Source: an uncultured Clostridia bacterium
GTDB lineage: Bacteria; Bacillota; Clostridia; TANB77; CAG-508
DNA: 35,274 bases
Direction of reading: 5' to 3'
Assembly: GCA_944393395.1 (NCBI GenBank)
Contig: CALYAB010000011.1
Location: 1-35,274, forward strand
The notes beneath the pieces are model-generated. The model did no database searches. It was not told where the DNA came from and worked only from the letters and a program-made list of their open reading frames with translations. Both the position numbers and the translations under genes were made by a program. Shown here piece after piece: positions 1 through 35,274 of this stretch. The number at the start of each line of letters is the position of its first letter. Within the stretch, counting starts at the first letter, position 1.

Positions 1-22
1 ACATATTTTACCATTTTTTCTT

Positions 23-66
23 AAAACTAGCATTTAGTCTTGGATTTCAAACTAGAATTTACTTTT
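23..66. repeat. Pair of short intergenic repeats also found at the far end of the window
   Basis: Two tandem copies of a motif close to AAACTAGAATTTA lie at 23-43 and 49-66. The first continues into GTCTTGG and the second into CTTTT. Both forms recur at 35210-35254, where they face each other as a hairpin. This is non-coding, and a dispersed intergenic repeat family is the simplest reading. Confidence 0.55.
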
Positions 67-93
67 GCAATTAACCTATTCTTTTAGTTTTAA

Positions 94-1221
94 TGTAGGT
101 TTGTCAAACATATGTCACACTTTATTGATAAATATATAGTTTGAAATACCTAATATGCCTATTCTGTACTTTAACCATTTATATATTCCAAATATTTTTC
201 ATTTGGACTCATCCATTTCAGTGGCTTCATAGGAAAGTTATTGTATTCTTTTTCCCAATATTTTAATCTGTTTTTAAAATCTTCAAAACTACAAAATATC
301 TTGTTGTAATAGAATCTCTCTTGGTCTTTCCTATGACTTCTTTCTACTTTTCCATTATGTCTTGGTGTCTTTGGCTTTATTAATTTGTGCTTTATTCCTA
401 ATTCTTCTAATTTATTCTCGAACATTGTTTTTTTCTTTGTCCCTTGCCAATTTAATCTATTTGTAAATTCAAATCCATTATCTGTCTGTATACATTCTAT
501 TTTAAATGGAAATTTCTTCATTATCACTTTTATGAATTCTGTTGAGGCACTCGTACTTTGTTCTTTACTTGCCCATAATACTCTTTTTCTCGTATATTCA
601 TCTATTGCTGTGTATTGGTAATATCTCCCATCTTTCTCTCTTACTTCTTTTGTTAGGCTCTTTGCTGGTACATATTTTACATCTACTTGCACTCTTTCTC
701 CTGGATATCTCATTTCTTCATATGGTTTTGCCTCATATTCTTTCTTTTTACTTGGTGCTTTATTGTATATTCCTATTCTTTGCATTACTCTATACAAACT
801 TGTTATACTTCTCGTATATCCTGCTTTTCTTAATTTTATCCATAATACCACTAGTCCTGTTTCTTTATTTTTATTTTTGTAATTCTTTATTAACTTTATT
901 TCTTCCTTCGTATGTTGGTTTGGATGTCTATGTGGTCTTCTTGATTTATTCTTTAATGATTGTGCTGTTCCATCATATTTTTCTCGCCATCTATATATTG
1001 TTTTTCTGTGCATTTTAAATTTTATTGCTGCTTTTGTTACTCCATGTTTTAAAGAATATTTTACAACTGATTGCTTATACAATATATCTTGTGTTATACT
1101 ATTCATAGGAAATACCTTCTTTCGATAAAAATTTTGTGGTTAAAATTATTTTATCATATTTTTGGTATTTCCTACTTTTATTTTTTTACTTTTGGTGTGA
1201 CATATCTATTGTAAACCTATA
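94..1221 (-). mobile_element. IS481-type insertion sequence, apparently complete
   Basis: The element is about 1.13 kb with one transposase gene on the minus strand, bounded by imperfect 27-bp terminal inverted repeats at 94-120 and 1195-1221. About 21 of 27 positions agree, and both outer ends read TRTAGGTTT inward. A 17-bp direct repeat (TATTCTTTTAGTTTTAA) abuts the left end at 77-93 and recurs at 1231-1247, nine bases beyond the right inverted repeat. It may be a long target duplication or pre-existing repeat sequence. The open reading frame and both ends look intact, so the copy could be mobile. Confidence 0.8.
171..1106 (-). CDS. IS481-family DDE transposase
   Basis: A transposase of 311 residues that would cut and join the ends of the surrounding insertion sequence. 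Residues 15-50 form a helix-turn-helix (the stretch around HRKTIYRWREKY), followed by an HTH/linker region to about 120. The integrase-type catalytic core has the acidic triad at D142 (VQVDVKY), D209 (QTDNGFEF) and E255 (HNGKVERSHR), with the N-G-K-V-E-R-S-H signature typical of IS481 and IS3 enzymes. There is no frameshift, which favours IS481 (one ORF) over IS3 (two overlapping ORFs). An AGAAGG ribosome site precedes the ATG. The length is normal for the family, so it is probably functional. Confidence 0.9.
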   Translation of the reverse strand: MNSITQDILYKQSVVKYSLKHGVTKAAIKFKMHRKTIYRWREKYDGTAQSLKNKSRRPHRHPNQHTKEEIKLIKNYKNKNKETGLVVLWIKLRKAGYTRSITSLYRVMQRIGIYNKAPSKKKEYEAKPYEEMRYPGERVQVDVKYVPAKSLTKEVREKDGRYYQYTAIDEYTRKRVLWASKEQSTSASTEFIKVIMKKFPFKIECIQTDNGFEFTNRLNWQGTKKKTMFENKLEELGIKHKLIKPKTPRHNGKVERSHRKDQERFYYNKIFCSFEDFKNRLKYWEKEYNNFPMKPLKWMSPNEKYLEYING

Positions 1222-1258
1222 ATATTAATATATTCTTTTAGTTTTAAGTTCGATATTT

Positions 1259-1534
1259 TTAAGTAGTATTATTCCTTTTTGTCATAATCTTTTTTAATTC
1301 GTTTATATGTTCTCCTATTACATCTCTAAACTTTAATTCTAATTTGTTGTCAATTTTATTATAACACATTTGCAATAAATCTAGTTGTAATAGTGAATTA
1401 TTATAAAACTCAAATTTTATCTTGTTATCATTTATTAGTTGATTCAACATCTCCTGAATAACTTTCAAATTCCATTCTTCTTTATTATTTTTCTTTATTT
1501 TTTTCATATCTTTTTTTATTTCTCCTAAATACAT
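1259..1534 (-). CDS. Small unknown protein under a palindromic operator
   Basis: A 91-residue protein that I do not recognise. It is highly charged, Lys/Asn/Glu-rich and predicted mostly helical, with no membrane segment and no cysteine pairs. It is transcribed away from the XRE regulator gene, with a good promoter in the shared gap (TTGATT, 17 bp, TATACT). A perfect 14-bp palindrome sits just downstream of the -10 box, so the neighbouring regulator probably represses it. The insertion sequence ends about 40 bp beyond its stop codon. The divergent pair resembles the control region of a small mobile element. A toxin-antitoxin role is possible but nothing in the sequence demonstrates it. Confidence 0.6.
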   Translation of the reverse strand: MYLGEIKKDMKKIKKNNKEEWNLKVIQEMLNQLINDNKIKFEFYNNSLLQLDLLQMCYNKIDNKLELKFRDVIGEHINELKKIMTKRNNTT

Positions 1535-1546
1535 ATTTGCACTTCA

Positions 1547-1560
1547 AAGTGTTAACACTT
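1547..1560. promoter_or_regulatory. Perfect 14-bp palindromic operator
   Basis: AAGTGTTAACACTT is fully self-complementary and lies between the divergent XRE gene and the 91-residue gene. It covers the expected transcription start of the latter, immediately after its -10 box, which is where a repressor would act. The XRE protein next door is the obvious candidate binder (inference). Confidence 0.6.
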
Positions 1561-1563
1561 ATA

Positions 1564-1592
1564 AGTATAACATAAAAAAATATTAAAATCAA
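1564..1592 (-). promoter_or_regulatory. Promoter of the 91-residue gene
   Basis: On the minus strand TTGATT (1587-1592) and TATACT (1564-1569) are separated by 17 bp. The palindromic operator follows within a few bases. Confidence 0.6.
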
Positions 1593-1620
1593 TATGTATT
1601 AGAATTGAGGTGGATTTATT

Positions 1621-1881
1621 GTGTCTTTAATTGTACGATTTGATGGAAATATGAATGTAATAGGCAAATTACTAAAAGAATATAGAATAAAGAAAGATTT
1701 GTCTTATGAGAAATTATCAGCTAAATTAGATTTAATGGGTATTAGTATTCATAAGCAAAGTTTATATGATATTGAAAATAATAAAAGAACTGTAAAAGAT
1801 TATGAACTATTTGGTATTGCTCATGTTTTAGGAATAGATGTTAACGATTTATTGTCTGATATTAAAAAACAATTCGAATAA
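1621..1881 (+). CDS. XRE/Cro-type HTH transcriptional regulator
   Basis: An 86-residue protein that is essentially one lambda-repressor-like HTH domain (about residues 12-75). It includes the typical helix LSYEKLSAKLDLMG, the recognition helix IHKQSLYDIENNKR and the closing element IAHVLGIDVNDLL. It probably binds DNA as a dimer and controls itself and the divergent gene through the palindrome at 1547-1560. The GTG start is chosen because GAGGTGG lies eight bases upstream. An internal ATG ten codons later lacks a comparable site. It has no sensor or protease domain, so induction would have to come from a partner or from protein turnover. It ends at a bidirectional terminator facing the DUF6076-like gene. 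Confidence 0.85.
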   Translation: MSLIVRFDGNMNVIGKLLKEYRIKKDLSYEKLSAKLDLMGISIHKQSLYDIENNKRTVKDYELFGIAHVLGIDVNDLLSDIKKQFE

Positions 1882-1928
1882 AAATATAGCCAAAATCCAC
1901 TTTTTAGGACTTTTGACTATATTTTTAT
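1878..1928. terminator. Bidirectional terminator between convergent genes
   Basis: Arms ATAAAAATATAG (1878-1889) and CTATATTTTTAT (1917-1928) are complementary, with a CAAAA/TTTTG extension inside. The A-rich left flank and T-rich right arm let it serve both the XRE gene and the convergent DUF6076-like gene. Confidence 0.7.
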
Positions 1929-3058
1929 TTATTTTCCATCATCCAGTTATATAGTTTATCTTCTTCAATTTTTCCTTTTTTAAAGAGTTTTATTTTTTCT
2001 TGTGCTTCTTTCTTCCACTTATCAAAATCTTTTTTTAATTGTTTATTTTCTTTGTTTCTATATACTGCCATAACCTTTTGTTGATATGTTCTTCTATATA
2101 GCAATAATGCAGGCACATTTTCTAAATTCTTTTTATAAGTTTCACTTGCACCTTTATCTCTACAAGTTGAACTACCATCAACATTTTTTAAATCACAATA
2201 AATTTCATTTTGCCTAAATGTAGGTATAAAATATCTACCACAAATTTGACAAGTTTTAATTGGTAAATTATCTTGTCTTACTAATTGGTCTAATATAGTA
2301 AAGCAAATACTTCTTAATTTTGTACTTGTATAAACATTGTGTAATTCTAGATTCGGATCTTTGTTTTCAATTCCTTTTATTAAATCTTCCATACTTTCAG
2401 TATGTTTATGATTGTGTATGTTTATATAGTTATCTAAAATAACCTCTACATCTTGTGAATATGTATAAAGTTCGTTATGTTTAATTGTATAAGCAACAAA
2501 TTTTGAATATTTATTATATTCTTTTAATTCTTTATTTCCATTTAGGTTATATACAAAGTCTACACATTTTTTAAAGTTTTCTTGCCATTCTAATAAATCA
2601 TCTAGGCTTGTGTTATAGATATCTTCTAACATTTTTATAAATTCTACATCTGTTATAAATTCATCAGTTTTGGAATATATGTAAGGTGTATATTCTTTTA
2701 TTAATTCAAAGCCATAAGCATAAAAGAAAGTATTATATGCAGATTCAAAAGATGAAAAGTCAGCATTTAAGAAATTTATTAGCAATAAACCTATACTTTC
2801 TGCATAATGAATATAAATAGTTGAAGGTTGTCTAATAATTTCTTTCTTCTTATTTAATTTTGTTTTTGAAATATCTTTTTCTAATTCTAAATATACTCTT
2901 GTTTCATCTTTCTTTTTTTCTTCATCATTTTCTTTGTCTGTATCTTTTCTTAATACATTATATAAATATAATGGCGTTGCATAATATTCTTCTTTATCTT
3001 TTATATTAAACCATATGTAAAAATCTTCTAAAACAAGATGACGTGGTAATTCCCTCAT
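1925..3058 (-). CDS. DUF6076-like zinc-finger protein of mobile elements
   Basis: A 377-residue protein of unknown function. The N-terminal two thirds (about 1-255) is a mostly helical region with no motif I recognise. The C-terminal part carries a putative zinc site: CQICGRYFIP near residue 270, then a cysteine about 20 residues on (YCD), then TCRDKGA. A long basic helical tail follows. This Cys pattern next to an RYF(I/V)P core is what I associate with DUF6076 proteins of clostridial integrative elements and phage-like islands; the family name is from memory and no search was run. AAGGAG precedes the ATG. It is convergent with the XRE gene and divergent from the next HTH gene. Confidence 0.6.
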   Translation of the reverse strand: MRELPRHLVLEDFYIWFNIKDKEEYYATPLYLYNVLRKDTDKENDEEKKKDETRVYLELEKDISKTKLNKKKEIIRQPSTIYIHYAESIGLLLINFLNADFSSFESAYNTFFYAYGFELIKEYTPYIYSKTDEFITDVEFIKMLEDIYNTSLDDLLEWQENFKKCVDFVYNLNGNKELKEYNKYSKFVAYTIKHNELYTYSQDVEVILDNYINIHNHKHTESMEDLIKGIENKDPNLELHNVYTSTKLRSICFTILDQLVRQDNLPIKTCQICGRYFIPTFRQNEIYCDLKNVDGSSTCRDKGASETYKKNLENVPALLLYRRTYQQKVMAVYRNKENKQLKKDFDKWKKEAQEKIKLFKKGKIEEDKLYNWMMENK

Positions 3059-3117
3059 TTTTATTCTCCTTCGTTTTTTGTTTTGTAAAAAATTTTAATA
3101 AAATATTTAAAATTGTA

Positions 3118-3146
3118 TTGACAAATATAAATTATAATCGTATAAT
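3118..3146 (+). promoter_or_regulatory. Consensus sigma-A promoter of the HTH gene
   Basis: TTGACA (3118-3123) and TATAAT (3141-3146) are both perfect and 17 bp apart. They lie about 130 bases upstream of the small HTH gene, leaving a long AT-rich leader. No other promoter in the window matches consensus this well. Confidence 0.75.
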
Positions 3147-3275
3147 AACAATATGAAATTATAATGTGAGATTTTTTACGATATAATAATACAACAATTA
3201 ATAACAAATGTCAATAGGCGAATTATATTTAAAATTTTGCAAACAAAAAATTAACCAGAGGAGGAATAAGAAAAA

Positions 3276-3740
3276 TTGAATACTAAAGAACAGATTTTAG
3301 ACTTATATTATAATGAACATCTAAAACAAAATGAAATTGCCAAAATAGTTGGAAAAAGCTGTCCTTATGTTTCAAAGGTTGTAAAAACTGACAATAGAAA
3401 CAAACAAGAAAAGGAAACTCGTAAAAAAACAAATGCTGAAAACAGAAAAGTTTATTTACAAGAATACTTTAAAACTTATGATAGACCAAAGAAAGATGAC
3501 AATAGTTATGAGCAAATGTTAGCACATCAAAAACAAGATGCAATGGAATTATCTTATACTAACAATAATATGTCAGACTATGCTCTTGCAAAATGGTCTA
3601 GCATATACCATACTAATAGCAAAGGAAATTTAGTTATAGATAGAAAATTAAAAGTTGGCTTTGATGTTCCAAAATCAATAAATATGAATATCAAAGTACC
3701 AACACAAAAATATAAAAATAGATATATTTATAGTTATTAA
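3276..3740 (+). CDS. Small HTH protein of the integrated element
   Basis: A 154-residue protein. Residues 4-35 form a homeodomain-like helix-turn-helix (ILDLYYNEHLKQNEIAKIVG, then a recognition helix around PYVSKVV), as in resolvase or sigma-70 region 4-like HTHs. The remainder is a basic, Asn/Lys-rich tail without a known domain. The start is TTG, set by GAGGAGG about ten bases upstream. It is the first gene after a consensus promoter and is followed by a terminator, then the excisionase-like and integrase genes. A role in controlling the element is likely but unproved. Confidence 0.65.
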   Translation: MNTKEQILDLYYNEHLKQNEIAKIVGKSCPYVSKVVKTDNRNKQEKETRKKTNAENRKVYLQEYFKTYDRPKKDDNSYEQMLAHQKQDAMELSYTNNNMSDYALAKWSSIYHTNSKGNLVIDRKLKVGFDVPKSINMNIKVPTQKYKNRYIYSY

Positions 3741-3741
3741 C

Positions 3742-3777
3742 AAGACTTTTATTAAGATTACTTAATAGGTCTTTTTT
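3742..3777 (+). terminator. Rho-independent terminator after the HTH gene
   Basis: AAGAC/GTCTT and TATTAAG/CTTAATA pair around an ATTA loop, followed by a run of six T. The hairpin starts just after the stop codon. Confidence 0.75.
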
Positions 3778-3810
3778 ATTGTGAATTTTAAAGGAAGGAG
3801 GACTAACAAT

Positions 3811-4023
3811 ATGGGTACTATTAAAGAAAATTATCAAATGATGTTTACTTCATATCCAGATTTAGTAGATATCAAACAATTAAAAGAAATGCTTGGTATA
3901 GGTATCACACTTGCATATAGATTAGTAAAAAATAATACAATTCAAGCCTTAAAAGTTGGTAGAGAATATAAAATACCAAAAAGAAATGTTATCGCCTATT
4001 TAACAAATCAAAATGAAATATGA
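3811..4023 (+). CDS. Excisionase-like HTH_17 protein
   Basis: A protein of about 70 residues with a winged-HTH/excisionase fold. The core reads DIKQLKEMLGIG, then a recognition helix (TLAYRLVKNN), then a wing (IQALKVGREYKIPKRNVIAYL), which is the arrangement of Tn916-type Xis and MerR-like HTH_17 proteins. Such proteins bend DNA near the attachment site and steer the integrase toward excision. The ATG at 3811 is chosen because AAGGAGG lies 12 bases before it; the in-frame GTG ten codons upstream has no ribosome site. It sits directly upstream of the integrase, the standard xis-int order. Confidence 0.8.
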   Translation: MGTIKENYQMMFTSYPDLVDIKQLKEMLGIGITLAYRLVKNNTIQALKVGREYKIPKRNVIAYLTNQNEI

Positions 4024-4110
4024 CTAGATTTTAATTTGCTTTCATGGTATTATAGTTATGATATCAATAAGTAGGTTAATTTTAGTTGTTATGAAAAGAA
4101 AGGAGTATTT

Positions 4111-5284
4111 ATGAATATAACAGCAAACCTATTTATACAGCATGGTTTATACTATGTTATTTTAAGTTACAGAGATAGTAACAACAAAAGAAAACAAAAA
4201 TGGATTCCTACAGGAATTACAGAAAAAGGAAATAATAAAAGATTAGCAAATCAAAAGTTAGATGAAATAAAAAGAAACTATAAAGATTATTTACCAACAG
4301 AATGTACTTTTGAAACTAATGAGGCTGACAAATATTTTGAAGTATATCTAAATGAATGGCTAGAGTCATATAAACATAGAATTGAAGAAAATACCTATAA
4401 TTCTTATAAAACTGTAGTTACTAAAACAACAGAATTTTTTAAACGGAAAAAATATTAAATTGAGAGATTTAAAACCTATTCATATTCAAAAATTCTATGA
4501 CTCTTTATATGCAAAGGGATTGAATGGAAATTCTATATTACATTATCATGCCAATATAAGAAAGGCTTTAGATACTGCAATGAAACTTGATATTATTCCT
4601 AGTAATCCAGCTGATAAAATTGAAAGGCCAAAGAAAAATCAATTTATCGGTGACCATTATACTTTAGAAGAATTACAAATACTTTTTGAAAAGTCTAAAA
4701 ATGATCCATTAGAATTAGTGATATTAATTGCAAGTTTTTATGGATTAAGAAGAAGTGAAGTTTTAGGTTTAAAGTGGTCTGCTTTTGATTTAACTAACAA
4801 TACAATAACCATTAAACACAAAGTAATTGAGGCTATTGTAGATGATAAAAGAACATTACTTTTAAAAGATAAAACTAAAAATAAATCAAGTTATAGGTCT
4901 TTACCTTTAATTCCAGAAATTAAAGAGGCTTTACTTGAACACAAAAAGAAAATAGATAATAATAAGAAGTTATGTGGAAATAGTTATATTAAGGATTACA
5001 AAGATTATATTTGTGTAAATGAAATAGGAAAGATATTTAGACCAGAATATATTACTGACCACTTTTCATTATTACTTAAAAAGAATAATTTAAGGCATAT
5101 TCGCTTTCACGATTTAAGACATTCTTGTGCTAGTTTATTACTCGCTAAAAATGTTCCAATGAAAGCAATTCAAGAATGGTTAGGTCATTCCACCTATTCT
5201 ACTACTGCTAATTTATATACACATTTAGAAAGTAATACTAAAAATATTTCTGCAAATATTTTATCAGAAGCAATTAGTTTTTGA
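4111..5284 (+). pseudogene. Tyrosine recombinase (integrase) with a one-base frameshift
   Basis: The gene would encode about 390 residues, the usual length of Tn916-type integrases. The N-terminal part carries the arm-binding domain and the start of the SAM-like core-binding domain (frame ending at 4458). The rest, in the +1 frame from about 4440, has the catalytic domain with YGLRRSEVLGL (Arg I), a Lys-containing beta hairpin, HDLRHSCASLL (His-x-x-Arg), GHSTYSTT and the Tyr nucleophile in ANLYTH. Frame is lost at a T6 run followed by AAAC near 4435-4444, and removing one base restores a continuous integrase. It is therefore a pseudogene, a sequencing error, or less likely a programmed shift. 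It lies 98 bp from the tRNA-Gln it probably targets. AAAGGAG precedes the ATG. Confidence 0.85.
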
Positions 5285-5348
5285 TAAAATAAAAAAATTA
5301 TCATACTTAAACCCACCTTCGAAAATAAGTTTAATTAGATAATTTTTG

Positions 5349-5519
5349 TTTGACATTGTTTGACAAAAAAATGTCTTAAATTGGCTGGGCTGGCTAGATT
5401 CGAACTAGCGCATGGTAGAGTCAAAGTCTACTGCCTTACCACTTGGCTACAGCCCAATGTTTAATATTAAATTTTAAAAAAGAAATTTTGCAGAGTTTGT
5501 TTGACATTCTGTTTGACAT
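5349..5519. repeat. Repeated TTTGACA motifs around the tRNA, possible integrase arm sites
   Basis: GTTTGACATTGTTTGACA occurs at about 5348-5365 and GTTTGACATTCTGTTTGACA at about 5499-5518, giving four TTTGACA units in two close pairs. They bracket the intact tRNA-Gln and precede the partial copy. Paired direct repeats beside an attachment core are typical of arm-type binding sites for tyrosine integrases; the assignment here is by position only. Confidence 0.45.
5382..5456 (-). tRNA. tRNA-Gln (UUG), probably carried by the integrated element
   Basis: A complete cloverleaf on the minus strand. The acceptor pairs TGGGCTG with CAGCCCA, then comes discriminator G and an encoded CCA. The anticodon stem is GTAGA/TCTAC around loop CTTTGAC, giving anticodon TTG, and the T arm contains GTTCGAATC. 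The anticodon-stem pairs differ from those implied by the partial copy to the right (CCAGA), yet both strands here match each other. This copy is therefore self-consistent and not a hybrid of the split host gene. Confidence 0.93.
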
Positions 5520-5601
5520 TTGCAAATTTTGAAAATAGTATATCATTCAAACTCTATATATGTCAAGCCATTGCGGGATTGGAATAACTTTAAACCATTA
5601 A

Positions 5602-5643
5602 AGAGTCAAAGTCTGGTGCCTTACCGCTTGGCTACAGCCCAAT
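5602..5643 (-). pseudogene. 5' half of a split tRNA-Gln; attachment-site junction
   Basis: These 42 bp match the 5' half of tRNA-Gln from acceptor strand to anticodon loop, with 39 of 42 bases identical to 5417-5458. Homology stops exactly at the anticodon-loop block AGAGTCAAAGTCT (5602-5614), and what follows is unrelated. It lies eight bases from tRNA-His, a natural tRNA cluster, so this looks like the remaining half of the host gene. The 13-bp block would be the recombination core marking the right end of the element. Confidence 0.75.
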
Positions 5644-5650
5644 ATATACA

Positions 5651-5728
5651 TGGGGTGGAAGATGGGACTCGAACCCACGGTCTCCAGTGCCACAAACTGG
5701 CGCGTTAACCAACTACGCTACATCCACC
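5651..5728 (-). tRNA. tRNA-His (GUG)
   Basis: A complete minus-strand cloverleaf. The anticodon stem CCAGT/ACTGG surrounds TTGTGGC (anticodon GTG). The T arm is GTGGG-TTCGAGT-CCCAT. There is an encoded CCA and an extra 5' G opposite discriminator C, the hallmark of histidine tRNAs. One T-T mismatch is visible near the base of the acceptor stem. Confidence 0.93.
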
Positions 5729-5885
5729 ATGGTTTACGTGCAATTTACTAGCACATTTCTTATTTTACCCTATCTTCCCCCATTTTGTCAACTGTTTTAT
5801 GAATTTTATTTTATTTTTTTGCAATATTTTAAAATTAATAGTCCAAAACTCGTCTTCAATAACATTATTAACAAAATATAAATTA

Positions 5886-6680
5886 TTATTCACTTGTTGT
5901 TAAACTACTTGGATCTATTCCATATTGTTGATATAGCCAAGAAGTATAATCAAATGGTGTTAATGTTTCTGGCAATCCATAATCAACTCCATTAGTTTCT
6001 ACTCTTATTGAAGTAATTTTTGGTGGGTTTACTGGTGTACTAACTTCAGTGTTTCCACTTTCTTCCGCATTATCAGCTGCCTTTACTTCTACTTCTTCTA
6101 TTTTATGAACAACATCCATTCCTTCTATTACTTTTCCAAAAGATGTATATTGACCATTTAATGAAGTATTTTTCTTTGTCATTATAAAGAATTGAGAACT
6201 TCCTGAATTATATGATTCTTCTGTTAAAGATGATGAATAGCTGGTGTAATCTGATCTTGCCATTGCAAGTACTCCTTCATCAAATTGTAATTTGTTTTCT
6301 ACTCCATTTGCTATAAATTCACCTTTTATTGAATATTCTGTATCATCTCCATCATCTTTTAAATCGCTAGTTGTTGCTAAGCCTGTTCCATCTCCATTTT
6401 TATCTCCACCTTGAATCATAAAGTCTTTTACAATTCTATGAAATGTTAATCCATCATAAAAACCTCTATTTGCTAAAGCTATAAAATTTGCTACTGTTTC
6501 AGGAGCATATTCAGGATATAATTCCATTTTTACTGTTCCAAAATTTTCTACTTCCATTGTTGCAACTGGTCGTTTTACCTCCATTGTCGCATTTCTATAA
6601 TATCCATAACCAATTATTCCTATTAAAACTATTAATATTATTAAAGCAATAATCCATATAATATTTTTAAACTTTCCCAT
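5886..6680 (-). CDS. Membrane-anchored cyclophilin-type peptidyl-prolyl isomerase
   Basis: A 264-residue protein. Residues 7-28 form one hydrophobic helix (signal anchor, no lipobox cysteine), followed by a cyclophilin domain from about 38 to 200. The fold signatures are visible: FGTVKMELYPEYAPETVANF, GFYDGLTFHRIVKDFMIQGGD (active-site FHR), a SSQFFI segment and LNGQYTSFGKVIEGMDVV. It probably catalyses proline isomerisation of exported proteins on the outer face of the membrane. The C-terminal 65 residues are an acidic and Pro/Thr-rich extension without a known domain. It follows disA after a 60-bp gap that contains a short hairpin repeat. AAAGGA lies a little far upstream of the ATG. Confidence 0.9.
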   Translation of the reverse strand: MGKFKNIIWIIALIILIVLIGIIGYGYYRNATMEVKRPVATMEVENFGTVKMELYPEYAPETVANFIALANRGFYDGLTFHRIVKDFMIQGGDKNGDGTGLATTSDLKDDGDDTEYSIKGEFIANGVENKLQFDEGVLAMARSDYTSYSSSLTEESYNSGSSQFFIMTKKNTSLNGQYTSFGKVIEGMDVVHKIEEVEVKAADNAEESGNTEVSTPVNPPKITSIRVETNGVDYGLPETLTPFDYTSWLYQQYGIDPSSLTTSE

Positions 6681-6710
6681 TTACTTCACATTTCCTTTCT
6701 TTTATATTTA

Positions 6711-6738
6711 GAACGTTTTGGCATGTTCCCAATGTTCT
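6711..6738. repeat. Short inverted-repeat motif, copy A
   Basis: AGAACGTT and AATGTTCT are near-complementary arms around TTGGCATGTTCCC. A related unit occurs between ruvB and the LTA-synthase-like gene (about 19009-19040), and a looser one lies before mtaB (11341-11393). There is no T run, so it is not an ordinary terminator. Confidence 0.4.
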
Positions 6739-6740
6739 AA

Positions 6741-7814
6741 CTAAATAATATTATCAAAAACAAATTGTTCTTGCATTCGTTTCAATGATTGTTTTATTGT
6801 TCTAGCTCTTACTTCACCTATACCATCAACTTCATCTAAACTTTCTATATCTGCTGCAAGTATATGTTGAAATGATTTAAATGACCCTACCAAGTTTTCT
6901 ACAATATTTGATGGCATTCTTGGAACTTTACTTAATATTCTATATCCTTTTGGATATACAGCTACTTCATCATAATTATCAAAATAGTCATACCCTAATA
7001 TTCTTGCTATTGATGACTCTTTTAGTAATTCTTCATATTCTAATTCTTTTAGTTCTTCTATTAATTTATTAGGTTCTTTTCTCCTTCTAACAACATAATC
7101 TTTTATAATTAACAATTCTTCTTTTTCTAATCCACCTATAAGTTCATCTAGTTGCATTTTTACTAGCCTTCCATCATCACCTAGTTCATAAATCTGTCTT
7201 TGGATTTCATCAACTATTCTCATAACCATTTCTGCTCTTTGAATTGCAAGTACCACATTTTGTAATGTTACTATATCATTAAATTCGTATTCATTCAATA
7301 TATTTAACTTATTATCAAATACTTTTTTATATTTTTCTAATGTTTGTATTGCTTGATTTGCTTTATTTAAGACAACATCTGTATCCTCTAGTACATATCT
7401 ATCATTACCTTTAAATACTGTAATTATATTCCTTCTTTGTGATATGCTTATTACCAATTCTCCTGTTTGTTTTGCTGTTCTTTCTGCTGTTCTATGCCTT
7501 GTTCCTGTTTCCGTTGTAGGTATTTCTCTTTCTGGAATTAATTGAGCATTTGCATATAATATTTTTTTTAAGTCTCCACTTAATACAATTGCTCCATCCA
7601 TCTTTGCTAACTCATATAGTTTTGATGAAGTATATTCTTCATTTATAACAAATCCTCCATCAACAATTTCTTTTATGACTTCATTATTATCTGTAATTAA
7701 TAACAATGCTCCTGTTTTAGCTCTTAATATATTTTCAAGCCCATTTCTTATAGGTGTTCCTGGAGCTATTAATTTTAAAACTGATGTTATATTGTCCTCT
7801 TTAATCTTCTTCAA
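6741..7814 (-). CDS. disA: DNA integrity scanning diadenylate cyclase DisA
   Basis: A 357-residue protein of normal family length. It makes the second messenger c-di-AMP from two ATP and slides along DNA, pausing at branched lesions. The N-terminal DAC domain has the two hallmark motifs, DGA at 73-75 (MDGAIVLSGD) and GTRHRTAER at 104-112. A helical spine follows, and the C-terminal helix-hairpin-helix (about 300-350, with LDEVDGIGEVRARTIKQ) binds branched DNA. The start is TTG, fixed by AAAGGAG seven bases upstream. It follows radA by 36 bp, the same radA-disA order as in Bacillus, where RadA restrains DisA activity. Confidence 0.97.
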   Translation of the reverse strand: MKKIKEDNITSVLKLIAPGTPIRNGLENILRAKTGALLLITDNNEVIKEIVDGGFVINEEYTSSKLYELAKMDGAIVLSGDLKKILYANAQLIPEREIPTTETGTRHRTAERTAKQTGELVISISQRRNIITVFKGNDRYVLEDTDVVLNKANQAIQTLEKYKKVFDNKLNILNEYEFNDIVTLQNVVLAIQRAEMVMRIVDEIQRQIYELGDDGRLVKMQLDELIGGLEKEELLIIKDYVVRRRKEPNKLIEELKELEYEELLKESSIARILGYDYFDNYDEVAVYPKGYRILSKVPRMPSNIVENLVGSFKSFQHILAADIESLDEVDGIGEVRARTIKQSLKRMQEQFVFDNII

Positions 7815-7850
7815 AATTAATCTCCTTTCTTCCCCCTTAAACCTTATGTT

Positions 7851-9215
7851 TTATTTTAATCCAATCTTTTTCATTGCTTCATTAATATTTCCGACACCTA
7901 TTATATCTAATTTATATTTTTCTTTCAAGTCTTTTTTGTTAGATTCTGGAATAACACAAGTTTTAAATCCTAATTTTTCTGCTTCTTTTAGTCTTTTATC
8001 AATTAAATTTATTCTTCTTACTTCTCCTGTTAATCCTACTTCTCCAATTACTACCATATCTTTTGGTATTGCTATATTTTTAAAACTAGATGCTACCGCC
8101 ATTATTATTCCTAAATCAATTGATGGTTCATTTACTCTTATACCTCCTACTAAATTCAAGTATACATCTTGGCCACCTAGCATCATTTCAGCTCTTTTTT
8201 CTAAAACAGCAATTAATAATGCCAACCTATTATAATCTATTCCATTTGCTGTTCTTTTTGGAATTCCAAAAACACTTTGAGTTGTTAGTGCTTGAAGTTC
8301 TATTAATATTGCTCTTGTTCCTTCTATACTAGAAATTATACATGAACCTGCTTGATTATCTTCTCTTTCTGAAATTAATATATCAGATGGATTTGTTATT
8401 TCACACATTCCTTCTTCATTCATTTCAAACATTCCTATTTCATTAGTTGAACCAAATCTATTTTTCACTCCTCTTAAAACTCTATACGAAAAATATCTTT
8501 CTCCTTCTAGATATAAAACAGTATCTACCATATGTTCTAAAACTCTAGGTCCTGCAATATTTCCTTCCTTTGTTACATGTCCTATAATTATAGTCGTAAT
8601 TGCTCTTGATTTACAAACTCGCATAACTTGTGAAGTAATTTCTCTTACTTGACTAACACTTCCAGCAGCTGCTGTTATCTCTTCTGAATACATAGTTTGA
8701 ATTGAGTCTATTATTACTAGTTTTGGATTTATCTCTATAATTGCTTGATTTACTATATCAATATCTGTTTCACCTAAAAATAATATATCATCATTATTTA
8801 TTCCTAATCTATCTGCTCTCATCTTAATTTGCTCTGCTGACTCTTCTCCTGAAACATATAAAACTTTTCCTTCTCCTTTGATTTTATCACATATTTGTAA
8901 AATTAGTGTAGATTTACCTATTCCTGGTTCTCCTCCTAATAATACTAATGATCCTTTTACTAATCCGCCCCCTAAAACTCTGTCTAATTCTCCAAAACCT
9001 GTTGAAGTTCTTAAAGTTTCTTTTGCCTCATAAGAATTTAACTTTTGTGGTTTGTTTTCACTTTTAGATAAATCTTTATGTGTTCCTGATTTTGTTTCTA
9101 CTATTTTTTGCTCATAAAAACTATTCCAACTATTACAAGCTGGACATTTTCCAAGCCATTTAGATGATTCGTTTCCACATTCACTACATACAAAAACAGT
9201 TTTATTTTTTGCCAT
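7851..9215 (-). CDS. radA: DNA repair and branch-migration ATPase RadA
   Basis: A 454-residue RecA-like repair protein that processes recombination intermediates. An N-terminal zinc finger uses C10, C13, C24 and C27. The ATPase core has Walker A at 95-102 (GGEPGIGKST), a LVIIDSIQ Walker B segment near 166-173, and the RadA-specific KNRFG motif at 251-255. The C-terminal Lon-like domain has the typical GGIRVNEPSIDLGI and IGEVGLTGEVR stretches. No Shine-Dalgarno sequence lies in the normal window before the ATG. The nearest (AGGAGG) is about 60 bases upstream, separated by a stretch whose ends (9225-9231 and 9264-9270) can pair. It is co-transcribed with disA. Confidence 0.97.
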   Translation of the reverse strand: MAKNKTVFVCSECGNESSKWLGKCPACNSWNSFYEQKIVETKSGTHKDLSKSENKPQKLNSYEAKETLRTSTGFGELDRVLGGGLVKGSLVLLGGEPGIGKSTLILQICDKIKGEGKVLYVSGEESAEQIKMRADRLGINNDDILFLGETDIDIVNQAIIEINPKLVIIDSIQTMYSEEITAAAGSVSQVREITSQVMRVCKSRAITTIIIGHVTKEGNIAGPRVLEHMVDTVLYLEGERYFSYRVLRGVKNRFGSTNEIGMFEMNEEGMCEITNPSDILISEREDNQAGSCIISSIEGTRAILIELQALTTQSVFGIPKRTANGIDYNRLALLIAVLEKRAEMMLGGQDVYLNLVGGIRVNEPSIDLGIIMAVASSFKNIAIPKDMVVIGEVGLTGEVRRINLIDKRLKEAEKLGFKTCVIPESNKKDLKEKYKLDIIGVGNINEAMKKIGLK

Positions 9216-9569
9216 TTTGCAATTTGGGGAGTTTTTACTTAAATCTCTTTTTGCTTATACTCTCTCCCCATCCTCCTCTTTTTATATTTTACTTATTATT
9301 ATTGTTGTTTTTTTGTTGAATATAAAAATTTTAATTTTTTTATTCAAGAACAATAGCGGTCTTTCTTAAACATTTTCTCTGTTCATAACATTTTAAAGTC
9401 CGCGTCTATTGTTCGGCGCCAATTTTACGTTAGTAAAATTGTGTGCAACGAATTTTTATATATTAGGAAAGTCATGCTGACTTCCTAATATATAAAAAAA
9501 GTATAGCATATATTTCTCTATTTTGCTATACTTTTAAAAAACAAATTTTTGTAAAATTCTGATTTTACA
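9216..9569. other. 354-bp intergenic region with a chain of hairpins
   Basis: No gene is seen. From left to right there is a 7-bp pairing before radA (9225-9231 with 9264-9270), a 9-bp pairing GAACAATAG/CTATTGTTC (9348-9356 with 9406-9414) with inner CGG/CCG, a 9-bp hairpin with GTTA loop (9420-9441), a long hairpin of about 21 bp with one bulged A (9453-9498), and a terminator stem (9497-9535). The GGCGCC run at 9415-9420 stands out against the AT-rich surroundings. It could be the radA leader, a small RNA or a decayed miniature element. Confidence 0.55.
9494..9535 (-). terminator. Terminator of the 104-residue protein gene
   Basis: A perfect 12-bp stem, AAAAGTATAGCA (9497-9508) with TGCTATACTTTT (9524-9535). 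Read on the minus strand it ends in seven T, and it lies about 35 bp after the stop of the 104-residue gene. It may also work weakly in the other direction. Confidence 0.8.
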
Positions 9570-9884
9570 TTATACTTCTGTTTTCTTTTTTCCAAATCTT
9601 ACTTCTTGGAAAAGAAAATCATGTACTTTTTCCCATGTAATTTCTTGATGTAAAAATTCATTTATTTCATTTTCTACTTTTTGTTGATATGGTGTTAACT
9701 CTACTTTTATCTCTTTGTTCCAATCTATTTCTTGGAACCAGAAAGCTTTAAACTTTGTCCAAAAGCCTTGTTTTACTGGCAAATTTTTTCCGTTTGATGC
9801 TTGCTCAATATTCTCATTATTATTTCCAGTTTCTACTCCTCCATATACACCTGAAATTTTATTTTCTTCTCTTATATCTGCCAT
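9570..9884 (-). CDS. Unknown 104-residue protein with three repeated F-x-x-Q-E motifs
   Basis: I do not recognise a family. The first 40 residues are polar and probably disordered. The rest holds three copies of F-[WL]-x-Q-E-[IV]-x-[WF]-x-K, at 48-57 (FWFQEIDWNK), 77-86 (FLHQEITWEK) and 90-99 (FLFQEVRFGK). There is no signal peptide or membrane segment. A Gly-Gly at 15-16 has hydrophobic residues at -4 and -7, faintly like a double-glycine leader, but the match is weak. It has its own promoter, a strong AAGGAGG-type site and its own terminator, so it is a single-gene unit that is probably well expressed. Confidence 0.7.
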   Translation of the reverse strand: MADIREENKISGVYGGVETGNNNENIEQASNGKNLPVKQGFWTKFKAFWFQEIDWNKEIKVELTPYQQKVENEINEFLHQEITWEKVHDFLFQEVRFGKKKTEV

Positions 9885-9925
9885 TTAATTTCCTCCTTTG
9901 TAGCTTCATATACTTTACTATATTA

Positions 9926-9954
9926 TTTATACTATATATTTTTTAATTTAGCAA
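9926..9954 (-). promoter_or_regulatory. Promoter of the 104-residue protein gene
   Basis: Minus-strand TTGCTA (9949-9954) and TATAAA (9926-9931) are 17 bp apart, about 40 bases before the start codon. Confidence 0.55.
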
Positions 9955-10015
9955 TACTTTTTTCTTTCTTTTTTATTAAATATTGATTACAAAATTATTA
10001 CATTTTCATTACACT

Positions 10016-11330
10016 TTATTCAACTATAATATATTCTTCATTAGCTTTTACACATTTTAATTTTAAAATTGTATTTTCAATTTTGTCTGATGTCTTATAA
10101 TGAGCTAATATATAATTCTTGGTATGTCCCTGATATACTCCATTTTTTTCTTCTTCAAAAAGAATTTCAACACTTTTTCCTATATAACTTTCATTATAAT
10201 ATCTTTGATTTTTATTTGATAATTCTATTAACTTTTTACTTCTCTCTTCTTTTATATTACCATTAACTTGTCCCTTCATTGATGCTGCTTTAGTACCTTT
10301 TCTTGGTGAATATTTAAATATATGCATTTTATAAAATTTTATTTTTTCCAAAAATGTATATGTCTGGTTAAATTCTTCTTCACTTTCTCCTGGAAATCCT
10401 ACTATAATATCTGTCGTTAAAATTGCATCTTCAAAATAAGTTCTCAATAATGTTGTTATCTCTTTAAATTGTTCTGTTGTATATCTTCTATTCATTCTTT
10501 TTAATGTCTCATCACATCCACTTTGTAATGATAAATGAAATTGATGGCAGACTTTAGACAATTTTTCTAATCTATTTACAAATTCTTCTGTTATTAACAA
10601 TGGTTCTATAGAACCTAGTCGAATTCTTTCAATTCCTTCTATGCTATTGATTTCTTCTAATAAATCTATTAATTTATATTCTTCTTTAAAATCTTTTCCA
10701 TATGATGCAATATGTATTCCAGTAATAACAACTTCTTTTATCCCTTCTTTAGCAATTTTAGTGATTTCAGATAAAATATTTTTTGGCTTTCTACTTCTTA
10801 CTCGTCCTCTTGCATAGGGAATGATACAGTATGAACAAAAACGATCACATCCATCCTGGATTTTGATAACGGCTCTTGTTTTTTCTGTAAATGTAATATC
10901 TCCAAATTCCACAAATTCTTTTTGTCCGCATCACATCTTCTGCTTGTGTTTCAGGAATTTTACTATCTATATATTTTTCTACATGTTCTACTATAGTTTT
11001 TTTCTCATTATTTCCTAATACTAAATCAATTTCATCTATTTTTTCTAATTCTTCTTTAGCTACTTGTGCATAACAGCCACATGCAACTACAATGGCATCT
11101 GCATTTAATTCTTTTACTCTTCTTAACATTTGCCTAGATTTTCTGTCTGACATATTGGTTACTGTACATGTATTTACAATATATATATCAGCTTTTTCTG
11201 TATGTTCAACTATTTTGTAACCTTTTTGTATAAATTGCTGTGTCATTGCATTTGTTTCATATTGATTTACTTTACAACCTAATGTTATAAATGCTACTGT
11301 TTTTCTATCATTTTTCATCTTATATCTCAT
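10016..11330 (-). pseudogene. mtaB: tRNA t6A37 methylthiotransferase MtaB, interrupted by a one-base frameshift
   Basis: Joined across the shift this gives about 437 residues, normal for MtaB, which adds the 2-methylthio group to t6A at position 37 of tRNAs reading ANN codons. The N-terminal UPF0004 domain has cluster cysteines in LGCKVNQYE, NTCTVT and CGCYAQ. The radical-SAM domain has CDRFCSYCIIPYARG, and the C-terminal TRAM domain starts around GKSVEILFEE. The first frame stops at 10845 and the second runs back from about 10924. Frame is lost at an A5 run (minus-strand ACAAAAAGAATTT, about 10920), and one fewer A restores it. This is either a real lesion or an assembly error. It lies downstream of mreB after a 73-bp gap with a GC-rich hairpin. 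Confidence 0.88.
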
Positions 11331-11340
11331 ATTACCTTTC

Positions 11341-11393
11341 TAGAACATTAGAGACACGCCAAAAGTTCCAATTGGCGTGTCCAAACGATCCAA
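11341..11393. repeat. GC-rich hairpin between mreB and mtaB, copy C of a short motif
   Basis: A perfect 10-bp stem, GACACGCCAA (11353-11362) with TTGGCGTGTC (11372-11381), sits inside a unit beginning GAACATTA and ending GATCCAAC. The flanks loosely resemble the motifs at 6711 and 19009. There is no T run on either strand, so a transcript-processing signal or repeat is likelier than a terminator. Confidence 0.5.
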
Positions 11394-11403
11394 CTATTAT
11401 TTC

Positions 11404-12454
<1,051 letters not shown>

Positions 12455-12459
12455 TTACA

Positions 12460-12488
12460 ATTATATTACAAAACTATTATTTTTTCAA
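12460..12488 (-). promoter_or_regulatory. mreB promoter
   Basis: Minus-strand TTGAAA (12483-12488) and TATAAT (12460-12465) have a 17-bp spacer, about 38 bases before the mreB start codon. Confidence 0.7.
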
Positions 12489-12528
12489 CTCTTTTTTAAA
12501 ATTTCTTAACTTTCATGGTAACTTATAG

Positions 12529-13104
12529 TTACAATTCATTATACAAATTATTATAAATATCATAATCCCTTAATATTTTTCTCACATAATTATTAGTTTC
12601 CTTATATGGTATATTTTCTATATCTGAACCATCAGGCTTTATCACTTGTTTTTCTATCCAATTATTAACAGTTCCAATACCTGCATTATATGCTGCCAAT
12701 GCGACTTCTATATTACCATATTGTCCTAATAATGTTGACAGATATTTTGTACCTATATTTATATTTTTTTCAATATTTAATAATTCTTCTTCTATATTTT
12801 CTGTATTTATATCAATATTATTTTTTTTCGCAACATCTATTGCTGTATCTTCTACTATTTGCATTAATCCAATAGCTGATTTATTTGAAATTGCATCATT
12901 ATTAAAATTACTTTCCGCTTTTATTACTGCAAAAATTAGATTTTCATCAACATTATATTCCTCGGCATAGACAGATATTATTTCACTATATGTTTTTGGA
13001 TATATCATTTTCATTATTTTATCTTTAAATATCATAAAAATAGAAATTATTATAAGAATAACAATTATGATGCTTATAATTTTTTTCCAATTGTTCTTTA
13101 TCAA
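12529..13104 (-). CDS. Membrane-anchored lytic transglycosylase (SLT domain)
   Basis: A 191-residue protein. Residues 8-27 form an uncleaved signal anchor, and residues 38-175 form a Slt-type goose-lysozyme fold that cleaves peptidoglycan glycan strands to 1,6-anhydro products outside the membrane. Signature residues are E64 in AVIKAESNFN (catalytic), GLMQI at 79-83 and AYNAG at 138-142, with Tyr in NNYVRKIL closing the domain. It follows polA by 91 bp on the same strand, a neighbourhood also common in other Clostridia, and precedes mreB. The location fits a job in wall remodelling. Confidence 0.93.
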   Translation of the reverse strand: MIKNNWKKIISIIIVILIIISIFMIFKDKIMKMIYPKTYSEIISVYAEEYNVDENLIFAVIKAESNFNNDAISNKSAIGLMQIVEDTAIDVAKKNNIDINTENIEEELLNIEKNINIGTKYLSTLLGQYGNIEVALAAYNAGIGTVNNWIEKQVIKPDGSDIENIPYKETNNYVRKILRDYDIYNNLYNEL

Positions 13105-13195
13105 AAATCTTCTCTCCTATCTTTATTTTATATATTAGCAAAATAAAATTTATCCCCAATTATATTTTATAATGTCAACAACTGTATATAACTTA

Positions 13196-15901
13196 TTACT
13201 TACAATCATACCAATTTTTTGCTTCTGATATGTCTGCAATAAGTGGAACTTTTAATTCTACTGCTGACTCCATTTCTCTTTTCATAATTTCTTTTACTTC
13301 TTCTTTTTCCTTTTCAGGAGCTTCTATCATCATTTCATCATGTACTTGTAAAATAACTTTTGCTTCTAATCCTCTCTTTTTTAATTCTTTGCTTACATTT
13401 ATCATAGCTATTTTCATTATGTCTGCTGCTGTTCCTTGTATTGGTGTATTCATTGCAACTCTTTTTCCAAATTGTCTTACCATATAATTTTTTGATTTGA
13501 GTTCTGGTACATATCTTCTTCTATTAAATAAAGTTTCTACATATCCTTGCTCTTTTGCCTTCTCTATAATATTTTCCATAAATTCTTTTATTCCTGCATA
13601 TTCAGTTAAATATTCATCTATATATTGTTTTGCTTTTTTTCTTGATATTCCTAATTGCTCCCCTAATCCAAAATCACTTATTCCATAAACAATCCCAAAA
13701 TTTACTGCTTTTGCATTACTTCTTTGTTCTTTTGTTACTTGTTCTATTGGAGTTTTAAATACTTTAGAGGCTGCTTGTTTATGAATATCTTCATTATTTT
13801 TAAAGGCTTCTATCATATGTTTATCTTCAGAAATATTTGCTAATACTCTAAGCTCTATTTGAGAATAATCTGCATCAATATAAACTTTTCCCTCTTCTGG
13901 CTTAAATACTTTTCTAACTCTTTTTCCTAATTCAAACCTTGTAGGAATATTTTGCAAATTAGGTTCTGTTGAACTTATTCTACCTGTAGCTGTTATTGTT
14001 TGGTGAAAAAATGAATGTATTCTTTTAGTCTTAGGATTTATAAATGGCTTTAACCCTTCTACATATGTTGAATTTAACTTCATTAATTGTCTATATTCTA
14101 GTATTTTCTCGATGATAGGATCTTCTTTTTTTAATTTTTCTAAAACATCAACATCTGTTGAATATCCATTTTTCGTTTTTTTAACAACTGGCAATTTCAT
14201 TTTTTCAAAAAGAATTTCCCCTAATTGTTTTGTAGAATTAATATTGAATTCTTCACCTGCCATTTCATGTATATCTTTAGTTAATATTTCTATTTGATCA
14301 GTTAATTCTTCACCAAATTTATTTAACTCTTTTTCATCTACATACATACCATTCCATTGCATATTTGATAATACCTCTATTGTTGGTATGTCAATATTTG
14401 TATATAAATCAAAACTACTAATTTCTTTTAACTTTTTTAAAATAATATTATTTATTTTTTCTATTAGATATACATATAATGTATATCTTTCCTCATCTTT
14501 ATTATTTTCTTCCACATTACTATCTTCAAATAAAGTCATTTGCTCTTGTTTTTCTTCTTCTGTTCCTAAATATTCATCAATATCTAACTCTAAATATTGC
14601 ATTGCTAAGTTTTTTATATCTAATTTATTATTAGTAGGATTTAATATATATGCCCCTACTGAAATATCATCTTTTATTCCATCTAGTACTATTCCCTCTT
14701 GCCTTAATAATATATATACTTTTGTTACATTTATGCTTGTCTTTTTTATATTTTCAGATTCAAATATTTTTGCAAATTTAAATATTTCTTTTTCTTCTAA
14801 TTTTAAATAATATGCTTCTTCTGCTTTTGGGTTATATATACTAATTCCTGTTATTTTTTCTTTTATTATGTTTTCTGGATTTTCAACTTTCTTAGTTTGT
14901 AAAGCAAATATCATATATTTTTCTTTATTTATTATATCTATTATTTCTTCTATTGTTTTTTGTGTAATCTTAAATTCTATTTTGTATTTGCTTTCTTCTT
15001 CTTTATTTACTTCACCAGTTAATCCAAATCTTTCAATATATCTATTAAAATTTAGCTCTTTAAATATTTTTAATACTTTTTCCTTATCCCATTCTTCTAC
15101 TTTAAATTGTTCTAATGTATCTTCTATTGGCACTTCTAAATTAATGGTTCCCAATGTCTTTGATAAAAGTGCTAAATCTTTATTATCTTTAATTTTTTCT
15201 CTTTGTTTTCCCTTTAGATCATCCTCATCTTTTTCTATTTTATCATATAAATTTTCTATTGTTCCATATTTTTGTACTAAAGATAAAGCTGTTTTTTCTC
15301 CTACTCCAGGAACTCCTGGTATATTATCTGAACTATCTCCTTGTAATCCTTTAACTTCTATTAATTGTTTTGGTTCTATTCCATAAGTTTCAATAATTTT
15401 ATTTCTATCAAATAAATCTGTTTCTGTTTTTCCTCCTTTAGTTCTAGGAATTCTTATTGTAACTTTATCTGTAGCTAATTGAAATGTATCTCTATCTCCA
15501 GATAATATTGTAACATCAAACCCTTGCTTTTCACCATATCTAGAAAGTGTTCCTAAAACGTCATCTGCCTCATATCCCTCTTTTTCTACAATATCAATAT
15601 TCATGGCTTTTAATATTTCTTTTATTACTGGCATTTGTTCAGCTAGTTCTTCTGGCATTCCTTTTCTATTTGCTTTATATCCTTCATATAATTTATGCCT
15701 TGCTGTAGGAGCTTTTAAGTCAAATGCTACAGCCATATATTTTGGTTTTGTATCTTCTATTAGTTTAAATAAAATTGCTAAAAAGCCATATACTGCATTA
15801 GTATATTTTCCGTCCTTTGTTGTTAACATTTTGCTTCCCATAATACCATAAAAAGCTCTATTCATTATACTATTTCCATCAACTAAAACAAAGTTATCCA
15901 T
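13196..15901 (-). CDS. polA: DNA polymerase I
   Basis: About 901 residues, replacing RNA primers and filling repair gaps. The N-terminal 5'-3' exonuclease domain (about 1-290) includes LSGDRDTFQLA and the GVPGVGEKTALSLVQKYG helix-hairpin-helix. The middle proofreading-like domain is degenerate: the usual FDTET metal ligands are replaced by FALQT, so 3'-5' exonuclease activity is probably absent, as in Bacillus. The polymerase domain is intact, with motif A (DADYSQIELRVLA), motif B (RSNAKAVNFGIVYG) and motif C (QVHDEMMIE). The ATG at MDNFVLVDGNS is chosen because AAGGAAGG precedes it; an upstream in-frame ATG would overlap the preceding gene. It starts 4 bp after the GT-C gene, implying co-transcription. 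Confidence 0.97.
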   Translation of the reverse strand: MDNFVLVDGNSIMNRAFYGIMGSKMLTTKDGKYTNAVYGFLAILFKLIEDTKPKYMAVAFDLKAPTARHKLYEGYKANRKGMPEELAEQMPVIKEILKAMNIDIVEKEGYEADDVLGTLSRYGEKQGFDVTILSGDRDTFQLATDKVTIRIPRTKGGKTETDLFDRNKIIETYGIEPKQLIEVKGLQGDSSDNIPGVPGVGEKTALSLVQKYGTIENLYDKIEKDEDDLKGKQREKIKDNKDLALLSKTLGTINLEVPIEDTLEQFKVEEWDKEKVLKIFKELNFNRYIERFGLTGEVNKEEESKYKIEFKITQKTIEEIIDIINKEKYMIFALQTKKVENPENIIKEKITGISIYNPKAEEAYYLKLEEKEIFKFAKIFESENIKKTSINVTKVYILLRQEGIVLDGIKDDISVGAYILNPTNNKLDIKNLAMQYLELDIDEYLGTEEEKQEQMTLFEDSNVEENNKDEERYTLYVYLIEKINNIILKKLKEISSFDLYTNIDIPTIEVLSNMQWNGMYVDEKELNKFGEELTDQIEILTKDIHEMAGEEFNINSTKQLGEILFEKMKLPVVKKTKNGYSTDVDVLEKLKKEDPIIEKILEYRQLMKLNSTYVEGLKPFINPKTKRIHSFFHQTITATGRISSTEPNLQNIPTRFELGKRVRKVFKPEEGKVYIDADYSQIELRVLANISEDKHMIEAFKNNEDIHKQAASKVFKTPIEQVTKEQRSNAKAVNFGIVYGISDFGLGEQLGISRKKAKQYIDEYLTEYAGIKEFMENIIEKAKEQGYVETLFNRRRYVPELKSKNYMVRQFGKRVAMNTPIQGTAADIMKIAMINVSKELKKRGLEAKVILQVHDEMMIEAPEKEKEEVKEIMKREMESAVELKVPLIADISEAKNWYDCK

Positions 15902-15905
15902 TTTC

Positions 15906-17357
15906 TTATTCCTTCCTTTCACACATTCTATTCTTATTTCCAATTAATACACATATCAAAACTCCTAATAACATAAAAAATGTAAATGGTACTCCATTTT
16001 TCCATCCTTCTCCATTTATTAGAAAAATACTATTTGCAAATTGGCTTATTAACATTATTTGTATTACAAATCTTGACTCTTTACTGTTTTGATATATTAC
16101 TAAAGGGAATAACCACATTAAGTACCATGGTTGAAAGTTTGTTATTAGTAAAAATAGAAATGCTATTAAAAAATATTCTGCTGTTCTCATTTGCTGTCTA
16201 AATTTAATATCTTTTTTAAATAGTAATGTTACACAAGTAAAGAAATATACTATTACAAAACCTATTAAAAAGGTATTATGTACTTTTGATACAATATCAG
16301 GAACAGTTTGAAAATATTCCATAAGAATTATATAAAAGTTTTTTGCATATCTTTCTTGTTGAGTTATTAATCCCATCAATACTGTCCAATCTTGGACATA
16401 AGCAATATATGTAATTGCCAACATTATAGCAAATATAAATCCATAAGTAAAACATTTTTTTAATTTTTCTAATGGTTTTTTGTCTCTAAAATAATAAATA
16501 ATTATAAAAGGTAATAATAATATAGTAAAATATTTTATTGCTGTAGCTAATGCCAAGAACAATAAACTAATAAATAAATTTTTCTTTTTTATTAAGAAAT
16601 ATATTGATGATAGTATAAATGTTACAATATATAAATCATTATGCACACTTACTATTCCTTCAATCAATACAAACGGATTTAATCCATATAATAATATAAA
16701 TATTTTTTTATTTGTTATTTTATATAAAATATAGCAATTTAATACATGTAATAAAACTGCTATTAATTTAAAAGCTAAAAGTCCAATATCTATATTGCCA
16801 AAACTCATAGTTGCTACTACTTTACATACTAAAGTCCATATTGGTCCATATACTACTGTTGTTGCTGCCCAATCATTTTCATATCCTTGTAAAAGTACTG
16901 TATCTGTTTCTAAGTATTTTGCATTATCTCCATTTTCGACAAAATCTTTTATCGTTACATAATATGGATTTTGTCCATATTTACCATCTATTCTTCCAAC
17001 TCCTAAATAGTAGAAAACATCTGAACACATAAATGGTATTACTAGAACAAATATTAAAGAAATTATCGTAACATATATATACATTTCTTTTGTGTTTTTA
17101 AAGATTTTTTCTCTGTTTTTAACTATTAAAAAATAAAATATTGTTAATAATGCTAATATAATAATATATATTATTGCTTGTTCAAATCTACTCCAACTAT
17201 TATTTAAACAAAATTTAAAATATTGGTCAAATTGCAGTACTGTTCCATTTTTTAACATATAACATATTGATGGAAGTGCAAACATAATTGCTGATAATAA
17301 AAATATTATTTTTACTAAATTTTTATTTTCTAATATTCTTTCCACTTTATCTTTCAT
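15906..17357 (-). CDS. Multi-spanning GT-C-type glycosyltransferase
   Basis: A membrane protein of about 483 residues with some 11-12 hydrophobic helices. An early extracytoplasmic loop has SDVFYYLGVGRIDGKYGQNPYYV, where the Asp is the expected metal or lipid-phosphate contact of polyprenol-phosphate-sugar-dependent GT-C enzymes. The pattern resembles alpha-mannosyltransferases of the MptA/B and GT87 types. It probably transfers a sugar from a lipid carrier to a wall polymer or lipid on the outer face; the sugar cannot be told from sequence. The ATG at MKDKVERIL has AAAGGAG upstream, while earlier in-frame starts lie inside queH. Its neighbours (alg13/alg14-like and LTA-synthase-like genes) support a surface-polymer role. 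Confidence 0.8.
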   Translation of the reverse strand: MKDKVERILENKNLVKIIFLLSAIMFALPSICYMLKNGTVLQFDQYFKFCLNNSWSRFEQAIIYIIILALLTIFYFLIVKNREKIFKNTKEMYIYVTIISLIFVLVIPFMCSDVFYYLGVGRIDGKYGQNPYYVTIKDFVENGDNAKYLETDTVLLQGYENDWAATTVVYGPIWTLVCKVVATMSFGNIDIGLLAFKLIAVLLHVLNCYILYKITNKKIFILLYGLNPFVLIEGIVSVHNDLYIVTFILSSIYFLIKKKNLFISLLFLALATAIKYFTILLLPFIIIYYFRDKKPLEKLKKCFTYGFIFAIMLAITYIAYVQDWTVLMGLITQQERYAKNFYIILMEYFQTVPDIVSKVHNTFLIGFVIVYFFTCVTLLFKKDIKFRQQMRTAEYFLIAFLFLLITNFQPWYLMWLFPLVIYQNSKESRFVIQIMLISQFANSIFLINGEGWKNGVPFTFFMLLGVLICVLIGNKNRMCERKE

Positions 17358-17373
17358 ATTAAGATATTCTCCT

Positions 17374-17934
17374 TTATACATTGTTTTCTTTATCTTTTTG
17401 TATTTTCTTTTGATATCTATCCTCTTCTGAAAAAATACATCCACAATATTTTTGCATATATAATCCTATTTCTCGAGCCTTGGCTTGTCCTTCTCTAAAA
17501 CCAACTCTAAAATCTCTATACAAAAATTTTACACCATATTTCTTCTCCATTTTCTCTGCAACATCTATTATTGCTTCATGATTTTGATATGGGCTTACTA
17601 ACAATGTAGTAGAAAAATGAGTATATCCATTTTCTTTTGCATATTTAGCTGTTTGCTCTAGTCTTACTGGATAGCAATATTCCTTACATCTATTTTGTAA
17701 ATTTCCTATAACATTTTTACAAAATTCATCTAGTCCATAATTTTCTTCAAATATAGCTTCTACATTTATACTTTTAGTATATTCTTTTAAACAATCTCTT
17801 CTAGCTTTATATTCCATATATGGATGTATATTAGGATTAAACCAATATACTGTTGGTTCTATTTCTTCTTTTCTTAATGAATCTATACAATATACACTAC
17901 AAGGTGCACAGCAAGTATGTAATAATAATTTCAT
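17374..17934 (-). CDS. queH: Epoxyqueuosine reductase QueH
   Basis: A 186-residue protein of the former DUF208 family. It reduces epoxyqueuosine to queuosine in tRNA, the last step of queuosine synthesis, replacing the cobalamin-dependent QueG. The diagnostic cysteines are present: C8, C9, C12 and C16 at the N-terminus (HTCCAPCSVYC), C83 and C87 (CKEYC), and C164 and C166 (YCGC), which hold an iron-sulfur cluster and an adjacent metal site. FNPNIHP and the STTLLVSPYQNH segment also match the family. Its stop codon is a few bases from the next gene's ribosome site, and ruvB lies 40 bp upstream, so it sits mid-operon. No other queuosine gene is in the window. Confidence 0.93.
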   Translation of the reverse strand: MKLLLHTCCAPCSVYCIDSLRKEEIEPTVYWFNPNIHPYMEYKARRDCLKEYTKSINVEAIFEENYGLDEFCKNVIGNLQNRCKEYCYPVRLEQTAKYAKENGYTHFSTTLLVSPYQNHEAIIDVAEKMEKKYGVKFLYRDFRVGFREGQAKAREIGLYMQKYCGCIFSEEDRYQKKIQKDKENNV

Positions 17935-17974
17935 AATTTTTCCCTTCTTTATTTTTCTTTTATTTTATATATAT

Positions 17975-18985
17975 TTATTTTCCCTCTTCATATGTATATC
18001 CTAAATGTTTATATGCTGGTGGTAAGACTATTCTCCCTCTCAAAGTTCTTGCAATAAATCCTATTTGTATCAAATATGGTTCATATACATCTTCAATTGT
18101 ATCTACTTCTTCTCCTACTGTAGCTGCTAAAGCTTCTATTCCTACTGCTCTTCCTGAATATTGAACTATCATCGTTTCTAAAATTTTTCTATCAATTTCA
18201 TCTAAACCTAGTTCATCTATTTCTAATTTATTTAAAGCATGTTTTGTTATTTTTAATGTTATATTTCCATCACCTAATACTGCTGCATAATCTCTAACTC
18301 TTTTTAATAGTCTATTAGCTATTCTAGGTGTTCCTCTTGATCTTCTTGCTATTTCTTTTGCTGCCTCTTCTTCAATTGTAACTTCTAATATTCCAGCAGA
18401 TCTTTTTACTATTTTGGTTAAATCTTCTACTGAATATAATTCAAGTCTATGTATAATTCCAAATCTATCTCTTAATGGTGTTGTAAGTGAACCAGCTTTT
18501 GTTGTTGCTCCTATTAATGTAAATTTAGGCAAATCTAACCTTATTGACCTTGCACTTGGTCCTTTTCCTATTATAATGTCTAATGTATAATCTTCTAATG
18601 CTGGATATAATATCTCTTCAACACTTTTACTTAATCTATGTATTTCATCTATAAACAAAACATCAAATTCTGAAAGGTTTGTAAGTAGTGCTGCTAAATC
18701 TCCAGGTTTTTCTATTGCTGGTCCAGAAGTTATTTTTATATTTGAATTCATCTCATTAGAAATAATATTTGATAAAGTAGTTTTTCCCAATCCTGGAGGT
18801 CCATATAAAAGAACATGGTCTAATGGCTCTCCTCTTTTTTTTGCTGCCTCTATATATATTTTCATATTTTCTTTAATTTTATCTTGTCCAATATATTCAT
18901 CTAATGTTTTAGGTCTTAAAGAATTTTCTAACCTTTCCTCTCCTGTATTTTCTAATTCTGGACTAATTATTCTATCTTCTTCCAT
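17975..18985 (-). CDS. ruvB: Holliday junction branch-migration ATPase RuvB
   Basis: About 336 residues. It forms the hexameric motor that, with RuvA, drives branch migration of Holliday junctions. Walker A is [12 protein letters not shown] near residue 55, Walker B with sensor is [13 protein letters not shown], and the arginine-finger region is [17 protein letters not shown]. The C-terminal winged helix is [21 protein letters not shown]. The ATG is chosen because AAGAGGTG lies six bases upstream; an in-frame GTG three codons earlier overlaps that site. Unusually, ruvA is not adjacent. The gene instead sits among surface-polymer genes and queH. Confidence 0.97.
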
Positions 18986-19006
18986 TTTAATCACCTCTTT
19001 TTCACT

Positions 19007-19040
19007 TTGGAACGCTTTGGTATGCCCTAACGTTTCAACA
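19007..19040. repeat. Short inverted-repeat motif, copy B
   Basis: TTGGAACG and CGTTTCAA form near-complementary arms around CTTTGGTATGCCCTAA. It resembles the unit at 6711 in both arms and the central TTTGGYATG. It fills the gap between ruvB and the upstream LTA-synthase-like gene and overlaps that gene's last codons. Confidence 0.4.
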
Positions 19041-20937
19041 AGTCATTAATACTTATTGAAATTGATATTTCCAATTCTTTTTTCATATCATTATAATATC
19101 CTTCCAATAACTTTCTCTCATCTTCTGATATTTCTTCTAAATTTATTTCTTCACCATTATCTCTTCTATACCATTTTTCATCATAATAATATCTACTAGT
19201 TACAATTCTTTCATTATTTAAGCATATAAAGTCTTTCCTATTAAACATATTTGTTCCTAAACTTATTCCCTCATCACCATTTATTAAATATGCAAATGTA
19301 GGTTTTATATCTAATTTATTAATTGGCTTTTCTAGTTTCATATTTCCTATTCCTGGTATTTTCATTCCAGATGCTACTCTTATGTAATTTAATTTAATAT
19401 CTGTATCTGTTAAATTTGGATTTGTTGCCCTTAGGAAATCTAACATTTCTTCATTATACATATCTATTCCATTATGATCACCAAATATTAATATTACTGT
19501 ATCATCATATAAATCTGCTTTTTTCAACTCGTCTATAAATACTCCAAATGCATAGTCAGCATAATTTACAGATTCTAAATAATTACCAAAAAATGTATCT
19601 CTATATTTTCCTACATCAATATTTACTTTACTTCTATCTTCTAGTCCTTCCAAACTAAATGATGTATGTGATGATGCTGAAACTATATAAGAAACAAATG
19701 GCTTGTCATAGTTTTCTAATTTTTCAACAGCTTGTTTGTACAATAATTCATCTGATAAATATCCCATAATATTTTCTGATGTGTCTTCAAAACTATCTTT
19801 TAATTCTATATTGTCAACACCAAATTTTTTATACACATTTTCTCTATTCCAGAAAAATCCATAGTTTCCATGCATATATGATGTTGTGTATCCTTCATCC
19901 TTAAACATTGTAAAAATATCATCATATTTATTAGTATAATATCTACTATATGACATTCCATTTTCCATAGGATATAATGATGTAACTGTAGAGAATTCTG
20001 AATCTGCCGTTGATGAATAACTTTGCATAAACATATTTGAAATTTCTATATTTTCATTTATAAATTTATTTATATTAGGTGTTATCTGTTTTCCATTTAT
20101 TTCTTTATTTATAACAAATTCTTGTAATGATTCCAACTGTAATATTATCACATTTTTATTTTTTGCTATTCCTGGAAATTCATAATTAGTCTGCCCATAT
20201 TCTTCTTTATAATTTTCTTTTAATTCCTCATATGCAGACAAAACATCTTGCTTTGTTGTATATTTAGCTTGTTTTTTTATGTTTATTGTATTTTTAATAT
20301 CTGCTATATGATATCCATATATTGTACTCTTTTTTACTTGCATATCTTTGTTAAATGGATCTTCTTGTGCTAATTCTATAAAGTCTACATCAACTTTAAA
20401 AAATAGTATTACTGCAATTATTCCTACTATAGATTTAGCTATTTTCTTCTTTAAATCTATTTTTTCTTTTTTTTGTATTTTTAATATCTTAGAACATAAT
20501 AATGCAATTATCAATATTATATCTATAAAATATATTATTTCTCTTGCCTGTATTAACATTGGCAATGTGTCCATTATTTCTTCTCCATATTGAAGATTCA
20601 TCATCTGAGCCACAGATAATACAGAACTTGAATATGTATGATATAAATTATCGCTAAATAATAATATACTAATTAGTATATCTACAACAATTGTTACAAT
20701 ACATCTACCCCTATTAGGCAAAGTACATATCATACATATAACTGTTGACAAAAATGCAATTGTACCTAATATTGTATCAATATCAATAGCTTCTCTTATT
20801 GATATTGTATTTTGATAAAAGAATATTGTTTTTAATATCAATATAATCCCTATAGCTATCGAAAACCATATGGAATTAAAAAATTTATTTACTATATTCT
20901 TTAATTTTTCTTTGTTTATTTCTATTTTTTTATCCAA
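19027..20937 (-). CDS. LTA synthase-like phosphoglycerol transferase (sulfatase fold)
   Basis: A 636-residue protein. Five hydrophobic helices lie in residues 20-185, then an extracellular alkaline-phosphatase/sulfatase domain starts near 260. E269 in LQLESLQ and T310 in [10 protein letters not shown] match the metal ligand and Thr nucleophile of LtaS. The [10 protein letters not shown] and IFGDHNG segments complete the active site. LtaS enzymes polymerise glycerol phosphate from phosphatidylglycerol; related members decorate other polymers, so lipoteichoic acid synthesis is likely but not certain. It starts at TTG with AGAGGA upstream. It lies 23 bp after the alg13-like gene, in one operon with glycosyltransferases. 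Confidence 0.88.
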
Positions 20938-20960
20938 TTTTTTCCTCTTTCTCTGTTCTC

Positions 20961-21443
20961 CTAATTAACCTTATCTATAAAGTCTTCTATAATTTTTAAT
21001 ATTTTATTATTATTTTCTGTATATGGATTTGGTTTAAATTTTTCTATTTTCTTTATTGCATTTTCTAATTCTTCTACTGATTTAATTCCTATTATATATC
21101 CACTTTTATTAAATTTTTCTATTATTTCTTTTTGATGATCATTTACATGTTCTCCATATTCATGTAATCTTGGTACTGCAATTACTTTTTTTCCTTTTTC
21201 AAGTGAAGTTATGATAGAACCTACCCCTCCATGTGTTATTATAAAATTTGCTTTTTGTTCTAATTTTTCTAATTCCTCTCTTGATGTAAAATCTATTATT
21301 TTCATCTTATTAGATTCATATTTCGTATATCCTGCTTGCACAATTACTTCTTCTTTTATTATTCCTTTTTCTATTAATTCATCTATTTTTTCTAGCAATC
21401 TATGAAAACTATTATTTTGTGTTCCTAACATAACTAAAATCAT
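20961..21443 (-). CDS. Alg13-like catalytic subunit of a two-part glycosyltransferase
   Basis: A 160-residue protein matching the C-terminal half of GT-B enzymes such as MurG and Alg13 (also PssE/EpsF-type). It has an N-terminal MLGTQNNSFHRLL, a nucleotide-sugar site FIITHGGVGSIITSLEKGKKVIAVPR, and HVNDHQKEIIEKF. With its partner it would move a sugar from a UDP-sugar to a lipid-linked acceptor at the inner membrane face. Its ATG overlaps the stop codon of the alg14-like gene, as expected for translationally coupled subunits. The sugar cannot be predicted. Confidence 0.88.
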   Translation of the reverse strand: MILVMLGTQNNSFHRLLEKIDELIEKGIIKEEVIVQAGYTKYESNKMKIIDFTSREELEKLEQKANFIITHGGVGSIITSLEKGKKVIAVPRLHEYGEHVNDHQKEIIEKFNKSGYIIGIKSVEELENAIKKIEKFKPNPYTENNNKILKIIEDFIDKVN

Positions 21444-21916
21444 TAATAAATCGAACCTCCGTATATAGCTTTAGGATATATTTTTAACATTTCTTCCCAT
21501 TGTACAATAAATAAATCTGCAATAGGATATATTAACCTTCCTGTAGCTGTTTTTTTGTTTGTATTTGCAAATGTTTCTATATAAATTATTTTACTTCCAA
21601 ATATTTTCCCCAATATGCACATAGGCCCAGCTGTATGAGTTCCTGTTGTTATTATTACTTTTGGTCTTAATTTAAAATATAAATATACTGTTTTTATACA
21701 TAAAAATAAGTACTTAAAAATATATGAAAATAATTTAGCTCTTGTACCATATGGTAAAAAATATAATCTATTACCATACTTTTCTTTTAGATTTTCATTT
21801 GCTTTGTCTTTTTCTGTTATTATATTATAATCATATTTTTCAAATAAAGGTGCTAACTGTAGTAACTCATTTAGATGACCACCTGTACTTGAAATAAATA
21901 ATACTTTTTTCTTCAT
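21443..21916 (-). CDS. Alg14-like membrane-anchoring subunit of a two-part glycosyltransferase
   Basis: A 157-residue protein matching Alg14/PssD/EpsE-type subunits. It has the N-terminal SSTGGHLNELLQLAPLF, a membrane-associated hydrophobic stretch at about 65-82, then TTGTHTAGPMCILGKIFGSKIIYIETFA, and ends in QWEEMLKIYPKAIYGGSIY. The family recruits the Alg13-like subunit to the membrane and contributes the acceptor site. It is the first gene of the surface-polymer, ruvB, queH and polA run and lies 36 bp downstream of a good promoter. AAAGGTG precedes the ATG. Confidence 0.88.
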   Translation of the reverse strand: MKKKVLFISSTGGHLNELLQLAPLFEKYDYNIITEKDKANENLKEKYGNRLYFLPYGTRAKLFSYIFKYLFLCIKTVYLYFKLRPKVIITTGTHTAGPMCILGKIFGSKIIYIETFANTNKKTATGRLIYPIADLFIVQWEEMLKIYPKAIYGGSIY

Positions 21917-21952
21917 TTATTTTACACCTTTTTCTAACTATATTTCTTGTAT

Positions 21953-21981
21953 ATTATATCTTTTTTTTACATATATGTCTA
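21953..21981 (-). promoter_or_regulatory. Promoter of the alg14-like to polA run
   Basis: Minus-strand TAGACA (21976-21981) and TATAAT (21953-21958) are 17 bp apart. The promoter begins two bases after the dnaJ terminator and drives the following minus-strand genes. Confidence 0.65.
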
Positions 21982-21983
21982 GT

Positions 21984-22017
21984 AAAAAAAGAAGCAAATT
22001 TTTTTGCTTCTTTTTTT
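21984..22017 (-). terminator. dnaJ terminator
   Basis: A 15-bp perfect stem, seven A plus GAAGCAAA with TTTGCTTC plus seven T, around a four-T loop. It is symmetrical and could act both ways. It lies eight bases after the dnaJ stop codon. Confidence 0.9.
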
Positions 22018-22024
22018 ATATCTC

Positions 22025-23191
22025 TTAACCAAATATTCCTCTTTTCTTAATTGGTGGTTGTTCATTCATAGTTTTTGCTAACTGAACCAACAATTCTCTT
22101 TGTTCCTTTGAAAGTCTCTTTGGAGTCTGAACTTTTACAGTAAATATAAAATCTCCTACCGAATTAGAACTTACTGCTTTAAAACCTTTTCCTCTTATCG
22201 TAAATTTTGTTCCTGTTTGAGTTCCTTCAGGAATTTTATATGTTTCTTTATCTCCATTAACCATAGGAATCTCTAGATTTGCTCCTAAAGTCGCCTGTGT
22301 TATTGTTATTGGTACTTCACAATAAACATTATTTCCCTTTCTAGAAAAAATGCTATGCTTTTTCAATCTAACAGTTATATATAAATCTCCTTTAGGGCCA
22401 CCTTTTTCTCCTGGTTCTCCCTCTCCTCTAAGCACTACTGTTTGACCATCATCTATACCTGCTGGTATTTTTACTTTTATTTTTGGTTGTCTTCTTACTT
22501 TACCTTTTCCTCTACAATTTTCACAAGGTTCCTTTATTATTTCTCCAGTACCATGACAATTAGAACATGTTCTTGTTGTTTGCATTTGGCCTAATATCGT
22601 ATTTTGAACTTGCCTTACTTGCCCAGTACCATTACACATTGTACATTTTGTAACAGATGTCCCTGGTTTAGCTCCTGTTCCATGACATACATTACACTCT
22701 TCATTTCTAGTTATTGATATTTCTTTTTCTACTCCCAAAAAAGCTTGTTCAAACGTTATATCCAAATGAAGATTTAAATCTGCACCTTTTCTAGGTCCAT
22801 TTTTCTTTCTACTGCTTGTTCTACCTCCAAAGCTTCCTCCAAAGAATGAAGAAAAAATATCTCCTAAATCTCCAAAATCACCGAATCCATCAAAACCTGA
22901 ACTTGTATATGAATAATATCCATTGCCACCACCAAAAGGACCTCCTGCCCCATTAAATCCTTGTGGACCATCAGGACCGAATTGGTCATACATTTTTCTT
23001 TTTTGTGGGTCTGACAAAGTTTCATATGCTTCATTTACCTCTTTAAATTTAGCTTCTGCTTCTGCTTTATTATTTGGATTAGCGTCTGGATGGTATTTTT
23101 TTGCAAGCTTTCTATATGCTTTTTTTAGTTCATCATCTGTCGCTGTTTTACTTACACCTAAAACTTCATAATAATCTCTTTTTCCTGCCAT
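22025..23191 (-). CDS. dnaJ: Chaperone DnaJ (Hsp40)
   Basis: A 388-residue co-chaperone that delivers clients to DnaK and stimulates its ATPase. The J domain has the HPD motif at 34-36. A Gly/Phe-rich linker (about 75-125) follows, then four CxxCxGxG zinc-binding repeats starting at CNVCHGTG, and a C-terminal client-binding domain. The length is normal for a type I DnaJ. AAGGAGG lies seven bases before the ATG. A dnaK terminator and a separate promoter lie upstream, and no CIRCE site is near, so it is probably transcribed apart from the hrcA operon. Confidence 0.97.
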
Positions 23192-23213
23192 TACTTTTCC
23201 TCCTTAGGAATGA

Positions 23214-23229
23214 CGGAATTAAAATTCCG
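23214..23229. repeat. Palindromic hairpin just upstream of the dnaJ ribosome site
   Basis: CGGAATT and AATTCCG pair around two A. It lies in the predicted dnaJ leader, about ten bases from AAGGAGG, close enough to affect translation initiation or mRNA stability (inference). Confidence 0.45.
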
Positions 23230-23243
23230 AAAGTTTACTTTTT

Positions 23244-23272
23244 ATTATAACCTCTTTTATAAATCGAATCAA
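23244..23272 (-). promoter_or_regulatory. Separate dnaJ promoter
   Basis: Minus-strand TTGATT (23267-23272) and TATAAT (23244-23249) have a 17-bp spacer, about 50 bases before the dnaJ start and downstream of the dnaK terminator. No CIRCE repeat is visible. Confidence 0.7.
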
Positions 23273-23297
23273 AAACGAGTATTACTAGGCAAGTAAG

Positions 23298-23342
23298 AAA
23301 AAAATCTTAAGATAATACGTCTGTATATCGAAAGATTTTTTT
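23298..23342 (-). terminator. dnaK terminator
   Basis: AAAAAAATCTT (23298-23308) pairs with AAGATTTTTTT (23332-23342). Read on the minus strand it ends in seven T, about 40 bases after the dnaK stop codon. The loop is long at 23 bases. Confidence 0.65.
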
Positions 23343-23381
23343 CGAAACTTAACGAAGTAAGTCGAAGTTTTTCATTCGATT

Positions 23382-25274
<1,893 letters not shown>

Positions 25275-25300
25275 CTATTTATACTTTTTTAAATTATAAA

Positions 25301-25753
25301 CTATTTTATTGTTACTGTTTTTCCTTTATATTCGATTACCATGCATTTATGCATATATACCATGTCTTCTATTGTCGTGGTTTCATCTGTTTCTTCCACA
25401 TACTTTATTAATCTATCTATTTCTTCTTTAGATATTTTAATTTTAGTTATTGTATACTTATCCCCATTTTGTTGATTCCAATAATGATAAATCTTATAAT
25501 TTATTTTTTTATCTATATTGATTAAATAATATGTATTTGAAGAGCTCCATCCTCCAGGGATTGGTGTAGCCGCATCATATATCTTTATATCATAATCTAT
25601 ATTTTCAATATATTCTAACTTTTTTTCTTCTATATATTCTGCAATTTTAGATTTTATTTCATACAAATCTAAAATTTTTATTATTGTTATTATTATCATT
25701 ATTACAATTATTATTTCAGCTACTATTAATAATATTTTCCCCTTTTTACTCAT
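25301..25753 (-). CDS. Unknown single-pass membrane protein inside the heat-shock operon
   Basis: About 150 residues. A short basic N-terminus (MSKKGK) is followed by one hydrophobic helix (about 7-28), then an extracytoplasmic domain of about 120 residues with mixed alpha and beta content and no motif I recognise (PIPGGWSSSNTYYLINID is its most distinctive stretch). Its ATG lies within a few bases of the grpE stop codon and has no clear ribosome site, so translation is probably coupled to grpE. A gene between grpE and dnaK is unusual. An alternative TTG start five codons earlier overlaps grpE. Confidence 0.75.
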   Translation of the reverse strand: MSKKGKILLIVAEIIIVIMIIITIIKILDLYEIKSKIAEYIEEKKLEYIENIDYDIKIYDAATPIPGGWSSSNTYYLINIDKKINYKIYHYWNQQNGDKYTITKIKISKEEIDRLIKYVEETDETTTIEDMVYMHKCMVIEYKGKTVTIK

Positions 25754-25754
25754 A

Positions 25755-26276
25755 TTAATTAGCCACAACTACCATCGAATGACGTATAACCTTTCCTCCA
25801 ATCTGATAACCCTTTCTATATTCTTGTACAATTTCCTTTTCACCTTTAGTATCATCTTGAACACTACTTACTGCCTCATGTAAGCTTGGATCAAAAGTTT
25901 TTCCTAAAGCCTCTATTTCTTCAACGCCTTTTGCTTTTAATGTATCTTGAAATTGTTTTAATACTAATTCAATTCCTTTTTTGTATTCTTCATCTTTTGT
26001 TTCTACTTTAGCTGCATTTTCCAAATTATCAAGTATTGGAAGCATAACTTCTATAACATCTGATAATATTGAATTATATAAGTTTTCTCTTTCTTTTCCA
26101 CTTCTCTTTTTGAAATTTTCAAATTCTGCCAAAATTCTTTTATATCTATCATCTAGTTCATCATATTCTGATTTTGGTACAATTTCTTGTTGTTTTTTAC
26201 CTTTCTTATTTTCTACCTTTTCTTCTGCTTTTTTTGCATTTTTCTCTAATTCTTCATTTTTTTCTTTTTCTGCCAT
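25755..26276 (-). CDS. grpE: Nucleotide exchange factor GrpE
   Basis: A 173-residue exchange factor that releases ADP from DnaK. The N-terminal 45 residues are a charged Glu/Lys-rich region. A long dimerising coiled coil (about 45-110, with YKRILAEFENFKKR) follows, and then the beta-wing domain that contacts DnaK, ending KGYQIGGKVIRHSMVVVAN, the canonical GrpE C-terminus. AGGAGG precedes the ATG. The 148-bp gap to hrcA is filled by a large hairpin. Confidence 0.96.
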   Translation of the reverse strand: MAEKEKNEELEKNAKKAEEKVENKKGKKQQEIVPKSEYDELDDRYKRILAEFENFKKRSGKERENLYNSILSDVIEVMLPILDNLENAAKVETKDEEYKKGIELVLKQFQDTLKAKGVEEIEALGKTFDPSLHEAVSSVQDDTKGEKEIVQEYRKGYQIGGKVIRHSMVVVAN

Positions 26277-26300
26277 TATACTACCTCCTACCTTTTCACT

Positions 26301-26425
26301 AATTTGGAAAATAATTGTTATTTGGCTAGGCGACCAAATTTTTAATTTATGAGGCGTACTTCTTGTACGTTGATTAAATTAAAAATGAAGGTCAACAACG
26401 CCAAATGATGATTATTTTTCAAATT
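26301..26425. repeat. 125-bp nested inverted repeat between hrcA and grpE
   Basis: Outer arms 26301-26326 and 26400-26425 match at about 22 of 26 positions. Inside them GACC/GGTC, a 10-bp TTTTTAATTT/AAATTAAAAA and CGTAC/GTACG around TTCTT pair in turn, so the whole gap folds into one long interrupted stem. The right arm ends at the hrcA stop codon. No T run follows on the minus strand. It may be a processing or stability element, or a miniature inverted-repeat element. Confidence 0.75.
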
Positions 26426-27429
26426 TATTCTATTTCTTTTAACTTTTTATTAATATATTTCATAACAGAAATAACTTTTGAATAATCCATTCTTTTTGGC
26501 CCTATAATTCCTATTGTTCCCAAATCTTTTCCATTTACTTTATGTTTAAATGTAACAACACTAAAGTCTTTTAACTCTTCTTTTTTGTTTTCTTCTCCAA
26601 TATATACATGTATATCATCTGCAAATCCTGAATCTAACATATCTGTTACCAATTCTTTTGTATCTAAAACATTTATAAAGTTTTTAGCAACATCTAAACT
26701 ATTAAACTCTGGTAATTCGAAAGATTTATTTGCTCCTTCCATATATATATTTTCTTCTTCCAGTACTTTTTTTATTTGTTCTATTATCGGTTTTATAACA
26801 TTTACACTATATGTCATTTCATCATATAAATAATCTTCTAAAGGTCTGTCAATTGTTTCTATTGGTTGTCCTTTTAACTTTTTGTTGAACATATAATTGA
26901 TTGTTTCTATTTGTTTTTCTGTTACATCTTCGTCAAATTTTATGATAGTTTCCTTCACTAATCCACTATCTGTTAATATTACTGCCATCATCATTCTAGA
27001 GCCAAGTAATACAAATTTTATTTCTTCTATAATTTGACTTTTAGCTTTTGGCCCTATAGATAGTGTTGTATAATGAGTAACCTCTGATATAGTATTAGCT
27101 GCAATTTTTGTTAAATCTTCAATTTCATTTACTTTAGTTTCTAATTTAGAACTAATATATTTTATTTCTTCTAAACTTATATCATCATCTTGTAACAATT
27201 CATCAACATAATACCTATATCCTTTTTCTGAAGGAACTCTTCCACTTGAGGTATGTGTCTTATCCAAATATCCTGCCTTTTCCAAATCAGCCATTTCATT
27301 TCTAATTGTTGCGCTACTACAATTTAGTCCATGGTTTGTTGTTAAAGCATTTGAACTGACTGGCTCTGCTGTATTAATATATTCTTCTACGATTGCTTGT
27401 AATACTTTCTTTTTCCTATCATCTAACAA
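26425..27429 (-). CDS. hrcA: Heat-inducible transcription repressor HrcA
   Basis: About 334 residues. It represses class I heat-shock genes by binding CIRCE operators and needs GroE to stay active. The N-terminal winged helix has LDDRKKKVLQAIVEEYINTAEPVSS and the recognition region CSSATIRNEMADLEKAGYLDKTHTSSGRVPSEKGYRYYVDEL. A GAF-like dimerisation domain follows, and the C-terminus GTIGIIGPKRMDYSKVISVMKYI is typical of HrcA. The TTG at MLDDRKK is preferred because GAGGTG lies six bases before it; a GTG three codons upstream is inside that ribosome site. Two CIRCE-like operators lie 50-130 bp upstream, implying autoregulation. Confidence 0.96.
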   Translation of the reverse strand: MLDDRKKKVLQAIVEEYINTAEPVSSNALTTNHGLNCSSATIRNEMADLEKAGYLDKTHTSSGRVPSEKGYRYYVDELLQDDDISLEEIKYISSKLETKVNEIEDLTKIAANTISEVTHYTTLSIGPKAKSQIIEEIKFVLLGSRMMMAVILTDSGLVKETIIKFDEDVTEKQIETINYMFNKKLKGQPIETIDRPLEDYLYDEMTYSVNVIKPIIEQIKKVLEEENIYMEGANKSFELPEFNSLDVAKNFINVLDTKELVTDMLDSGFADDIHVYIGEENKKEELKDFSVVTFKHKVNGKDLGTIGIIGPKRMDYSKVISVMKYINKKLKEIE

Positions 27430-27482
27430 TTTTTTCACCTCTTTAGTTTTAATTGTTAGTTTTTATATTTTTATGTCATTTT

Positions 27483-27509
27483 TTAGCACTCTTGCTTTCT
27501 GTTTGCTAA
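27483..27509. promoter_or_regulatory. CIRCE operator 1
   Basis: TTAGCACTC, nine bases, then GTTTGCTAA. The first half is perfect against TTAGCACTC-N9-GAGTGCTAA and the second matches 7 of 9. It lies just downstream of the hrcA -10 box, covering the start of transcription. Confidence 0.88.
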
Positions 27510-27519
27510 CTTTCTATAT

Positions 27520-27546
27520 ATTATACCCGTTTTTAGCACTTGTCAA
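27520..27546 (-). promoter_or_regulatory. hrcA operon promoter
   Basis: Minus-strand TTGACA (27541-27546) and TATAAT (27520-27525) have a 15-bp spacer; TAATAT would give 17 bp. The -35 box overlaps the second CIRCE-like site and the start region overlaps the first. Confidence 0.75.
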
Positions 27547-27559
27547 TAGATTTTGCTAA
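27533..27559. promoter_or_regulatory. Second, degenerate CIRCE-like operator
   Basis: TTAGCACTT, exactly nine bases, then TTTTGCTAA, matching consensus at 8 of 9 and 6 of 9. It is exactly 50 bp from the first site and overlaps the -35 box, so the promoter is bracketed by two operators. Confidence 0.65.
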
Positions 27560-27622
27560 AATAGTTTGTGAATTTTTTGTGAAAACTTAATACAAAAACG
27601 GACCTGGTCCAATTGTCTCTTC

Positions 27623-27651
27623 TAGACTTTATTGCCTATTTGTGCTATACT
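27623..27651 (+). promoter_or_regulatory. Probable promoter of the small leader-controlled gene
   Basis: TAGACT (27623-27628) and TATACT (27646-27651) are 17 bp apart. It points away from hrcA and yields a leader of nearly 200 bases before the 60-residue gene. Confidence 0.5.
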
Positions 27652-27684
27652 ATTATAAGATTATTAGCTAATATGCTATTATTC

Positions 27685-27720
27685 TGTAATCTATTAACAA
27701 TAGATTACAATTATTGTAAC
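27685..27720 (+). promoter_or_regulatory. Leader hairpins that cannot both form
   Basis: TGTAATCTATT (27685-27695) pairs with AATAGATTACA (27699-27709) around AAC. The end of that 3' arm can instead join TTACAA/TTGTAA (27705-27710 with 27714-27719). The two folds share bases and so compete, which is the layout of a regulatory leader (inference). Confidence 0.45.
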
Positions 27721-27755
27721 TATTAATATCTAAGTTAAATAACAAGGAGGTAAAT

Positions 27756-27779
27756 ATGAATTTTAATACTACAACATAG
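27756..27779 (+). CDS. Seven-codon leader ORF (MNFNTTT)
   Basis: ATG through TAG encodes MNFNTTT. AAGGAGG sits five bases before the ATG, as strong as any ribosome site in the window, which argues it is translated. It lies 74 bases before the 60-residue gene and just after the competing hairpins. Its role could be translational attenuation of the following gene. A chance ORF is possible. Confidence 0.45.
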   Translation: MNFNTTT

Positions 27780-27853
27780 CTTTATCTTTTATCAAAATTA
27801 GTAAGTAATTAAAGTATGTGTCAAGCCAAAAAACAACACAAGGAGGAACAAAT

Positions 27854-28036
27854 ATGACTAAAATCGAACAATATAACTCTGAGGAAAGGGATTTACATCA
27901 AAGATTGGTTGATATTTTATCTAACAAAGCCAATAAAGATGCAAAACCTAAAGGTGAAAGTAAGGCTAAAAGTAATAAACTTATATATAGTAAGCATATA
28001 TATAGTAAAAATAGAATTCATAACGAGGGCGCCTAA
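27854..28036 (+). CDS. Unknown 60-residue basic protein
   Basis: A small hydrophilic protein (MTKIEQYNSEERDLHQRL..., ending NRIHNEGA). The first 25 residues look helical and acidic. The rest is Lys- and Ser-rich, with a duplicated LIYSK/HIYSK unit that reflects a repeated AT-rich DNA segment. It has no membrane segment or cysteine. The ATG is chosen for its AAGGAGG eight bases upstream; an in-frame GTG 12 codons earlier has none. It is monocistronic with its own promoter, structured leader and terminator. I do not recognise the family. Confidence 0.6.
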   Translation: MTKIEQYNSEERDLHQRLVDILSNKANKDAKPKGESKAKSNKLIYSKHIYSKNRIHNEGA

Positions 28037-28053
28037 AATGGGCCCCCTCTTTT
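28025..28053 (+). terminator. Terminator overlapping the end of the 60-residue gene
   Basis: GAGGG/CCCTC with inner GCC/GGC forms a GC-rich stem followed by TTTT. The left arm encodes the last residues and includes part of the final codons. It may also limit read-through from the convergent exchanger gene. Confidence 0.8.
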
Positions 28054-28062
28054 CTCTTTCAT

Positions 28063-28905
28063 TCATATTATATATATCAATATTCCAATTGACTGAATAA
28101 TAAATAAATTAAGCATATTTGATGTCAATAAATTATTAGTTGCTTCCACAACGCCTAATAAACTTTTATCATTATTATATTTATCTTTTGTATAATGTCT
28201 TTGTGCTTCAAAAAATGTAATCAATTCTGGAATACTTGTTATAGCACCTAATAAAATCCCCAACACAAATTCTGCTATATCAAAAATAATTGATAAATTT
28301 TCTAATACATCACCTAACTCATTTCCCACGAAATATAATAAAATTCCAGATACCAAAATATACAAAACATATATATATGTTTTTCGATTATTTGTTTTCT
28401 TATTTATGTCTTCTTCTGATTTATTTCCTTCATCTTCTTGATCTTTTAAATATTTTTCATGTGATTTTTTAGATATAAAAGAAAACACAAAATATAGTAT
28501 TACTAATGTAATTACTAATATAATATTAAATGAATTTTCTAAACTTAGTAAAATAATTGGAAATATTATTGTTAAAATCACTAAAATATTTTGAATTATA
28601 ATACCTTTATTTTTTATCTTTGTATAATTTTTATTTATTATTAATGATATAATATATTGAATAAAATTAATTACATTTGAACTAATTATATTATACAAAC
28701 TAGTTCCTACTAATCCTCTAAAACTTGATACTGTTACAGTAAGTAATTCTGGTATTGACGTTGCTACACCTGCTATATTCCCTATAAATCTAGGCTTAAG
28801 CTTTAAATTCTCTGCTAAATTTCTTAAAGCTTTTACTAAAATATATTTTGAAATTAATACAATTAATATGGAATACACAAAAAATTTGATTATTTCTATT
28901 ATCAT
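28063..28905 (-). CDS. Sodium/calcium exchanger-family membrane protein
   Basis: A 280-residue protein with about 10 hydrophobic helices in two halves joined by a charged cytoplasmic loop (about 150-175). It has the paired alpha repeats of the CaCA superfamily. The first is GVATSIPELLTVTVSS with GTSLYNIISSNVINF; the second is GAITSIPELITFFEAQ with GVVEATNNLLTSNMLNLF. The Glu in each S-I-P-E-L is the expected cation ligand. It probably exchanges Ca2+ or another divalent cation for Na+ or H+ across the membrane; ion specificity cannot be read off. At 280 residues it is a little shorter than typical YrbG-like members. It is convergent with the 60-residue gene. Confidence 0.88.
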   Translation of the reverse strand: MIIEIIKFFVYSILIVLISKYILVKALRNLAENLKLKPRFIGNIAGVATSIPELLTVTVSSFRGLVGTSLYNIISSNVINFIQYIISLIINKNYTKIKNKGIIIQNILVILTIIFPIILLSLENSFNIILVITLVILYFVFSFISKKSHEKYLKDQEDEGNKSEEDINKKTNNRKTYIYVLYILVSGILLYFVGNELGDVLENLSIIFDIAEFVLGILLGAITSIPELITFFEAQRHYTKDKYNNDKSLLGVVEATNNLLTSNMLNLFIIQSIGILIYII

Positions 28906-28969
28906 ATAATATCACTACTCTTTCTTATTTATTATGTTACTACATTAACTTTAAATTTATACTTTTTTA

Positions 28970-28998
28970 TTGCCATTTATTAGAAAATATTGTATAAT
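28970..28998 (+). promoter_or_regulatory. Promoter of the DUF1653 gene and probably serS
   Basis: TTGCCA (28970-28975) and TATAAT (28993-28998) have a 17-bp spacer. The leader of about 100 bases holds a small hairpin GAAAAATC-AAC-GATTTTTC (29016-29034). No T-box is visible ahead of serS. Confidence 0.7.
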
Positions 28999-29109
28999 GT
29001 CTTCAAAACAAATATGAAAAATCAACGATTTTTCAGTAGATTTGGCATACGAATAAATTTATAAAATAAATTTGTGTGTAAAGTGTTTTATATAAAGGAG
29101 CGATGATTT

Positions 29110-29379
29110 ATGGAACAAGTAAAAATCGGACGAGTTTATCGTCATTTCAAAGGTAACTATTATTTTGTAGAAAATATTGGTTACGATTCGGAAACCAAAG
29201 AAAGAATGGTTGTTTATAAACCTTTATATGAAAGAGCCGATGGTCGCTCCATATGGGTTAGACCTGAGAAAATGTTTTTAGAAGAGATTCCTGAAAGACC
29301 TGATAATGTAACTGGTCAAAAAAGAAGATTTGTATTAGCTGAAAATTTAATGGCTGATTATACAAATTCCTCTAACTAA
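29110..29379 (+). CDS. DUF1653 domain protein
   Basis: An 89-residue protein, nearly all one DUF1653 domain. It has GRVYRHFKGNYYFVENIGYDSETKERMVVYKPLYE, then a GRSIWVRPEKMFLEEI segment that closes the small beta-barrel. The family is widespread in bacteria and has no established function. AAGGAG lies about eight bases before the ATG. It precedes serS by 67 bp with no terminator, so the two are probably co-transcribed. Confidence 0.88.
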   Translation: MEQVKIGRVYRHFKGNYYFVENIGYDSETKERMVVYKPLYERADGRSIWVRPEKMFLEEIPERPDNVTGQKRRFVLAENLMADYTNSSN

Positions 29380-29446
29380 AAATATAGTTCTCAAAAGAGC
29401 ATAATGTAAAAAAAGAATATCCCAAAAGGATAAAAGGAGGAAAATT

Positions 29447-30733
29447 ATGATAGATATTAAATTTTTAAGAGAAAATCCTGATATAGTCAAGGAAAATATT
29501 AAGAAAAAATTTCAAGATGAAAAACTTACTATGGTTGATGAAGTTATCGAATTAGATGAAAAATATAGAAAAGCTCAATTAAATGGTGATACTTTAAGAT
29601 CTGAAAGAAAAACATTAAGCTTTAAAATTGGAGAATTAATGAAAAATGGTAAAAAAGATGAGGCTGAAGAGATAAAACAACAAGTTAAGGAAATTAATGA
29701 AAAACTAGAAAAAAATGAAAAATTAGAAAATGAATATTCTGAAGAAATAAAAATAAGAATGATGAAAATTCCTAATATTATGCATGAATCTGTTCCTATT
29801 GGTAAAGATGATTCTGAAAATGTTGAAATCGAAAAATTTGGAGAACCTGTTGTCCCTGATTATGAAATACCATTCCATGGTGAAATTTTGGAAAATTTAG
29901 GTGGACTAGACTTAGACAGTGCTAGACGTGTTTCTGGTAATGGATTTTATTATTTATTAGGTGATGTTGCACGACTTCACTCTGCTGTCTTGACTTATGC
30001 AAGAGATTTTATGATTAACAAAGGTTTTACGTATTGTATCCCACCATATATGATTAGAAGTGATGTTGTAACAGGTGTTATGAGTTTTGAAGAAATGGAT
30101 GCTATGATGTATAAAATTGAAGGAGAAGATTTGTATTTAATTGGTACCAGTGAGCATTCTATGATTGGTAAGTTTAAAGACCAAATATTAAAAAAAGAAG
30201 ATATGCCATATACAATGACTTCTTATTCTCCTTGCTTTAGAAAGGAAAAAGGTGCCCATGGTTTAGAAGAACGTGGCGTATATAGAATTCATCAATTTGA
30301 AAAACAAGAAATGATTGTTGTTTGTGAACCAGATGATAGTTGGAATTGGTATGATAAGATGTGGTCATATACAGTTGAGTTTTTTAGAAGTATGAATATT
30401 CCTGTTAGAACTTTAGAATGTTGTAGTGGTGATTTAGCTGATTTAAAAGCAAAATCTTGTGATGTTGAAGCATGGTCTCCTAGACAACAAAAATATTTTG
30501 AAGTTGGAAGTTGTTCTAATTTAACAGATGCTCAAGCAAGACGTTTAGGAATTAGAATTAAAGGTGAAAAAGGAAATTATTTTGCACATACATTAAATAA
30601 TACTGTTGTTGCTCCACCTCGTATGCTTATTTCTATTATGGAAAATAATTATCAACCTGATGGTAGTGTTATTATTCCAGAAGTGTTAAGACCTTATATG
30701 GGTGGACTTGAAAAAATTGAGCCAAAAAAATAA
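29447..30733 (+). CDS. serS: Seryl-tRNA synthetase
   Basis: A 428-residue class II aminoacyl-tRNA synthetase that charges tRNA-Ser. The N-terminal antiparallel coiled coil (about 25-100) grips the long variable arm. The catalytic domain follows, with motif 2 FRKEKGAHGLEERGVYRIHQFEKQE and motif 3 NNTVVAPPRMLISIMENNYQPDGSVIIPEVLRPYMGG. The serine-site TSEHSMIG region is present. AAGGAGG precedes the ATG. A strong terminator follows. A T-box leader, common on this gene in Firmicutes, is not seen in the 67-bp upstream gap. Confidence 0.97.
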   Translation: MIDIKFLRENPDIVKENIKKKFQDEKLTMVDEVIELDEKYRKAQLNGDTLRSERKTLSFKIGELMKNGKKDEAEEIKQQVKEINEKLEKNEKLENEYSEEIKIRMMKIPNIMHESVPIGKDDSENVEIEKFGEPVVPDYEIPFHGEILENLGGLDLDSARRVSGNGFYYLLGDVARLHSAVLTYARDFMINKGFTYCIPPYMIRSDVVTGVMSFEEMDAMMYKIEGEDLYLIGTSEHSMIGKFKDQILKKEDMPYTMTSYSPCFRKEKGAHGLEERGVYRIHQFEKQEMIVVCEPDDSWNWYDKMWSYTVEFFRSMNIPVRTLECCSGDLADLKAKSCDVEAWSPRQQKYFEVGSCSNLTDAQARRLGIRIKGEKGNYFAHTLNNTVVAPPRMLISIMENNYQPDGSVIIPEVLRPYMGGLEKIEPKK

Positions 30734-30746
30734 TTTATAAGATATA

Positions 30747-30795
30747 AAATAACATCTATTACTGATATATATATTATTATAGATGTTATTTTTTC
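30747..30795 (+). terminator. serS terminator
   Basis: AAATAACATCTAT (30747-30759) pairs perfectly with ATAGATGTTATTT (30779-30791), followed by further T. Confidence 0.85.
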
Positions 30796-30806
30796 ATCTT
30801 CTTTTA

Positions 30807-30835
30807 TTGCAATCCTTATATTTTTGTGATATACT
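30807..30835 (+). promoter_or_regulatory. purA promoter
   Basis: TTGCAA (30807-30812) and TATACT (30830-30835) have a 17-bp spacer, about 55 bases before purA. No PurR box or riboswitch is visible in the short leader. Confidence 0.6.
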
Positions 30836-30890
30836 TTTCAAGTAACTCTTTATGGTAACTCATTAATTACAGTTTTTTAGGAGGTCAAAT

Positions 30891-32243
30891 ATGAACAAAT
30901 GTGTAACAATTATCGTAGGTACCAAATGGGGAGATGAAGGAAAAGGAAAAATTGCTGCTATAGAAGCAGCTGATGCTGACTTTGTCATTCGGGCTACTGG
31001 TGGATCCAATGCTGGACATACAGTAGTATTTAATGATAAAAAATTAGCACTTCATTTAATCCCTGGAGGCATCATATATCCTCAGACCACATGCATAATA
31101 GGTCCAGGTACAGTACTTGATCCCTACATTTTAATTTCAGAAATTAAAATGTTAAAATCATCAGGTATTCATAATGTTGATTCTCGATTACTAATCAGTG
31201 GTCGAGCTCATGTAATTTTTCCATATCATAAAGATTTGGATGAATTGCATGAAAAAATGAAGGAAAAACCAGTTGGTACAACCAAAAAGGGAATCGGTCC
31301 ATGTTATTCCGACAAAGATAATAGAGTCGGTATAAGAATGTATGATCTTCTTCTCCCTAAAGAACAATTGGAGAAGAAGATTTATGAATCTACTAAGCTT
31401 CATAATCAAGCATTTATCAAAAATGACATGGTCGAAAGTGTTGTAGAAGCATCTACTTTAGCAAATGAATATCATTTGCTTGGATTAGAACTTAAAGAAT
31501 ACATCACAGACATCACTCCTTTTATTGCACATGCAATTTATGACAATAAAAAAATAGTTGTCGAAGGTGCACAAGCTTTTAGATTGGACATAGATCATGG
31601 AGATTATCCAATGGTCACAAGTTCAAATCCTGTAACAGCTGGAACACTTTGTGGAGCAGCTTTACCTCCACAAGCAATAAAAACTGTTATCGGCATCGAC
31701 AAAGCCTATAACAGCCGTGTTGGAAATGGTCCGTTTCCAACAGAACTTCCAGCATCTATTGACCCAAAAGGAAATGTTTTTAAAGGTACAGAACCTTTAG
31801 AAGGAGATGTCCTTCGAGAACTTGGTCATGAGTATGGAACAACTACAGGTAGACCACGGAGATGTGGCTGGATGGATGCAGTTATATTACGTACCGCAAA
31901 ATATACTTGTGGTATTGATTATTTATGTATCAATCATCTTGACACACTAGGTAAAATCGGTAACGAACTTGGTTATATAAGAGTTTGTATAGCTTATACT
32001 TATCAGGAGAAGATAATTGCTTATTATCCTGATAATATCGCTATTACCAATGAACTTCCAGAACCGATATATAAAACTTTAGATGGTGGCTGGGAAATAG
32101 ACCCTTCATGCAAAACATATGAAGATTTGCCTCAAAAGGCTAAAGATTTCATAAAAATAATAGAAATAGTATCTGATATACCAGTTAAATATCTTGGTAT
32201 TGGACCTTCTAATGATGATCTTATCATTAGAGAAGATATCTAA
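30891..32243 (+). CDS. purA: Divergent adenylosuccinate synthetase
   Basis: 450 residues, against about 425-430 usually. It joins IMP and aspartate using GTP, the first step from IMP to AMP. The hallmark pieces remain: GTKWGDEGKGK (catalytic Asp in the P-loop), GGSNAGHTVV (catalytic His), GTTKKGIGP, VEGAQAFRLDIDHG, SRVGNGPFPTEL and TTTGRPRRCGW. Several positions are unusual: KWGDEGKGK for QWGDEGKGK, and NHLDTLG where the guanine-binding TKLDVLD segment is expected, so the Lys is replaced by His. Codon choice is visibly less AT-biased than in the flanking genes, suggesting transfer. It may be a PurA paralogue with altered substrate. AGGAGG precedes the ATG. Confidence 0.85.
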   Translation: MNKCVTIIVGTKWGDEGKGKIAAIEAADADFVIRATGGSNAGHTVVFNDKKLALHLIPGGIIYPQTTCIIGPGTVLDPYILISEIKMLKSSGIHNVDSRLLISGRAHVIFPYHKDLDELHEKMKEKPVGTTKKGIGPCYSDKDNRVGIRMYDLLLPKEQLEKKIYESTKLHNQAFIKNDMVESVVEASTLANEYHLLGLELKEYITDITPFIAHAIYDNKKIVVEGAQAFRLDIDHGDYPMVTSSNPVTAGTLCGAALPPQAIKTVIGIDKAYNSRVGNGPFPTELPASIDPKGNVFKGTEPLEGDVLRELGHEYGTTTGRPRRCGWMDAVILRTAKYTCGIDYLCINHLDTLGKIGNELGYIRVCIAYTYQEKIIAYYPDNIAITNELPEPIYKTLDGGWEIDPSCKTYEDLPQKAKDFIKIIEIVSDIPVKYLGIGPSNDDLIIREDI

Positions 32244-32295
32244 ATAAACTAAAATAAAAGAGGAGCCTATAATCTTCTTTTATCATCGAGTTACA

Positions 32296-32331
32296 AAGAA
32301 GAGAGCTTTTGAATAAAATAGCTCTCTTCTT
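32296..32331 (+). terminator. purA terminator
   Basis: AAGAAGAGAGCT (32296-32307) pairs perfectly with AGCTCTCTTCTT (32320-32331). A weaker stem with one G-T pair (about 32255-32282) precedes it. The T run is poor, so termination may be partial. Confidence 0.65.
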
Positions 32332-32381
32332 AATTTATGTCACTACTATATTAATAACTAAAAATTATTTTCTTATCATAT

Positions 32382-32410
32382 TTGAAAAAAACATATTATT
32401 ATGGTAATAT
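32382..32410 (+). promoter_or_regulatory. engB promoter
   Basis: TTGAAA (32382-32387) and TAATAT (32405-32410) have a 17-bp spacer. Transcription would begin after the upstream in-frame ATG, supporting the start at 32440. Confidence 0.55.
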
Positions 32411-32439
32411 ATAGATATAAAATTATAAGGAGAAATTTT

Positions 32440-33021
32440 ATGATAGTAAAAAATCCAAAATTTGAAATATCAGCAGTTGGCCCAAAACAATATCCAAAAA
32501 ATCATTTACCAGAAATAGTTTTAGTTGGAAAATCTAATGTTGGGAAATCTAGCTTTATAAATACAATGATAAACAGAAAAAAATTAGCTAGAACTAGTAG
32601 CTCACCTGGAAAAACTCGCCAAATTAATTTTTATAACATAGATGATACTTTCTATTTTGTAGACTTACCAGGATATGGATATAGTAAAATGTCAAAAAAA
32701 GAACAAGAACAAGTAGGAAAATTTATTGAACAATATTTATTTAATAGACAAGAAATTAGTTTAATAATATTTTTAGTAGATATTAGACACTCACCTACTG
32801 CTAATGATAAACTTATGTATAATTACATTATATCTTCTGGATTACCTTGTTTAATTCTTGCTAACAAAGCTGATAAAATCGCAATTACTAAAGTAGCTAA
32901 TACTGTAAAAACTTTACAAAAAGAACTAAATCCTATTGGAGATATAAAAACATTACCTTTTTCTTCTGAAAGAAAAATATATAAAGATGATGTTTGGAAT
33001 TTTATAGAAAATTATATATAA
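32440..33021 (+). CDS. engB: Ribosome biogenesis GTP-binding protein EngB (YsxC)
   Basis: About 193 residues of the TRAFAC GTPase class that helps assemble the 50S ribosomal subunit. Its motifs are the P-loop GKSNVGKSS, switch region SSSPGKTRQINFY, DLPGYGYS (G3) and NKAD (G4). The ATG at MIVKNPKFEIS is chosen because AAGGAG lies just before it; an in-frame ATG 13 codons earlier overlaps the promoter and lacks a ribosome site. It ends at a shared bidirectional terminator. In many Firmicutes engB follows lon or clpX, which is not the case here. Confidence 0.95.
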   Translation: MIVKNPKFEISAVGPKQYPKNHLPEIVLVGKSNVGKSSFINTMINRKKLARTSSSPGKTRQINFYNIDDTFYFVDLPGYGYSKMSKKEQEQVGKFIEQYLFNRQEISLIIFLVDIRHSPTANDKLMYNYIISSGLPCLILANKADKIAITKVANTVKTLQKELNPIGDIKTLPFSSERKIYKDDVWNFIENYI

Positions 33022-33025
33022 ATAT

Positions 33026-33058
33026 AATAAGAAGGTATTTGAAAAACACCTTCTTATT
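33026..33058. terminator. Bidirectional terminator between engB and the DUF951 gene
   Basis: AATAAGAAGGT (33026-33036) pairs perfectly with ACCTTCTTATT (33048-33058). A- and T-rich flanks suit both directions, and the genes converge here. Confidence 0.85.
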
Positions 33059-33065
33059 TTCTTAC

Positions 33066-33254
33066 TTATTCTTCTTTTCTCTTCTCTAACTTAGTTATAA
33101 TTTTCAAAGCCTTTTCTCTTGGAAGCATAACAACATGTCCACAACCTTGACATTTCATTTTAAAATCCACACCAATTCTAGTTATTTCCCATAACTTACT
33201 ACCACATGGATGAACTTTTTTTGTTCTTACAATATCTCCTATCTTATAATTCAT
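33066..33254 (-). CDS. DUF951 zinc-ribbon-like protein
   Basis: A 62-residue protein, essentially one DUF951 domain. It has IGDIVRTKKVHPCGSKLWEI, then RIGVDFKMKCQGCGHVVMLPREK. The cysteines at about 17, 35 and 38 plus the histidine in CGH form a likely zinc site. It is a widespread small Firmicutes protein of unproved function. GAGGAGAGG lies before the ATG. Its upstream region is interrupted by the large inverted repeat, and its promoter is not obvious. Confidence 0.9.
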   Translation of the reverse strand: MNYKIGDIVRTKKVHPCGSKLWEITRIGVDFKMKCQGCGHVVMLPREKALKIITKLEKRKEE

Positions 33255-33275
33255 TATCCTCTCCTCTTTTTATTT

Positions 33276-33405
33276 GACGGTTGTGCAGACAGTTAGGGCC
33301 AGTACTGAAAATGTATGAGTTATTATATATTTTATTTTTTAGTTAAATAGCTTAATAAAAACTCATACATTTTCAGTACTGGCCCTAACTGTCTGCACAA
33401 CTGTC
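33276..33405. repeat. 130-bp near-perfect inverted repeat beside gltX
   Basis: Arms 33276-33321 and 33360-33405 are complementary over 46 bp with a single mismatch (42 bp are perfect, 33280-33321 with 33360-33401), around a 38-base AT-only-like loop. The arms contain AGGGCCAGTACTG and GTGCAGACAG and are far richer in G and C than the surrounding DNA. It begins 16 bases after the gltX stop. No T run follows on either strand, so it is not a normal terminator. A miniature transposable element or a selected long hairpin are the main options. Confidence 0.92.
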
Positions 33406-33420
33406 TCTTTCTCTATTTTT

Positions 33421-35073
33421 TTAATTTTCTTTTGCTGTTTCAAATCTCTTTATAATGCTTTTCTTTCCTAAAACTTGCATTATTTCATACATATCAGGCG
33501 TATTAGTTCTTGATGTTAATGCTACTCTTAACACTGTACTTACATCTCCCACATGTGCTTTATATGCATCTGGGTTTGCTTTGTACTCTTTCACTTCTTT
33601 TGCATATCCAAGTTCTCCTGATAATTCTTTTATTTTATTAAACCATGTTTGCTTATCATCATTTTCATCATAATATTTTTCAATATATAATTCTAATATT
33701 TTATTTATATCTTTTTTATCATTTATTACTTGATATGGATAATCCTGTTTTTTAGAAAAATATTTATTATCATACATATATTCTATATTTTCTTTTATAT
33801 CTGACCATTTTGCTATATCCTTTCTAGGTTTTTTATTTCCTCTTTCTATTCCAAATACTTTTAAAGCATATTCTTTATCTTTTAGCATTTCTTCTAATTC
33901 TTCGTCATAATTTTGTGCCCATTTTAAAGCATTTTCATATACTTCTTCTGCTGTAAATTTTGATATAACAGTTTTTCCCACATCTAATAATTTAACAATA
34001 TCAAATAATGCTCCACTTACACTCATTTTATTTAGTTTTAATTCAAATTCATCTATTGATTTATCTTTATTTGCTCTTCTCCAATTTTCAAAATTTGAAT
34101 TTGCTATATTTAATAAATACTCATTAACTGCTTCTTTAGGTATTCCCATTTCATCATAATATGAAACAGCTGCTTCTGGGTCTTTTCTTTTACTTAATTT
34201 TCTTTTATTTCCATTGTCGTTTTTCATAATTGGTGCAATATGTGCATATTTAGGAGCTCTAAATCCTAATTCATGAAATAATTGTAAATGTAATGGTACT
34301 GATGATAACCATTCATCTCCTCTTATAACATGAGTTGTCCTCATTAAATGATCATCTACTGCATGTGCAAAATGATATGTTGGTAATCCATCTGCTTTTA
34401 TAATAACTATATCTTGGTCATTTTCTGGAAAGTCTACATTTCCTTTTATAACATCATGATGTTTTATTTTTCTATCTTCACGTCCAGGTGATTTAAAACG
34501 AATAATATATTTTTCTCCATCTTTTATTTTGTTTATAGCCTCTTCTACAGTTATATTTCTACATTTTGCCCAAACTCCATAATAACCTGGTCTAACTTTT
34601 GCTTTTTCCTGTTTTGATCTCATTTCATCTAATTCTTCTGGTGTACAGAAACAAGGATATGCTTTTCCTTGTTCTAGCAAGTATTTTGCATAACTTTGAT
34701 AAATTTCTTTTCTCATTGATTGTTTATATGGACCATAATCACCTTTACTTTCTGTTTCATTAATCATACCTTCATCAGTTTCAATCCCAAATCTATCTAA
34801 AGATTGCACAATATCTGTTATTCCGTTTTCTACTTCTCTTTTTTGGTCTGTATCTTCAATTCTTAATAAAAATACACCTTCTGTTTGATTAGCTAATTTT
34901 CTAGCAATTAATGATTGATATAAACCTCCTATATGTACAAATCCTGTTGGACTTGGTGCAAATCTTGTAACTACTGCACCTTCTTTAAGATTTCTTTTTG
35001 GATATTTTTCCTCATAATATGTTACATCTTTTACATTTGGAAATATTAAATTTGCTAGATCTTTATAATCCAT
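33421..35073 (-). CDS. gltX: Glutamyl-tRNA synthetase
   Basis: About 550 residues, longer than the common 485. It is a class I synthetase charging tRNA-Glu and, in many Firmicutes, tRNA-Gln for later amidation. The HIGH-type motif is FAPSPTGFVHIGGLYQ and the KMSKS-type motif is KRKLSKRKDPEA. A CFCTPEEL segment lies between them, and the anticodon-binding helical region follows. The ATG at MDYKDLANLIFPNV is chosen for AAAGGATG upstream; an in-frame ATG 20 codons earlier lies about 15 bases after the -10 box and has no ribosome site. The window's element-borne tRNA-Gln could be a client if no GlnS exists (unknown). Confidence 0.95.
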   Translation of the reverse strand: MDYKDLANLIFPNVKDVTYYEEKYPKRNLKEGAVVTRFAPSPTGFVHIGGLYQSLIARKLANQTEGVFLLRIEDTDQKREVENGITDIVQSLDRFGIETDEGMINETESKGDYGPYKQSMRKEIYQSYAKYLLEQGKAYPCFCTPEELDEMRSKQEKAKVRPGYYGVWAKCRNITVEEAINKIKDGEKYIIRFKSPGREDRKIKHHDVIKGNVDFPENDQDIVIIKADGLPTYHFAHAVDDHLMRTTHVIRGDEWLSSVPLHLQLFHELGFRAPKYAHIAPIMKNDNGNKRKLSKRKDPEAAVSYYDEMGIPKEAVNEYLLNIANSNFENWRRANKDKSIDEFELKLNKMSVSGALFDIVKLLDVGKTVISKFTAEEVYENALKWAQNYDEELEEMLKDKEYALKVFGIERGNKKPRKDIAKWSDIKENIEYMYDNKYFSKKQDYPYQVINDKKDINKILELYIEKYYDENDDKQTWFNKIKELSGELGYAKEVKEYKANPDAYKAHVGDVSTVLRVALTSRTNTPDMYEIMQVLGKKSIIKRFETAKEN

Positions 35074-35144
35074 TTTACTCTCATCCTTTCTTAAAGCATA
35101 ATCTCCTTCTATTTTTTTAATATGCCTATTCATTTATGTCAAAC

Positions 35145-35173
35145 ATTATACTATAATTTCTTGCATTTCACAA
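35145..35173 (-). promoter_or_regulatory. gltX promoter
   Basis: Minus-strand TTGTGA (35168-35173) and TATAAT (35145-35150) have a 17-bp spacer. No T-box is visible in the short leader. Confidence 0.6.
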
Positions 35174-35209
35174 GTCTTTTTCTCGACTTTGTAATGGAAC
35201 TTTAAGTTT

Positions 35210-35254
35210 AAAAGTAAATTCTAGTTTTGGCTCAAAACTAGAATTTAGTCTTGG
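35210..35254. repeat. Hairpin copy of the intergenic repeat seen at the window start
   Basis: TAAATTCTAGTTTT (35215-35228) pairs perfectly with AAAACTAGAATTTA (35234-35247) around GGCTC, and continues into GTCTTGG. The same two arm types occur at 23-66 in a different relative orientation. Confidence 0.6.
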
Positions 35255-35274
35255 AACGAAATTCTACCTATCTA

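Follow-up and report, generated by a model that had tools for sequence, protein, structure and literature searches.

A tyrosine-integrase element in an uncultured gut Clostridia genome that very probably splits a host tRNA-Gln gene and carries its complete substitute

Our analysis makes it very probable that a tyrosine-integrase element has split the tRNA-Gln(UUG) gene of its host at the anticodon loop and carries a complete substitute. The stretch of DNA analysed (35,274 nucleotides, hereafter the window) belongs to an uncultured gut Clostridia bacterium, whose genome is a MAG of 83 contigs, 68% complete, in which the only other tRNA-Gln found reads CTG. Along the minus strand, tRNA-His is followed by the 5' half of a tRNA-Gln(UUG), 145 bp of intervening sequence, a complete tRNA-Gln(UUG), and then a tyrosine integrase facing it. 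The features of this locus are:

5651..5727, minus strand: tRNA-His(GTG) of the host, upstream neighbour of the split gene (ARAGORN, Rfam)
5602..5641, minus strand: 5' half of the host tRNA-Gln(TTG) (attL), with stem strand CCAGA (sequence; intact gene in relatives G027 and G020)
5602..5614, minus strand: crossover core; in relatives GACTTTGACTC (11 bp) is common to both ends, around the 7-nt anticodon loop CTTTGAC
5537..5566, minus strand: promoter-like TTGACA-18-TATACT with TG before the second hexamer, within the element and directed at the carried tRNA (consensus match only)
5497..5518, no strand: paired 10-bp repeats TTGTTTGACA / CTGTTTGACA, putative integrase arm-type sites (repeat search)
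5382..5456, minus strand: complete element-borne tRNA-Gln(TTG), with recoded anticodon stem GTAGA/TCTAC (ARAGORN, Rfam, comparison)
5346..5365, no strand: tandem pair of TTGTTTGACA, between tRNA and integrase (repeat search)
4460..5284, plus strand: tyrosine integrase, catalytic part (Pfam PF00589, E 2.6e-22)
4111..4458, plus strand: N-terminal part of the integrase, in a different frame (ORF comparison with relatives)
3781..4023, plus strand: HTH_17 protein of 80 aa (Pfam PF12728), at a guess an excisionase from its size and place
3276..3740, plus strand: 154-aa protein, with similar ORFs in kindred elements by eye and no match in Pfam and PHROG searches
1925..3058, minus strand: DUF6076 protein (Pfam PF19553), with similar ORFs in kindred elements by eye
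1621..1881, plus strand: HTH_3 repressor-like protein (Pfam PF01381)
171..1106, minus strand: transposase (rve) of an IS close to the contig end (Pfam PF00665, PHROG transposase)

The complete tRNA-Gln at 5382-5456 scores 67.9 bits with Rfam, ARAGORN agrees, and its 5' part is repeated at 5602-5648 (47 nt, 89% identical, spacing 185). The motif AGAGTCAAAGTCT occurs at 5417-5429 and 5602-5614; two matches with up to two mismatches are unremarkable alone, being reached in 19 of 100 shuffles, and what is noteworthy is rather the 47-nt repeat and its recurrence in relatives. Half and complete copy differ in one D-arm base and in the stem strand, CCAGA in the first and GTAGA in the second, where it pairs with TCTAC at all five positions. 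An earlier note on this DNA had read the complete stem in this way and had argued that such a copy cannot be the host 5' half rejoined to a 3' half from the element; the argument holds, both stem strands being different from the host allele. Its account of the half needs one correction: the half beside tRNA-His is real, but tRNA identity ends three bases past the anticodon loop (CTTTGAC-TCT), not at it. The promoter-like site has 11 of 12 consensus matches and lies ~80 bp before the carried tRNA, in a region with nine such sites against 2.5 in shuffles.

Two close relatives have an intact gene at this site. Over the flanking 1,037 bp, the genomes G027, G020 and G025 are 86%, 84% and 84% identical to the window. 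In G027 and G020, tRNA-His is followed by an intact tRNA-Gln with the stem CCAGA/TCTGG, exactly the host stem that had been deduced from the half, and by eye the window and G027 are identical over 51 bases up to the break. As the intact gene lies at the same place in these two genomes, the half is what remains of the host gene, which an insertion has broken. No element-free genome with the same full-plus-half arrangement was seen among the relatives compared, and a simple tandem duplication of tRNA-Gln is ruled out by the break continuing into element sequence with fixed-offset repeats.

Other arrangements were observed around this site. In G025 (L008), the tRNA-Gln behind tRNA-His is without its first ~25 bases, and contig C57 of that genome holds an orphan 3' half together with an element whose integrase is related. 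A GC-richer insert of ~120 bp lies between tRNA-His and tRNA-Gln at L019, L024 and L222 (in G024, G010 and G066, respectively), starting after the first 15 nt of tRNA-Gln and repeating the upstream flank of this gene. L149 and L150 seem to have a similar insert in the same place, and something similar is found in a tRNA-Ser at L340.

We propose that the element recombined into the only tRNA-Gln(UUG) gene found, with the crossover at its anticodon loop. The attP and the gene would have only ~11 bp in common, so that neither junction would rebuild the tRNA: the 5' half would stay beside tRNA-His and the 3' half would be pushed to the far end of the element. The complete tRNA-Gln(UUG) just inside the junction, between the arm-type repeats and the integrase, would make good the damage, perhaps from a promoter of its own. 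The carried tRNA is presumably expressed and essential. The split gene is apparently essential too; the cell survives, but would probably now depend on the element.

The layout recurs in the genus, of which we sampled 210 genomes. Broken tRNA-Gln halves number 18 in 16 genomes (13 UUG, 5 CUG): the Gln pattern listed 30 places, 13 full tRNAs with TCTAA or TCTAG and 17 halves, and the half of G229, which this pattern missed, was added separately. Ten of the 18 continue to a complete tRNA and eight are cut by contig ends. Broken tRNA-Leu(CAA) halves number 29 in 29 genomes; 17 are followed by a complete tRNA-Leu, starting 153-170 bp from the D arm of the half, and 12 are cut by contig ends. The named record CALXVB010000001, a contig of 86 kb with an integrase 94% identical to the window's, adds one Gln pair, giving 28 pairs with the window included (10 and 1 Gln, 17 Leu). 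Whether in tRNA-Gln(UUG), tRNA-Gln(CUG) or tRNA-Leu(CAA), a stem common to half and full copy was found in none of the 28. We do not use the 0/17 of tRNA-Leu as proof of avoidance; it carries little weight because carried and split alleles hardly overlap and few matches are expected. Further tRNA-Leu pairs in named records, whose stems differ in all those seen, were left uncounted, some coming from genomes already included; L354 at least falls outside the 29.

Related integrases also occur in other settings. At L344 in Ruminococcus albus AR67 (NZ_FOKQ01000017), a named strain that is not labelled as a MAG and thus a possible laboratory system, a tRNA-Leu(CAA) half with GCAGA and a full copy with GTAGA adjoin an integrase that is 48.7% identical. 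At L318, L333 and L350, related integrases lie beside an intact tRNA-Tyr(GTA); a search for a half found none there, so these may rebuild the gene.

Among the eight Gln(UUG) pairs, differences between carried tRNA and host type are limited to position 16 and the outer stem pairs (26-28 and 40-42, counted from the first base). Half and full copy are unlike at 19 of 24 outer-stem positions and at 6 of 200 in the rest of the 5' half (Fisher p 4e-18, a value that overstates the contrast because related elements are counted separately and the rows are not independent). The carried stems are GTAGA, CATGA, CGTGA (three), ATCGA and TATGA (two), i.e. five solutions in eight elements, and none is CCAGA, the commonest stem among the matches listed. 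In tRNA-Gln(CUG), TCGGA gives way to GATGG in three of three cases, and all 11 Gln stems are fully paired. Such recoding looks selected, perhaps against self-attack. According to the available text of PMC8371274, the 7-bp overlap and the core sites of tyrosine recombinases match the anticodon loop and stem, and the recoded outer pairs lie where a tyrosine integrase would be expected to grip attB. With these arms changed, the spare copy could escape use by the integrase of the element that carries it. Shielding the carried tRNA from this integrase is the likeliest reason for the recoding, although we advance it tentatively. An origin of the carried stems from attP was ruled out by eye: the letters next to the core at the element ends do not yield them.

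The stem differences might instead reflect ancestry only, the tRNA having been taken from a lineage with another stem, an explanation that we consider a serious possibility while stopping short of calling it probable. There are resident tRNA-Gln genes with GTAGA, TTAGA, CATGA or CTAGA stems and no half in the ~1.5 kb around them, and carried tRNA-Leu differs from the host gene along its whole length. The carried tRNAs of Sinorhizobium meliloti and Fionnbharth are also not close to those of their hosts, as far as the accessible parts of PMC11476347 and PMC10865867 tell. Yet ancestry alone accounts poorly for tRNA-Gln(UUG), where hardly any change falls outside the outer stem pairs, the eight elements show five different solutions, and the commonest listed stem is absent from all eight. 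Protection against an anticodon nuclease or toxin, instead of against the integrase, is an unlikely role for the recoded stem of the carried tRNA: the G081 element does have a HEPN and a nucleotidyltransferase-domain gene, and phage tRNAs evading tRNA-cutting defences have been reported, but the loop is unchanged in all cases and the stem alone is altered.

If the recoding shields the carried tRNA from an integrase, it does so at best against the element itself. As a general shield it is ruled out by G196, G210 and G090 and by L336, L338 and L357. The first three have the split in alleles that other elements carry (CATGA in G196 and G210, TATGA in G090), as have the tRNA-Leu loci L279, L302 and L354, where the insertions are in alleles carried by other elements. 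Among the six pairs detailed outside the genus (L336, L338, L339, L340, L344 and L357), half and full copy have a common stem in L336, L338 and L357. L336 has two successive halves, each followed by nearly identical element sequence, which amounts to insertion into a carried tRNA. G066 also speaks against shielding, as its integrase, close to that of the window, adjoins a tRNA with the CCAGA stem.

The splits in carried alleles suggest serial replacement, in which a carried tRNA becomes the working gene and is then split again. G180 may represent a later stage, with half and full copy recombined into one gene: it has a GTAGA tRNA near tRNA-His, downstream sequence like the window's, no half, and an integrase remnant 97.7% identical over 86 residues. 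Within ~1.5 kb on each side of the loci with noncanonical stems, integrase remains were matched at 4 of 19 (the G032 element, G180, L150 and one match of 21 residues); the other 15 were unmatched, so most of these loci show no trace of an element. It is conceivable, if on present evidence not the way we would bet, that substitute tRNAs with stems re-spelled pair by pair evade their own integrase and that serial splitting and replacement by different elements drives the turnover of the essential tRNA-Gln and tRNA-Leu genes of the host, resident tRNAs descending from those of elements.

The junction itself can be compared with that of a rebuilding element. In G081, both ends of such an element are on one contig, 8.0 kb apart, with an intact CCAGA/TCTGG gene at one end and an orphan 3' half at the other. 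The distances of its paired TGTCAAACAA repeats from the core are 95 and 107 bp. Repeats at the same 95 and 107 bp are found in the window and in six other replacing junctions (G151, G203, G014, G087, G229 and CALXVB); a scan of G032 for paired repeats found none within one mismatch. Because these distances are identical, the broken junction is an attL of the same machinery as in G081. The window's element has both an integrase of its own (PF00589) and an att site with paired repeats at the G081 offsets. Unlike that of G081, its attL contains no 3' half within the interval, and a whole tRNA follows past the repeats.

Conventional restoration, in which the host 5' half is joined to a 3' half from the element and the extra half comes from a second element or a tandem insertion, is very improbable here. 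The elements of G081 and G062, close relatives by their integrases, do rebuild the gene (in G062, too, a single contig contains the two ends), and more than one 3' piece can share a contig (several in G062 C66). Against it stand the complete copy, both of whose stem strands differ from the host allele, the fixed-offset repeats of the intervening sequence and the recurrence of the layout in 28 pairs. An artefact joining two strains is hardly credible: the MAG is in 83 contigs, the window has other split frames and 8 of the 18 Gln halves of the genus are at contig ends, but the same structure and spacing occur in other assemblies, including the 86 kb contig CALXVB010000001. We thus retain the reading of a split host gene with a carried substitute. 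The earlier note had held that the element brought a whole tRNA-Gln, and the empty sites, five relatives with both halves, the G081 repeat geometry and 27 further half-plus-full pairs all agree with it.

The note had also placed the host 3' half at the far junction. This arrangement is found in five relatives, but two pattern searches of the window's own assembly (68% complete, 83 contigs) found no 3' half, the window's contig ending 5.4 kb away; the missing end of the element would be expected to hold it. A candidate for the far end that came from the relaxase search, G000:C49, was rejected, as its sequence past the relaxase matched none of the compared ends. Relatives have 3' halves that lack a 5' partner and abut an element end. 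Five of the 13 genomes in which a UUG half is broken possess both pieces, a broken 5' half and an orphan 3' half whose stem strands match: G032, G072, G200 and G208 (CCAGA, TCTGG) and G196 (CATGA, TCATG). The two pieces are mostly on separate contigs that end inside the element; in the other eight genomes the search found no orphan. By itself an orphan 3' half proves little, because rebuilding and replacing elements both leave one at the far end. In the window, the one visible junction rebuilds no tRNA, and in the five relatives the other end is a 3' half only. The 11-bp core is present at both ends in G032 and G072, the window offering one end only, and in G151 the break falls three bases earlier, at the end of the loop, which fits a crossover within the loop. 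The orphan of G032 is one base longer than the working gene, as if selection were gone. Several 3' halves or pieces lie a few kb apart at L105 (G062:C66), L205 (G210:C63) and L336; these are tandem or nested insertions in the same tRNA.

The window's element is likely to be an integrative mobilizable element, since kin with 82-87% identical integrases carry a relaxase. The G081 and G087 elements have in common with it, by eye, the order integrase, 154-aa protein and DUF6076 protein; that of G081 has genes for a Mob_Pre relaxase and for HEPN and nucleotidyltransferase domains, and in G032 a Mob_Pre relaxase adjoins the orphan 3' half. We take these Mob_Pre relaxases to be of the MobV type. No relaxase was found on the window's contig, which covers 5.4 kb of the element, and this sets it apart from Mob_Pre integrative mobilizable elements, which it resembles through the G081 gene content (integrase, relaxase, regulators). 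PHROG searches of seven ORFs of the window, with its 5.4 kb of element, and of three ORFs of G081 and G087 found no virion proteins; the matches were to integrase, transposase and regulators. The viral collection gave four integrases with at most 43% identity, and the phage collection 1,065 integrase matches, all below 60% (best 54.5%).

The carriers differ among themselves. That all are mobilizable elements is ruled out by genomes without relaxase and by a prophage in G014. A Mob_Pre-type relaxase was absent from 9 of the 16 genomes searched, seven of which have broken Gln halves (G072, G208, G151, G203, G014, G229 and G090). In G014 (L097, L211; G014:C4), the carried tRNA has the stem ATCGA, and behind it come a different integrase and then a prophage that encodes terminase, portal, head and tail proteins and a CI-like repressor; either a phage uses tRNA replacement or a phage has inserted at the 3' end of the carried tRNA. 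Beyond the G151 and G229 junctions lie genes for a large protein of unknown function and for a phage-type primase.

The integrase of the window spans 4111-5284 in two frames, split at ~4458, whereas most relatives have a single ORF of 390-420 aa. Two housekeeping genes, at 10016-11330 and 11404-12421, which we take to be MtaB/MiaB-like and MreB-like, also consist each of two overlapping ORFs in different frames. These split genes point to indel errors in the assembly, so that for the integrase such an error is no less likely than loss of function. In a tree of the C-terminal parts of the integrases (where row L314 holds eight stops and is placed unsurely), the window and CALXVB group with G066 (94/72), and CALXVB with G066 (97/83). 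The integrase of G066 is 92.3% identical to the window's and adjoins a CCAGA tRNA with no half and an odd insert. G087, which replaces the gene, groups with G081, which rebuilds it (92.3% identical; 83/92). This suggests that the mode, rebuilding or replacing, changes among close integrases, with moderate support and with the mode of G066 uncertain.

The principle is already known from the tRNA-dependent lysogeny of mycobacteriophages Fionnbharth, Gaia and others (Guerrero-Bustamante and Hatfull 2024, PMC10865867) and from two prophages of S. meliloti (PMC11476347), as far as the available parts of these sources go. In the former, as here, a tyrosine integrase uses a core within a host tRNA gene (8-17 bp there, ~11 bp here), the tRNA is not rebuilt (here at the one visible junction), the element carries a whole tRNA of the same isotype, and rebuilding and replacing vary among related integrases. 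Those cases are temperate phages of Actinobacteria supported by experiments, whereas ours is probably a mobilizable element known from sequence alone. The accessible text describes the carried tRNA of Fionnbharth as not closely related to the host's and as overlapping another phage gene; in the window's element it lies 145 bp inside the core and is nearly the host's except in the anticodon stem. Beyond Actinobacteria, the same source mentions Lactobacillus johnsonii Lj965 as a possible example. In S. meliloti, a central insertion inactivates tRNA-Leu(UAG) and a prophage tRNA replaces it, but this concerns two strains, the carried tRNA is at most 80.6% similar to the host's, and the portions of PMC11476347 available describe no stem-only recoding. 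Conventional tDNA islands (Islander, accessible text of PMC4383910) also have a tyrosine integrase at a tRNA gene and a displaced fragment at the far end, but they rebuild the tRNA at one junction, which the window's element does not do at its visible one; the G081 and G062 elements are of that kind. Nothing closer was found in the open-licence literature, a scope outside which most subscription journals fall. What this case adds is its host group, a carrier that is probably no phage, and the use of three tRNA genes by kindred integrases in one genus. Further novelties are that the tRNA occupies a fixed position beside the core, that recoding in tRNA-Gln(UUG) affects the stem only, and that there are signs of serial replacement.

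Overall, these results extend tRNA replacement on integration beyond the phage set to a genus of gut Clostridia, where it is common and where at least some carriers look mobilizable. The matched stem changes offer an inexpensive way to learn which bases of a tRNA gene are read by a tyrosine integrase. Replacement of this kind would turn an essential host gene into the property of a mobile element, and it offers a route for the replacement of tRNA genes over evolution.
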